DNA of 64,000 nt from Enterovirga sp. (GCF_028290205.1 NZ_JAQGKF010000137.1:1-64000); one strand, 5' to 3'. Shown: positions 1 through 64,000, counted from the first letter of the stretch. The notes: generated by a model from the sequence alone, not told the origin. Numbers and translations are program-made.

Positions 1-93
1 TGCCCGCCATCCGCCTGGCCTCGTCGGCGCATCGGCCAAGGCCTGGCCGGGGAGGGGCGCCGTGGCTTCGGGCCCGGCCGCCGGCGGTCGCGC

Positions 94-1269
94 TCAGCGC
101 ACCAGCGCCCGCATGGCTCCGTCGAGACCCTCGATCGTGAGCGGGAACATGCGGCCGCCGAACAGCCGGCCGATGGCGCCGATGGATTGCGTGTAGCCCC
201 ATTGCGATCTCGGCACGGGGTTCAGCCAGACCGATTTCGGAAACTGGGCCGTCAGCCGCTCGATCCAGACCTGGCCCGCCTCCTCGTTCCAATGCTCCAC
301 GGAGCCGCCCGGCATCACGATCTCGTAGGGGCTCATCGACGCGTCGCCCACGAACACGGCGCGGTAATCGGCCGGATAGGTCCGCAACAGCTCCCATGTC
401 GGGATCGTCTCGGTGTGCCGGCGGCGGTTCTCCTTCCAGACCCGTTCATACGGGCAGTTGTGGAAGTAGAAATGCTCGAAATGCTTGAATTCCGACCGGG
501 CGGCCGAGAACAGTTCCTCGGCCTTCTCGATGTGCCAGTCCATGGACCCGCCGACGTCCAAGAAGAGCAGCACCTTGACGGCGTTGCGGCGCTCCGGCCG
601 CAGCTTCACGTCGAGCCAGCCCTTGCTGGCGGTCTCCCGGATGGTGCCGTCGAGGTCGAGCTCTTCGGCGGCGCCGGTGCGGGCGAACCGCCGCAGCCGC
701 CGCAACGCGACCCGCATGTTGCGGACGCCGAGTTCGACCGTGTCGTCGAGGTCCTTGAACTCGCGCTTGTCCCACACCTTCACGGCCCGGAAGTTGCGGT
801 TTCCGTCCTGGCCGATCCGGATCCCCTCCGGGTTGTAGCCATAGGCGCCATAGGGTGAGGTGCCGCCGGTGCCGATCCATTTCGAGCCGCCCTGGTGGCG
901 GCCCTTCTGCTCCTTCAGGCGCTCCTTCAGGGTTTCGAGGAGCTTGTCCCAGCCCATCGCCTCGATCTGCTTCTTCTCCTCCTCGGTCAGGAATTTCTCG
1001 GCGAGCTTGCGCAGCCATTCCTCCGGGATGTCTGCGCTCTCCAGCGCCTGGGAGAGGGATTCGGCGCCCTTGAACACCTGGCCGAACACGCGGTCGAAGC
1101 GGTCGAGATGGCGCTCGTCCTTGACCAGGCAGGCCCGCGCCAGGAAGTAGAAATCCTCGATCCTCTTCTCTGCGAGGTCGCGGTCCAGGCCCTGCATCAG
1201 GGTCAGGTATTCCCGGAGCGTGACCGGCACCTTGGCCGCGCGAAGCTCGGTGAAGAAGCGCAGAAACAT
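94..1269 (-). CDS. VWA domain-containing (CoxE-like) protein
   Basis: Long ORF, start set at MFLRFFTELRAAKVPVTLREYL; MIDAS-like LLFLDVGGSMD; C-terminal VWLNPVPRSQWGYTQSI typical of CoxE-like VWA proteins. Confidence 0.85.
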   Translation of the reverse strand: MFLRFFTELRAAKVPVTLREYLTLMQGLDRDLAEKRIEDFYFLARACLVKDERHLDRFDRVFGQVFKGAESLSQALESADIPEEWLRKLAEKFLTEEEKKQIEAMGWDKLLETLKERLKEQKGRHQGGSKWIGTGGTSPYGAYGYNPEGIRIGQDGNRNFRAVKVWDKREFKDLDDTVELGVRNMRVALRRLRRFARTGAAEELDLDGTIRETASKGWLDVKLRPERRNAVKVLLFLDVGGSMDWHIEKAEELFSAARSEFKHFEHFYFHNCPYERVWKENRRRHTETIPTWELLRTYPADYRAVFVGDASMSPYEIVMPGGSVEHWNEEAGQVWIERLTAQFPKSVWLNPVPRSQWGYTQSIGAIGRLFGGRMFPLTIEGLDGAMRALVR

Positions 1270-1526
1270 GGGGGCGTTCTCGGACCGCGGCCGCGGCCGG
1301 TCAAGGACCGGGCCGGTCCGCCGGGCCCGTCGCGACAGGCCGCCGCGGAACATCGATCAATTTTTCTGCAACCAAGTCATCATCTCGCAACCAACAGACT
1401 TCCATCCCGCTTAACCTGAAAATCCGTTCAGATCTATACATTAACTCCTCGTCTCGAGGGCTTGCGTAAGTGTTGATCTCGTCGTGTGGAACATGAGGGC
1501 CGTGAAGGCTCCAGGGAGCATCGATC

Positions 1527-1961
1527 ATGATCAAGCTGTCGCTCGAGCATTTCGTGAAGACCGTGCTGCAATCCAACGAGATCACGCGGGATGATATGCG
1601 CCGGCTGCAGCGCGACATCATGCCGGACGGAGTGGAGAGCCGCGATGAGGCGGACGTCCTGATCGCGCTCGACAGGGCCGTGACGCACAAGCATTGCACC
1701 TGGAGCGCCTTCGCGTGCCAGTCGGTCGTGGATTTCGTGGTCTGGACCTCCCGTCCGACCGGGTATGTCGACCACGAGACCGCGACTTGGCTCGTGGGCT
1801 CGCTCTCGGCCGGGTGCGGCCCGAGCCCCGTCGCCGAGGCGATTGCCTTCGAGGTGGTGCGGGAAGCCGAGCGGGTCGACGCCGCGCTCGTGGCCTTTGT
1901 GATGAAGTCGGCCCACGGCCGCATGGTGGAGCCGGCCTCGGACCTGGCCTTCGCGGCCTGA
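1527..1961 (+). CDS. conserved hypothetical protein (144 aa)
   Basis: ORF with ATG preceded by purine-rich AGGGAG; no family recognised. Confidence 0.7.
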   Translation: MIKLSLEHFVKTVLQSNEITRDDMRRLQRDIMPDGVESRDEADVLIALDRAVTHKHCTWSAFACQSVVDFVVWTSRPTGYVDHETATWLVGSLSAGCGPSPVAEAIAFEVVREAERVDAALVAFVMKSAHGRMVEPASDLAFAA

Positions 1962-2058
1962 AAGCGAGCTCGGATCGGCTTCCCCGACCGCCCGCCATGG
2001 GCTAACGGACGGATCCGCCGTAACAAGATCCCGTCACGGTGCCCGGCCGCGAGAACTG

Positions 2059-4062
<2,004 letters not shown>

Positions 4063-4147
4063 CCGAAAGGCGCGGCGCGGGCGAGACCGGCCCGGCCTCT
4101 CGCCGGGGCTGATTGGCCGGGCCCGCCCGGCATGCGAGCATCGCCGA

Positions 4148-4681
4148 ATGCCCCTCTGTTTCGCCTACGGCTCGAACCTGGACCGGGCCGCCATGGCCGC
4201 CCGCTGCCCAGGGGCCCGTCCGGTCGGGCTCGCCCGGCTGGAGCGGCACCGGCTGGCAATCATGCGCGAGGGCTATCTCACGGCGGTCCACGATCCGCGC
4301 CGCGCGGTGCACGGCCTGCTCTGGGACGTGCCGTTCGCCGACCTTCCGGCGCTGGACCGCTATGAGGAGGTGGCGGGCGGGCTCTATGTGAAGCGCCTTC
4401 TCTCACTGGCCGGGGAGGGCGGGGCGAAGCGGGCGCTGGTCTATCTCGGCAGCAATGCCGGACCGGGCCGGCCGCGACCCGGCTATCTCGACGCCGTGCT
4501 GTCGGCAGCACGGGAGGCCGGGCTGCCGGCCGGGGCTTTGGCCGACATCGCCGCCCTGGGCACGGGCGGTGCCGCGCCTCAGGCGGAAGCGCCCCGGCCG
4601 CCTCCGGTTCGGCCGACCCGACGCAGTCCGCTCGATCCGGCACGGTCGCCGAGCCCGCCGAACTGGCGGTGGACCCCATGA
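4148..4681 (+). CDS. gamma-glutamylcyclotransferase (AIG2-like) family protein
   Basis: N-terminal CFAYGSNLD motif, [15 protein letters not shown]; stop overlaps the acylphosphatase ATG. Confidence 0.75.
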
Positions 4682-4962
4682 CGGACGTCGTCCGCCTCGT
4701 CATCCGGGGCCGCGTGCAGGGCGTCGGATTTCGGGCCTGGACCCGTGGCGAGGCCGAGCGGCGGGGCCTGTCGGGCTGGGTCCGCAACCGGCGCGACGGC
4801 ACGGTCGAGGCCGTGCTGGCTGGACCGGCCGAGGCCGTCACCGCGATGACGGAGGCGTGCCGGCGCGGCCCGGGCGGCGCCACGGTCGACGCCGTCGAGT
4901 CGCATGCGGCCGAAGCGGGCGAGGCCCCCGAGGGGGCGTTTCAGCAGAGGGCGACGGAGTAG
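4678..4962 (+). CDS. acyP: acylphosphatase
   Basis: [40 protein letters not shown] acylphosphatase signature. Confidence 0.93.
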
Positions 4963-4966
4963 GGCC

Positions 4967-5377
4967 TCAGCCCTTGCGGGGCGCGGGGGCTTCCACGGCC
5001 CCGCCGGCCTTCTTCCACGCACCGAACCCGCCCTCGATATGGGCCACGGGTTTCAGCCCCATCTCCTGGGCCGTTGCGGCCGCAAGCGCCGACCGCATGC
5101 CGCCGGCGCAGAAGAACACGAACCGCTTGTCCGCCGCAAAAACCGGTTTGTGGTAGGGGCTGTCCGGGTCGATCCAGAATTCCAGCATGCCGCGGGTGCA
5201 GTTGAAGGCCCCGGGAACCCGCCCGTCGCGTTCGAGCTCGCGCGGGTCGCGGATGTCGACCAGGACCACGTCGTCCCGTCCGTGCAGGCCGATGGCCTCG
5301 GCGGCCGGGATGGTTTCCACCCTGGCATTCGCCTCGTCCACCATCGCCTTGTAGCCGCGCGTAATGGTCTGGGGCAT
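4967..5377 (-). CDS. rhodanese-like domain protein
   Basis: VLVDIRDPRELERDGRVPGAFN ... FFCAGGMRSALAA (active-site Cys loop) ... HIEGGFGAWKKAGG. Confidence 0.9.
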   Translation of the reverse strand: MPQTITRGYKAMVDEANARVETIPAAEAIGLHGRDDVVLVDIRDPRELERDGRVPGAFNCTRGMLEFWIDPDSPYHKPVFAADKRFVFFCAGGMRSALAAATAQEMGLKPVAHIEGGFGAWKKAGGAVEAPAPRKG

Positions 5378-5378
5378 G

Positions 5379-6143
5379 ATGGGTCTCCTTGTTCGGGATG
5401 TGGCGGGGCTGCCCGCGGAGGTCAATCGCAGCGTGCTGGGGACGCTCGGATTCTCGGTGGCCGATGTCGCCGCATTCGCCTTCTTCACGGCAGCCTGGCT
5501 GCTCTACCATTACGCCGTGGAGCGGAGCGCCGCCGGGCCCGGTAGCCTCAACCGGGTGATGAATCTCCAGCGCTATGCCTGGATGCGGGCGCTGCTGACG
5601 CGCGACAATCGCATCGTCGACAGCAACATCAACGCGTCGCTCCAGAACGGCACCGCGTTTTTCGCCTCCACGGCGCTCCTCGCCATCGGCGGCTCGGTGA
5701 CCCTGCTGCGCTCCGCCGACGAGGTCGTCACCCTGTTCGCGCAACTGCCGTTCGGGCTTGCGACGACGCGGCTCGCCTGGGACGCCAAGGTGCTCGGGCT
5801 CACGGTGATCTTCGTCTACGCGTTCTTCAAGTTCGCCTGGTCGTACCGGTTGTTCAATTACGCGGCGATCCTGATCGGTGCGGTTCCGGAGCGCGGGGTC
5901 GGGCCGCCCGAGGAAGCCGAGGCCGCGGCCTGGCGGGCCGCATCGATGAACACGGTGGCGGGCCGGCACTTCAACCGCGGCCAGCGCGCCTTCTTCTTCG
6001 CGCTCGCCTATCTCGGCTGGTTCATTTCGGCCTACGTGCTGATCGCCACGACCGCCTTTGTGCTCTACGTGATGTGGCATCGCCAATTCGCCTCCGACGC
6101 GCTTGCCTCCCTGTCCCGCGGCCCCTGGCCGGAGTCCCGATGA
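5379..6143 (+). CDS. DUF599 family membrane protein
   Basis: RYAWMRALLTRDNRIVDSNINASLQNGTAFFASTALLAIGG is characteristic of DUF599; several hydrophobic segments; exact start uncertain. Confidence 0.8.
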   Translation: MGLLVRDVAGLPAEVNRSVLGTLGFSVADVAAFAFFTAAWLLYHYAVERSAAGPGSLNRVMNLQRYAWMRALLTRDNRIVDSNINASLQNGTAFFASTALLAIGGSVTLLRSADEVVTLFAQLPFGLATTRLAWDAKVLGLTVIFVYAFFKFAWSYRLFNYAAILIGAVPERGVGPPEEAEAAAWRAASMNTVAGRHFNRGQRAFFFALAYLGWFISAYVLIATTAFVLYVMWHRQFASDALASLSRGPWPESR

Positions 6144-6403
6144 GCCGCCCTTCGCCCGAAGACATCAGCCGCACCATCCTGGCGCTCGCCGCTGAGCGCG
6201 GGGCCGGCAAGACCATCTGCCCCTCAGAGGTGGCGCGCGCGCTCGGCGGCGCCCATCCGGACGGGTGGTCGCCTCTGATGGGGCCGGTGCGGCGCGTGGC
6301 CGTCCAGCTCATGAAGGAGGGCCAGATCGTGATCCGCCGCAAGGGCCGGCCGGTCGATCCGGAAGATTTCCGGGGCGTGTACCGGATCTCGCTGCCGGAC
6401 TAG
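6140..6403 (+). CDS. DUF3253 domain protein
   Basis: CPSEVARALGGAHPDGWSPLMGPVRRVAVQLMKEGQIVIRRKGRPVDPEDFRGVYRI; ATGA overlap with upstream stop. Confidence 0.85.
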   Translation: MSRPSPEDISRTILALAAERGAGKTICPSEVARALGGAHPDGWSPLMGPVRRVAVQLMKEGQIVIRRKGRPVDPEDFRGVYRISLPD

Positions 6404-6404
6404 C

Positions 6405-7187
6405 TCAGGGCCCGGGCAGCAGGCTGTCGGTGCGGCCGGACAGCCGGTACGCGAGGAGACCGGCCCATTCGCGCACGGCCAGATCGACGCGGGCGAGGCC
6501 GGAGCCGACCGAGGTCGTGCCGGCCAGGAGGTCGCCCGGCGCGCCCGTCCGGAAATCGACCGGGTAGGGCACCACGTCGAACCCGGCATGCCGGAAGGCC
6601 CCGACCGAGCGCGGCATGTGCCAGGCCGAGGTGACGAGCAGCCAGCGCTCGCCGGGCTTCGGCGCCAGGAGCCGGCGAACCTCGTCGGCATTCTCCGCCG
6701 TGGTGCGCGAACGGTCCTCGAACAGGATGCGGCCGGGGTCGATGCCGAGGGTCGCGCCGTGCAGGCGCACGGCCTCGGCCTCCGGCCGCCCTCCCTTCAC
6801 GAGGGCGCCGCTGCCGCCCGAAAAGACGATCCGGGCCTCCGGGTGGCGTCGGGCGAGGTCGGCCATGGCGATCACCCGCTCGGAGGCGTCGCCCGTCACG
6901 AGCTGGCCACGGGCGAGCGACGTGTCGGCCTGCACCGCGCCGCCCAGCACGATCACGCCAGCCACCGGTCGGCCGTCCTCCGGGCTGACCGGGAAGCGGT
7001 TCTCCAGGGGCACGAGCAGCCAGAACCCGGCCGGCGACAGCCCGAGCAGAAGCGCCGCGGTGAGGCTGGCAAGGCACAGGTAGCGGCCCCAGCGCCGCCG
7101 CCCCGCGAGGGCCCCGACGACCGCGCCGACGATCAGGAGGTTGGACGGAGTGAGGAGGAACCAGCCGATCTTGGACAGCGCGAACAC
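6405..7187 (-). CDS. YdcF family protein (DUF218)
   Basis: GVIVLGGAV, IVFSGGSG, EDRSRTTAENADEVRRLL, WLLVTSAWHMPRSVGAF. Confidence 0.88.
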   Translation of the reverse strand: MFALSKIGWFLLTPSNLLIVGAVVGALAGRRRWGRYLCLASLTAALLLGLSPAGFWLLVPLENRFPVSPEDGRPVAGVIVLGGAVQADTSLARGQLVTGDASERVIAMADLARRHPEARIVFSGGSGALVKGGRPEAEAVRLHGATLGIDPGRILFEDRSRTTAENADEVRRLLAPKPGERWLLVTSAWHMPRSVGAFRHAGFDVVPYPVDFRTGAPGDLLAGTTSVGSGLARVDLAVREWAGLLAYRLSGRTDSLLPGP

Positions 7188-7205
7188 CGGCCGGATTCCG
7201 GCCGG

Positions 7206-7910
7206 TCAGCCGCGGCCGTGCTCCTGCTCGTAGCGGGCCCGCGCCTCTGCGTTGGGCGGGTAGAGGCCGGGCAGCGGCACGCCCTTTTCGACCTCCTTCA
7301 TGATCCAGAGCTCGAGCAGTTCCTGGTCGGGGCCCGCCTTGGCCACCTCCTCGACATAGGCGGCCGGAATCACGACGCCGCCGTCGCCGTCGAGCACGAT
7401 CACGTCGCCGGGAAACACGGCAACCCCGCCGCAGCCCACCGGCTCGCCCCAGCCGACGAAGGTGAGAGCCGCGACCGAAGCCGGCGCGGCCACGCCCGCG
7501 CACCAGACCGGCAGGCCCGTCGCGTCGACGCCGACCCCGTCCCGCACCACCCCGTCGGTGACAAGGGCCGCGACCCCGCGCTTCTTCATGCGGGCGCACA
7601 GGATATCACCGAAAATCCCGGCGTCGGTCGATCCCATCGCGTCCACCACCGCGACGGCGCCCTCGGGCATGGCCTCGATGGCGGCGCGCGTGGATGTCGG
7701 TGAGGACCAGGATTCGGGTGTAGCGAGATCCTCCCGGGCCGGCACGAAGCGGAGCGGGAAGGCGGGCCCGACCACGCGGCGGCTGGCGTGGAAGAGGGGG
7801 CGCGGGCCGCGCATCCAGGTGCGCCGGATGCCCTTCTTCAGCAGGATGGTCGTGATGGTGCCGGTCGAGGTCGCCCGGAGGGCGTCGGCGATGGCCTTGT
7901 CGAGGGTCAT
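7206..7910 (-). CDS. RraA-like / HMG aldolase family protein
   Basis: GDILCARMKKRGVAALVTDGVVRD, VFPGDVIVLDGDGGVVIPA. Confidence 0.85.
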   Translation of the reverse strand: MTLDKAIADALRATSTGTITTILLKKGIRRTWMRGPRPLFHASRRVVGPAFPLRFVPAREDLATPESWSSPTSTRAAIEAMPEGAVAVVDAMGSTDAGIFGDILCARMKKRGVAALVTDGVVRDGVGVDATGLPVWCAGVAAPASVAALTFVGWGEPVGCGGVAVFPGDVIVLDGDGGVVIPAAYVEEVAKAGPDQELLELWIMKEVEKGVPLPGLYPPNAEARARYEQEHGRG

Positions 7911-7920
7911 GGAGCTGTCC

Positions 7921-8760
7921 TCAAGCCGCCCGGTCCCAGTCGGGCGCGAAATCGGGATCGACGACCCGGCTGTTCGGGCGGCGAAGGCCGGACAGAGCCG
8001 CCATCTCGTCCGGCGCCAGCTCGAAGGCGAAGATGTCGAGGTTGTCCGCGATGTGCTTCGGCGTTCCCGATTTCGGGATCGCCACGACGCCCGGCTGCTG
8101 CACGTGCCAGCGCAGCACGATCTGCGAGGGGGTTTTTCCGTGCCGCTCGGCGACCCGCCGCACGGCTTCGTCCTCCAGCACGGCGCCGCGGCCGAGCGGG
8201 CAATAGGCGGTGAGCGCGAGCCCGTGCCGGCTGCAGGCCGCCATCACGGGGTCCTGGGCCAGATAGGGGTGGTATTCGACCTGGTTGGTGACCAGAGGCT
8301 CGGTCGCGCGGCGGACCGTCTCGTCCAGCATGGCGGCCGTGTAATTCGACACCCCGATATGCCGGGCGAGGCCGCTTCGCTTGGCGCCGCAGAGTGCGGC
8401 CGTGGAGCGCTCCAGCGGCACCGCCGCGTTCGGCCAGTGGATCAGAAGGAGGTCGACCTCCTGCAGGCCGAGCCGTTTCAGGCTGGCCTCGGCCGAGCGT
8501 TCGAGGTCGCCGGGCGCGATGTCGTCGAGCCAGACCTTGGTGGTGACGAAGATCGCGTCCCGGTCGACCCCGCTGGCCTTCAGCCCGGCCCCGACGGCCT
8601 CCTCGTTGCCGTACATCTTGGCCGTGTCGATGTGGCGGTAGCCGGCCGCGAGCGCGGCCTGAACGGCGTGCTCGCAACGCTCGCCCTCGAGCCGGAAAGT
8701 GCCAAGGCCGACGGCCGGGATGCTGGCGCCGTTGGCGTCGACCAGATGGGCTTGGGGCAA
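7921..8760 (-). CDS. aldo/keto reductase
   Basis: GLGTFRLEG, YRHIDTAKMYGNEEAVG, HIGVSNYTAAML, VVAIPKSG; TTG start inferred just downstream of GGGAGG on the minus strand. Confidence 0.88.
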   Translation of the reverse strand: MPQAHLVDANGASIPAVGLGTFRLEGERCEHAVQAALAAGYRHIDTAKMYGNEEAVGAGLKASGVDRDAIFVTTKVWLDDIAPGDLERSAEASLKRLGLQEVDLLLIHWPNAAVPLERSTAALCGAKRSGLARHIGVSNYTAAMLDETVRRATEPLVTNQVEYHPYLAQDPVMAACSRHGLALTAYCPLGRGAVLEDEAVRRVAERHGKTPSQIVLRWHVQQPGVVAIPKSGTPKHIADNLDIFAFELAPDEMAALSGLRRPNSRVVDPDFAPDWDRAA

Positions 8761-8884
8761 GAGGACCTCCCGCGAACCGCGCGTCGCACCGATGTCGAGC
8801 CGGGCAGGGCCCGTCAACCCGCGGCGGCGTCCCGCGGGCGGGGGCCCAAGACGCCCGGAGCGAGGCGGTTCCGCCCCCCGTCGC

Positions 8885-9514
8885 TCAGGAGAGCGGGATC
8901 GCCATGACGGCCTGAGCGCCCGGGCGCTGCCGCAGGCGCGCGAACCAGGCCTCCAGGTGGGCCAGGCGGGGGCGCTCGATGGGCAGCGCCAGCCAGCGCT
9001 TGACGTGGCACCCGACCGGAATGTCGGCCATGGAGAAGCTGTCGCCCGCGACGTAGGGCCGGTCGGCCAGGCGTGCATCCAGGATGTGAGCCGCGGCGGC
9101 GCTGGCCTCGGTCGAGCGGGCCACCACGCCGGCGTCGCGTTGCTCAGGCTGGGTGCGGACCAGTTGCCAGAACACGTCCCGCATGGCCGGGGTTGCGGCG
9201 GTGCATTGCCAGTCCATCCAGCGGTCGGCATCCGCGCGGACCCGCGGGTCGGCAGGCAGCAGCCCCGATGCGGGATGCTGCCCGGCGAGGTAGCGGACGA
9301 TTGCGTTGGACTCCCACAGCGTGAAACCGTCCGCCTCCTCCAGCACGGGGATCAGGCCGTTCGGGTTCATGCGCCGGTATTCGGGCGTGTCGACGGTCCC
9401 AAAGGCGCCGCCGGCATCGACCCGGGCGTAGGGGACGCCGATCTCGTCCAGCGCCCAGACAACCTTTTGCACGTTCACGGAGCTGACGCGGCCCCACAGC
9501 TTGTAGGCGCTCAT
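8885..9514 (-). CDS. glutathione S-transferase family protein
   Basis: KLWGRVSSVNVQKVVWALDEIG, MNPNGLIPVLEEADGFTLWESNAIVRYLA. Confidence 0.9.
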   Translation of the reverse strand: MSAYKLWGRVSSVNVQKVVWALDEIGVPYARVDAGGAFGTVDTPEYRRMNPNGLIPVLEEADGFTLWESNAIVRYLAGQHPASGLLPADPRVRADADRWMDWQCTAATPAMRDVFWQLVRTQPEQRDAGVVARSTEASAAAAHILDARLADRPYVAGDSFSMADIPVGCHVKRWLALPIERPRLAHLEAWFARLRQRPGAQAVMAIPLS

Positions 9515-9954
9515 GCGCAGGCTCCTTCGCGGCCGTCGAGGAGGGCCTCGAGCGCGAGATCATACGACAGGGGGCCGAACCCGGCGATCACGCCCCGCGC
9601 AACGGGGGCGATGGTCGAGCGGTGCCGGAAGCTTTCCCGGGCATGCACGTTTGACAGGTGAACTTCGATCACGGTGGCGCCCGCGCCGGAGATGGCGTCC
9701 CGCAGAGCGATCGAGGTGTGCGTGTAGGCACCCGCGTTGAGGATCACGCCGGTGCCGTTGCGCCCGGCCTCGTGGATCCAGCCGACGAGGTCGCCCTCGT
9801 GGTTCGATTGGCGAAACTGGAGTTCGGCCCGGGACCCGGCCCGGGCCCGGAGCCGCTCTTCGATCCCGGCCAGCGTGACCGCGCCGTAGACGCCCGGCTC
9901 ACGCGTCCCGAGAAGGTTCAGGTTGGGGCCGTTGATGACGAGGATTTGGACCAA
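9511..9954 (-). CDS. aroQ: type II 3-dehydroquinate dehydratase
   Basis: ILVINGPNLNLLGTREPGVYG, QSNHEGDLVGWIHEA, GVILNAGAYTHTSIALRDAI, EVHLSNVHARE. Confidence 0.95.
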   Translation of the reverse strand: MVQILVINGPNLNLLGTREPGVYGAVTLAGIEERLRARAGSRAELQFRQSNHEGDLVGWIHEAGRNGTGVILNAGAYTHTSIALRDAISGAGATVIEVHLSNVHARESFRHRSTIAPVARGVIAGFGPLSYDLALEALLDGREGACA

Positions 9955-9996
9955 GCTCGCGCCTCCCAGGCTCCGGCGCCGTTGCGCCGGATCTCC

Positions 9997-10851
9997 TCAG
10001 GGGAGGGCGGCGAGACCGGTGCCCGGGGTGTAGCTGAACGAGTAGGACACCCTCAAGCCGACCGTGAGCTGATCCGCGCTGCCGATCCGCTCGGTGATGG
10101 GGCTGCGGGCCGCGTCGCCGACGAGGCGGTCATAGCCAACGAAGCCCGTGGTGGCCCAGGTCTCGCTCCAGCGGTAGGTGACCGCGGCAAGCGCACCGAC
10201 CGATGTCACGCCGCCATTCGGCCGGAACGGAACGACGCGCGGGTTGAACAAGGCGTCCGTCGGGGTCACGCCGAAATGGCGGAAATGCTGGCGGCTGTCG
10301 CTCAGCGCCATGCGGGGGCCGACCGAGGCCGTCCAGGGACCCATCTGGTTGATGAAATCGAGCGCGAGGTTGCCGGTCCAGCCGCTGTCATCCTGGAAGC
10401 CGTGCCGGATCTCGGCGCGCGCCCGGATGAAGGTGAGGGGCCAGTATTCCAGGAACAGGCCGGACTCGAGATCGTATTGCCGGTTCCGGATGCCGCGCAG
10501 AGCGCGGTCGTCGCGCTGGTTCCGGCCCGACTGGAAGCGGAACACAGGACCGAACCGGAAGGACGGCTCCTCCAGGAAGGAGATCGACGCGCCGTCATCG
10601 GGCGCCAAAAAGCGCCGCGGCTCGTCGGAGCGGCGGTAGTTCAGGGAGGGGAAGAAGACCCCAGTCGCCTTGTCTGATCCAAGATAGGAGGGCGCGGCCG
10701 TGCCGGTCACCGACAGCGTGACGACGTAAGTATCGCTCGTCCCGCGCGGCGGCGGCCGATAGCGCGTGAAGGAGGCCATCTCCTGCGCGCCCGCAGCAAT
10801 CGGGCACGACAGAACAAGCGCCCCGATCAGCGCTGCTTTGCGAAACAACAT
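9997..10851 (-). CDS. MipA/OmpV family outer membrane protein
   Basis: Signal peptide MLFRKAALIGALVLSCPIAAGAQ; PSYLGSDKATGVFFPSLNYRRSD; FVGYDRLVGDAARSPI; C-terminal beta-strand VGLRVSYSF. Confidence 0.85.
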   Translation of the reverse strand: MLFRKAALIGALVLSCPIAAGAQEMASFTRYRPPPRGTSDTYVVTLSVTGTAAPSYLGSDKATGVFFPSLNYRRSDEPRRFLAPDDGASISFLEEPSFRFGPVFRFQSGRNQRDDRALRGIRNRQYDLESGLFLEYWPLTFIRARAEIRHGFQDDSGWTGNLALDFINQMGPWTASVGPRMALSDSRQHFRHFGVTPTDALFNPRVVPFRPNGGVTSVGALAAVTYRWSETWATTGFVGYDRLVGDAARSPITERIGSADQLTVGLRVSYSFSYTPGTGLAALP

Positions 10852-11001
10852 CAACGAAATCCCCAAACCGCTGCTGCGATGCAGCGATTCACTCAATCCG
10901 GACCATACTGCTTCGCTGCTGACCGGCAACGCTTGTGCGCCCCGTCCACAGCCGTTCACCTGGACGTTGTGCTCTTCAGACATCAGTGCGGTGCGACCGC
11001 G

Positions 11002-12159
11002 TCAGCAATACGATTCCAGCGTGCCGCGCCGGCGGACGTCCAGAGTCGCGCAGTGGAAGGCGCCCCCGAAGGGGCCATAGGCGAGGAACGGGCACGGGAT
11101 CGGGTCGAAGCCCCAATCCTTGAGCGCCTTGATCAGGGTCGGCTGCGACTGGTCGACCACGACCTTCTTGTCTGTCAGGGACAGGACATTGATGGAGGTC
11201 CAGGGCGAGCACATCGAGATCTTGGCCATCACCCCCTCCACGGGATCCGGGCGCGGCGCGACCAGGATGTCCCAGTGCTTCAGGGCCGGCGGAAGGTTGG
11301 CCACGTCGCAATAATCCGGGTTCACGAGAACCTTGCCGGGCGCGAGCGGCATGAAGGTCGAGTCGATATGCATCGGCTGCTTGCACAGGCTCGGGATCTC
11401 GTGGATCCGGAAGCCGTCACCCAGATGCCGGCGCAGCCATTCGACGCCGAACCGGTTGGTGACATTGGACACGGTGACGAACAGGTCGCGACCGCAGCGC
11501 ACGAAGTCGGCCGCGTCGAACACCGGCTCCCACTCGTTGATGGTGTAGCGCATCTCCTCGCCCTTGGCCGGGATGCGGTAATCGTGCCGGTAGAGATCGT
11601 CGAGGAGCTGCGGCCGGGGCGCCGAGGTCCAGCGCGCGCCGGCCCGGAAATATTCCTTGAACAGGGAGCGGTAGGCGTCGCCCTCGAAATAGCGCGTGCG
11701 CCAGCACATCGGGCTCTCGATGATCTCGTCGCCAACGACGAGATATCCGTCCCGCGGACAGGCCGTGCAGAAGCCGCGCGAGGACCAGGCCGGGGTCGAG
11801 AACTTGGTCTTGAAATCGACGATGTCGGGACGCCGCACCTTCACGCCTTCGCCTTCCAGGATGGCGATGAAGGCGTCCAGGTCCTTTTGCGCGAGCTTGC
11901 GCATCCAGCTCGGGTAGCGGTAGCCGCCTACGAAGCGGTACAGCTTCGCCGCGAGCGGCGGCAGGTTGAACGTGACCGTGACGTGGTCGGACGGGATCGT
12001 GGCGCCTTCGAGCCGCCCGACGATCACCTCCTCCAAAGGATCCCACTCGTTCCAGGACATCACGGCCGGAGGCGTGCCGGGCAGGCCCGAGGCCTCGCGC
12101 GCCGGGCGGGGAGCCCCGTTCAGCGCGGCGGGACGGTCAGGCGCGTCGGTGGTCAGCAT
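11002..12159 (-). CDS. L-arginine amidinotransferase of the AGAT/StrB family
   Basis: SWNEWDPLEEVIVGR; EPVFDAADFVRCGRDLFVTVSNVTNRFGVEWLRRHLG (Asp region); CKQPMHIDSTFMPLAPGKVLVNPD (His region); YGPFGGAFHCATLDVRRRGTLESYC (catalytic Cys region, codon at 11050-11052). Confidence 0.92.
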   Translation of the reverse strand: MLTTDAPDRPAALNGAPRPAREASGLPGTPPAVMSWNEWDPLEEVIVGRLEGATIPSDHVTVTFNLPPLAAKLYRFVGGYRYPSWMRKLAQKDLDAFIAILEGEGVKVRRPDIVDFKTKFSTPAWSSRGFCTACPRDGYLVVGDEIIESPMCWRTRYFEGDAYRSLFKEYFRAGARWTSAPRPQLLDDLYRHDYRIPAKGEEMRYTINEWEPVFDAADFVRCGRDLFVTVSNVTNRFGVEWLRRHLGDGFRIHEIPSLCKQPMHIDSTFMPLAPGKVLVNPDYCDVANLPPALKHWDILVAPRPDPVEGVMAKISMCSPWTSINVLSLTDKKVVVDQSQPTLIKALKDWGFDPIPCPFLAYGPFGGAFHCATLDVRRRGTLESYC

Positions 12160-12442
12160 GGCGGTCTCTGTCTTGGTTCCTGTGCGGTCCGACGCCCGAG
12201 CTCCGGGTCGCGAGCCCCGGGGACGGCCTAGACAGGGATGGCCCAGCGCGGCCTGAGGGCGGAGCGCCGCACTCCAAAGAGCCGCGCGAGGCGGCCCGGC
12301 AGGGTCGCGACCTATACCAGAGGCCGTAACCAAGCCAACCGGTTCGGCCGGGGTGTGGCGACGATTCGCGCCTTCATGGTTTGCATTTGCGCTAAAGGAC
12401 CCTCCCGTCAGGCAGACGCGGCCGCCGGCCGCTCGGGACAGA

Positions 12443-13432
12443 ATGAAGCATTTCGCCCTTTTCGCATTCCTGGCCGGCGTCACGCTGTTCAGCCTCATCC
12501 TGGCCTGGTCCGGGCTCGACGACGTCGTCGCAGCCGCCGCCTCGGCCGGCTGGGCGACCCTCGTCGTGATTGCGGCCAGGGCTGGGGCGTTGGTCGCCGA
12601 AGGTGTCGCCTGGCGCATTCTGTTTCCACCCGGACAGACCCTCGGCACCGGCGTCTGCATCCTCCTCCGCTTCATCCGCGAGGCCGTGAACCAGCTTCTG
12701 CCCGTCGCGGCGGTGGGCGGGGACGTGGTCGGCGCGCGTCTCGCGACCTTCTGGCGCGCGGACGGGGCGCTCGCCGGCGCGACCATTTTCGCCGACGTCG
12801 CCGTGCAGGCCGCTACCCAGTTCCTGTTCGCGGCCGCCGGCCTTCTGCTTCTCTTCGTCCTGAAAGGGGACAGCGAGCTGGTCCGCTATGCGGCGTTTGG
12901 CCTCGCGCTCGCCGCAGCCGGGATCTCGGTGTTCCTGGCCCTGCAGCGCCGGCAGGGCTCGCGCTGGATCAATGCCGTGCTGCGCCGTCTCGGCGGTGGC
13001 CGGGACTGGTCCGCCACGGCCCTGGTCGAGCGCCTCTGGACCCGCCTCGGTGCGGTGTATGACCGGCCGCGCCGTGTGGCCGGCTGCGCTGCGATCCATT
13101 TGGCCGTCTGGGTGTTCGGCTCCGTGGAGGTTTATGTGGCGCTCTGGGCGATGGGCTACCCGGTGACGTTTGTTGAGGCGATCGTGATCGAGAGCCTGGG
13201 CCAGGCCGTGCGCGGCGCCGCCTTTGCCGTCCCGGGTGGGCTCGGCGTCCAGGAGGGCGGCTACGTGGCGCTGTGTGCGCTGTTCGGCATCCCGCCCGGC
13301 CCCGCCCTGGCGCTCTCGCTCGTGAAGCGCGTCGCGGACCTGACGCTCGGCCTGCCGTTCCTGGTCGCCTGGCAGGCATTGGAGGGTCGGCGGGCCCTGA
13401 CGCGGCCGGCGCTGGCGGAGCGCGGGCCTTGA
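12443..13432 (+). CDS. hpnL: HpnL-type lysylphosphatidylglycerol synthase TM-region family protein
   Basis: Polytopic membrane protein; RFIREAVNQLLPVAAVGGDVVGARL and AAFAVPGGLGVQEGGYVALCALFG; adjacent to hpnI. Confidence 0.88.
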   Translation: MKHFALFAFLAGVTLFSLILAWSGLDDVVAAAASAGWATLVVIAARAGALVAEGVAWRILFPPGQTLGTGVCILLRFIREAVNQLLPVAAVGGDVVGARLATFWRADGALAGATIFADVAVQAATQFLFAAAGLLLLFVLKGDSELVRYAAFGLALAAAGISVFLALQRRQGSRWINAVLRRLGGGRDWSATALVERLWTRLGAVYDRPRRVAGCAAIHLAVWVFGSVEVYVALWAMGYPVTFVEAIVIESLGQAVRGAAFAVPGGLGVQEGGYVALCALFGIPPGPALALSLVKRVADLTLGLPFLVAWQALEGRRALTRPALAERGP

Positions 13433-14601
13433 GCGCAGCCGAATGGATCTGGGCCCTGTTGATGGGAGCGGCTGGGCTCGGCACCGCCTACCTGCTCCTG
13501 TCGGTCGCCCTGGTGCGCCGCTTCGCGGCCGCCCGCGCCGCTGCCCCGTCGACGCCGCCGCCGGACGGAGTGCCGCCGGCCATCACCGTGCTGAAGCCGC
13601 TGCACGGGGTCGAGCCGGGCCTGCGGGAGAACCTGCTCACCTTGCTGCAGCAGGATTATCGCGGCCCGGTGCGCATCGTCTTCGGCGTCCAGAGCGGCGC
13701 GGACCCGGCCATCCGGGTGGTCGAGGCGCTCCGGCGCGCCCACCCCGCGCGGGACATCGCGCTGGTGGTCGATGCCCGACAGCACGGCTCGAACCGCAAG
13801 GTCTCCAACCTCATCAACATGGCGGCGCACATCGTCGGCGAGGTGGTGGTGCTGGCCGACAGCGACATCCGGGTTGGTCCGGACTACCTGTCGGGTCTGG
13901 TGGCCGAACTTGGCCGGCCGGGCGTCGGGGCGGTTACCTGCCTTTATCACGGCCTCGCCTCCCGCAGCCTCTGGTCGCGGCTCTCCGCCCTCGGCATCGA
14001 CACGCATTTCCTGCCCGGCATCGTGACCGGGGTGGCGGTCGGGCTGGCGACGCCCTGCATGGGGTCCACCATCGCCCTCCCACGCGAGACGCTGGAGCGG
14101 ATCGGGGGCCTGCAGGTCGTGGCGAACGCGCTGGCGGACGATTACGAACTCGGCGCCGCGGTGCGCCGGCTCGGGCTGTCCGTTGCGGTGCCGCCCTTCA
14201 CGCTCGGCCATGTCTGCCCTGAGGACAACGCTGCGGAACTGATCCGCCGCGAGCTGCGCTGGCAGCGCACCATTCGGCAGATCGATCCGCTGGGCCATGC
14301 CGGATCCCTCGTGACCCACCCGCTTGCCTTCGCGCTGCCGGCCCTGGCCCTCGGGCCCGGACCCGCCGCCCTCGCCCTGGTGGTGGCCGCGGCGCTGAGC
14401 CGCCTCGCCCTCTGCCTTGCCGCAGAGAGGGCGTTCGGATTAAAGCCACATCCCTACTGGCTTATTCCGGCACGGGACCTCATGTCCCTGCTTGTGTTCG
14501 CGGCGAGCTTCTTCGGCCGCGGCGTCGACTGGCGCGGCCACCGCTTCGACGTCGCGCCCTCAGGCGCGCTGATCCCCACAACGAGGCCCGACCCTTCATG
14601 A
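13429..14601 (+). CDS. hpnI: hopanoid biosynthesis-associated glycosyltransferase HpnI
   Basis: ITVLKPLHGVEPGLRENLLTLLQQDY, VVVLADSDIRVGPDYL, GATPCMGSTIALPRETLERIGG-like; RWQRTIR; TTG start overlapping hpnL stop. Confidence 0.9.
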   Translation: MSAAEWIWALLMGAAGLGTAYLLLSVALVRRFAAARAAAPSTPPPDGVPPAITVLKPLHGVEPGLRENLLTLLQQDYRGPVRIVFGVQSGADPAIRVVEALRRAHPARDIALVVDARQHGSNRKVSNLINMAAHIVGEVVVLADSDIRVGPDYLSGLVAELGRPGVGAVTCLYHGLASRSLWSRLSALGIDTHFLPGIVTGVAVGLATPCMGSTIALPRETLERIGGLQVVANALADDYELGAAVRRLGLSVAVPPFTLGHVCPEDNAAELIRRELRWQRTIRQIDPLGHAGSLVTHPLAFALPALALGPGPAALALVVAAALSRLALCLAAERAFGLKPHPYWLIPARDLMSLLVFAASFFGRGVDWRGHRFDVAPSGALIPTTRPDPS

Positions 14602-16034
14602 TGCGGACCCTCTTCCTCCAGGCTCCCTCCTACGAGGGCTTCGATGGCGGCGCCGGCTCGCGCTACCAGGCGCGCCGCGAGATCCAGTCCTTCTGGTATC
14701 CGACCTGGCTCGCCCAGCCGGCCGCGCTGGTCGAGAACTCCAAGCTGATCGATGCGCCGCCGCACAAGACGAGCCTTCAGGACGTGCTCGGCCACGTGCG
14801 CGACTACGACCTGGCGGTTCTGCACACCTCGACGCCGTCTTTCGAATCCGACGTGAAGGTGATCGAGGCCATGAAGGCCACGAACCCGAACCTCAAGGTC
14901 GGGCTCATCGGCGCCAAGGTGGCCGTGCAGTCTGACGAGAGCCTCAAGGAGGCCCCCGTGGTCGACTTCGTGGCCCGCAACGAGTTTGATTTCACGGTCA
15001 AGGACGTCGCCGACGGCGTTGCCTGGGGCAACATCAAGGGCCTGTCCTATCGCAACAGCGAAGGGGTCATCGTGCACAACGAAGACCGCGCGGTCATGCA
15101 CGACATGGACTCGCTGCCCTTCGTCACGCCGGTCTACAAGCGTGACCTGAAGATGGAGAACTACTTCATCGGCTATCTCAAGCACCCCTACATCTCGTTC
15201 TACACGGGCCGGGGCTGCAAGAGCCGGTGCACGTTCTGCCTCTGGCCGCAGACCGTCGGCGGCCACCGCTACCGGACCCGCTCCGTCGGGCACGTCATCG
15301 AGGAGGTGAAGTACATCCTCCAGGCGTTCCCGCAGATGAAGGAGCTGATGTTCGACGACGACACCTTCACGGACGACCTTCCGCGCGCGGAGGCGATCGC
15401 GAAGGAGCTCGGCAAGCTCGGCGTCACCTGGTCCTGCAACGCCAAGGCGAACGTCCCGCGCGACACCCTCAAGGTGCTCAAGGACAACGGCCTGCGCCTG
15501 CTGCTCGTCGGCTACGAGAGCGGCAACCAGCAGATCCTGCACAACATCAAGAAGGGCATGCGGGTCGAGGTGGCCGAGCGGTTCACCAAGGATTGCCACG
15601 AGCTCGGGGTCCAGATCCACGGCACCTTCATTCTCGGCCTGCCCGGCGAGACCAAGGACACCATCCGGGAGACCATCGAGTTCGCGACGCGCATCAACCC
15701 GCACACCATCCAGGTGTCGCTCGCGGCGCCCTATCCGGGCACCTTCCTGTACAAGCAGGCCCTGGAGAACGGCTGGCTGGACCTGAAAAACGCCGAGCTC
15801 ATCAACGCAAACGGCATCCAGATCGCTCCGCTGCACTATGAACATCTGTCGCACACGGAGATCTTCACCTCCGTCGAGGATTTCTACCGGAAATTCTACT
15901 TCCGCATCCCGAAGATCGCCTCCATCGTCGGCGAAATGGTCACCCAGCCGGACATGATGAAGCGCCGGTTGCGCGAGGGCATCGAGTTCTTCCGCTTCCT
16001 CAAGGAGCGCCGGGGCACCGCGCAGGCCGCTTGA
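14598..16034 (+). CDS. hpnJ: hopanoid biosynthesis-associated radical SAM protein HpnJ
   Basis: LFLQAPSYEGFDGGAGSRYQARREIQSFWYPTWLAQPA; cluster-binding CKSRCTFC; ATGA overlap with hpnI. Confidence 0.95.
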   Translation: MMRTLFLQAPSYEGFDGGAGSRYQARREIQSFWYPTWLAQPAALVENSKLIDAPPHKTSLQDVLGHVRDYDLAVLHTSTPSFESDVKVIEAMKATNPNLKVGLIGAKVAVQSDESLKEAPVVDFVARNEFDFTVKDVADGVAWGNIKGLSYRNSEGVIVHNEDRAVMHDMDSLPFVTPVYKRDLKMENYFIGYLKHPYISFYTGRGCKSRCTFCLWPQTVGGHRYRTRSVGHVIEEVKYILQAFPQMKELMFDDDTFTDDLPRAEAIAKELGKLGVTWSCNAKANVPRDTLKVLKDNGLRLLLVGYESGNQQILHNIKKGMRVEVAERFTKDCHELGVQIHGTFILGLPGETKDTIRETIEFATRINPHTIQVSLAAPYPGTFLYKQALENGWLDLKNAELINANGIQIAPLHYEHLSHTEIFTSVEDFYRKFYFRIPKIASIVGEMVTQPDMMKRRLREGIEFFRFLKERRGTAQAA

Positions 16035-16185
16035 CACCGGCGCAGGCGGCTTGACCCGCCGCCGTGTCTCCCGCGGTCCGGTCCGGCCGCGCTTGCCGGC
16101 CGTGGAACGCGGCGTGGCGAGCCGTCCGTTCGCGGCGGCCTGAAGGCAGGTGAGCGGGTCTGCTCCCCGCGCTGATCGGTTGACC

Positions 16186-17055
16186 ATGGATCCGGCCCGG
16201 GCGTCCCTTGTGGTCACCGCCGACGATTTCGGCCTCTCGCGGGAGGTGAACGAGGCCGTCGAGATCGGGCATCGGCGCGGCATTCTGACCGCAGCTAGCC
16301 TGATGGTGGCCGAGCCGTGGTGCGTCGACGCCGTGCTGCGGGCGCGCCGGCTACCGGGCCTCGCGGTCGGGCTGCACCTGACATTGGTCGAGGGGAGGGC
16401 GGTGCTGCCCCGTTCCGAAATCCCGGACCTCGTCGGGCCGGACGGCCGGCTTCGCCAGGACCTTGCCCGCTACGGCGCGGACATCTTCTTCCGCCCCGGC
16501 GTGAAGCGGCAGGTCGCGGCCGAGATCCGCGCGCAATTCCAGGCCTTCCGCCGCACCGGGCTCGCCCTGGATCACGTCAACGCGCACAAGCATTATCACC
16601 TCCACCCGACCGTCGCCGGCCTCGTCCTGCGGATCGGGCGGGAGTTCGGCATGACGTCGCTGAGGGTCCCGGTCGAGCCCGCCGCCGTGCTGGCTCAGGT
16701 CGAGCCGACGCGGCGGGGGCTGGAGGCCCGGCTGGCGGGACCCTACGCCGCGCTTCTGCGCGGGCGGGCCCGGCGGGCCGGGCTCACGGTTGCCGACCAG
16801 GTGTTCGGGCTCGCCTGGTCCGGCGCGGTCGATCCTGGCCGCATGGCCGGGCTGCTGAGAGCGCTGGCGCCGGGCCGCACCGAGATCTACCTGCACCCGG
16901 CGACGGCGGGCGGGTTCGACGGGGCGGCGCCGGGCTATCGGTATGCGGACGAGCTGGCGGCGCTCGTCCTCCCGGCGAGCCGCGCCGCGCTCGCCGAAAG
17001 CGGCGCGGCGGTGTCCAGCTATTCGTCCTGGGCCGGGACGGGCGCAATCTCGTGA
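16186..17055 (+). CDS. hpnK: hopanoid biosynthesis-associated YdjC-like deacetylase HpnK
   Basis: VVTADDFGLSREVNEAVEIGHRRGILTAASLMV; LDHVNAHKHYHLHPTV; EIYLHPA. Confidence 0.93.
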   Translation: MDPARASLVVTADDFGLSREVNEAVEIGHRRGILTAASLMVAEPWCVDAVLRARRLPGLAVGLHLTLVEGRAVLPRSEIPDLVGPDGRLRQDLARYGADIFFRPGVKRQVAAEIRAQFQAFRRTGLALDHVNAHKHYHLHPTVAGLVLRIGREFGMTSLRVPVEPAAVLAQVEPTRRGLEARLAGPYAALLRGRARRAGLTVADQVFGLAWSGAVDPGRMAGLLRALAPGRTEIYLHPATAGGFDGAAPGYRYADELAALVLPASRAALAESGAAVSSYSSWAGTGAIS

Positions 17056-17354
17056 ACGGCGAAACCGCTTCATGAGGTCGCATCGCCTCGCGCAAGGACG
17101 CGCCTCATGTGAGAGTGGCGCGAGCGGCGAAGATTCGCCGCAGCTCCTGATTCCGGCTACGGCGTCCGCCGACCCGTCGCCGATGCGCGGAAAGGCGCTT
17201 TTACAACGTGTCCTCAAGCATTAAGGGTGACGGCGAGCTCATCCTCGACGATCGACGTCGGAGGGTCCATAATACCTATCGGACGGGATCCGGTCCGTCG
17301 GAAAGCTCCTCGGCCGCGGCCGCAGAGCTCCGTCTCGGTGACAAGGGTACGGCG

Positions 17355-18314
17355 ATGAAGGTTGTGCTCGCGCAGCCGCGAGGGTTTTGTGCCGGGGTGG
17401 TGCGGGCGATCGACATTGTCGAACGCGCGCTCGCCAAATACGGCGCGCCCATCTATGTGCGCCATGAGATCGTCCACAATCGGCATGTGGTCGAGACGCT
17501 GAAGGCCAAGGGCGCCGTCTTCGTCAAGGAGCTCTCGGAGGTGCCGGCTGGCGCCGTGACCGTGTTCTCCGCCCACGGGGTCGCCCGCTCTGTCCAGGAC
17601 GACGCGAAACTGCGCAGCCTTCCCGTGCTGGACGCCACCTGTCCGCTTGTGACCAAGGTGCACAACCAGGGTCGTCGTTACGTGACGCAGGGCCGCACCC
17701 TGGTCCTCGTCGGCCATGCCGGCCATCCCGAGGTCGTGGGCACGCTCGGCCAGATCGATGGCGAGGTTCACCTCGTTCAGACTGCGGCCGATGTCGAGAC
17801 GCTGCCGCTCGCGCTGGATACGCCCATCGCCTACATCACGCAGACCACGCTGTCGGTGGACGACACCAAGTCGATCATCGAGGCCCTGAAGGCCCGCTTC
17901 TCGGACGTGATCGGGCCCGATACCCGCGACATCTGCTACGCAACTCAGAACCGCCAGGCGGCGGTTCGGCAACTTACTGGGCTTGTCGACGTTCTCTTGG
18001 TCGTCGGGGCCCGCAACTCGTCCAATTCCAACCGGTTGCGGGATGTCGGCGAGGAGGCGGGCGTGCCCTCGTATCTCGTGGCTGACGGCAGTGAAGTGGA
18101 TCCGGCCTGGCTGGTCGGCGCCAAGACGATCGGATTGACAGCCGGGGCCTCGGCCCCGGAGGTTCTGGTGGATTCCGTCATCGACGCGCTGCGGCGCATC
18201 GGTCCGGTGGAGGTTTCCATCCTCGACGGCACGGAGGAGAACATCACGTTCAACCTCCCGTTCGAGCTCCGCACTTTCGAGCCGGCCGCCGCGGCTCGGA
18301 CCGCTGCCGCCTGA
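17355..18314 (+). CDS. ispH: 4-hydroxy-3-methylbut-2-enyl diphosphate reductase
   Basis: [69 protein letters not shown]; start MKVVLAQP. Confidence 0.97.
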
Positions 18315-18342
18315 CGCGGCGGCTCATCAGAAGAGGCGTTTC

Positions 18343-19503
18343 GTGGGTATTCCTCTCCGGCAGGTCGTCGACGTCGGCGCCTATGTGGTCAAGCAGCACC
18401 TTCAGGGCAAAAAGCGCTACCCGCTCGTCCTGATGCTGGAGCCTCTGTTCCGCTGCAACCTCGCTTGCGCGGGCTGCGGCAAGATCGACTATCCGGACGA
18501 GATCCTGAACCGGCGCATCTCCGTCGAGGACGCGCTCGGCGCCGTCGACGAATGCGGCGCGCCGGTGATCGTGATGGCCGGCGGCGAGCCGTTGATCCAC
18601 AAGGACCTGCCCAAGATCGTCGAGGGCATCATCGCACGGCGGAAATACGCGATCGTCTGCACCAACGCCTTGCTGCTCGAGAAGAAGATCGACCAGTACA
18701 AGCCCTCGCCCTATTTCACCTGGTCGATCCATCTCGATGGCGACACCGAGATGCACGACAAGTCCGTCTGCAAGGCGGGCGTCTATGAAAAGGCCACCGC
18801 GGCGCTGAAGCTCGCCAAGGAAAAGGGCTTCCGGGTCACGATCAACTGCACCTTCTTCAACGATTCCGATCCGGAGCGGGTGGCGAACTTCTTCGACATG
18901 GTGACGGCCATGGGCGTGGACGGCATCACCGTGTCCCCCGGCTACGCGTATGAGCGGGCGCCCGATCAGAAGCACTTCCTGAATCGGCGCACCACCAAGG
19001 AGCTGTTCCGGGGCGTGTTCCGACGCGGTGCGGAGCGGGCCAAGAAGGGCGGCACGCGCTGGGCCTTCAACCAATCCACCATGTTTCTGGACTTCCTGGC
19101 CGGCAACCAGAGCTACAAGTGCACCCCCTGGGGCAATCCCACCCGGACCGTGTTCGGCTGGCAGAAGCCCTGCTACCTCCTCGGCGAAGGCTACGCGAAG
19201 ACCTTCAAGGAGCTGATGGAGGACACGAACTGGGACAATTACGGCGTCGGTAATTACGAGAAATGCGCCGACTGCATGGTCCATTCCGGCTTCGAGGCCT
19301 CGGCCGTGAAGGACACCATTCGGCGGCCCTGGCAGGCCGCCAAGGTGGCCCTGTTCGGGATCGAGACCGAACGGGCGATGGCGCCCGACATCGACCTCTC
19401 GAAGCAGCGCCCGGCCGAATACGTCTTCTCGCGTAACGTGCAGCAGAAGCTGTCAGAGCTGAAGTCCGAGGTTCGGCCCGAGAAGGCCGCCAACGCGGCG
19501 TAG
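18343..19503 (+). CDS. hpnH: hopanoid radical SAM protein HpnH (adenosylhopane synthase)
   Basis: PLVLMLEPLFRCNLACAGCGKIDYP (CxxxCxxC), GGEPLIHKDL, FTWSIHLDGDTEMHDKSVCK; GTG start. Confidence 0.97.
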   Translation: MGIPLRQVVDVGAYVVKQHLQGKKRYPLVLMLEPLFRCNLACAGCGKIDYPDEILNRRISVEDALGAVDECGAPVIVMAGGEPLIHKDLPKIVEGIIARRKYAIVCTNALLLEKKIDQYKPSPYFTWSIHLDGDTEMHDKSVCKAGVYEKATAALKLAKEKGFRVTINCTFFNDSDPERVANFFDMVTAMGVDGITVSPGYAYERAPDQKHFLNRRTTKELFRGVFRRGAERAKKGGTRWAFNQSTMFLDFLAGNQSYKCTPWGNPTRTVFGWQKPCYLLGEGYAKTFKELMEDTNWDNYGVGNYEKCADCMVHSGFEASAVKDTIRRPWQAAKVALFGIETERAMAPDIDLSKQRPAEYVFSRNVQQKLSELKSEVRPEKAANAA

Positions 19504-20133
19504 CGTTCGGAACGCGCGGCCCGCATCGCGAGCGGTGCGGATCAGGCCCGGGATCTGGCCCGGGTCGCGGCCGATCCCGGCCAGGACCCGCAGCACGTCG
19601 ACGGAGCCGTCCGGCCGCATGGCCTGGCCGGCGACCTCCGGCAGAGTGTGATCGACCGAATCCGAGATGACCCGCAGCACGGCGAAGGGCAGGCCGTGCG
19701 CGGCTGCATAGGCCGCAGCGACGTGGGATTCCATGTCCAAGGCCGCGGCGCCGCTGCGCTCGGCGAGACGCCGCTTGTCGGCGGCGGCGAGGACGGGCCG
19801 ATCCGAGCCGATCAGCAGCCCTGCCACGCGCGGAGGGAGCTCGGCCGCGAGCCGGGCCCGCCATTGCTCGATGATGGCCGGGGAGACGGCCCGCTCGGGC
19901 CCGCCCTCGCAGCCCACCCGGTCGGGGCAGACGAGATCACCCGCCTCCAGATGCGGTGCGAGGGCACCGGCCATCCCAAAGCTTACCACGCCGCACAGCG
20001 TGTCCGGCCGAAGGGCCGCGAGCCGCTCGTCGAGCCCGCTCCGGCTGCCCCCGCCCACGACGGGCCGGAGGCCGGATCCGCGCAGGACGGCCGCCTCGCG
20101 ATTCAGCCCGCAGACGAGGAGAAGCTGCCGCAC
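19453..20133 (-). CDS. hpnG: hopanoid-associated phosphorylase/nucleosidase HpnG
   Basis: LVCGLNREA, VVSFGMAGALAPHLEAGDLVCPDRV, ALDMESHVAAAYAAAHGLPFAVLRVISDSVD. Confidence 0.92.
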   Translation of the reverse strand: MRQLLLVCGLNREAAVLRGSGLRPVVGGGSRSGLDERLAALRPDTLCGVVSFGMAGALAPHLEAGDLVCPDRVGCEGGPERAVSPAIIEQWRARLAAELPPRVAGLLIGSDRPVLAAADKRRLAERSGAAALDMESHVAAAYAAAHGLPFAVLRVISDSVDHTLPEVAGQAMRPDGSVDVLRVLAGIGRDPGQIPGLIRTARDAGRAFRTLRRVGGLLGPNLGLQL

Positions 20134-20164
20134 GGGCCTGCCTCCAGGGCCGGAGGCGCGCCGT

Positions 20165-22138
20165 TCAAATGCCCCAGGGCACCCGCTGGGTGTTGGAGCG
20201 CTTGAGGTTGCGGTAGCGCGCCATGGCCCAGAGCGGGAAGTATTTCGGGTAGCCGTGGTAGCGCAGGTAGAAGACCCGCGGGAAACCGCCGCCCGTATAG
20301 GAATCCTGTGGCCACAGGCCGTCCTCCGCCTGGGTTTCGGCGAGATAGCGGATGCCGCGCTCGACGGCCTCCGTCTCGACGGCGCCGGCCGCCATCAGCC
20401 CGAGCAGGGCCCAGGCCGTTTGCGACGGCGTCGAGGGTGCCGCCACGTAGCCGTCGTAATCGAGCCGGTAGCTGTCGCAATCCTCGCCCCAGCCACCATC
20501 CGGATTCTGCACGGAGCACAACCACTCGACCGCGCGCTGGACCACGGGACCGTCCAGGTCGGCCCCGGCTGCGTTGAGGGCGCAGAGCGCCGACCAGGTG
20601 CCGTAGACGTAGTTCACGCCCCAGCGTCCGAACCAACTGCCATCCGGCAGCTGGTCGCGCTCGAGATAGGCGAGGGCTGCCTTCATGCGGGGGCTGTCGG
20701 AGGGCTCCCCAAGCTGCGCCAGCATGCCGATGCAGCGGGCCGACACGTCCACCGTCGGCGGGTCGAGCAGCGCGCCGTGATCGGCGAACGGGATGTTGTT
20801 GAGATAATCGTAGGTGTTGTCGGCGTCGAAGGCGCCCCAGCCGCCGTTCCGGCTCTGCATGCCCTCGATCCATTCCCGGGCGCGCGCCACGGGCTCGTCG
20901 AAGGCCGCCGCGTCACCCGCGAGCTTCGGCCGCAGCCGGTCCATAGCCAGCACCACGGCGGCGGTGTCGTCGGTGTCGGGGTAATGGGCGTTGTTGTACT
21001 GGAAGGCCCATCCGCCGGGACGCAGGCCCGGGCGCTCGTCGACCCAATCGCCTTTGACGTCGAGGATCTGGCGCGGCTTCAGCCAGCGCATGGCCTCCAC
21101 CACGGCCTGCTCCGCCTGCACATCCCCGGTCTCGAGGAGCGCATGTGCGGCCAGCGCCGTATCCCAAACCGGCGAGACGCAGGGCTGAAGATAAGCCTTC
21201 TCCTCGTCGACCACGAGCAGCTTCTCGATCGCGCCCCGGGCGGTGGCGCGGTCCGGATGGCTCTCCTCGTAGCCGAGAGCGTCGAACATCATCACGGAAT
21301 TGGCCATGGCCGGGTAGATGCCCCCGAGCCCGTCCTCGCCGTTCAGGCGCTCACGCGTGAATTCGACGGCCCGCTCGATCGCCCGGGCCCGGAGCTTGGT
21401 CGGCCAATGCGGGTCCACCTGCTTCAGCAGGACATCGAGGCTCTTGAAGAGGGCCGCCCAGCCGCGTTTCACATGGGTCTTGGCCTTGCGCCGGCCCGAG
21501 CCCGGCGCTGCGAACAGCTCCTGCACGCCGATGGCGCGCGGGTTCCGGGCCTTCGGCTTGATCGCCATCACGACCAGCAACGGCGCGAGCACCGTCCTGG
21601 CCCAGTAGGACATCTTGCCAAGGTGGATCGGGAACCAGCGCGGCAGGAGGATCATCTCCACCGGCATGGAGGGCGTGGCGTTCCAGGACATCTCGCCGAA
21701 CAGGGCGAGCTGGATCCGAGTGAACACGTTGGCGGTGCCCGCCCCGCCATGGGCCAGAATGGCCTCGCGCGCCTTTGCCATATGCGGCGCCGCCGGATCG
21801 TCCCCGATCATCTTCAGGGCGAAGTAGGCTTTCACGGAGGCGGAGACGTCGAACGCCCCGCCGTGGAAGAGCGGCCAGCCGCCATGCTCGCCCTGAATGG
21901 ACCGCAGATAGCGCCCCATCTTGGCCTCGAGCTCGAGGTTGTCGGGCTCGCCGAGGAAATGGCGCAGGAGGATGTATTCGGCCGGGATCGTGGCGTCGGC
22001 TTCCAGCTCGAAACACCAATGGCCGTCGTCGTGCTGATTGCCCAGCAGCGCTGCCGTGGCCGAGCTGATGGCCGAGTCGAGAGCCACCGGGGAGGGCGCG
22101 GCGCCCGGATCGTGCCGGATAGGAGCGACGAAATTCAC
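20165..22138 (-). CDS. shc: squalene-hopene cyclase
   Basis: DXDD catalytic motif (YPDTDDTAAV); multiple QW-type repeats (QNPDGGWGEDCDSY, QAEDGLWPQDSYTGGGFPRVFYLRYHGYPKYFPLWAMARY); GTG start. Confidence 0.98.
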   Translation of the reverse strand: MNFVAPIRHDPGAAPSPVALDSAISSATAALLGNQHDDGHWCFELEADATIPAEYILLRHFLGEPDNLELEAKMGRYLRSIQGEHGGWPLFHGGAFDVSASVKAYFALKMIGDDPAAPHMAKAREAILAHGGAGTANVFTRIQLALFGEMSWNATPSMPVEMILLPRWFPIHLGKMSYWARTVLAPLLVVMAIKPKARNPRAIGVQELFAAPGSGRRKAKTHVKRGWAALFKSLDVLLKQVDPHWPTKLRARAIERAVEFTRERLNGEDGLGGIYPAMANSVMMFDALGYEESHPDRATARGAIEKLLVVDEEKAYLQPCVSPVWDTALAAHALLETGDVQAEQAVVEAMRWLKPRQILDVKGDWVDERPGLRPGGWAFQYNNAHYPDTDDTAAVVLAMDRLRPKLAGDAAAFDEPVARAREWIEGMQSRNGGWGAFDADNTYDYLNNIPFADHGALLDPPTVDVSARCIGMLAQLGEPSDSPRMKAALAYLERDQLPDGSWFGRWGVNYVYGTWSALCALNAAGADLDGPVVQRAVEWLCSVQNPDGGWGEDCDSYRLDYDGYVAAPSTPSQTAWALLGLMAAGAVETEAVERGIRYLAETQAEDGLWPQDSYTGGGFPRVFYLRYHGYPKYFPLWAMARYRNLKRSNTQRVPWGI

Positions 22139-23424
22139 GGTGAAGCCTTTGACACAGAACTCGAACTGCGGCTAACGCCGCTCTGCAACACACTGTTCGC
22201 CGCCTCGCCGGATCGTATCGCGCCTTCGATGGTCGCCGGCAAGCCCGTCGCAGTCCAGTCGCCTGCGAGAACCAGATTACGGTAAGCAGTGGCGGGGGCG
22301 GGCCGGCGTCCGGCCTCGGCCGGTGTGGCCGCAAAGGTGGCCCGTTTCTCCTTGACGACCTGCCAGGGCGGCATCGGTTCGGCCGGGAGGCCCGTAACTG
22401 TTGCGACCTCCTGCCAGATCCGCCGCGCCAGCTCGTCGCGGGGCTCGTCAAACCAGCGGTCGCCGTCGCTGACCGTTACGGAAAGACGGTCCGGATAGGC
22501 GAACAGCCATTCTGACAGGCCGCCGACCACCCCGAGCAGCAGCGGCTGCCCGGGCGGGGGGGCGATCCGGAAATGCGCGTTCAGGATGCCGCGGTGGGCT
22601 TCCGGCACGGCGAGGCCCGGCACGAGGCCCGCCGCGACCGGGCCAGGGACGGCCAGAACGACGGCGTCACCCGGGCCGATCTCGGTCACGCCGTCCGCAA
22701 AGGCGAGCTCGGAGACCCGCCCCTCCGTGGCCTGGATGCCGCGGAGGCGCGTGCCGAACCGGATCTCAGCCCCGCGCCCCGTCAGATAGGCGAGGGCGGG
22801 ATCGACGAAGGCGGCTGAAAGGCCCCCTGTCGCGACCAGGGGGTGGCAGGCGCGGCCGCCGGCCCCGAGCGTTTCGCGCAGGACCGGAGCCGCGAGGCCC
22901 GCGGCCGAGATCCTGGGATCGGTGTTGAGGGCGGCGAGGAGGACGGGGTGCCAGAGCCGCTCCCACAGCGGGCCCTCGCAGCGCATCACCTCTCCGATCG
23001 TCCGCTCGGGGCGGGAGCGCAGGATCGCGAGGGGCGCCAGGTAGTCGCGGGCCGAGGTTCCGGGCACGCGGCGCGACGGCACGAAGATCCACCAGGGCAG
23101 CCGGCCCTCGTTCGGCCGCAGCCGCCAGCGCTCGCCGGTGCCGAGATCGGCGAAATCGAAGGTTGCCTCGCCCGGTCCCTCCAGCGCGCCCCGCCCGCCG
23201 ACCAGATCCAGGTAGCTCATGGCCGAGCGGTTGCCGGACAGGAGCAGGTGGTTGCCGTTGTCGATGACCAGGTCGAGCGTGCTGTCGTGGTAGGACCGGC
23301 AGCGGCCCCCGGCCGCCTTGGCGGCCTCGTGCAGCACCACCGTCTCGCCGCGCTCGGCCAGCCGCACGGCCGCGCTCAGGCCGGCGAGTCCGGCGCCGAC
23401 GACGTGAACCGTGCGGGCGCTCAC
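22135..23424 (-). CDS. hpnE: hydroxysqualene dehydroxylase / squalene-associated FAD-dependent desaturase
   Basis: VHVVGAGLAGLSAAVRLAERGETVVLHEAAKAAGGRCRSY (FAD Rossmann); NGNHLLLSGN; C-terminal LAGDWTATGLPATIEGAIRSGEAA; GTG start overlapping hpnD stop. Confidence 0.96.
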   Translation of the reverse strand: MSARTVHVVGAGLAGLSAAVRLAERGETVVLHEAAKAAGGRCRSYHDSTLDLVIDNGNHLLLSGNRSAMSYLDLVGGRGALEGPGEATFDFADLGTGERWRLRPNEGRLPWWIFVPSRRVPGTSARDYLAPLAILRSRPERTIGEVMRCEGPLWERLWHPVLLAALNTDPRISAAGLAAPVLRETLGAGGRACHPLVATGGLSAAFVDPALAYLTGRGAEIRFGTRLRGIQATEGRVSELAFADGVTEIGPGDAVVLAVPGPVAAGLVPGLAVPEAHRGILNAHFRIAPPPGQPLLLGVVGGLSEWLFAYPDRLSVTVSDGDRWFDEPRDELARRIWQEVATVTGLPAEPMPPWQVVKEKRATFAATPAEAGRRPAPATAYRNLVLAGDWTATGLPATIEGAIRSGEAANSVLQSGVSRSSSSVSKASP

Positions 23425-24257
23425 GCGAAGGCGTGCCGAAGAAGAGCCAGCACGAGAGGGAGCTTGGCCGTGCGGACGCGGCTGCGGGGCGGGGCGAAGC
23501 CACGCCGCTCGAGCCGGTCGAGCACCGAGCGGTAGGCCGCCTCCATGAGGCGCGGGGCCCGCACGGCCCCCCGCGGCTGGCCCCGCATCACCCGGTCGGC
23601 CTCGCTGTAATGCTCCCGTGCCCGGGCGATCACCTCCTGGCAGGCAGCCTCGAGCCCCGGATGGGCCAGGACGGCCGCCGGGGAGAGATCCTTCATCCCG
23701 GCTCGCTGCAGCGCCTCCGCCGGCAGGTAGAGCCGGCCGATGGCCGCGTCCTCGTCGAGGTCGCGCAGGATGTTGGTGAGCTGCAGGGCCCGGCCGAGGT
23801 GATGGGCGAGTTCGTCGGCGTCCCGGTCCTTCAGCCCGAAGACCCGGCCCGACAAACGCCCGACCGAACTCGCGACGCGGTCGCAATAGAGGTCGAGCGT
23901 TTCCCAATCCGGGGCCTGGATGTCCGCCTGGGCGTCCATCTCCATGCCGTCGATCATGTCCAGGAAGCCGTCGCGGCCGAGCCGGAACGTCCGAACATGC
24001 GGGGCCAGCGCGGCCGTGGTCGGCCTCGCCTCCCCCCGATAGAGCGCTTCGATGTCGTCCCGCCAGCGGGCGAGTTGCTCCCGGCGCGCGGGCCGCGGCC
24101 CACCGTCGTCGGCGATGTCGTCCACCGCCCGGCAGAAGGCGTAGATCGCGTACATGGCGTCGCGCTTCGCCTTCGGCAGGATGCGCATGCCCAGATAGAA
24201 CGAGGAGCCGGAGGCCGGCAGGGCCGGCGCGGCATCCGCAGCCGCCGCTTGGGTCAC
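23421..24257 (-). CDS. hpnD: presqualene diphosphate synthase HpnD
   Basis: SFYLGMRILPKAKRDAMYAIYAFCRAVDDIADDGG; GRALQLTNILRDLDEDAAIGRLYLP; GTG start overlapping hpnC stop. Confidence 0.95.
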   Translation of the reverse strand: MTQAAAADAAPALPASGSSFYLGMRILPKAKRDAMYAIYAFCRAVDDIADDGGPRPARREQLARWRDDIEALYRGEARPTTAALAPHVRTFRLGRDGFLDMIDGMEMDAQADIQAPDWETLDLYCDRVASSVGRLSGRVFGLKDRDADELAHHLGRALQLTNILRDLDEDAAIGRLYLPAEALQRAGMKDLSPAAVLAHPGLEAACQEVIARAREHYSEADRVMRGQPRGAVRAPRLMEAAYRSVLDRLERRGFAPPRSRVRTAKLPLVLALLRHAFA

Positions 24258-25129
24258 GCCGTGGCTCCAGCCCGGATCGCGCCCGTGCCCGGCCGCCGCT
24301 GCCACAGCGCTCGCAGGATCCCGGCTCCGGCCGAGCGCAGCGCCTCGGCCTTGGTCGCGTGCACGCGCTCCGACAGCGGGTCCCGCCGCCGCAGGGTGGC
24401 GACGAGCGCTTCGGCCAGCGCCTGGATCACGCTCACCTCGAGCCCGAGGCGGAGGTCGCGAACCTGGCCCGGAAAGACCGCGCTGGCACGCAGCAGCCCG
24501 GCCGCCCCCTCGTTCAGCTCGCGGATGGCCGCCAGGAGCCCGGGCGTGGCGCGCGGCCGGGAGAGGTCGGCCACGGTGGCGCCGTGGCGGCTCAGCGCAT
24601 CCTCGGTGAGGTAGACGCGGTCGAGTTCGCGGGCGTCCTTGCCGCAATCCTGCAGGTGGTTGATCACCTGGAGCGCCGCGCAGAGTGGATCGGAGGCCGC
24701 CCAGGTGGCGCGGCTCTCGCCATGGACGTCCAGCACGAAGCGGCCGACCGGCATGGCGGAGAGCGCGCAATAGCCCATCAGCTCGTCCCAGCTGCGGTAG
24801 CGGTTCTTGCGGGAATCCAGCCGGAACGCCTCCAGGAGATCCTGCGCGTGGGTGGCCGGCAGGCCGCGCTCGGCGAGCGCCAGCCGCAGCGGCTCCGCCT
24901 CGGGATCGGGCGGGGCGCGGCCGAGGAGAGCGGCTTCCAGCCCATCCAGCAGCCGCAGCTTCGCGTCCGCCGGCATGGTCGGGTGGTCGGACACGTCGTC
25001 GGCGGCCCGCACGAAGCGGTAGAAGGCCAGGATCGGCCCGCGGTGGCGGGCGCTGACGAGCCGGGCGACCGGGAAATTCTCGTCCGTGTGCCCCTTCCCG
25101 GACCTCGCCGCGGTGGCTGTGGTGGTCAT
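24254..25129 (-). CDS. hpnC: hydroxysqualene synthase HpnC
   Basis: ENFPVARLVSARHRGPILAFYRFVRAADDVSDHP; LQVINHLQDCGKDARELDRVYL. Confidence 0.95.
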   Translation of the reverse strand: MTTTATAARSGKGHTDENFPVARLVSARHRGPILAFYRFVRAADDVSDHPTMPADAKLRLLDGLEAALLGRAPPDPEAEPLRLALAERGLPATHAQDLLEAFRLDSRKNRYRSWDELMGYCALSAMPVGRFVLDVHGESRATWAASDPLCAALQVINHLQDCGKDARELDRVYLTEDALSRHGATVADLSRPRATPGLLAAIRELNEGAAGLLRASAVFPGQVRDLRLGLEVSVIQALAEALVATLRRRDPLSERVHATKAEALRSAGAGILRALWQRRPGTGAIRAGATA

Positions 25130-26124
25130 CGGAGGGTGCCTGCGGCCTGGAACCAGGCGATCGCGTCAGCCAGCCCCTGCCGGTAAGGCCGTGACGTGTA
25201 GCCGATCTCCCGGCGTGCTTTCGCGTCGTCGAAGAACATGCGGTACTTGGCCATGCGCAGCGCGTCCCGGGTGACGAAGGGCTCCCGGCCGGTGAGGTGG
25301 GCCACCGCTTCGGCGCCGAGCGCGAGCGGCCAGATCGCTTGCCGGGGCAGCCGGACGGTGGGTGCGCGCCGCCCGACCAACTCGGCGATGTCGGCCAGCA
25401 TGCGGGACAGGAGAACGTTTTCGCCGCCCAGGATGTAGCGCTCGCCGATGCGGCCATGCCGCAGCGCCGCCAGGTGCCCGGCCGCCACGTCGTCGACATG
25501 GACCAGGTTGAGTCCGGTATCGACAAAGGCCGGCATGCGGCCGCGGGCCGCCTCGACGATGATGCGACCGGTCGGCGTCGGCTTGACGTCCCGTGGGCCG
25601 ATCGGCGTCGACGGATTGACGATCACGGCCGGCAAATTCTCGTCCCGGATCATGGCCTCGACCATGCGCTCGGCCAGGACCTTCGAGCGCTTGTAGAGCC
25701 CGATCGCCGTCTCGGGCGTGAGCGGGCGGGTCTCGTCATGGCCAGGCGTCAAGGTCGCGACGCTGGACGTGTAGACCACCCGCTCCAGGCCCGCGGCCAG
25801 GGCCTCGCGCATCAGGTTGCGGGTGCCCGCGACATTTGTCTCGACCAGTTCCTCCGGGCGGCGCGACCAGAGCCGGTAATCGGCCGCGACATGGACCAGG
25901 TGGCGCACGCCCTGGAGCGCCGGCTTGAGGGAGGCCGCGTCGCGCAGGTCGCCGGTTGCGACCTCATCCTCGGGGTGGAGATTTGTGCGCGGACTCGAAG
26001 GCCGCACCAGCGTACGGACGCGGTAGCCCGCCTCACGAAACGTGTTCGCGACCGCCGAGCCGACAAAGCCCGACGCGCCCGTTACCAGGACCGTGGTGCC
26101 GCGTTCCGCGGTGGCCTCGCCCAT
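25126..26124 (-). CDS. hpnA: hopanoid-associated sugar epimerase HpnA
   Basis: VLVTGASGFVGSAVANTFREAGYRVRTLVRP, VYTSSVATL, VNPSTPIGPRDVKPTPTGRIIV, YILGGENVLLSRMLADIAELVGR. Confidence 0.94.
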   Translation of the reverse strand: MGEATAERGTTVLVTGASGFVGSAVANTFREAGYRVRTLVRPSSPRTNLHPEDEVATGDLRDAASLKPALQGVRHLVHVAADYRLWSRRPEELVETNVAGTRNLMREALAAGLERVVYTSSVATLTPGHDETRPLTPETAIGLYKRSKVLAERMVEAMIRDENLPAVIVNPSTPIGPRDVKPTPTGRIIVEAARGRMPAFVDTGLNLVHVDDVAAGHLAALRHGRIGERYILGGENVLLSRMLADIAELVGRRAPTVRLPRQAIWPLALGAEAVAHLTGREPFVTRDALRMAKYRMFFDDAKARREIGYTSRPYRQGLADAIAWFQAAGTLR

Positions 26125-26141
26125 GCCACGTGGGGTTCCCG

Positions 26142-28070
26142 TCAGGCCCTGGCCTTGAGCTGACCGGCGTTGCGGCCCAGGATCTCGAAGACGCGGGTCA
26201 CGATCGCGGCCGAGTCGAGCTGGGCCTGCGCGTACATCCGCTCAGGCTTGTCGTGGTCGAGATAGACGTCCGGCAGCACGAGCGAGCGCACCTTGAGCCC
26301 TCGGTCGAGGATGCCGCGTTCGGCCAGAAGCTGCAGCACGAAGGATCCGAAGCCGCCGATCGAGCCCTCCTCGATCGTCAGCAGAACCTCGTGCTCGCGC
26401 GCCAGACGCAGGATCAGCGCCTCGTCGAGCGGCTTGGCGAAGCGGGCGTCGGCCACCGTGGTGGACAGGCCGCGCGCCTCGAGATCCTCGGCCGCCTTCA
26501 GGGCCTCGCCGAGACGGGTCCCCAGGGACAGGAGGGCGACGCGCGTGCCTTCGCGGACGACCCGGCCTTCGCCGATCCGCAGGATGCGGCCCCGCTCCGG
26601 CATCTCGACCCCGATGCCTTCGCCGCGCGGGAACCTGAAAGCGATCGGGCCCGTGTCATAGGCCGCCGAGGTCGCAACCATGTGGGCGAGTTCGGCTTCG
26701 TCGGCCGCCGCCATGATCACCATGTTGGGCAGGCAGCCCAGATAGGCGACGTCGAAGGATCCGGCATGGGTGGCGCCGTCCGCGCCGACCAGCCCGGCCC
26801 GGTCCAGGGCGAAACGAACGGGAAGGTTCTGCAGCGCCACATCATGCACGACCTGGTCATAGGCGCGCTGCAGGAAGGTCGAGTAGATCGCGCAGAAGGG
26901 CTTGTAGCCCTCGGTCGCCATGCCGGCCGCGAAGGTGACCGCATGTTGTTCCGCGATGCCCACATCGAAGGTGCGGCTCGGGAATTCCTTGGCGAAGAGA
27001 TCCAGTCCGGTGCCGGACGGCATGGCCGCCGTGATCGCCACGATGCGGCTGTCGGCGCGGGCCTCCTTGGCCAGGTTCTCGGCAAACACCTTGGTGTAGG
27101 CGGGGGCGTTGGCCTTGGCCTTCGCCTGGGTGCCGGTGATCACATCGAAGGGCACGACGCCGTGGTACTTGTCGGCCGAGGCCTCGGCCGGGCCGTAGCC
27201 CTTGCCCTTCTGGGTCACGACATGGACCAGGATGGGCCCGCTCGTGGCGTCCCGCACGTTCTTGAGCACGGGGAGCAGGTGGTCGAGATTGTGCCCGTCG
27301 ATCGGGCCCACGTAGTAGAAGCCGAGTTCCTCGAACAGGGTGCCGCCGGTGACAAACCCGCGCGCGTATTCCTCGGCTTTCAGCGCCTTGTCGTGCAGAA
27401 ATTTGGGCAGCTTCTCGGCCAGGTGCTTCGCCACCTCGCGCAGGGACCGGTAGGTCTTGCCCGAGACGAGCCGCGCCAGATACGCCGACATGGCGCCGGT
27501 CGGCGGCGCGATGGACATGTCGTTGTCGTTGAGGATGACGATGAGCCGGCTCTTCAGGTGCCCGGCGTTGTTCATGGCCTCATAGGCCATGCCGGCCGAC
27601 ATGGCGCCGTCGCCGATCACCGCGATGACGTTGTTGGTGCCGCCTTCGAGATCGCGCGCCACGGCCATGCCGAGGCCGGCCGAAATGGAGGTGGAGGAAT
27701 GGGCCGCCCCGAACGGGTCGTATTCGCTCTCGGACCGCTTGGTGAAGCCGGACAGGCCGCCGCCCGTGCGCAGCGTGCGGATGCGTGAGCGCCGCCCCGT
27801 CAAGATCTTATGCGGGTAGGCCTGATGCCCGACGTCCCAAATGATGCGGTCGCGCGGGGTGTCGAATACGTAGTGCAATGCAGCCGTGAGCTCGACGACC
27901 CCGAGGCCCGCTCCGAGATGACCGCCCGTGACGGACACGGCGTCGATGGTCTCGGCCCGCAACTCGTCGGCCAGGGTAGCGAGCTGATCCTCCGACAACC
28001 GTCGGAGGTCTTCGGGAGTGTCGATCGTGTCGAGGAGCGGAGTCGAAACGGGCAACGCGGAGCTCGCCAT
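26142..28070 (-). CDS. dxs: 1-deoxy-D-xylulose-5-phosphate synthase
   Basis: [80 protein letters not shown]. Confidence 0.98.
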
Positions 28071-28154
28071 TATTTGATCTCGTTCCGGTCTCTCCTGCAC
28101 GGTTTTCGCCGAAAAGAGAACCGAAAACAGCAGAGTAGGGTTTTGACGCCGCCT

Positions 28155-29087
28155 TTAGCTGCGCCTCGACGCCACGAAGGCCGCGGTCTGCCTGAGGACG
28201 TCCGCTTGCGAACCGTATCGGGCGAGCGACCCCTGGGCTTCGTCGACGAGCTTTGACAAGCGCAAGCGGGCCGTTTCGATCCCGAGAAGAGACACGAGGG
28301 TCGCTTTGCCGCGGGCCGCGTCCTTGCCCGTGGCCTTGCCAACGAGATCGGCCTCACCCTCCGCGTCCAGCAGGTCGTCGGCAATCTGGAAAGCCTGGCC
28401 CACGAGCCTGCCGTAGCGGGAGAGGGCCTGCCGATCTTCCTCTCCGGCGCGGCCGACGATGGCGCCCATGTCCAGGCAGGCACCCAGGATGGCGCCCGTC
28501 TTCATGGCCTGCAGCCGCAGCGTGTCCGCCTCGCCGCCGGCGAGGGGCCGTCCATCGGCCGCAAACCGGCCCTCCGCCTCCAGGTCCAACATCTGGCCGC
28601 CCGCCATGCCGCCGATGCCGGACGACCGCGCAAGCGTGAAGGTCAGGTCGATGCGGATTTGCGCGTCGGCATCGGTGGCCGGGTCGGCCAGCGTGTCAAA
28701 GGCGAGCGTGACGAGGGCGTCGCCGGCCAGGATCGCGGTGGCTTCGTCGAAGGCCCGGTGAAGCGTGGGCTTGCCGCGGCGCAGTTCGTCGTCGTCCATG
28801 GCCGGCAGGTCGTCATGGACCAGGCTGTAGCCGTGTACGAGCTCCACCGCGGCAGCGGCCCGCAAGACGCCGTCGTCCTCGCGCCCGAACAGGCGCGCGG
28901 CCTCCACCACCAGATGCGGGCGGAGGCGCTTGCCGCCGCCCAGCATGGCGTAGCGCATGGCCTCGACCAGCCGGGCCGGCCGCAGGATCTCGCCCGGCAG
29001 CGGGTCGGGGGCGAGAAGGCGGTCGAGAAGTGCCTCGACGGACACGGCCGTACGGTCGAGGCGGGCGCGGAACTCGTCTAGGCTCAC
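28155..29087 (-). CDS. ispA: short-chain polyprenyl diphosphate synthase (FPP synthase-type)
   Basis: GGGKRLRPHLV, LVHDDLPAMDDDELRRGKPT, FQIADDLLDAEG; GTG start assigned at VSLDEFRARL. Confidence 0.95.
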   Translation of the reverse strand: MSLDEFRARLDRTAVSVEALLDRLLAPDPLPGEILRPARLVEAMRYAMLGGGKRLRPHLVVEAARLFGREDDGVLRAAAAVELVHGYSLVHDDLPAMDDDELRRGKPTLHRAFDEATAILAGDALVTLAFDTLADPATDADAQIRIDLTFTLARSSGIGGMAGGQMLDLEAEGRFAADGRPLAGGEADTLRLQAMKTGAILGACLDMGAIVGRAGEEDRQALSRYGRLVGQAFQIADDLLDAEGEADLVGKATGKDAARGKATLVSLLGIETARLRLSKLVDEAQGSLARYGSQADVLRQTAAFVASRRS

Positions 29088-29283
29088 GAAGGACAACCCT
29101 GCGGCGGAACCTGCGGCTTTGCCGATCCGGCCGGGCAGGTCAACTCTGCGGCGGCCGTTGCGGCCCTCCGGCGGCCGCGGTTCGTGGGCAGACAGAGCCG
29201 AGCGGTCGCGCAGACTTGATCGTGGGCGTCCCATGGCGGACGGCCCCCGGCGGCTCGGGCGCGTCCTCGCGGGGCCGGGACGA

Positions 29284-29730
29284 TCAGCGGCGCGCGGGCA
29301 GGCGCGGCGGCTGGGCGTTCGGATCGGCGGGGCACCGATAGGTGAATTCGCGGTGGCGGCCGGTGAGGTCCCGCTCGTCGGTGATGACGCAGAGGGGGCG
29401 GTTGGTCTTCTCCTGGAAGAACAGCCGCGCGACCTGGCGCTGGCGGTCCGCCCGGGGCGTGCCCTCCAGGCAGCCGCCGAGCGTCTCGCTGAGCACGTTG
29501 GTGGTCACGATCAGCGTGCGGAGATCGGGCCGGTCGAACACCTCGTAGGTGTCGCGGCAGCGGAGCGTCACCGGGACGCCCGTGGTCATGCCGTAGCGGT
29601 CGATCGTGTAGGTGGCCGTGTTCATGACACAGCCGCCGAGCCCGGCCAGAATTCCGGCCGCCAGGGCGAGCCGCAAGGGGCGCACGCCTGCTGGGCGCTT
29701 CCGTGAGGTCGATGGCGTCGGGCTGGACAT
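29284..29730 (-). CDS. small putative lipoprotein, function unknown
   Basis: RLALAAGILAGLGGCVMNTATY lipobox-like LGGC; 148-aa ORF. Confidence 0.6.
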   Translation of the reverse strand: MSSPTPSTSRKRPAGVRPLRLALAAGILAGLGGCVMNTATYTIDRYGMTTGVPVTLRCRDTYEVFDRPDLRTLIVTTNVLSETLGGCLEGTPRADRQRQVARLFFQEKTNRPLCVITDERDLTGRHREFTYRCPADPNAQPPRLPARR

Positions 29731-29777
29731 GCCCCGCCATACGCCATCCGGGCGACCCTGTCCGCGGCGTTTTCGCA

Positions 29778-32700
29778 TCAGGCGTCGGGGGAAAGCGCGG
29801 ACAGCGCCGCCTCGCTCAGCCGGAGCAGGTCCGCGGGGTCGAACGGCCCCGCCAGGATCAGGCGCGCGTCCTTCCAGGACAGGCCGCCGGGGAAGGCCCG
29901 TTCGAGGCCGGCGAGTTCGCCCGCTGCGGGCGGCGCCTCCTTGAAGGTGAGCGCGACGGCCTGCGGCCCGGCATCGATGCGGGCCACCCCCGCCCTGCGG
30001 CAGAGGCGGCGCAGCCGACCCAGCGCGAGTGCCGTCTCGACCGCGTCCGGCCGCGGCCCGAACCGGTCCTCGATCTCCTCCGCGAGCCGGTCCTCGTCGG
30101 CCAGGTCGCGGGCCCGGGCGATCCGGGCATAGAGGTTCAGCCGCATCTCCGGCTCCGGCACATAGCTGTCCGGGATGAGGCCGCTGGCCCCGATATTCAG
30201 CTCGGGGCTCCAATCCTCGGCGGGCGCCGTACCTTGAGCGGCGAGCAGCGCCCGTTCCAGCAGCCGTCGGTACAGGCCGGCGCCGATCAGCTTGACGTGC
30301 CCGGTCTGGGTGTCGCCCAGAAGATCGCCGCCGCCGCGGGTGTCGAGGTCCTCCGCGCTGATGGCGAAGCCGGCGCCGAGCCGGTCGAGCGCCGCCAGAC
30401 GGTCCAGGCGCCGCGCCGTCTCCGGCGGGAGCTGCTGCTCCGGGTCGGTCAGGAGATAGGTCGTGCCCCGAACGCGACCGCGACCGACCCGCCCTCTGAG
30501 CTGGTGCAGTTGCGACAGCCCAAAGCGGTCGGCCCGCCAAATCAGGATCGTGTTGGCCCGCGGAACGTCGAGCCCGCTCTCGATGATGTTGGTCGCCAGC
30601 AGCACGTCGCCCTCGCCATCGGCAAAGGCCACCATGGTTTCGTCGATCTCGGCCGGCTTGAGCTGCCCGTGCGCGACCCGGACCTGCAGCTCCGGGACGA
30701 GCCGCGCGAGGCGCTCCGCCATGGGCGCGATGTCCTCGATCCGGGGGCAGACGACGAAGCTCTGCCCGCCGCGTCGCATTTCGCGCAGCAGCGCGTCCCG
30801 GACGGTCGCCTCGTCCAGGGGCATCACGACGGTGCGGACGGGCTGGCGTTCGGCCGGGGGCGTGGCCAGCACGCTAACCGCCCGCAGCCCCGCCAGCGCG
30901 GCCTGCATGGTGCGGGGAATGGGCGTCGCCGTGAGGGTCAGGACGTGCACGTCCTCGCCGAGACGGCGCAGCTTCTCCTTATCGGCGGCGCCGAAGCGCT
31001 GCTCCTCGTCCACGATCAGCAGGCCGAGATCGGCGAACCGGACGCCGCGCCCGGCCAGCGCATGCGTTCCGATGGCGATCCGGATGCGGCCGCTCGCCAG
31101 GCCCTCCTTGGTGGCCCGGGCTTCGGCAGGCGCGACCAGGCGGGACAGATGCCCGACCTCGATGCCGAGCTCGGCGAAGCGGCGCCGGAAGGTCGCGAGA
31201 TGCTGCCGGACCAGGACGGTGGTGGGCGCGGCGAGAGCGACTTGCTTGCCGCTCAGCACGGCGGCGGCCGCGGCCCGGAGGGCGACCTCCGTCTTGCCGA
31301 AGCCGACATCGCCGCAGCAAAGCCGGTCCATGGCATGGCCAGAGGCGAGGTCGGCCAGGATGTCGGACACGGCGGAGCGCTGGTCGGGCGTCTCGGCAAA
31401 GGGGAAGCCCGCCACGAAGCGCTCGTAATCCCGGCGCGGCGGCACCAGGCGCGCGGCCTCCCGGGCCCGGTGCGCCGCGGCAAGCCGCGACAGTTCGGCG
31501 GCGGCCCGGCCGATCTCGGCTTCCACCTTGGCGCGCTTCCGCGGCCAGGCCTCGCCCCCGAGCCGGTCCAGGCTCAGCCCTTCGCGCATGGCGCCGTAGC
31601 GCCACATCAGGTCGAGGTCGCTGACCGGAACCATCAGGATGGCCCCCCCCGCATATTCCAGCCTGATCGTTTCCGTCGCGTCCTGTCCGGGCGCCGCCAC
31701 ACGCTCCAGGCCGCGCAGGACGCCAATGCCGTGGTCGAGGTGGATCACCGCGTCACCGAGATGGAAGCGGTCCGCCCGTCGGCCAAACACGTCCGAATCC
31801 GGGCCGGAGCCCGTCTGCAGATGGGCCTGACTGCCGAGCACGTCCCGGACCGCCACCACCGTCACTGCGGGCTCAGCTCGAAAGCCCTGCGCGAGGGGTA
31901 CGTTCAGGCGCAGCACCGAACGGGGCGCGGCGCCCGCGATGTCGTCCCAGGTCGCGGCCCGCACGGGGGCGGTTGCGGCCGCCTTGGCGACCCTCCGGGC
32001 GACCGCGTCGAGATCGGGCCCCTCCGGACCTGCCACCGCGATGCGGCGCCCGGCCTCGCGCTCCGCGGCGACAAAGGCCCGCAACGCGTCTCCGGGCCTG
32101 CTGTGCCGCGCGAAAACCGGGATTTCGGGGCTGTCCTCCGGGTCCGCTTCGGCGAGGCGCGTCACCGTGCGGCGCGCGAGCTGGCCGTCCCGTTCTGCTG
32201 CGCTGAGGTACAGGCCCTCGGGTGAAAGGGGCCGCCCGTCCCCGCGCTGAAAACGCAAACGCGACTCGTAGGCGTCGTGCACCTGTTCCAGGAAGGCGCC
32301 CGCCCGGTCCTCGGCTCCAGGTTCGACGACGACGTGGGCCCGCGGCATGTAGTCGAGCAGGCTTTCGAGGCGGCCGTAGATGTCGGGGAGGCGGTGTTCG
32401 AGGCCCGGACCCCGTTCCGGGGCATCGTTCTCCGCGGTCTCGTCGCCGTTCCCAGGCGGCCGGACCGCCTCGGAGGCGGGCTGGAGCCGCAGCGTGTTGA
32501 ACCGGTCGGTCGTGCGTTGCGAGGCGGCGTCGAAGGAGGCGATCGCGGTGACGCGGCCGCTGTCGTGGTCGATCCGGACCGGCAGGTAGTAGCCGGCCGG
32601 AAACACGTCGAACACTGCGCCCCGGGCGGCGAATTCCCCTGGTTCGTCGACGCGCTCGTCCGCCCGGTAGCCCGTGCGGGCGAGATCGCGCGCCAGGGCC

Positions 32701-33122
32701 GCCGGATCGATCGGGTCGCCGAGGCTGAGGGTGCGGGTCCGGCCGGCCCAAATTCCACGCGGCGGAACCCGCTGCAGCAGCGCCTCAGGGGTGCCCAGCA
32801 CAATGAAGGGCCCCGGGCGCCCCTCGGCGAGCGCCGACAGGGTGGCGATCCTGAGCCCCATCGGGCGCGGCGAGGGGGAGAGGCGGTCGTAGGGCAGGCA
32901 ATCCCAGGGCGGGAACAGGAAGGTCTCGACATCCGGCGCGAAGGCCCAGAGCAGCGCGGCGAGCCGGTCCAGCCGGCTCGCGCCGGCGGCGACGTGAAGG
33001 AGGCCGGCCGAGCCAGCCTCGCGGGCGAGGCCGAGGAGGAGGAGGGCCAGGCCGCCCTCGCTCCGCGGCAGGGGCGGGGAGAGGTCGTCCCGCTGTCGGA
33101 GCGGCGCGGCGGTGGGCGGCAT
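29778..33122 (-). CDS. mfd: Mfd-like transcription-repair coupling helicase (divergent)
   Basis: GDAVIHLDHGIGVLRGLERV (RNAP-interaction region), LCCGDVGFGKTEVALRAA, VDEEQRFGA, TATPIPRTMQAALAGLR, ESGLDVPRANTILI, LRGRVGRGRVRGTTYLL. Start MPPTAAPL is a choice; ORF extends to 33329. Confidence 0.85.
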   Translation of the reverse strand: MPPTAAPLRQRDDLSPPLPRSEGGLALLLLGLAREAGSAGLLHVAAGASRLDRLAALLWAFAPDVETFLFPPWDCLPYDRLSPSPRPMGLRIATLSALAEGRPGPFIVLGTPEALLQRVPPRGIWAGRTRTLSLGDPIDPAALARDLARTGYRADERVDEPGEFAARGAVFDVFPAGYYLPVRIDHDSGRVTAIASFDAASQRTTDRFNTLRLQPASEAVRPPGNGDETAENDAPERGPGLEHRLPDIYGRLESLLDYMPRAHVVVEPGAEDRAGAFLEQVHDAYESRLRFQRGDGRPLSPEGLYLSAAERDGQLARRTVTRLAEADPEDSPEIPVFARHSRPGDALRAFVAAEREAGRRIAVAGPEGPDLDAVARRVAKAAATAPVRAATWDDIAGAAPRSVLRLNVPLAQGFRAEPAVTVVAVRDVLGSQAHLQTGSGPDSDVFGRRADRFHLGDAVIHLDHGIGVLRGLERVAAPGQDATETIRLEYAGGAILMVPVSDLDLMWRYGAMREGLSLDRLGGEAWPRKRAKVEAEIGRAAAELSRLAAAHRAREAARLVPPRRDYERFVAGFPFAETPDQRSAVSDILADLASGHAMDRLCCGDVGFGKTEVALRAAAAAVLSGKQVALAAPTTVLVRQHLATFRRRFAELGIEVGHLSRLVAPAEARATKEGLASGRIRIAIGTHALAGRGVRFADLGLLIVDEEQRFGAADKEKLRRLGEDVHVLTLTATPIPRTMQAALAGLRAVSVLATPPAERQPVRTVVMPLDEATVRDALLREMRRGGQSFVVCPRIEDIAPMAERLARLVPELQVRVAHGQLKPAEIDETMVAFADGEGDVLLATNIIESGLDVPRANTILIWRADRFGLSQLHQLRGRVGRGRVRGTTYLLTDPEQQLPPETARRLDRLAALDRLGAGFAISAEDLDTRGGGDLLGDTQTGHVKLIGAGLYRRLLERALLAAQGTAPAEDWSPELNIGASGLIPDSYVPEPEMRLNLYARIARARDLADEDRLAEEIEDRFGPRPDAVETALALGRLRRLCRRAGVARIDAGPQAVALTFKEAPPAAGELAGLERAFPGGLSWKDARLILAGPFDPADLLRLSEAALSALSPDA

Positions 33123-33239
33123 GCGGCGGGCCGGGGAGGGAGAGAAGAACAAGCCGGGCGGGAACCGCAGCCGCCGCCTCTTGTTCCCGCGGCCCTTGAG
33201 GCCCCGGTGGGTCCAGCGCGAGTTTGTGCACGCGGCACG

Positions 33240-33268
33240 TTGACCGAAAGGCGAAACCGACCTATCTC
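33240..33268 (+). promoter_or_regulatory. Putative sigma70-type promoter for tRNA-Gln
   Basis: TTGACC (33240-33245), 17-nt spacer, TATCTC (33263-33268), about 80 bp upstream of the tRNA. Confidence 0.4.
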
Positions 33269-33348
33269 GACCGCGCCGCCGAACCCTCGCACAGGCCCCG
33301 CTCGCGCCAGCCCTCGGCTGGAATGGCAAGCCGGATCAGAGGGATCGT

Positions 33349-33422
33349 TGGGGGATAGTTTAACGGTAGAACAGCGGACTCTGACTCCGTTAGTCGAGGT
33401 TCGAATCCTCGTCCCCCAGCCA
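33349..33422 (+). tRNA. tRNA-Gln (anticodon CUG), CCA encoded
   Basis: Acceptor TGGGGGA/TCCCCCA, anticodon stem GCGGA/TCCGT with loop CTCTGAC, T-arm CGAGG-TTCGAAT-CCTCG, discriminator G plus CCA. Confidence 0.95.
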
Positions 33423-33475
33423 CCCGTCGCGCCGCCCGCCTTTCACCACCGCCGTCACCCGCCGGCCTGGCCCCG

Positions 33476-34315
33476 TCAACCGGGGCCGTCGAGCAGGCGA
33501 AGCGCCATCCGGTGCAGTTCGGATTCGGGCCGGGCGAGTTCGTCCACCACGTCGAAGTGATGCCGGCCGGGGACCGTGAGCAGCGTCGGCGACAGGTCGG
33601 CCCAGTTCTCCGCCATGGCCCGCGACTGGTCCTGGAAGGCGGCGGTCTCGTCGCCGCCCACCGCGAAGGCGAGCGCCGCGCGGGAGCCCCAGCGGCGCTG
33701 GTGCAGGCTGAGCGCGTCGGCGCTCGCCGGGTCGAGCCGGACCGCCTCGTTGATGCTGGTCTGGAGAAGCGGCGCCAGGGCAAACACACCGGAGATCGGC
33801 AGCACGCCCGAGATCGGGGCTTCGGGGAGGCCGAGGCTCCGCCAATTTGTGGCGAGCAGGAAGGCGGCCAGATATCCGCCGGCCGAGTGCCCGGTCACAA
33901 GGATGCGTTCGCGCTCAGCCGGCAGAAGCTCTCCATAGAGGGTGGCGAACGCGGTCCGCACGCCCTCGCGGAGGCGGGGCAGCGACACCTCCGGACAGAG
34001 CGGGTAGCCGATCAGCGCGACCGACAGGCCCTCCGCCTGGAAGCTCTCGGCCAGCCAGGAGAAGTCCTCCTTGGCCAGCGCGCGCCAGTAGCCGCCGTGG
34101 ATGAACACCACGAGGCCGCGCGGCGTCGGGGCCCGAAACAGATGCACCGCCTCGCGGGGATGGTCGCCGTAGCTCACGGTCCGCAGCGGCAGCCGCGCCC
34201 GGGTCGCGGCGGCGCGTGTCGCCCACTCGGCCAGAATCTCGGCGACGTTCGGGACCGTGACGCGCGGATTGTAGGCCTTTTCGGCATCAGCCCGAGCGCC
34301 GCTGTCCTGTGTCAT
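33476..34315 (-). CDS. alpha/beta hydrolase (arylformamidase/KynB-like)
   Basis: VVFIHGGYWRALAKEDFSWLAESF; GHSAGGYLAA; PGRHHFDVVDEL. Confidence 0.82.
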   Translation of the reverse strand: MTQDSGARADAEKAYNPRVTVPNVAEILAEWATRAAATRARLPLRTVSYGDHPREAVHLFRAPTPRGLVVFIHGGYWRALAKEDFSWLAESFQAEGLSVALIGYPLCPEVSLPRLREGVRTAFATLYGELLPAERERILVTGHSAGGYLAAFLLATNWRSLGLPEAPISGVLPISGVFALAPLLQTSINEAVRLDPASADALSLHQRRWGSRAALAFAVGGDETAAFQDQSRAMAENWADLSPTLLTVPGRHHFDVVDELARPESELHRMALRLLDGPG

Positions 34316-34428
34316 CGCAAGCTTCGCCTTAAGGGGGGAGCGGCTGTGGCCGTGAAAGCACACCTGTGGGAGCCCGTCCCTGATAGGTTGTCACCATCCG
34401 CCCAGCCCAAAATCAAGCCGTTGATTCG

Positions 34429-35085
34429 ATGACCACACGCCGTGCCGTCCTCGGTGCCCTTTTGGGTGCCCCTCTCGCCGCCTGCCAGAGCACGCGCTCG
34501 GCTGAGCCCAATCCGGCGAATGCGGCCGATGCGGATTACGCCCGCTGGTATCGCGGCTCCGTGCAGGACGGTCCGTACGAGATGCCGCTCGTGGACCGCT
34601 CGCTGCTCGATCCGGAGCTCGCGCCCCGCACGGTCGCGTTTTCGGGCGGGCACCGCCCGGGCACCGTCGTGGTCGATATCGACGAGCGCCGGCTCTACCT
34701 CGTCCAGGCCGGCGGCACGGCGCTCCGTTACGGCGTCGGCGTCGGCAAGCAGGGCTTTGCCTGGCGGGGCGTCGCCACGATCGGCCGCAAGGCGCATTGG
34801 CCGAACTGGTCGCCCACGGCCGTCATGGTCCGGATCAACCCCAAACTGGCCCGCTATGCGGCGGGCGGGCTCGGCAACCCGCTCGGGGCGCGGGCGCTGT
34901 ACCTGCATCAGGGCGGCCGCGACACGATGTTCCGCATTCATGGCACCAACGAGCCGTGGTCGATCGGCACGCAGGTGTCGTCCGGCTGCATCCGGCTTCT
35001 GAACGAGGACGTTGTGGATCTCTACGACCGCGTCCCCGTTGGCACCACGGTCTACGTGCGCCGCAGCGGGGCGCGCCGCGCCTGA
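34429..35085 (+). CDS. L,D-transpeptidase (YkuD domain)
   Basis: FRIHGTNEPWSIGTQVSSGCIRLLNEDVVDLYDRV catalytic motif. Confidence 0.93.
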   Translation: MTTRRAVLGALLGAPLAACQSTRSAEPNPANAADADYARWYRGSVQDGPYEMPLVDRSLLDPELAPRTVAFSGGHRPGTVVVDIDERRLYLVQAGGTALRYGVGVGKQGFAWRGVATIGRKAHWPNWSPTAVMVRINPKLARYAAGGLGNPLGARALYLHQGGRDTMFRIHGTNEPWSIGTQVSSGCIRLLNEDVVDLYDRVPVGTTVYVRRSGARRA

Positions 35086-35161
35086 CATCGCCCCGATGCG
35101 TCGCACCGCAGGCGCGGCCACACATTAGCTGTGGCCGATCGCGCTGTGGCGCGTGCATCGT

Positions 35162-35189
35162 CTTGAAGCTTGGGGCCCCGACCCTATAT
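35162..35189 (+). promoter_or_regulatory. Putative RpoH (sigma32) promoter of dnaK
   Basis: CTTGAAG (35162-35168), 13-nt spacer, CCCTATAT (35182-35189); close to CTTGAAA-N13-CCCCATNT; about 138 nt upstream of the dnaK ATG. Confidence 0.75.
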
Positions 35190-35326
35190 CGGTTCCACCG
35201 CGGAAGACGACGCGTCGCCGCAGGCTGAACCGCCCGACGCGTCGGTCTTCTATCTCGAACACTGCCATGGGCCGAGCCGCCTTCCAGGGGCTCGGCGGTC
35301 TGCTTGAAGGATGAGGGATCCCGACC

Positions 35327-37252
<1,926 letters not shown>

Positions 37253-37265
37253 ACTCTTCGCTGTC

Positions 37266-37316
37266 GCGGCCGGGCTGGTCCCGGCCGCCCCTTGCGAGGG
37301 GGCCGCCAGCGGCGGC
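37266..37316 (+). other. Run of inverted repeats between dnaK and dnaJ
   Basis: GCGGCCGGG-ctggt-CCCGGCCGC (37266-37288); CCCC-ttgcga-GGGG (37288-37301); GCCGCC-agc-GGCGGC (37302-37316). Confidence 0.7.
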
Positions 37317-37378
37317 GGCTCGAAGGATTCCGGGAGAGTCCGGGACGAGGGGCCGAGAGGCGGGCAGGGCGGCGAGGA

Positions 37379-38533
37379 ATGTCGAAGCGCGACTATTACG
37401 AGGTGCTCGGCGTTGCCCGAACCGTGACGGAGGCCGAGCTGAAGGCGAGCTTTCGCAAGCTCGCCATGAAGTGGCATCCCGACAAGAATCCGGGCGACAA
37501 GAACGCCGAGGTTCAGTTCAAGGAAATCAACGAGGCCTACCAGGTTCTGTCGGATTCGCAGAAGCGGGCCGCCTATGACCGTTTCGGCCACGCTGCCTTC
37601 CAGAACGGGGGAGGGCCGGGTGGTGGCCCCGGATTCGGCAACGAGTTCGGCGACTTCATGTCGGACATTTTCGACACCTTCTTCGGGGACGCCCGGGCGG
37701 GGGGACGGAGTCCGCGCGGGCCCGGTGGCCGCGAGCGCGGTGCCGACATGCGCTACAATCTCGAGATCACGCTCGAGGAGGCCTATCGGGGCAAGACCGC
37801 CTCGATCACGATCCCGACCTCGGTCACGTGCGAGGTCTGTTCGGGCGCCGGCGCCAAGGTCGGATCCAAGCCGCGCCCCTGTCCGACCTGCGGCGGAGCC
37901 GGGCGGGTGCGGGCGGCGCAGGGCTTCTTCTCGATCGAGCGGGCCTGCCCCAATTGCCACGGCCGCGGCGAGATCATCGACGACCCATGCCCGAATTGCG
38001 GCGGGGCCGGCCGAACAACGCGCGAGCGCACCCTTTCGGTGAATGTCCCGGCCGGCGTCGAAGACGGCACCCGCATCCGCATCGCGGGCGAGGGCGAGGC
38101 TGGACTTCGCGGCGGGCCGGCGGGCGATCTCTACATCTTCCTGTCCCTGAAACCCCATCCGTTTTTCCAGCGCGACGGGGCCGACCTCTATTGCCAGGTG
38201 CCGATCTCGCTCACCTCGGCGGCGTTGGGCGGGGAGTTCACCGTACCGACCCTTGACGGCACCGATGCGCGCGTGAAAATCCCCGAGGGAACGCAGTCCG
38301 GTAAGCAGTTTCGGCTTCGGCAGAAGGGCATGTCAGTGCTGCGGTCGCGCGACGTGGGCGACCTCTACATCCAGGTCGCCGTCGAGACGCCGCAGAACCT
38401 TACGCGGCGTCAGCGCGAACTCCTGATGGAGTTCGATCGCGAGTCGTCAGGGGATACGCATCCCGAGAGCAGTGGGTTTTTCGCGCGCGTGCGGGATTTC
38501 TTCGACGGAATCGGTGGATCCAGCCGCGCTTGA
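37379..38533 (+). CDS. dnaJ: chaperone DnaJ
   Basis: [45 protein letters not shown] motif, four CxxCxGxG-type repeats. Confidence 0.99.
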
Positions 38534-39203
38534 AAGCTTTAAGAGGCTCGGCCTGCCCTTGCGGCAGGTGGGCCGGCAGGGGGCGAGTTTGATTCAGTTG
38601 TCCGAGAGGTTGCGCGCGCGAAAACGCGGCGCCGTTCGTGATCGGTTTGAGGACGAGACCCGATTCCTCAGATCCTGGTTCGAGCGGCCGCTCGTGACCG
38701 GAGCGGTCGCGCCATCCGGCCGCGTTCTGGCCCAAACCATGGCCTCCTACGTGGATCCGCGCCTGCGCGGACCCGTCGTCGAGCTCGGACCGGGCACCGG
38801 GCCGGTCACGGATGCGCTGCTCCGGCAGGGAATCGAGCAGGAACGGCTCGTCCTCGTCGAATACAGCCCTGAGTTTTGCCAGTTGCTGAAACGCCGCTTC
38901 CCGCGCGCCACCATCGTCCAGGGCGACGCCTACGAGGCGGGCGAGGTGCTGGCGGACGTGGTCAAGGAGCCCTGCGCCGGCGTTCTGTCGAGCCTGCCGC
39001 TGCTCAACAAGCCCGTCGAGCAGCGCCTGGCCCTGCTCGCGGCCGCCCACGCGATGCTGCACCCCTTCGCGCCGTTCGTACAATTCACCTACGGGGTGAA
39101 GCCCCCGATTCCGGCACGCTCCACCAGCTACACGGCCAGCGCCTCCGAGCGGATCTGGCTGAACTTCCCTCCAGCCCGGGTTTGGGTGTACCGCCGGGGC
39201 TAG
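38472..39203 (+). CDS. class I SAM-dependent methyltransferase (phospholipid N-methyltransferase/PmtA-like)
   Basis: [51 protein letters not shown]; start uncertain (GTG at 38514 also possible). Confidence 0.75.
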
Positions 39204-39237
39204 CAGGCGGCCACCGGCCGTCGGTCGGGAGGTGCAT

Positions 39238-39543
39238 ATGTCCAGGGGCTACTGGGTCGCGCGCGTCGATGTCCACGACGCGGAGAGCTACAAGGACTAT
39301 GCCGCCTCGAACGGGGTCGCCTTCGCCAAGTTCGGCGGCCGCTTCCTGGTCCGTGGCGGCGCTTTCGAGAACCCGGCCGGCACGAGCCGCGCCCGCAACG
39401 TGGTGATCGAGTTCCCCTCCTACCAGGCCGCTCTCGATTGCTGGGCCTCGCCCGAATACCAGGCCGCGCGCGCCAAGCAGCGCGGCGGCGCCGAGATGGA
39501 TGTCATCATCATCGAAGGCTATGCGGGACCGCAGCCGGCCTAG
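39238..39543 (+). CDS. DUF1330 domain protein
   Basis: YWVARVDVHDAESYKDYAASNGVAFAKFGGRFLVRGG ... VVIEFPSYQAALDCWASPEYQ. Confidence 0.92.
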   Translation: MSRGYWVARVDVHDAESYKDYAASNGVAFAKFGGRFLVRGGAFENPAGTSRARNVVIEFPSYQAALDCWASPEYQAARAKQRGGAEMDVIIIEGYAGPQPA

Positions 39544-39597
39544 CCACACGGTCGGCGCGACGGCGCGGCACGAGCCCGCCTTGAACCCGGAGGATCC

Positions 39598-40413
39598 ATG
39601 AACCGCATGCGCCTCGTCGTTGTCGGGGCTGCCGGCCGCATGGGCCGCATGCTCGTGCGCGTTCTCGCCGACCACCCCGCCGCGCGCCTGTGCGGCGCGC
39701 TGGAGCAGCCCGGATCGCCGGCGCTCGGCCAGGATGCCGGCCTGCTGGCGGAAACGGGCCCGAGCGGGATCCTGGTCGGTGATGACCTGGAGGCGGCGCT
39801 GGCCGGCGCCGACGGCATTCTCGACTTCACGGCCCCGGCCGCGACGCTCCGCTTCGCGCGGCTCGCGGCCGAGCGCGGCCTCGTCCACGTGGTCGGCACG
39901 ACCGGCCTTCAGCCGGCCGATCTCGAGGCGCTGCGGGGCTGCGCCGACCGGGCCCGCATCGTCCAGTCCGGAAACATGTCGCTCGGTGTGAACCTGCTCG
40001 CGAGCCTTGTGCGGCGGGCGGCCCGTGCCCTCGGGCCGGAGTGGGACGTGGAGGTGCTCGAGATGCATCACCGGGCCAAGGTCGACGCTCCGTCCGGCAC
40101 CGCGCTGCTGCTCGGCGCGGCGGCTGCGGAGGGGCGCGACGTCGACCTCGCCAAGTCGTCGGTCCGGAGCCGCGACGGGCATACCGGCGCGCGCCGGGAG
40201 GGGGACATCGGCTTCGCCACCCTGCGGGGCGGCAGCGTGGTCGGCGACCACAGCGTGATTCTGGCCGGCCTCGGCGAGCGGATCGAACTCTGGCACCGGG
40301 CCGACGACCGGGCGATCTTCGCCCGCGGCGCGGTGCAGGCGGCCGTTTGGGCGGCCGACCGGCCGGCCGGCTTCTACGACATGGCCGACGTGCTCGGGCT
40401 CGGCGAGACCTGA
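39598..40413 (+). CDS. dapB: 4-hydroxy-tetrahydrodipicolinate reductase
   Basis: [51 protein letters not shown]. Confidence 0.97.
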
Positions 40414-40418
40414 ACGGC

Positions 40419-41051
40419 GTGCCGAGGCTCGAACTCGGCCCGGGTCTCGTCCACGTGCCCGGGTATCTGGACCGCTCGGCCCAGGAACAGCTTGCCGTGG
40501 GGCTGAACGCGGTCCTGCGCGCCGCCCCGCCGGTGCAGCCCCGCATGCCCCGGACCGGGGCCCCGTTCTCCGTGCGGATGACGAATTGCGGCCCGCTCGG
40601 CTGGGTATCGGACGTCGGCGGCTACCGCTATCAGCCGCTTCATCCGGAGACGGGACGGCCCTGGCCGCCGATGCCCGAGATCCTGGTCCGGGCCTGGCAG
40701 GAGCTATCCGGCTATCCGCACCCCGCCGAGGCCTGCCTGGTGAACCTCTACAGTGAGGGAAGCCGGATGGGGCTGCACCAGGACCGCGACGAGGCCGCCG
40801 TCGACGCACCCGTGGTTTCGCTGTCTCTGGGCGATACGGCCGTGTTCCGGGTGGGCGGCACGAGCCGCAAGGATCCGACCCGCTCGCTTCGGCTCGCCTC
40901 GGGCGACGCCTTCGTGATCGGGGGCGAGGGACGTCTCGCGTTCCATGGCGTGGACAGGGTGCTGGCGGGGAGCTCGACCCTGCTGGGGAGCGGCGGCCGC
41001 ATCAACTGCACCCTGCGCCGCGTCAACCTGCCGGGCGGCGCAGGCGGCTGA
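40419..41051 (+). CDS. alkB: AlkB family 2OG-Fe(II) dioxygenase
   Basis: CLVNLYSEGSRMGLHQDRDE (HxD), VSLSLGDTAVFRVGG, SGDAFVIGGEGRLAFHGVDRV, RINCTLRRV; start inferred as GTG. Confidence 0.9.
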   Translation: MPRLELGPGLVHVPGYLDRSAQEQLAVGLNAVLRAAPPVQPRMPRTGAPFSVRMTNCGPLGWVSDVGGYRYQPLHPETGRPWPPMPEILVRAWQELSGYPHPAEACLVNLYSEGSRMGLHQDRDEAAVDAPVVSLSLGDTAVFRVGGTSRKDPTRSLRLASGDAFVIGGEGRLAFHGVDRVLAGSSTLLGSGGRINCTLRRVNLPGGAGG

Positions 41052-41112
41052 GGTCACGTTTCCGCCCGCTTTATCGCGTCCTCCCTGAGGCGAACCGAGT
41101 ATCCCTGGACCG

Positions 41113-42057
41113 ATGACCCTCCGCCTCACCGCAGCCCTGCTGTCGTCGCTCCTGGCCCTGGCCGGCCCGGCGGCCGCGCAAACGCCCGTCTTCCCGGCCG
41201 GATCCCGGGTCGGGCTCGTGCCGCCGCCCAACATGGTGCCGGCGCGCGGGGTGGCCGGATTCCGCAATCCTCAGACCGGCGCCGCCATCCTGGCCGTCGA
41301 GATGCCGGCCGAGGCCTTTCCAGGCCTCGCCGCGACCTTCACGGACGAGGCGCTGAAGGCGCAGGGCTTCAGCCTGACCCGGCGTGACGCGCCGCAGATC
41401 GGCGGGGGGAAGGCCATTCTGGTCACCGGCCAGCAGGGCGAGGGCGCCAGCTCCGTTCCAAAGAGCGTTCTGCTCGCCTCCGAGCCCGGCATGACCGTTC
41501 TGGTGATCGGACAATTGCCGCATGGCGCCCCGGAGCCCGACGTTGCGGCCGTGGAGGCTGCGCTCAAGACAGTCGCCTTCCGGCCGGCCCTGTCGCTCAC
41601 CGACCAGGTCGGGGCGCTGCCGTTCCGGATCGGGGATCTGGCCGGGTTCAGGGTGGTCCGGACCATGGCCGGAAACTCCGTGATGATGACGGACGGACCG
41701 AGCGATGTGGTCCGGCAGGCATCTCAGCCGCTGCTGCTGATCGCCCAGTCCTTCGGGCCCGCTCCCGGCCCCGAGCAACGCGAGGCCTTCGCCCGCTCCG
41801 CTCTGGTGGCCAACAATTTCATCAAGGAGCCGGTGCTCGAACGCTCGCAATCCTTCAAGCAGGGCGGGTCCGATTGGCACGAAATCGTTGCCCGGGCGAC
41901 CGAGACCGGTACCGAGACGCCGGTCGTCGTCATGCAGACCATCCGGTTCGAGCCGGACGGCTACATGCGGTCGGTCGGCATCGTCGATGCGAAGCAGCGC
42001 GATGCGGTGCTGCCCCGGTTCCGCCGGATCGTGGACAGCCTGGCGCCGCAGCAATAG
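41113..42057 (+). CDS. conserved exported protein of unknown function
   Basis: Signal peptide MTLRLTAALLSSLLALAGPAAAQ; 314-aa ORF. Confidence 0.75.
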   Translation: MTLRLTAALLSSLLALAGPAAAQTPVFPAGSRVGLVPPPNMVPARGVAGFRNPQTGAAILAVEMPAEAFPGLAATFTDEALKAQGFSLTRRDAPQIGGGKAILVTGQQGEGASSVPKSVLLASEPGMTVLVIGQLPHGAPEPDVAAVEAALKTVAFRPALSLTDQVGALPFRIGDLAGFRVVRTMAGNSVMMTDGPSDVVRQASQPLLLIAQSFGPAPGPEQREAFARSALVANNFIKEPVLERSQSFKQGGSDWHEIVARATETGTETPVVVMQTIRFEPDGYMRSVGIVDAKQRDAVLPRFRRIVDSLAPQQ

Positions 42058-42073
42058 CCCGGCGCCGGCCGGG

Positions 42074-42679
42074 TCAGGCCTGGCGGTCGGTCCCGCCGTT
42101 CGCCTCGGCCTGCGCGGCGGGACGCGATCCACCCTTCGCGACACCGACCAGGGCAGGGCGCAGCACGCGCTCGCCGATGGCGTAACCGCTCTGCACGACC
42201 TGCACCACGGTTCCGCTGGGCACATCGTCCCGCGGCACCTCGAACATGGCCTGGTGCATGTTCGGGTCGAATCGCGATCCCTCCGGCTCCAGCAGCCGCA
42301 CGCCGTGCCGGCCGAAGGTCTTGAGGAGATCGCGCTCGGTCAGCTCGATCCCTTCCACCAGCGGCCGCACCGCCTCGTCCACCGCGCCGTCCGTGCGGGG
42401 CACCGATTCCAGCGCCCGCCGGATGTTGTCGGCCACGGTCAGCATGTCACGGGCGAAGTTGGTGACGGCGTAAGTGCGCGCATCCGCGGCCTCGCGCTCG
42501 GCCCGGCGACGGAGGTTTTCCATCTCGGCCAGCGCCCGCATGAGGCGGTCCTTGAGATCGTTCCTCTCGGCTTCGAGCGCGGCGACGGCCTCGGCCTCGG
42601 CCCGCTCCTCGGCCGGAACTCCCTCGCCCTCACTCAAAGCTTCGTCCACCCCGCCGGGAACCGGCGTGTCCTGGATCAT
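42074..42679 (-). CDS. grpE: nucleotide exchange factor GrpE
   Basis: RALAEMENLRRRAEREAADARTYAVTNFARDMLTVADNIRRAL; FDPNMHQAMFEVP; VVQVVQSGYAIGERVLRPALVGVAKG. Confidence 0.96.
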   Translation of the reverse strand: MIQDTPVPGGVDEALSEGEGVPAEERAEAEAVAALEAERNDLKDRLMRALAEMENLRRRAEREAADARTYAVTNFARDMLTVADNIRRALESVPRTDGAVDEAVRPLVEGIELTERDLLKTFGRHGVRLLEPEGSRFDPNMHQAMFEVPRDDVPSGTVVQVVQSGYAIGERVLRPALVGVAKGGSRPAAQAEANGGTDRQA

Positions 42680-42754
42680 TACGTCACTCGCTGCGCTGGT
42701 TCGGATCCCGCCTGATATCAGGCGGGCGGGAGGCGGAATCAAGCTCGACGGCGC

Positions 42755-45484
42755 TCACGGTCTGCCGTCCAGCACGGCGAGCAGGCAGCGCCGGATCGCG
42801 GCCTGCCGCGACGGATGCGTCACCTTGGTGCCGACGAGGTCCGACACATAAAACACGTCGGCCGCCTTCTCGCCGAAGGTCGCGACATGCGCCGAGGCAA
42901 TGTTCAGGTTCAGGCGGCCGAGCGCGGTGGTGAGGTCGTAGAGAAGGCCGGGCCGATCCAGGCCCGTGACCTCGATCACGGTCTGGCGCGAGGACAGGTC
43001 GTTGTCGATCACGACCTCGGCCGGCACCTCGAAGGCTTTCGGAACGGGCATCGACGGTCTGCGGCCGGCCACCAGATCGCCGATGCGAATTTCGCTCCGC
43101 AGCGCCCGCTCGATCGCCACCGCGATGCGCTCGGCCCGGCGGATCTCATCTTCGTCCCGATCGAATCCGCGCGACAGCGAGATGGTGTCGAGCGCGAGGC
43201 CGTCCGCCGAGGTGAAGATCTGCGCATCCACGATGTTGCCGCCGGCTGCCGCGCAGGCCCCTGTGATGATGGCCAGCAGGCGCGGGTGGTCGGGCGACGC
43301 GACGGTGATCTCCGTCACGGCCCGAAAGGCGTCCGTCTCGACCCGGGTCGCGACCGTCCTGCCCGAATCCTCCATGTCCCGCACGAACACGGCGTGTGCG
43401 CGCTGGCGCTCGGGCACGGTCTTCATCCAATAGGCCGGGTAGAGCCGCGCCGCGTAGCGGGCGAACTCCTCGTCGGTCCAATCCGCCAACGCCTCGCGCA
43501 GGCGCTGCTGCGTGGTGGCCACCCGATCGGGCCGCAGCCGCTCCGACTGCCCGCCCGTGAGCCACAGCTCCGTCTCGAAATAGAGCGTGCGCAGCAGCTC
43601 TCCCTTCCAGCCGGTCCAGACGCCAGGCCCCACCGCCTTGATGTCCGCGATGGTGAGCACGAGCAGCAGCTTCAAGCGCTCGATCGTCTGCACCACCTCG
43701 GCGAAGCTCGACACCGTCTTCGGATCGGACAGATCGCGGCCCTGGGCCGTGGTGGACATCAGGAGGTGGTGCTCGACCAGCCAGGAGGCCGTGTCGATCT
43801 CCGCCGCATCGAGGCCGAGCCGGCGGCCGAGCTTGCGGGCGATGGCCGCCCCGGCCACCGAATGGTCCTCGACCCGGCCCTTGGCGATGTCGTGCAGGAA
43901 CATCGCCACGTAGAGCGCCCGCCGGTGCCGGATGGTCTGCACGATCTCGTTCGCGAGCGGGTGCTCCGACTGGACCCGCCGCGCGTCGATCTCGGCCAGC
44001 ACCCCGATGGATCGGAGGAGATGCTCGTCCACCGTGTAGTGGTGGTACATGTTGAACTGCATCATCGCGACCACGCGCCCGAAATCGGGCACGAAACGGC
44101 CGAGCACGCCGATCTCGTTCATCCGCCGCAGCACCACTTCGGGGGCGTTGCGGGAGGTCAGGATGTCCATGAACAGCCGGTTCGCGTCCTCGCTCTTGCG
44201 CAGCGTCGGGCCGATCAGGCCGAGCGAACGGGAGGCGAGGCGGCTCGCATCCGGGTGCACCGGCAGGTTGTGCCGATCAGCGAGCCAGAACAGGCGAATG
44301 AGGTTCACGGGATCGCGCGCGAAAACATCGTCGCTGCGCACCGTGATGCGGTCGTTGTCGTTGCGGAAATCCGGCGCGTCGACCCGGCCGCGGCGCCGGA
44401 ACGAGCCCAGCACCCGGTCCAGCACTGGGCGGCGCTTGGCGTGGCGGCTCTCGAGTTCGGCGCACACGATGGCGGTCAGGTCGCCGACCTGTTTGGCCAC
44501 CGAGAAATAGGCCTTCATGAAGCGCTCGACGCCCGACAGGCCGCTGCGCGCCTCGAAGCCGAGGCGTTGCGCCACGATCCGCTGCATGTCGAAGGTCAGG
44601 CGCTCCTCGGCGCGGCCGGTGGCGAAGTGCAGGTGGCACCGCACCCGCCACAGAAACTCCTCGCAGCGGTCGAAGAGCTCCGCCTCTTCCGTCGTGAACA
44701 GCCCGGCCTTGACCAGTTCGGCCGGGGTGTCGACGCCGTAGACGTATTTGGCGATCCACAAGAGCGTGTTCAGGTCCCGCAGCCCGCCCTTGCCGTCCTT
44801 GACGTTCGGCTCGACGAGGTAGCGCGACTTGCCGGCCCGGCTGACCCGGTCGTCCCGCTCCTTCAGCTTGGCGTCCACGAACAGCGACGCGGAGCCCTTC
44901 ACGACATCGCGGGCGAACCGCTTCTGAAGCCGCTCGAACCGGCTCCTGTCGCCGGCCACGTAGCGGGCCTCGAGCAGCGCGGTCCGAACCGTCATGTCGT
45001 TGCGGGCCTCGCGCACGCATTCGTCGATGGTGCGCGTCGCGTGGCCGAGCTTCAGCTTGAGGTCCCAGAGCACGTAGAGGATGGCCTCCACGGCCGCCTC
45101 GCTGTGGGGCCCGCGCAGCTTCGGCAGGAGAAACAGGAGGTCGACGTCGGACCCCGGCGCCATGGTGCCGCGCCCGTAGCCGCCAGTGGCCACCACCGTC
45201 AGGACGTCGGCCGTGCCGGCATGGCCGAGCGCGCGCTGCTCGCGGAGCACGGCGGCGTGCACCGTTTCGAGCAGCGAATCCATGGTCGCCGAAATAGAGC
45301 GGGCGCAGGTGAGGCCGTCTCGGCTGCGCGCCAGCAGCTTCTCGGCCTGGGCTAGCCCTTCGCTGCGCTGGATTTCGAGGTCGGGCACAAGACGCGCCCG
45401 CAGGGTGCGCTGCTCCGGCTCGCGGGTCGTGGTGGCGGCGGACGGCATCGGCTCTGGTGTGCGGGTGAGCTCCGAGCCTACCAT
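42755..45484 (-). CDS. glnD: [protein-PII] uridylyltransferase/uridylyl-removing enzyme
   Basis: VATGGYGRGTMAPGSDVDLLFLLP, HD motif FLHDIAKGR, two C-terminal ACT-like regions (DRPGLLYDLTTALGRLNLNIASAHVATFGEKAADVFYV); start uncertain. Confidence 0.96.
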   Translation of the reverse strand: MVGSELTRTPEPMPSAATTTREPEQRTLRARLVPDLEIQRSEGLAQAEKLLARSRDGLTCARSISATMDSLLETVHAAVLREQRALGHAGTADVLTVVATGGYGRGTMAPGSDVDLLFLLPKLRGPHSEAAVEAILYVLWDLKLKLGHATRTIDECVREARNDMTVRTALLEARYVAGDRSRFERLQKRFARDVVKGSASLFVDAKLKERDDRVSRAGKSRYLVEPNVKDGKGGLRDLNTLLWIAKYVYGVDTPAELVKAGLFTTEEAELFDRCEEFLWRVRCHLHFATGRAEERLTFDMQRIVAQRLGFEARSGLSGVERFMKAYFSVAKQVGDLTAIVCAELESRHAKRRPVLDRVLGSFRRRGRVDAPDFRNDNDRITVRSDDVFARDPVNLIRLFWLADRHNLPVHPDASRLASRSLGLIGPTLRKSEDANRLFMDILTSRNAPEVVLRRMNEIGVLGRFVPDFGRVVAMMQFNMYHHYTVDEHLLRSIGVLAEIDARRVQSEHPLANEIVQTIRHRRALYVAMFLHDIAKGRVEDHSVAGAAIARKLGRRLGLDAAEIDTASWLVEHHLLMSTTAQGRDLSDPKTVSSFAEVVQTIERLKLLLVLTIADIKAVGPGVWTGWKGELLRTLYFETELWLTGGQSERLRPDRVATTQQRLREALADWTDEEFARYAARLYPAYWMKTVPERQRAHAVFVRDMEDSGRTVATRVETDAFRAVTEITVASPDHPRLLAIITGACAAAGGNIVDAQIFTSADGLALDTISLSRGFDRDEDEIRRAERIAVAIERALRSEIRIGDLVAGRRPSMPVPKAFEVPAEVVIDNDLSSRQTVIEVTGLDRPGLLYDLTTALGRLNLNIASAHVATFGEKAADVFYVSDLVGTKVTHPSRQAAIRRCLLAVLDGRP

Positions 45485-45600
45485 GGCGCCGCCACCCTGG
45501 ACACCGGGGCAGGGCAGGGGTGCAGGAATGGCGCTGCACTTACTCCGGGAGCCCGGCCGCCCCATATCGGCCCGACGCCCGTTCTTCAGGAGCAAACCTC

Positions 45601-45990
45601 ATGCTTGCCCCGCTCACGCGCCGCTCGGCCACCGTACTCGCATTCTCCTCCTGCCTCGCCGTCACGGCTGCCGCCGCCCATCACGGCTGGTCCTGGGCCG
45701 AGAGCGAGCCGACGACGCTGGAGGGGACGATCCGGACCATCTCCATGGCGCCGCCCCATCCGACCCTGCACGTCGCGGCCGCTGACGGTGCCGTTTGGCA
45801 GGTCGATCTCGGCAATCCGAACCAGACGCAGCGGTCCGGGTTCACCGGCGACACCGCCAAGGCGGGCGACGCCATCACGGTCATGGGCAACCGCTCGCTG
45901 GAGAAGGACAAAAAGCACATGAAGGCCGTCCGCATCACCATCGCGGGCAAGAACTACGACATGTATCCGGAGCGCATCGGGACCAACTGA
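45601..45990 (+). CDS. DUF6152-like secreted protein
   Basis: Signal peptide; AAAHHGWSWAESEPTTLEGTIRTISMAPPHPTLHV; MGNRSLEKDKKHMKAVRITIAGKNYDMYPER. Confidence 0.75.
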   Translation: MLAPLTRRSATVLAFSSCLAVTAAAAHHGWSWAESEPTTLEGTIRTISMAPPHPTLHVAAADGAVWQVDLGNPNQTQRSGFTGDTAKAGDAITVMGNRSLEKDKKHMKAVRITIAGKNYDMYPERIGTN

Positions 45991-46000
45991 CAGCCACCGG

Positions 46001-46465
46001 ATGGTCGAATGGCTGGGCTCCTGGCCTGGTGCGCTGCTTCTGCAACGCTCCGGGACGGCCTATCTCTTCGTCAACGCGACCCACATCCTGGGAATATCCC
46101 TCGCGCTCGGCGCGATCCTGCCGCTCGACCTCCGGCTGCTGGGGCTTTGGCGGCACGTGCCGCTGGCCGTGGTCGGCCCGTTCCTGATCCGCACGGCCGG
46201 CGCTGGCGTGGCCCTGGCAGTCGCGACCGGGCTGTGGCTGTTCAGCGTGAAGCCCGCCGAATACCTGGCCAACCCGGCCTTTCTGGCCAAGATGGTCGTT
46301 CTCGGCCTGGCGCTCCTTAACGTCGCCGTGCAGCATCGGCGCCCGGCGCTGGCCCGCGCGCTGGCGGGCGGCAGCGTCCCCGCCGAGGCGCGGATCCTGG
46401 CCGGGCTGTCGGCCCTGCTGTGGCTGTGCTGTCTTCTGGCCGGCCGCTGGATCGGCTTCGCGTGA
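46001..46465 (+). CDS. small membrane protein (DUF6644/DUF2214-like)
   Basis: Four hydrophobic segments; LFVNATHILGISLALGAILPLDLRLLGL; PAFLAKMVVLGLALLNVAV. Confidence 0.7.
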   Translation: MVEWLGSWPGALLLQRSGTAYLFVNATHILGISLALGAILPLDLRLLGLWRHVPLAVVGPFLIRTAGAGVALAVATGLWLFSVKPAEYLANPAFLAKMVVLGLALLNVAVQHRRPALARALAGGSVPAEARILAGLSALLWLCCLLAGRWIGFA

Positions 46466-46483
46466 TGCGTCCGGCGGCGCCGG

Positions 46484-46780
46484 TCAGGCGGCCGCGGTCG
46501 TGGCGGGGGGCCGGACGCGGCCGCCGATGGTGGCTCCCGGCTCGCGGGTGACCTCGACGGGCCGGACCAGTTCGGTCACCTCGACCGAGATGGCGGAGCC
46601 CTCGATGACGACGCGCCCTTTGGCCACGGCGAGGCCGTTGGCCAGGATCTCGACCTCGTCCTCCGGGCTCGGATCCAGCGCGATCACCGCGCCGCGGCCG
46701 AGCCTGAGCAGGCGGCCGAGCGGCATCGCGGTGCGGCCCAGAACCACCGTCAGCTCCACGTCGAGGCCGTCGAGTGCCAT
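46484..46780 (-). CDS. FliN-like SpoA domain protein
   Basis: VELTVVLGRTAMPLGRLLRLGRGAVIALDPSPEDEVEILANGLAVAKGRVVIEGSAISVEVTELV aligns by eye with FliN C-terminal domain. Confidence 0.85.
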   Translation of the reverse strand: MALDGLDVELTVVLGRTAMPLGRLLRLGRGAVIALDPSPEDEVEILANGLAVAKGRVVIEGSAISVEVTELVRPVEVTREPGATIGGRVRPPATTAAA

Positions 46781-46842
46781 AAGTCCCTCGGTCGCGCTCC
46801 GTCCGGAGGCGTCGGCTGACTTCGCCGGTTCATGGTGAATCC

Positions 46843-47565
46843 TTGGTAAAGATCCGCAACGAACTTCAGCACCGCCTTTGGCCGCAGACGGCGTCGCCGC
46901 CTGTTGAGTGGTCCGCGTCCGAGGGGCTGGTCGGCTATGACGAGGCCGTCGCCGCCATGGAGCGCCGGGCCGCGCTGATCGCCGACGGACGGGCCCCTGA
47001 AAGCGTCTGGCTGGTCGAACACCCGCCGCTCTACACGGCTGGCACCTCGGCCCGGGCCGAGGACCTGGTCCAGCCCGACCGCCTGCCGGTGTTCCGCACC
47101 GGCCGGGGCGGGCAATACACCTATCACGGCCCCGGTCAGCGGGTGGCCTATGTGATGCTCGACCTGAACCGGCGCGGGCCGGATCTGCGCCGCTTCGTGG
47201 CCGCCCTGGAGGGCTGGCTCATTCTCGCCCTGGACCGGTTCAACGTTCGGGGCGAGCGCCGCGAGGACCGGGTCGGCGTCTGGGTGCGACGGCCGGACCG
47301 GGGCGAGGGGGCTGAGGACAAGATCGCAGCCATCGGCATCCGGGTCCGGCGCTGGGTGACCTTTCACGGGGTCAGCCTGAACGTGGAGCCCGACCTGTCG
47401 CACTTCTCAGGCATCGTGCCCTGTGGGATCGCCGGGCACGGGGTGACGAGCCTGGTCGATCTCGGCCTGCCCGTCACCATGCACGACGCCGACGTGGCGC
47501 TCCGGGGCGCGTTCGAGGAGGTCTTCGGGCCGTCCAGGACGGGTCCGCCTCTGGCCCCGGCCTGA
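46843..47565 (+). CDS. lipB: lipoyl(octanoyl) transferase
   Basis: [77 protein letters not shown] start. Confidence 0.95.
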
Positions 47566-47574
47566 GCCCGACCG

Positions 47575-47763
47575 CTACTTCGTGACGGGCGAGTCCTTGG
47601 AGCTCTTCATGATCTCGATGCCCCGGTCGCAGTCGCGCTCCTCTTTGTAGCTTTCGCTGCTGACGCCGATCTCCTCGCCGTTGCGGGCGTAATAGGTCCA
47701 GCGCCACTCGCCACGGTTGTCCTTGGACTTGTGGTAGCACGGAAAACTCGTCGGTTTCGGCAT
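47575..47763 (-). CDS. YegP-type DUF1508-like small protein
   Basis: KDNRGEWRWTYYARNGEEIGVSSESYKEERDCDRGIEIMKSS. Confidence 0.75.
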   Translation of the reverse strand: MPKPTSFPCYHKSKDNRGEWRWTYYARNGEEIGVSSESYKEERDCDRGIEIMKSSKDSPVTK

Positions 47764-47949
47764 CGGTCGTCTCCGTATCGGACCGTGTGAAACTACAGGT
47801 TGTATGTTGGCCCGGCTACCGCGTCGCGCGGGGTCCCTGTGGACAAGTCGCCGGCGCCGGAAGGAGACCTGGTGCGGCCCTTCCCACCGGGGCGGGTTTG
47901 CCGGCCCGGACGCAGCGCGTTAAGGCGGCCAGAGCCAAGGAGAGCCTCA

Positions 47950-49557
47950 GTGCCGGTCATTCAATCCGCGGCCGATCTCACGTCAGACGAGGCCGCGGCG
48001 AACCGAGCCGCCTGGGCCGGGCTCACGGCCGAACTCGGACGCGCCCGCGCCGTGGCCGCCGAGGGCGGCCCCCAGCGCGCCCGCGACCGTCACGTGGCCC
48101 GTGGAAAGCTCCTGCCGCGCGACCGCGTGCAGCAGCTTCTGGATCCCGGCTCGCCCTTCCTGGAGATCGCTCCGCTCGCCGCCAACGGCATGTATGGCGG
48201 CGAGATCGCGGGCGCGGGCATCATCACCGGGATCGGCCGGGTGATGGGCCGGGAGGTCGTGATCGTGTGCAACGACTCGACCGTGAAGGGCGGCACCTAC
48301 TTCCCGATGACGGTGAAGAAGCACGTCCGGGCGCAGGAGATCGCCCGCGAAAACAGGCTTCCCTGCCTCTACCTCGTCGATTCCGGGGGAGCGAACCTGC
48401 CGCAGCAGACGGAGGTGTTCCCCGACCGCGAGCATTTCGGGCGCATCTTCTACAACCAGGCGACGCTGTCCGGCCTCGGCATTCCCCAGATCGCCTGCGT
48501 GATGGGATCCTGCACGGCCGGCGGCGCCTATGTGCCGGCAATGTCGGACGAGAGCATCATCGTCAGGAAGCAGGGCACCATCTTCCTCGGCGGTCCGCCG
48601 CTGGTGAAGGCCGCAACCGGCGAGATCGTCTCGGCGGAGGATCTCGGCGGCGCCGACGTCCATGCTCGCCTCTCAGGCGTCGTCGACCATTACGCGACCG
48701 ACGACACGCACGCGCTCGGCATCCTGCGCCGCATCGTCGGCACCCTGAACACCCGCAAGGCGCCGGCCATCGACCTCGCGCCGCCGGCCGAGCCCGCCTT
48801 TCCGGCGTCGGAGATCGAGGCGATCGTCTCGCCCGACTTCAAGAAGCAATACGACGTGCGGGAGGTGATCGCCCGGCTGGTCGACGGCTCCGAATTCGAC
48901 GAGTTCAAGCGGCTGTACGGCACGACGCTGGTGACGGGCTTCGCCCGCATCTGGGGCATCCCGGTCGGGATCATCGGCAACAACGGCATCCTGTATTCGG
49001 AAAGCGCGCTGAAGGGCGCCCATTTCATCGAACTCTGCTGCCAGCGCAAGATTCCGCTGCTGTTCCTGCAGAACATCTCGGGCTTCATGGTCGGCCGCGA
49101 CTACGAAGCGCAAGGCATCGCCCGCAACGGCGCCAAGCTCGTCACCGCCGTGTCCTGCGCGGCGGTGCCGAAGATCACGCTGATGATCGGCGGCTCCTTC
49201 GGGGCCGGCAATTACGGCATGTGCGGCCGGGCCTTCCGGCCCCGCTTCCTGTTCACCTGGCCGAACTCGAAAATCTCCGTCATGGGCGCCGAGCAGGCCG
49301 CCTCCGTGCTGGCGACCGTGCGTCGCGACAACATCGAGGCCGAGGGCCGGAGCTGGACCAGCGAAGAGGAGGAGGCGTTCAAGACGCCGATCCGCGACCA
49401 GTTCGAGACCGAGGGCTCCCCGTATTACGCGACCGCCCGGCTCTGGGATGACGGCATCATTCTGCCGTCCGAAACCCGCCGCGTGCTCGGCCTGGCCTTC
49501 TCGGCCACGCTGAACGCGCCTATCGCCGACACCCAGTTCGGCGTCTTTCGGATGTAA
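47950..49557 (+). CDS. mccB: acyl-CoA carboxylase carboxyltransferase beta subunit (methylcrotonyl-CoA carboxylase-like)
   Basis: GTG start after [84 protein letters not shown]. Confidence 0.9.
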
Positions 49558-50020
49558 CAAGGCCGGGCCGACCGGCCGCGGCGGGGGCACCCGGCTGCGC
49601 CCCCGGGCCCTCCGTCGAGCCTCCCTGGGGACGCCGCCGCCGGCCCGCCCGACCGCCGCCCTCGGGCCCGATCTGCCCAACCGCCCCACGCCCAGACTCC
49701 TGTGACCCGCCCGAACCGGCCCGGACTGGCCTGTGCTGTTGGGGTCTCGCAGCTGTGGCCGCAGCGCCACAGCCGAAAAACATCCCGAGAACGCCGCCGA
49801 GACATCAGAGGTTCGCCGCGTTCCCGCCATAAACCAGGATCAGTTCGGGTGACGTATTTAGCGTTGCCCTGCAAGCGTTTAGAGCGCCTTTGGCAGGCCC
49901 GTGATGGTGGCGTGCGCTGCCCTCTCTGGCCCTCCCGAGCCTCGTTGCATGGCGGTCGGGACGCATGTCACTCGCATCCGGCCGCCGGATCGCGAGCGGC
50001 CTGCGAGAGGCGGACACGGG

Positions 50021-51751
50021 ATGGATGCGCGTCTAATCGATAAGTCGAAGCTGCCGAGCCGGCACGTCACGGAAGGGCCGTCGCGTGCGCCGCACCGGTC
50101 CTACCTCTACGCCATGGGGCTGACCAAGGAGCAGATCCATCAGCCGCTGGTCGGCGTGGCCACCTGCTGGAACGAGGCGGCGCCCTGCAACATCTCGCTG
50201 ATGCGTCAGGCGCAGGCCGTGAAGAAGGGTGTCGCGGCCGCCCACGGCACGCCGCGCGAGTTCTGCACCATCACGGTCACGGACGGGATCGCGATGGGCC
50301 ACAACGGCATGCGGGCCTCGCTGCCGTCCCGTGAGGTGATCGCCGATTCGGTCGAGCTCACCATGCGGGGCCACGCCTACGACGCGCTGGTCGGCATGGC
50401 GGGCTGCGACAAGTCCCTGCCCGGCATGATGATGGCGATGGTCCGCCTCAACGTTCCGTCGATCTTCATCTATGGCGGCTCGATCCTGCCCGGCTCCTTC
50501 CGGGGACGGCCGGTCACGGTGCAGGACATGTTCGAGGCCGTGGGCCAGCATTCGGTCGGCGCCATGTCGGACGAGGACCTGGACGAGCTCGAGCAGGTGG
50601 CCTGCCCGTCGGCCGGCGCCTGCGGCGCGCAGTTCACGGCCAACACCATGGCGACGGTGTCCGAGGCGATCGGCCTCGCGCTGCCCTATTCGGCGGGCGC
50701 TCCGGCCCCCTACGAGATCCGCGACCGGTTCTGCATGGCGGCCGGCGAGATGGTGATGGAGCTCGTGCGGAAGAACATCCGCCCGCGCGACATCGTCACC
50801 CTGAAGGCGCTCGAGAACGCCGCCACCGTTGTGGCGGCCTCCGGCGGCTCCACCAACGCGGCCCTGCACCTTCCGGCGATCGCGCATGAATGCGGGATCA
50901 AGTTCGACCTGTTCGACGTGGCCGAAATTTTCCGGCGCACGCCCTATGTGGCCGACCTGAAGCCCGGCGGGCGCTACGTCGCCAAGGACATGTTCGAGGC
51001 CGGCGGCATTCCGCTGCTCATGAAGACGCTCCTCGACGGCGGCTACCTGCACGGCGACTGCATGACCGTGACCGGCCGCACCATCGCGGAGAACATGGAG
51101 AAGGTGGCCTGGAACCCGGACCAGGACGTGGTCCGGCCGGTGTCGAACCCGATCACGACCACGGGCGGCGTCGTGGGCTTGCGGGGCAATCTCGCCCCTG
51201 AAGGCGCGATCGTGAAAGTGGCCGGCATCCCGCCCGAGAAGCAGCGCTTCTCCGGCCCGGCCCGCGTGTTCGACAACGAGGAGGCCTGTTTCGAGGCCGT
51301 GAAGAACCGGGCCTACCAGGAAGGCGATGTCCTGGTGATTCGCTATGAGGGTCCGCGCGGCGGCCCCGGCATGCGCGAGATGCTGTCCACCACGGCCGCG
51401 CTCTACGGCCAAGGCATGGGCGACAAGGTGGCGCTGATCACCGACGGGCGCTTCTCCGGCGCGACGCGCGGCTTCTGCGTGGGCCATGTCGGGCCCGAGG
51501 CCGCGGTCGGCGGTCCGATCGCGCTCGTGCGGGACGGCGACATCATCACGCTCGATGCCGTCCTGGGCACCCTCGAGGTCGACGTCTCCGAGGCCGAACT
51601 CGCGACCCGGCGCAGCTCCTGGGCGCCGCGGCCGATCTCGGCGACCTCCGGCTATCTCTGGAAGTACGCGCAGGGCGTCGGCCCGGCCGTGAACGGTGCG
51701 GTCACCCATCCGGGCGGCGCGCACGAAACCACGAGCTATGCGGATCAGTAG
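50021..51751 (+). CDS. ilvD: dihydroxy-acid dehydratase
   Basis: VGVATCWNEAAPCNISLMRQAQAVKKGV, AGCDKSLPGMMMAM, CPSAGACGAQFTANTM, TDGRFSGATRGFCVGHVGPEA. Confidence 0.97.
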   Translation: MDARLIDKSKLPSRHVTEGPSRAPHRSYLYAMGLTKEQIHQPLVGVATCWNEAAPCNISLMRQAQAVKKGVAAAHGTPREFCTITVTDGIAMGHNGMRASLPSREVIADSVELTMRGHAYDALVGMAGCDKSLPGMMMAMVRLNVPSIFIYGGSILPGSFRGRPVTVQDMFEAVGQHSVGAMSDEDLDELEQVACPSAGACGAQFTANTMATVSEAIGLALPYSAGAPAPYEIRDRFCMAAGEMVMELVRKNIRPRDIVTLKALENAATVVAASGGSTNAALHLPAIAHECGIKFDLFDVAEIFRRTPYVADLKPGGRYVAKDMFEAGGIPLLMKTLLDGGYLHGDCMTVTGRTIAENMEKVAWNPDQDVVRPVSNPITTTGGVVGLRGNLAPEGAIVKVAGIPPEKQRFSGPARVFDNEEACFEAVKNRAYQEGDVLVIRYEGPRGGPGMREMLSTTAALYGQGMGDKVALITDGRFSGATRGFCVGHVGPEAAVGGPIALVRDGDIITLDAVLGTLEVDVSEAELATRRSSWAPRPISATSGYLWKYAQGVGPAVNGAVTHPGGAHETTSYADQ

Positions 51752-52565
51752 CGGCCCGCGCCTCCTGGCGCTTCTGTGGACCGTCGCCGCCTCGGCGGCG
51801 GCGGTCCCGGCGCGGGCGGCTGACGCGCGCGCCCTGCCGGGCCCGCTTCTGGCGACCGAGTCCTTCGGCTCGGTCAAGGAAGCGCTGCGGCTGGGCGTGC
51901 GCGACTACAATGCTGGCAACAAGATCGGGGCGGCCAAGGCCCTGGAATACGCCGCCACCCATGGGCATGCCCTGGCCCTGTGGAAGCTCGGCCGCATGCT
52001 GGCCGAGGGGGACGGCATACCCCGCAACGACCTGAAGGCGTTCGAGTACTTCTCCCGGGTCGCGGACGAGAATGCCGACGAGGCCCCCGAATCGCCGCGC
52101 GCCGGTGTGGTGGCGAACGCCTTCGTGTCTCTGGGCGGCTATTTCCTCCAGGGCATCCGGGGCAGCTACGTGCGGCCGAACCCGGAGCGTGCGGCCGAGA
52201 TGTTCTCCTACGCGGCGTCCTATTTCGGCGACCCGGTGGCCCAGTATCAGCTCGGGCGGCTCTATCTCGAGGGCAGCGGCGTCGATCTCGACCAGCGCCA
52301 GGCGGCCCGGTGGCTGAACCTCGCGGCCGAGAAGGGTTACGGGCCGGCCCAGGCCGAACTCGGCCAGATGCTGGTCCTCGGAAAGGGTGTGCCGCGTCAG
52401 CGGGCGCGCGGTTTGATGTGGCTCACCCTGGCCAAGGAAGGCGCGGACACCAAGAGCGAGGCCTGGATCGCCGCCCTGCACGCCGAAACCTTCGAGGCCG
52501 CGACCGATAGCGAGCGCCGCATGGCCTCGAATTTCGTCGAGCAGTTCCAGGCCAAGCGCCGCTGA
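51738..52565 (+). CDS. exoR: Sel1-repeat periplasmic regulator, ExoR-like
   Basis: Signal peptide; PLLATESFGSVKEALRLGVRDYNAGNKIGAAKALEYAATHGHALALWKLGRMLAEGDGIPRNDLKAFEYFSRVADE; SEL1 repeats; overlaps ilvD by 14 bp. Confidence 0.85.
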   Translation: MRISSGPRLLALLWTVAASAAAVPARAADARALPGPLLATESFGSVKEALRLGVRDYNAGNKIGAAKALEYAATHGHALALWKLGRMLAEGDGIPRNDLKAFEYFSRVADENADEAPESPRAGVVANAFVSLGGYFLQGIRGSYVRPNPERAAEMFSYAASYFGDPVAQYQLGRLYLEGSGVDLDQRQAARWLNLAAEKGYGPAQAELGQMLVLGKGVPRQRARGLMWLTLAKEGADTKSEAWIAALHAETFEAATDSERRMASNFVEQFQAKRR

Positions 52566-52570
52566 CGGTT

Positions 52571-52729
52571 GTGGACCGTCGGGACCGCCAAAACCTCGCG
52601 GTGGCGGCCTTGGTGCTGACTCTGATCTTCGGCGCCACCTGGCTGATGAGCGAGCTCAAGCGGCAGGGCCGGATCGAGGAATGCCTGATGCAGCGGCGCA
52701 AGAACTGCGAGCAGATCCTCTCGCCCTGA
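52571..52729 (+). CDS. 52-aa single-TM small protein (absent from the supplied ORF track)
   Basis: GTG start 6 nt after exoR; MDRRDRQNLAVAALVLTLIFGATWLMSELKRQGRIEECLMQRRKNCEQILSP*; one TM helix then two Cys. Confidence 0.65.
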   Translation: MDRRDRQNLAVAALVLTLIFGATWLMSELKRQGRIEECLMQRRKNCEQILSP

Positions 52730-52735
52730 GCGAAA

Positions 52736-54922
52736 TCAGGCCGCCGTCTCCCGCAACGCCGTCAGCGCGGCTTCCTCTTCCCTCTGGCGCAGCCGGTCGT
52801 CCAGCAGGGCGAACAGTCTGCGAAAGCGCGCCCCAAGCGGGTGCTCCGCGCAGGCGCGCAAAGCCTCCCGGGCCTCCGCCCGGCCCGTCAGCGCGAGCTC
52901 GATCGCCTGGTCGTGGACGGCCTTGTAGGCCGTGAACGCCGGCGTGACGGCGCTCTCGTCGCCCTGGAGCGCATAAAGGCGCGTGGTCTGGCTCTTGCCC
53001 TTCAGGTTGATCACGTCGAGCAGCAGATAGGCGAAAGCGGGCGCGGCCTCGACCACGGCCGACGACACCACGACGGCGGCGCCGTAGGTCTTGCACATGG
53101 GTTCGAGCCGGGCCGCCGTGTTCACGGTGTCGCCGATGGCCGAGTAGTCGAACCGCCGCACCGAGCCGATATTGCCCACGCAGGCCGTGCCGGTGTGGAG
53201 GCCGATGCCGAGCCCCAGCGGGGAGCCGCTGCGCCCGGCGGCGGCGTCGGAGGCGGCCAGCCGGGCGTTGATCACGTCGACGGTGGCCTGCATCCGCAGC
53301 GCGGTCCGCAGCGCCGAGCGGACGTGATCGGGATGGTCCAGCGGGGCGTTCCAGAACGCCATCATGCCGTCGCCGATGAACTTGTCGAGCGTGCCCCCCG
53401 CATCGAGGACCAGCTCGGTCATCGGCGTGTGAACCTGGTTCAGGAACGACAGGACGGCCTCGGCGGGCAGCGTCTCGGACCGGGAGGTGAACCCCCGGAT
53501 GTCGGAGAAGAGCACCGTGAGGATGCGGTTCTCGCCGCCGAGGACCAGGCGACTCGGATCGGTGGAGAGGGTTTCGACGATGGAGGGCGAGACGTAGCGC
53601 GAGAAGGCTTCGCGCACCTGCTGCCTCTCGGCCTCGCTCTGCCGCAGCACGGCGAGAGTCGAGATTCCGAGGGCCGAGATGGTGCCGAGCGTCGGCCAGA
53701 CGGGGTTCAAGAGCTGCTGCAACTGGAGAAAGGCAACGGCGCTCGTGCCGGCAAACAGCCCGGTCAGGGTGACGGTGACGACCGCCGCGCCGGCCGGCGA
53801 GAGCCGGCTTGCCGCCGCCACGGCGAACAGCCCCCCCACGAGCACCATCATGAGCTCGAAGGCCGGCATGTAATCGGGCCGAACGAGGTGGCGGCCGGAA
53901 AGAAGGCTCTCCAGCATCTCGGCCCGGATCTCGACGCCCGGCACCACGGGGCTGAGCGGCGTCGCCCGGATGTCGAATCCGGTCGCCGTGATGCCGACCG
54001 CCACGATCGAGTTGGCCAGCCACGCACGGTCGAACTGGCCGGCCAGCACCTGCCAGGCCGGGATCGAGCGGGCGGGCTGCGGGCCGGCGAAATGGATCCG
54101 CACCGAACCGTTGGGGCTCGTCGCGGTCCGGATATCGCCCAGTCCGACCATGGTGATGCCGCTCTTCGCGCCGTAGGACACATCACCAACCGTGGCCGAG
54201 CCTCCCGAGGCCCGCACCACCATGGTCGAGGCGTCCTGCGCGACAAGCAGCGCCGCCGCGTCCAGGCTCGGCACGAGCTGCCCGCCGGCCGCGAACACGG
54301 TCGGGATTTCGCGAGCAACGAGGTCGCGGTCCGGCCTGATGTTCATCGCGCCGACGGCCCGTGCGGCCTGCCTGAGCGGGTCCAGCGGCTGGAGAGCCCC
54401 CGCGAAACGGGGCGCGAAGAGCCGGGCGTCGTCCCCGGTCGTGGCCACGCCAATCTTGGTCTCGGGCATCTCGCCCGCCTCGTCGACGAGGATCGAGCCG
54501 AGCACGACACGGCCGGCCGCGATGGCGTCCCGCAGGAGCTCGTCGCCAGCCACGAGGCCGCTCGCATCGGCGCTGCGCTCCGGCTCCGAGAACAGCACGT
54601 CGACGGCCAGGGCCGCCGGCCCGGCTTCCGTCAGCCGCGAAATCAGCTCAGCCATCTTGGCCCGTGGCCAGGGCCACTGGCCAATGCGGGCCAGCGACTG
54701 GTCGTCGATTGCCACGACCCGGACCGGCAATCCCGGGTCGTAGGGCCGCGGTGACAGGCGCTGGTAGGAATCGAAGACGAGGTCCCGCAGGGCCCGCGCG
54801 GCGAACGGCTCCGAGAGGGCGATGAACGCGCAGATGGAGGCGGGAACCAGCCCCAGGAGGGCGACCCAGCGGATCTTCTCGCGCCGCTTCCCTCGTGGCC
54901 GGCGCCGGAGAGAGATCGGCAT
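52736..54922 (-). CDS. CHASE2 domain-containing class III adenylate/guanylate cyclase
   Basis: N-terminal TM plus CHASE2 (VVAIDDQSLARIGQWPWPRAKMAELISRLTEAGPAALAVDVLFSEPERS); cyclase (ILTVLFSDIRGFTSRSE, DKFIGDGMMAFWNAP, FDYSAIGDTVNTAARLE). Confidence 0.93.
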   Translation of the reverse strand: MPISLRRRPRGKRREKIRWVALLGLVPASICAFIALSEPFAARALRDLVFDSYQRLSPRPYDPGLPVRVVAIDDQSLARIGQWPWPRAKMAELISRLTEAGPAALAVDVLFSEPERSADASGLVAGDELLRDAIAAGRVVLGSILVDEAGEMPETKIGVATTGDDARLFAPRFAGALQPLDPLRQAARAVGAMNIRPDRDLVAREIPTVFAAGGQLVPSLDAAALLVAQDASTMVVRASGGSATVGDVSYGAKSGITMVGLGDIRTATSPNGSVRIHFAGPQPARSIPAWQVLAGQFDRAWLANSIVAVGITATGFDIRATPLSPVVPGVEIRAEMLESLLSGRHLVRPDYMPAFELMMVLVGGLFAVAAASRLSPAGAAVVTVTLTGLFAGTSAVAFLQLQQLLNPVWPTLGTISALGISTLAVLRQSEAERQQVREAFSRYVSPSIVETLSTDPSRLVLGGENRILTVLFSDIRGFTSRSETLPAEAVLSFLNQVHTPMTELVLDAGGTLDKFIGDGMMAFWNAPLDHPDHVRSALRTALRMQATVDVINARLAASDAAAGRSGSPLGLGIGLHTGTACVGNIGSVRRFDYSAIGDTVNTAARLEPMCKTYGAAVVVSSAVVEAAPAFAYLLLDVINLKGKSQTTRLYALQGDESAVTPAFTAYKAVHDQAIELALTGRAEAREALRACAEHPLGARFRRLFALLDDRLRQREEEAALTALRETAA

Positions 54923-54935
54923 CGGCCCGGGCCCC

Positions 54936-55718
54936 TCAGAAGTCGAAGCTGGCCGAGACGGGGACGTGGTCGGAGGGCTTGTCCCACGCGCGCGTGCGGC
55001 GGTGGATTTCCGTCCCGACCAGCCGGTCCGCCGCCTGCGGCGAGAGCAGCAGGTGGTCGATGCGGATGCCCTTGTTCCGCTGCCAGGCTCCGGCCTGGTA
55101 ATCCCAGAAGGTGTAGAGGCCGGCGCTGTCGTCGCAGGCCCGCACGGCATCCGTCAGCCCGAGTCCGAGGAGCCGCCGAAAGCTCGCCCGGGTCTCCGGC
55201 CGGAACAGGGCGTCACCGACCCAGGCGGCGGGATCGGAGACGTCACGCTCGTCCGGGATGACGTTGTAATCGCCCGCCAGGACGAGCGGCTCCTCGAGCC
55301 TGAGGAGCCCGGCCGCGTGCCGGGCCAGGCGCTCCATCCAGCCGAGCTTGTAGGCGAACTTGTCCGTGCCGGTCGGGTTGCCGTTCGGCAGGTAGATGGA
55401 CGCAACGCGCACGGCCCCGCCGCCCGGGCGGGAGATCACCGCTTCGAGGTAGCGCGACTGCCCGTCGTCGTCGTCCCCGGGCAGCCCGGCCTTGGCCTCC
55501 ATGGGCAGGCGCGACAGGATCGCGACGCCGTTGAACGCCTTCTGGCCGTGCACGGCGACGTTGTAGCCGCGCGCCTCGATCTCGGCCCGCGGAAAGGCGT
55601 CGTCGACGCATTTCAGCTCCTGCAGGCAGAGCACGTCCGGGCGCGTTTCCTCGAGGAAGCGCTCGAGATGCGGCAGGCGCTGCTTGACGGAATTGACGTT
55701 CCAGGTGGCGATCAGCAT
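54936..55718 (-). CDS. xthA: exodeoxyribonuclease III
   Basis: IATWNVNSVKQRLPHLERFLEETRPDVLCLQELKCVDDAFP; YLPNGNP; GDYNVIP; RIDHLLLSP; SDHVPV. Confidence 0.96.
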   Translation of the reverse strand: MLIATWNVNSVKQRLPHLERFLEETRPDVLCLQELKCVDDAFPRAEIEARGYNVAVHGQKAFNGVAILSRLPMEAKAGLPGDDDDGQSRYLEAVISRPGGGAVRVASIYLPNGNPTGTDKFAYKLGWMERLARHAAGLLRLEEPLVLAGDYNVIPDERDVSDPAAWVGDALFRPETRASFRRLLGLGLTDAVRACDDSAGLYTFWDYQAGAWQRNKGIRIDHLLLSPQAADRLVGTEIHRRTRAWDKPSDHVPVSASFDF

Positions 55719-55845
55719 GGGCGGGGCCGGGCTCGGGCGCCCGTCTTCCCGCGTTCGTCAGCCGGTGACAAGCTCCGGGGCCCGGGCTTGACCGGCCGCG
55801 CCGCGCACCGTTCAACACGGGCCGGGATGGGCCCGGCGGGAGCGC

Positions 55846-57288
55846 ATGATGGCGGACGGCTATGATGTGGTGGTGATCGGGGCCGGGCCGGGTGGCTACG
55901 TGACCGCGATCCGCGCCGCCCAGCTCGGCTTCAAGACCGCGGTGGTGGACCGCGAGCACCTCGGCGGCATCTGCCTGAACTGGGGCTGCATCCCGACCAA
56001 GGCGCTGCTGCGCTCGGCCGAGATCTACCACTACCTGCAGCACCCGGGCGAATACGGCCTCACGGTCAACGGCACCGTCGGGTTCGACGCGGCCGCCGTG
56101 GTGAAGCGCTCGCGCGGCGTCTCGGCCCGGCTCAACGGTGGCGTCGGCATGCTGCTGAAGAAGAACAAGGTCGACGTGATCTGGGGCGAGGCCCGCATCG
56201 AGGCCGCCCCGAAGGGCGGCGCGCCCGGCAAGGTCGCGGTCGCCCCGACACAGCGGGCCGAGCCCCCGAAGGGCGCGCTCGGGCCCGGCAGCTATGCGGC
56301 AAAGCACATCATCGTGGCGACCGGCGCGCGGCCGCGTGTCCTGCCCGGGATCGAGCCCGACAAGAAGCTGATCTGGACCTATTACGACGCCATGGTGCCG
56401 GCCACGATGCCGAAATCCCTGCTCGTCATGGGCTCGGGCGCGATCGGGATCGAGTTCGCCTCCTTCTACCGCACCATGGGCAGCGAGGTGACGGTGGTGG
56501 AGCTGCTGCCGCAGATCCTGCCCGTCGAGGATGCCGAGATCGCGGCCTTTGCCCGCAAGCGCTTCGAGAAGCAGGGCATCACATTCCTGACCGGCGCCAA
56601 GGTCGTGAAGGTCGTGAAGGGCGCCGACAGCGTCACCGCCACCATCGACGTGGGTGGCAAGACGCAGGAACTCACGGCCGAGCGGCTGATCTCGGCCGTC
56701 GGCGTGGTCGGCAATGTCGAGAATCTCGGGCTCGAGGCGCTCGGCGTGAAGCTCGACCGCGGCACGGTCGCGACCGACGGGCTTGGCCGCACCAACGTCC
56801 CGGGCGTCTACGCCATCGGCGACGTGGCGGGCCCGCCGATGCTGGCCCACAAGGCGGAGCACGAGGGCGTGATCTGCATCGAGACCATCAAGGGCCTGCA
56901 CACCCATCCGATGGACAAGGGCATGATCCCCGGCTGCACCTACTGCCAGCCGCAGATCGCCTCCGTGGGCATCACCGAGCAGAAGGCCAAGGAGCAGGGC
57001 CGGGACGTGCGCATCGGCCGCTTCCCCTTCCTGGCGAACGGCAAGGCGATCGCGCTCGGGGAGGACCAGGGGCTGGTGAAGACCATCTTCGACCGGAAGA
57101 CCGGCCAGCTCCTCGGCGCGCACATGGTCGGGGCCGAGGTGACGGAGCTGATCCAGGGCTTCGTGGTGGCGATGAATCTCGAGACCACGGAGGAGGAGCT
57201 GATGCACACGGTCTTCCCGCACCCGACCCTGTCCGAGATGATGCACGAGAGCGTGCTCGACGCTTACGGCCGCGCCATCCACATGTGA
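55846..57288 (+). CDS. lpdA: dihydrolipoyl dehydrogenase
   Basis: DVVVIGAGPGGYVTAIRAAQLGFKTAVVDREHLGGICLNWGCIPTKALLRSAE (redox CxxxxC); C-terminal HPTLSEMMHESVLDAYGRAIHM. Confidence 0.97.
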   Translation: MMADGYDVVVIGAGPGGYVTAIRAAQLGFKTAVVDREHLGGICLNWGCIPTKALLRSAEIYHYLQHPGEYGLTVNGTVGFDAAAVVKRSRGVSARLNGGVGMLLKKNKVDVIWGEARIEAAPKGGAPGKVAVAPTQRAEPPKGALGPGSYAAKHIIVATGARPRVLPGIEPDKKLIWTYYDAMVPATMPKSLLVMGSGAIGIEFASFYRTMGSEVTVVELLPQILPVEDAEIAAFARKRFEKQGITFLTGAKVVKVVKGADSVTATIDVGGKTQELTAERLISAVGVVGNVENLGLEALGVKLDRGTVATDGLGRTNVPGVYAIGDVAGPPMLAHKAEHEGVICIETIKGLHTHPMDKGMIPGCTYCQPQIASVGITEQKAKEQGRDVRIGRFPFLANGKAIALGEDQGLVKTIFDRKTGQLLGAHMVGAEVTELIQGFVVAMNLETTEEELMHTVFPHPTLSEMMHESVLDAYGRAIHM

Positions 57289-57439
57289 GGCGCAGTCGTC
57301 CGGGCCGGGGGCTGCGGCACCGGCCACGGGCCTCTTGCTGCGCGTCGCGCCGACGCAGGAGAGGGCCGGCGCATTTGCAGCCGGCACCCGAAGCGCCTAG
57401 CTAGGCAGGGCGCCCCTTCGGCGAAGCTGACAGCATTCC

Positions 57440-58411
57440 ATGGCCCTCGTCCTCGATCTTCTGAGCCAAGACCGCCGGCCCCGGCATCCGGAAAAGGCGC
57501 ACCGGCCGGATCAGCCCGTGCTGCGCAAGCCGGACTGGATCCGGGTCAAGGCGCCGGGCTCGGCGCGCTGGGCCGAAACCAACCGCATCGTGCGCCAGAA
57601 CGGGCTCGTCACGGTCTGCGAGGAGGCCGGCTGCCCCAATATCGGCGAGTGCTGGGAAAAGAAGCACGCCACCTTCATGATCATGGGGGACACCTGCACG
57701 CGGGCCTGCAGCTTCTGCAACGTCCGCACCGGGCTCCCCGAGGCGCTGGATGCGGATGAGCCCGGCAAGGTGGCCGAGGCCGTGGCGAAGCTCGGGCTCG
57801 AGCATGTCGTGGTGACGTCGGTTGATCGCGACGACCTCGCGGATGGCGGGGCGGCCCATTTCGCCGCGGTGATCGGGGCCATCCGGGCCCGATCACCGGC
57901 CACCACCATCGAGATCTTGACGCCCGACTTCCTGCGCAAGGACGGCGCGCTCGAGGTCGTGGTGGCCGCGAAGCCGGACGTGTTCAACCACAATCTCGAG
58001 ACGGTCCCGTCCAAGTACCTCACGGTGCGGCCGGGAGCGCGCTACTTCCATTCCGTGCGGCTGCTGCAGCGGGTCAAGGAGCTCGATCCGGCCATCTTCA
58101 CGAAATCCGGGATCATGGTCGGGCTCGGCGAGGCCCGGCACGAAGTCCTGCAGGTGATGGACGACCTCCGCTCGGCGCATGTCGACTTCCTGACCATCGG
58201 GCAGTACCTGCAGCCGACCCGCAAGCATCATCCCGTGGTGGGGTTCATCACCCCGGACGAGTTCAAGGCCTACGAGACCAGCGCCTACGCGAAGGGTTTC
58301 AGCCTCGTCTCCGCGACGCCGCTGACGCGCTCCTCCCATCACGCCGGCGAGGATTTCGCGAAACTCCGCGCCAAGCGCGAGGCGGAACTCGGCCGCGCGG
58401 CGGCCCGGTGA
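57440..58411 (+). CDS. lipA: lipoyl synthase
   Basis: [56 protein letters not shown]. Confidence 0.98.
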
Positions 58412-58551
58412 CCCGACGCTCTTAGCCGGTCCGGGCCCGCCGGCTCCGGTCCGGGCGATCGCCGGGGAGGTCATCCCGGTCGCGGCCGCAATGCGGGCGC
58501 GTCGCCTCCCGGCGCACTCGACTTCCCGACCTGCCGCCGCCAAGAAGCGCC

Positions 58552-59046
58552 ATGCCGTCCTTCCGCACGACCCGCCGCGTTTCGCACACGCCCGAGGAGA
58601 TGTTCGCTCTCGTCGGCGACGTGGAGCGCTATCCCGATTTCCTGCCCCTCTGCACGGGGCTGCGCTTGCTTCGCCGGCAGCAGGACGGGCCGGATCGGAC
58701 CGCGCTCGTGGCCGAGATGAGCGTCGGCTACAAGGCGATCAGCGAGCGGTTCACCACCAAGGTGACCCTGGACAATGCCACCCGGGACATCCTCGTGTCC
58801 TACGTCAACGGGCCGTTCAAGTACCTCGAAAACCGCTGGGAATTCCGGCCGGGCGACACGCCGGGAACCTGCCTCATCCATTTCTGGATCGAATACGAGT
58901 TCCGCTCGGTCGCGCTCGGCATCCTGATGGGCTCCGTGTTCGACCGCGCCTTCCGGCGCTTCACGGACGCGTTCGAGAAGCGGGCCGACGAGGTCTACGG
59001 CCGCCGCCCCGCTGGTAAGGCTGACGGCGGGTCGCCCGCGTCCTAG
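58552..59046 (+). CDS. RatA/COQ10-like SRPBCC family protein
   Basis: [82 protein letters not shown]. Confidence 0.9.
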
Positions 59047-59537
59047 GCCTGATCCAGGGCGGAGGCGAGAAGCGCCAGCGCGTCCTCGGCTGCCCGGTCG
59101 CGCACGGCGGCGCGGCCGAGATCGCCGTAGCGTCGCTCGAGGTGCCGGGTCGGCGCTCCCGTCCGGGCGAGCCCGAAATGCACGAGACCGACCGGCTTCG
59201 CGGCCGAGCCGCCACCCGGGCCGGCAATGCCCGTGACCGACACCGCGACCTCCGCGCCGGAGCGGGCGAGGGCGCCTTCTGCCATGGCCCGCGCGGTCGG
59301 CTCGCTCACCGCGCCATGGATTTCGATGAGGCTCGGCTCGACCCCGAGCGAGTCGAATTTGGCCGCGTTGGAATACGTCACGAAACCACGCTCGAACACG
59401 GACGAGGAGCCCGCGACGCCGGTCAGGGCCGCGGCCACGAGGCCGCCGGTGCAGGATTCGGCGGTGGCGATGCGCCAGCCCCGGGCGCCATAGCGCCGCA
59501 GGACCTCGGCCGCCTGGTCGGACAGGGCAGGCGACAT
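59043..59537 (-). CDS. pncC: CinA family nicotinamide-nucleotide amidohydrolase
   Basis: [68 protein letters not shown]. Confidence 0.93.
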
Positions 59538-59540
59538 CGG

Positions 59541-60731
59541 CTAGCCTCCTGAGGGAAGACGCACTGTAGCGGCGGCCTGGGCGGCGATGCCCTCGCCGCG
59601 CCCCGTGAAGCCGAGCCGCTCGGTGGTGGTGGCCTTGATCGAAACGGCCCCGAGCGGAAGCCCGGCCACCGCCGCGATGCGCTGCCGCATAGCGTCGCGG
59701 TAAGGGCCGACCTTGGGGCGCTCGCACAGGATGGTGGCATCGAGGTGGTCGATGCAGCCGCCCGCCGCCCGCACCCGTTCGGCCGCGAAGGCCAGGAACT
59801 GGTCCGACGCGGCGCCGCGCCATTGTGGATCGCTCGGCGGGAAATGCGTGCCGATGTCGCCTTCACCGAGCGTGCCGAGCAGCGCGTCCGTCAGCGCGTG
59901 CAGCACGACGTCGCCGTCCGAATGGGCGACCACGCCGCGATCATGCGGCACTTGCACACCGCCGAGCCAGATGTGCCCCCCGGGGCCGAACACATGGACG
60001 TCGAAGCCGGTTGCGACGCGGGTCACCAGCGCCGCGGCGGGCGGGGCGAGGCGGCGCTCGGCCTCGGTGAAATCGGACGGCGTGGTGACTTTCATGTTGG
60101 CCGGAGCGCCTTCGAACACGTGGACGGGGACGCCGGCCCATTCGGCGAGCCGCGCGTCGTCGGTGAAGTCCACCTCGCCGGCCTCCGCCGCCTTGCGGTG
60201 CGCCGCCAGGAGGGCATCGAAGGCGAAAGCCTGCGGCGTCTGCACCGTGCGGAGTTCTGCCCGGTCGAGCGTGTGGACGATGCGGCCCGCCGCGTCGACG
60301 CGCTTCACGGTGTCGGTGACCGGAAGCGCCGGTACGGCCGCGCCGTGACGCTGGGCAGCGGCGATGGCGCGGTCGATCAGGCCGCGGTCCGCGAACATGC
60401 GCGCGGCGTCGTGGACCAGGCACAGCCGACCCTGGCCTCGCTCCGCCACCGCCTCCAGCGCGCGCAGCACCGAAACCTGCCGGGTGGCGCCGCCCGCCAC
60501 GGGGGCCCGAAGCCCCGTCTGCCCGGCGAACTCGGCCGTGGCGGCGTCGTAGAGGGGCCGGTCGTCGGGATGGATGGCGCACAACACCGTGCCGATCGCC
60601 GGGTGGGCGAGGAACGGCTCCAGCGCCCGCGCCAAAACCGTCCGACCGGCCACCTCGCGATACTGCTTCGGCAGGCCGTCTCCGGCGCGCTGGCCCCGCC
60701 CGGCGGCCACGATGAGGGCGACGACATCCAT
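59541..60731 (-). CDS. ispDF: bifunctional IspD/IspF (MEP cytidylyltransferase / MEcPP synthase)
   Basis: Isp[30 protein letters not shown]; Isp[46 protein letters not shown]. Confidence 0.96.
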
Positions 60732-60845
60732 GAAGCACGAACCCGCCCGGCGGGCGCCGCCGGCCGGCCTCCTTAGGGTTCGTGGGCCCGTCTGCAAAGA
60801 TGTCCCCTTGGACAGAGCGGCGCGATTGTCTATGGATCGGGCACG

Positions 60846-61855
<1,010 letters not shown>

Positions 61856-61859
<4 letters not shown>

Positions 61860-62956
61860 GCGGGACGATCGCCGAACAGGTCCTCAACGCGCTGCCGCTG
61901 CCGGTCCTGACCGTCGGGCCAGACGGCAACATCCTGGACGCCAACCAGGCCGCGGAAAGCTTCTTCGACGCCAGCGTGCGGGTGATGCGGCGGCAGCAGC
62001 TGGCCGAGATCCTGCCCTACGATTCGCCGGCCTTCACCATCGTCGAGGAGGTGCGGCGCCGCGGGTCCGGCGTGAGCGAGCACCGCGTCGACCTGTCGAG
62101 CCCGCGGCACGGGGCCGAGCGCCGCGTGGACGTGTTCGCGACACCGCTCGGCGACCACGGCGCCGTTGTGCTCCTGTTCCAGGAGCGGACCATCGCCGAC
62201 AAGATGGACCGGCAGCTGACGCATCGCGGCGCCGCGCGCTCGCTCACGGCGCTCGGCGCCATGCTGGCGCACGAGATCAAGAACCCGCTGTCCGGAATCC
62301 GCGGCGCGGCCCAGTTGCTGGAGCCGTCGCTGGACGAGAACGACCGCATGCTGACCCGGCTCATCTGCGAGGAGACGGACCGCATCGTCAGCCTGGTCGA
62401 GCGGATGGAGCTGTTCGGCGACGAGCGCCCCGTCGAGCGCGGACCCGTGAACGTGCACGGCGTGCTGGACCATGTGAGGCGGCTCGCATCGTCGGGCTTC
62501 GCCCGGCACATCCGCATCACGGAAAGCTACGATCCGTCGCTGCCACCGGTGCTCGGCAACCGGGACGAGCTCGTTCAGGTCTGCCTCAACCTCGTCAAGA
62601 ACGCCGCCGAGGCGATCGGCCTCGACGCGCTGGACGGCGAGATCACGCTGTCCACCGCCTTTCGGGCCGGCGTCAGGCTCGAAATCCCGGGATCGCGGGG
62701 AGGGCGGGTCACGCTGCCGATCGAACTCGCGATCAGCGACAACGGCCCCGGGGTCCCGGACGACCTCTTGCCGCATCTGTTTGATCCGTTCGTGACCACC
62801 AAGTCGCAGGGAAGTGGCCTGGGCCTTGCCTTGGTGGCCAAGATGGTCGGAGCGCATGGCGGCGTCGTCGAGTGCGACCCGTCACCCCGGCGGACCACCT
62901 TCCGGGTGCTCCTGCCCATCTACAGCGCCCGCGACGGGCGCGAATCGGAGGTTTGA
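61856..62956 (+). CDS. ntrB: nitrogen regulation sensor histidine kinase NtrB
   Basis: PAS region; [24 protein letters not shown] (H box), [36 protein letters not shown]. Confidence 0.95.
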
Positions 62957-62965
62957 GGCCAGCGC

Positions 62966-64000
62966 ATGCCGAGCGGACAAATTTTGCTGGCCGACGACGA
63001 CGCCGCGATCAGGACGGTCCTGAACCAGGCGCTGTCGCGAGCCGGATACGACGTGCGCTCCACCGGCCACGCCGCGACCCTGTGGCGATGGGCAGCCCAG
63101 GGCGAGGGCGACCTCATCATCACCGACGTCATCATGCCGGACGAGAACGCCTTCGATCTGCTGCCGCGGATCAAGAAGGTCAGGCCGGACCTGCCCATCA
63201 TCGTCATGAGCGCCCAGAACACCTTCATGACGGCGATCCGGGCATCCGAGCGCGGCGCCTACGAGTACCTGCCGAAGCCGTTCGACCTGAAGGAGCTCGT
63301 CGCCATCGTCGGCCGGGCGCTCTCGCGGCCGCGCGGCCCGGCCGCGGGCGGTCAGGGCCAGGAGGCCGACGACATTCCGCTGGTCGGCCGTTCGCCGGCC
63401 ATGCAGGAGATCTACCGGGCGCTCGCCCGCCTCATGCCGACCGACCTCACGGTGATGATTTCCGGCGAGTCGGGCACCGGCAAGGAGCTGGTGGCGCGGG
63501 CGCTGCACGATTACGGCAAGCGCCGGAAGGGCCCCTTCGTCGCCGTCAACATGGCGGCCATCCCCCGCGACCTGATCGAATCGGAGCTGTTCGGCCACGA
63601 GAAGGGCGCCTTCACGGGGGCGCTCTCGCGCAGCGCGGGCCGCTTCGAACAGGCCGAGGGCGGCACGCTGTTTCTGGACGAGATCGGCGACATGCCGATG
63701 GAGGCCCAGACACGCCTCCTGCGCGTCCTGCAGCAGGGCGAGTACACCACCGTCGGGGGCCGCGTTCCCATCAAGACCAATGTCCGCATCATCGCGGCCA
63801 CCAACAAGGACCTCAGGATCGCGATCCAGAACGGCATCTTCCGCGAGGACCTGTTCTTCCGCCTCAACGTCGTGCCGCTGCGCCTGCCGCCGTTGCGGGA
63901 ACGGAGCGAGGACCTGCCCGACCTCGTGCGTCACTTCATGGCGATCGTCGAAAAGGAGGGGCTGCCCCGCAAGCAGATCGATTCCGAGGCGATGGAGCGG
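62966..64000 (+). CDS. ntrC: nitrogen regulation response regulator NtrC (truncated by window end)
   Basis: [74 protein letters not shown]; no stop before 64000. Confidence 0.95.

Follow-up and report, generated by a model that had tools for sequence, protein, structure and literature searches.

A predicted arginine:hopanoid amidinotransferase linked to the hpnL-hpnI-hpnJ-hpnK genes of Enterovirga sp.

Analysis of a 64,000-nucleotide stretch of Enterovirga sp. DNA (the window) revealed an AGAT-type gene beside the hopanoid genes hpnL, hpnI, hpnJ, and hpnK. This gene is predicted to encode an arginine:hopanoid amidinotransferase that guanidinylates the amine of a hopanoid headgroup, a reading to which we assign a probability of about 0.78. 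The amine concerned is very probably derived from glucosamine, and the cyclitol ether of bacteriohopanetetrol (BHT) appears the likelier acceptor, with BHT-glucosamine as the main alternative. As a genomic prediction, the assignment is strongly supported. It draws on the fold family and catalytic triad of the protein, on gene linkage and co-occurrence, on its clade, and on an associated HpnL subfamily.

In the established pathway, HpnI adds N-acetylglucosamine (GlcNAc) to BHT, HpnK deacetylates the product, and ring contraction of the sugar by HpnJ yields the amino-cyclitol ether (PMC12583986). The guanidine-substituted BHT cyclitol ether (guanidine-BHT-CE) has been known in Methylobacterium since 1985 (Renoux and Rohmer, cited in PMC5642901), and the same text agrees with the earlier note in reporting it from Methylobacterium organophilum and other methylotrophs. 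Methylorubrum extorquens converts adenosylhopane to BHT-CE and its guanidine form (PMC5358736). Further producers of guanidine-BHT-CE cited in PMC5642901 are Zymomonas, Geobacter sulfurreducens, and cyanobacteria that form blooms. The glucosamine counterpart, guanidine-BHT-glucosamine, has been detected in Dolichospermum BIR53 and is also reported from Nostoc (PMC5642901), and guanidine-BHT-CE serves as a sedimentary biomarker. The claim that no gene had been assigned to the guanidine step held for the literature searched, which mostly excluded subscription papers, so that an earlier assignment is possible: no paper joining the terms "hopanoid" and "amidinotransferase" and no gene for this step were found there. 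A systems paper on Zymomonas mentioned guanidine solely as a denaturant. The named carriers of the amidinotransferase include members of groups reported to make guanidine-BHT-CE. The 54 alphaproteobacteria cultured for a 2025 lipid survey (PMC12583986) included Enterovirga rhinocerotis, Methylobacterium soli, M. oxalidis, M. aquaticum, and Methylorubrum rhodesianum; of these five species, all except M. aquaticum are among the named carriers. Guanidine hopanoids are absent from the main text of that survey (PMC12583986), which speaks against the assignment; they were perhaps never sought there.

The candidate gene, located at positions 11002 to 12159 on the minus strand, is an uninterrupted open reading frame of 385 amino acids. 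It is divergent from hpnL-hpnI-hpnJ-hpnK, as the earlier note had described, with 283 bp (12160 to 12442) between its start and the hpnL ATG at 12443. The genes hpnL (12443 to 13432, plus strand; TIGR03476, 299.9 bits; PF03706), encoding an LPG-synthase-TM/flippase-like membrane protein, hpnI (13429 to 14601, plus strand, start uncertain; TIGR03472, 425.5 bits), encoding the BHT N-acetylglucosaminyltransferase, hpnJ (14598 to 16034, plus strand; TIGR03471, 815.9 bits), encoding the radical SAM protein of BHT cyclitol ether formation, and hpnK (16150 to 17055, plus strand; TIGR03473, 348 bits), encoding the BHT-GlcNAc deacetylase, each exceed the curated NCBIfam cut-off. No guanidine riboswitch or other RNA element was detected next to the amidinotransferase by an Rfam search of the window, which contains a single tRNA. 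A conserved divergent promoter is unsupported, as the intergenic region aligns poorly between relatives. On the left side, the gene is flanked by genes for MipA, dehydroquinase II, a glutathione S-transferase (GST), and an aldo-keto reductase, which have no relation to hopanoid lipids.

Inspection of the region past hpnK, absent from the earlier note, showed that the hopanoid island reaches approximately 29.2 kb. It comprises ispH for isoprenoid precursor supply (17208 to 18314, plus strand, start uncertain; NF002188, 485.5 bits), the adenosyl-hopene transferase gene hpnH (18343 to 19503, plus strand; TIGR03470, 541.2 bits), the hopanoid phosphorylase gene hpnG (19453 to 20133, minus strand; TIGR03468, 201.8 bits), the squalene-hopene cyclase gene shc (20165 to 22138, minus strand; TIGR01507, 769.3 bits), and hpnE, hpnD, hpnC, and hpnA for squalene formation and a hopanoid-associated epimerase (22135 to 26124, minus strand; TIGR03467, TIGR03465, TIGR03464, and TIGR03466, all above cut-off). 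Beyond hpnA lie dxs and a farnesyl-diphosphate-synthase-type gene. The genome containing the window (3.64 Mb, 256 contigs, 96% complete) carries a single copy of the amidinotransferase, whose closest named relative is the gene of E. rhinocerotis (92% identity).

Comparison with solved structures revealed matches to SxtG (Protein Data Bank [PDB] entry 6u1r; 441 bits, 3.7e-131, residues 29 to 384), human GATM (1jdx; 314 bits, 1.2e-92), and StrB1 (1bwd; 251 bits, 1.8e-73), so that similarity to AGAT-type (GATM/StrB/SxtG) members covers the whole length of the protein. The search against Pfam returned no family at 0.001, and NCBIfam gave a weak dimethylargininase match and nothing else. All three Asp/His/Cys motifs named in the earlier note are present: Asp215, His264, and Cys370, the last encoded at 11050 to 11052 as had been proposed, align with Asp254, His303, and Cys407 of GATM and are invariant in 114 sequences (88 from the clade described below and 26 others). 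The GATM numbering is that of the structure alignment and of the GATM structure papers. An AlphaFold model built on an 11-row alignment (A1) had a mean pLDDT of 65, too weak for a comparison of pockets, and was left out of it.

Linkage to hpn genes was analyzed in 80 named relatives of at least 71% identity, found by a scan with one genome per species. The set comprises loci from Methylobacterium, Methylorubrum, Enterovirga, Acetobacteraceae, Sphingomonas, Paramagnetospirillum, Burkholderia, and others, and excludes M. extorquens and M. organophilum themselves. Genes of the hpn set lie within 10 kb of the amidinotransferase at 77 of the 80 loci, the partners being hpnL (76), hpnJ (68), hpnI (66), and hpnK (63), and the median gap between the amidinotransferase and hpnL is 265 bp. 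In the Methylobacteriaceae (Enterovirga, Methylobacterium, and Methylorubrum), the amidinotransferase is divergent from hpnL; the pair is read on one strand, hpnL first, in Acetobacteraceae, Paramagnetospirillum, and Burkholderia sp. H160. A Hyphomicrobium metagenome-assembled genome has hpnI-hpnJ facing the amidinotransferase, sphingomonads have hpnI-hpnJ converging on hpnL, and in E. rhinocerotis two inserted unrelated genes separate the amidinotransferase and hpnL by 3.8 kb. Since gene order varies by lineage, the linkage was either retained or formed more than once, and a linkage that is rearranged yet retained in unrelated lineages is hard to explain without a common function.

Co-occurrence across genomes points the same way and bears out an association with hpnJ, for which the earlier note had proposed to check this subclade. 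In a class survey of unselected genomes, HpnJ was found in all four genomes carrying the amidinotransferase at 60% identity or more, versus 29 of 387 genomes overall (Fisher p = 2.6e-5, or 3.4e-4 with the window genome left out, with kinship ignored and few independent lineages, perhaps eight to ten, in the surveys). A phylum survey of 398 genomes revealed HpnJ in all six carriers at 75% identity or more, and two carriers at 61 to 66% identity were without it. A search of close relatives yielded eight carriers at or above 60% identity, of which seven had HpnJ and one, G025 (61%), did not. Two of the four carriers in the class survey, G104 and G112, have HpnJ on a different contig from the amidinotransferase, so the co-occurrence reflects more than adjacency. 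The majority of HpnJ-bearing genomes are without the amidinotransferase, as would be the case if guanidinylation were an optional addition. In the phylum of the Syntrophobacteraceae, 3 of 218 genomes matched the amidinotransferase, one of them weakly, and one (G993, 64% identity) has both hpnJ and hpnK; the small HpnJ-bearing genomes of f47 gave no match in the class survey. The hpn-linked clade may therefore not account for every reported producer of guanidine hopanoids.

When the carriers in the hpn-linked clade were taken together with G112 and G104, 14 of 16 had HpnJ and the remaining pair, G446 and G450, had HpnK, a count that excludes G025, which lies outside the clade and is without HpnJ. 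The draft genome of Crenalkalicoccus roseus (G450) contains the amidinotransferase, shc, and hpnI beside hpnK, with no hpnJ detected. The amine-forming steps are thus kept without HpnJ, and these 16 carriers and G993 all have in common a route to a headgroup amine. This genome suggests that BHT-glucosamine may also be a substrate. The same enzyme could then amidinate BHT-glucosamine before or instead of the HpnJ step, with HpnJ either accepting the guanidino form or being bypassed, and the guanidine-BHT-glucosamine of Dolichospermum BIR53 and Nostoc (PMC5642901) is consistent with that order. The draft state of G450, the position of hpnJ at 68 of the 80 loci and its presence somewhere in nearly all carrier genomes, and the cyclitol ether being the chief reported product argue against it, and we regard this order as possible but distinctly the less probable one.

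The earlier note had named hpnJ as the gene to track alongside the amidinotransferase. Its co-occurrence stands, but the most constant partner is hpnL, and more precisely a particular HpnL subfamily. A second HpnL gene is frequent in carriers that do not belong to the Methylobacteriaceae (G104, G444, G446, G447, G448, G451, and G453). In a tree of HpnL proteins, 24 of the 25 distinct copies adjacent to the amidinotransferase fall into one clade (support 98/95) with only three nonadjacent copies, row L163 being taken as nonadjacent, and the copies that G104, G448, and G451 have next to HpnJ fall into another (99/99). By this tree, the HpnL copy next to the amidinotransferase belongs to a subfamily of its own. 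HpnL shares the fold family of the transmembrane region of MprF (PF03706), and the amidinotransferase-linked subfamily probably handles, by flipping or moving it, the cationic guanidinylated product. HpnL, an orphan protein, thereby gains a concrete functional hypothesis.

The constancy of hpnL, together with several loci that have hpnL and the amidinotransferase without hpnI, hpnJ, or hpnK nearby, would also fit a substrate not derived from glucosamine, such as 35-aminobacteriohopanetriol, the product of HpnO, or another aminolipid handled by HpnL. We know of no report of a guanidino-aminotriol. The 2025 survey describes an aminotriol isomer as the main product of E. rhinocerotis, but hpnO was found there in the Hyphomicrobiales strains only (PMC12583986), whereas carriers with HpnJ include Acetobacteraceae, Burkholderia, Paramagnetospirillum, and Sphingomonas. 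A substrate of this kind is improbable.

Phylogenetic analysis placed the hpn-linked amidinotransferases in one clade by maximum likelihood (support 100/95), separate from the other sampled amidinotransferases, in a comparison that the earlier note had called for; the final tree leaves out the StrB-type row and a far Streptomyces row. A first, quick tree with both rows was replaced because their long branches met, which made the position of StrB unreliable. Outward from the clade follow the G112 pair and then the group of Bradyrhizobium with G025, and G784. The positions of GATM Asn300, Arg322, and Ser354 are occupied by Gln261 (88 of 88 clade members), Tyr283 (87 of 88), and Cys317 (88 of 88), and the triad and the residues corresponding to Asp170 and Asp305 are kept in all 88. 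Among distant members, Arg or Lys is found at the position of Arg322 in 18 of 20. With Asn300, Arg322, and Ser354 all replaced, the clade lacks these substrate-site residues of arginine:glycine amidinotransferase proper, and the Gln, Tyr, and Cys replacements fit an acceptor other than glycine, without identifying it. An ordinary small-molecule amidinotransferase (for guanidinoacetate, homoarginine, or a natural product) lying beside hopanoid genes by chance is the least likely reading: the Bradyrhizobium plasmid members (58 to 61% identity), G025, and G784, outside the clade and without hpn neighbors, indicate that the wider family has other jobs, but the hpn linkage conserved in many families with differing gene orders, the dedicated HpnL subfamily, and the loss in the clade of the Arg322 equivalent that most GATM/StrB-like members keep speak against it.

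For the preferred reading, guanidinylation of a glucosamine-derived headgroup, the amidino donor, the acceptor, the order of steps, and the role of HpnL are proposed as follows. A ping-pong mechanism is established for AGAT. The established HpnI, HpnK, and HpnJ steps lead to the amino-cyclitol ether, with deacetylation by HpnK freeing the amine. Cys370, assisted by Asp215 and His264, would take the amidino group of arginine in ping-pong fashion and hand it on to that amine, so that guanidine-substituted BHT cyclitol ether is formed and ornithine released; the acceptor could alternatively be BHT-glucosamine. The HpnL encoded beside the enzyme would then probably flip or move the cationic product.

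More tentatively, the amidinotransferase and its own HpnL paralogue might form a cassette that makes and translocates guanidinium hopanoids, has spread among alpha-, beta-, and deltaproteobacterial lineages, and acts on both BHT-CE and BHT-glucosamine. Its product could be an arginine-like outer-membrane lipid with an effect like that of aminoacylated phospholipids, following an MprF-like logic. If the assignment is true, producers become predictable from genomes, and biomarker claims for Geobacter versus cyanobacteria versus methylotrophs, as well as the role of a cationic hopanoid in the membrane, become testable. The enzyme would then be a lipid-acting member of the AGAT-type family, which to our knowledge is otherwise known for small molecules and natural products.

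Comparison with known systems identified SxtG of saxitoxin biosynthesis as the closest characterized relative, by 441 versus 251 bits for StrB1, so the kinship with StrB emphasized in the earlier note gives way to SxtG. SxtG acts on a polyketide-derived amine. It has the fold family and the catalytic triad in common with the clade and likewise has an aromatic residue in place of GATM Arg322, but in the structure alignment it has Glu and Val where the clade has the invariant Gln261 and Cys317, and it has no hopanoid context. Human GATM (1jdx/1jdw) shares the triad, Asp170, and Asp305, whereas the clade differs from it at Asn300, Arg322, and Ser354 and by its hopanoid gene context. StrB1, an inosamine-phosphate amidinotransferase, amidinates an amino-cyclitol but is remoter than SxtG or GATM. 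The StrB-type row is 39% identical, has Arg at the position of Arg322, and lies beside a StrS-family aminotransferase gene in a streptomycin-like context; together with the weaker structural match, this speaks against counting the candidate among the StrB enzymes. The Enterovirga neighbors match the HpnI-HpnK-HpnJ pathway by curated models, and the published pathway has no amidinotransferase.

Comparison of the HpnL sequences (window hpnL, 12443-13432, plus strand, and loci L099, L100, L103, L105, L123, L156, and L160) revealed subfamilies within HpnL. Within the same genome, the HpnL copy adjacent to the amidinotransferase gene belongs to a subfamily distinct from that of the hpnJ-adjacent copy. 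Additional Methylobacterium HpnL sequences located away from the locus (L157 and L158) cluster with the amidinotransferase-adjacent copies. In Methylobacterium, an MlaC/HpnM-like gene (L060:7966-8619), which is not present in the window, is positioned between hpnL and hpnI. In E. rhinocerotis (L122:9179-12547), the amidinotransferase gene and hpnL are separated by two inserted unrelated genes, encoding a PrpD-like protein and a calcium-binding-repeat protein.

A sister group of putative amidinotransferases (58-61% identity), comprising L128 and L129 from Bradyrhizobium conjugative plasmids and L120 from genome G025, has no hpn neighbours. The amidinotransferase gene of genome G784 (L144; about 65% identity) overlaps a gene for an SfLAP-domain (sulfolipid-addressing-like) membrane protein, and no HpnJ was found in this genome. 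The enzyme is possibly another lipid amidinotransferase.

In a draft genome of the same genus as the window, hpnJ (G007:C497:1180-2592) contains a single in-frame TAG, which may be an assembly error. The draft genome of Crenalkalicoccus roseus (G450, L171), which encodes a relative of the window amidinotransferase, contains hpnI-hpnK, and hpnJ was not detected; for this combination, guanidine-bacteriohopanetetrol (BHT)-glucosamine is the predicted product.
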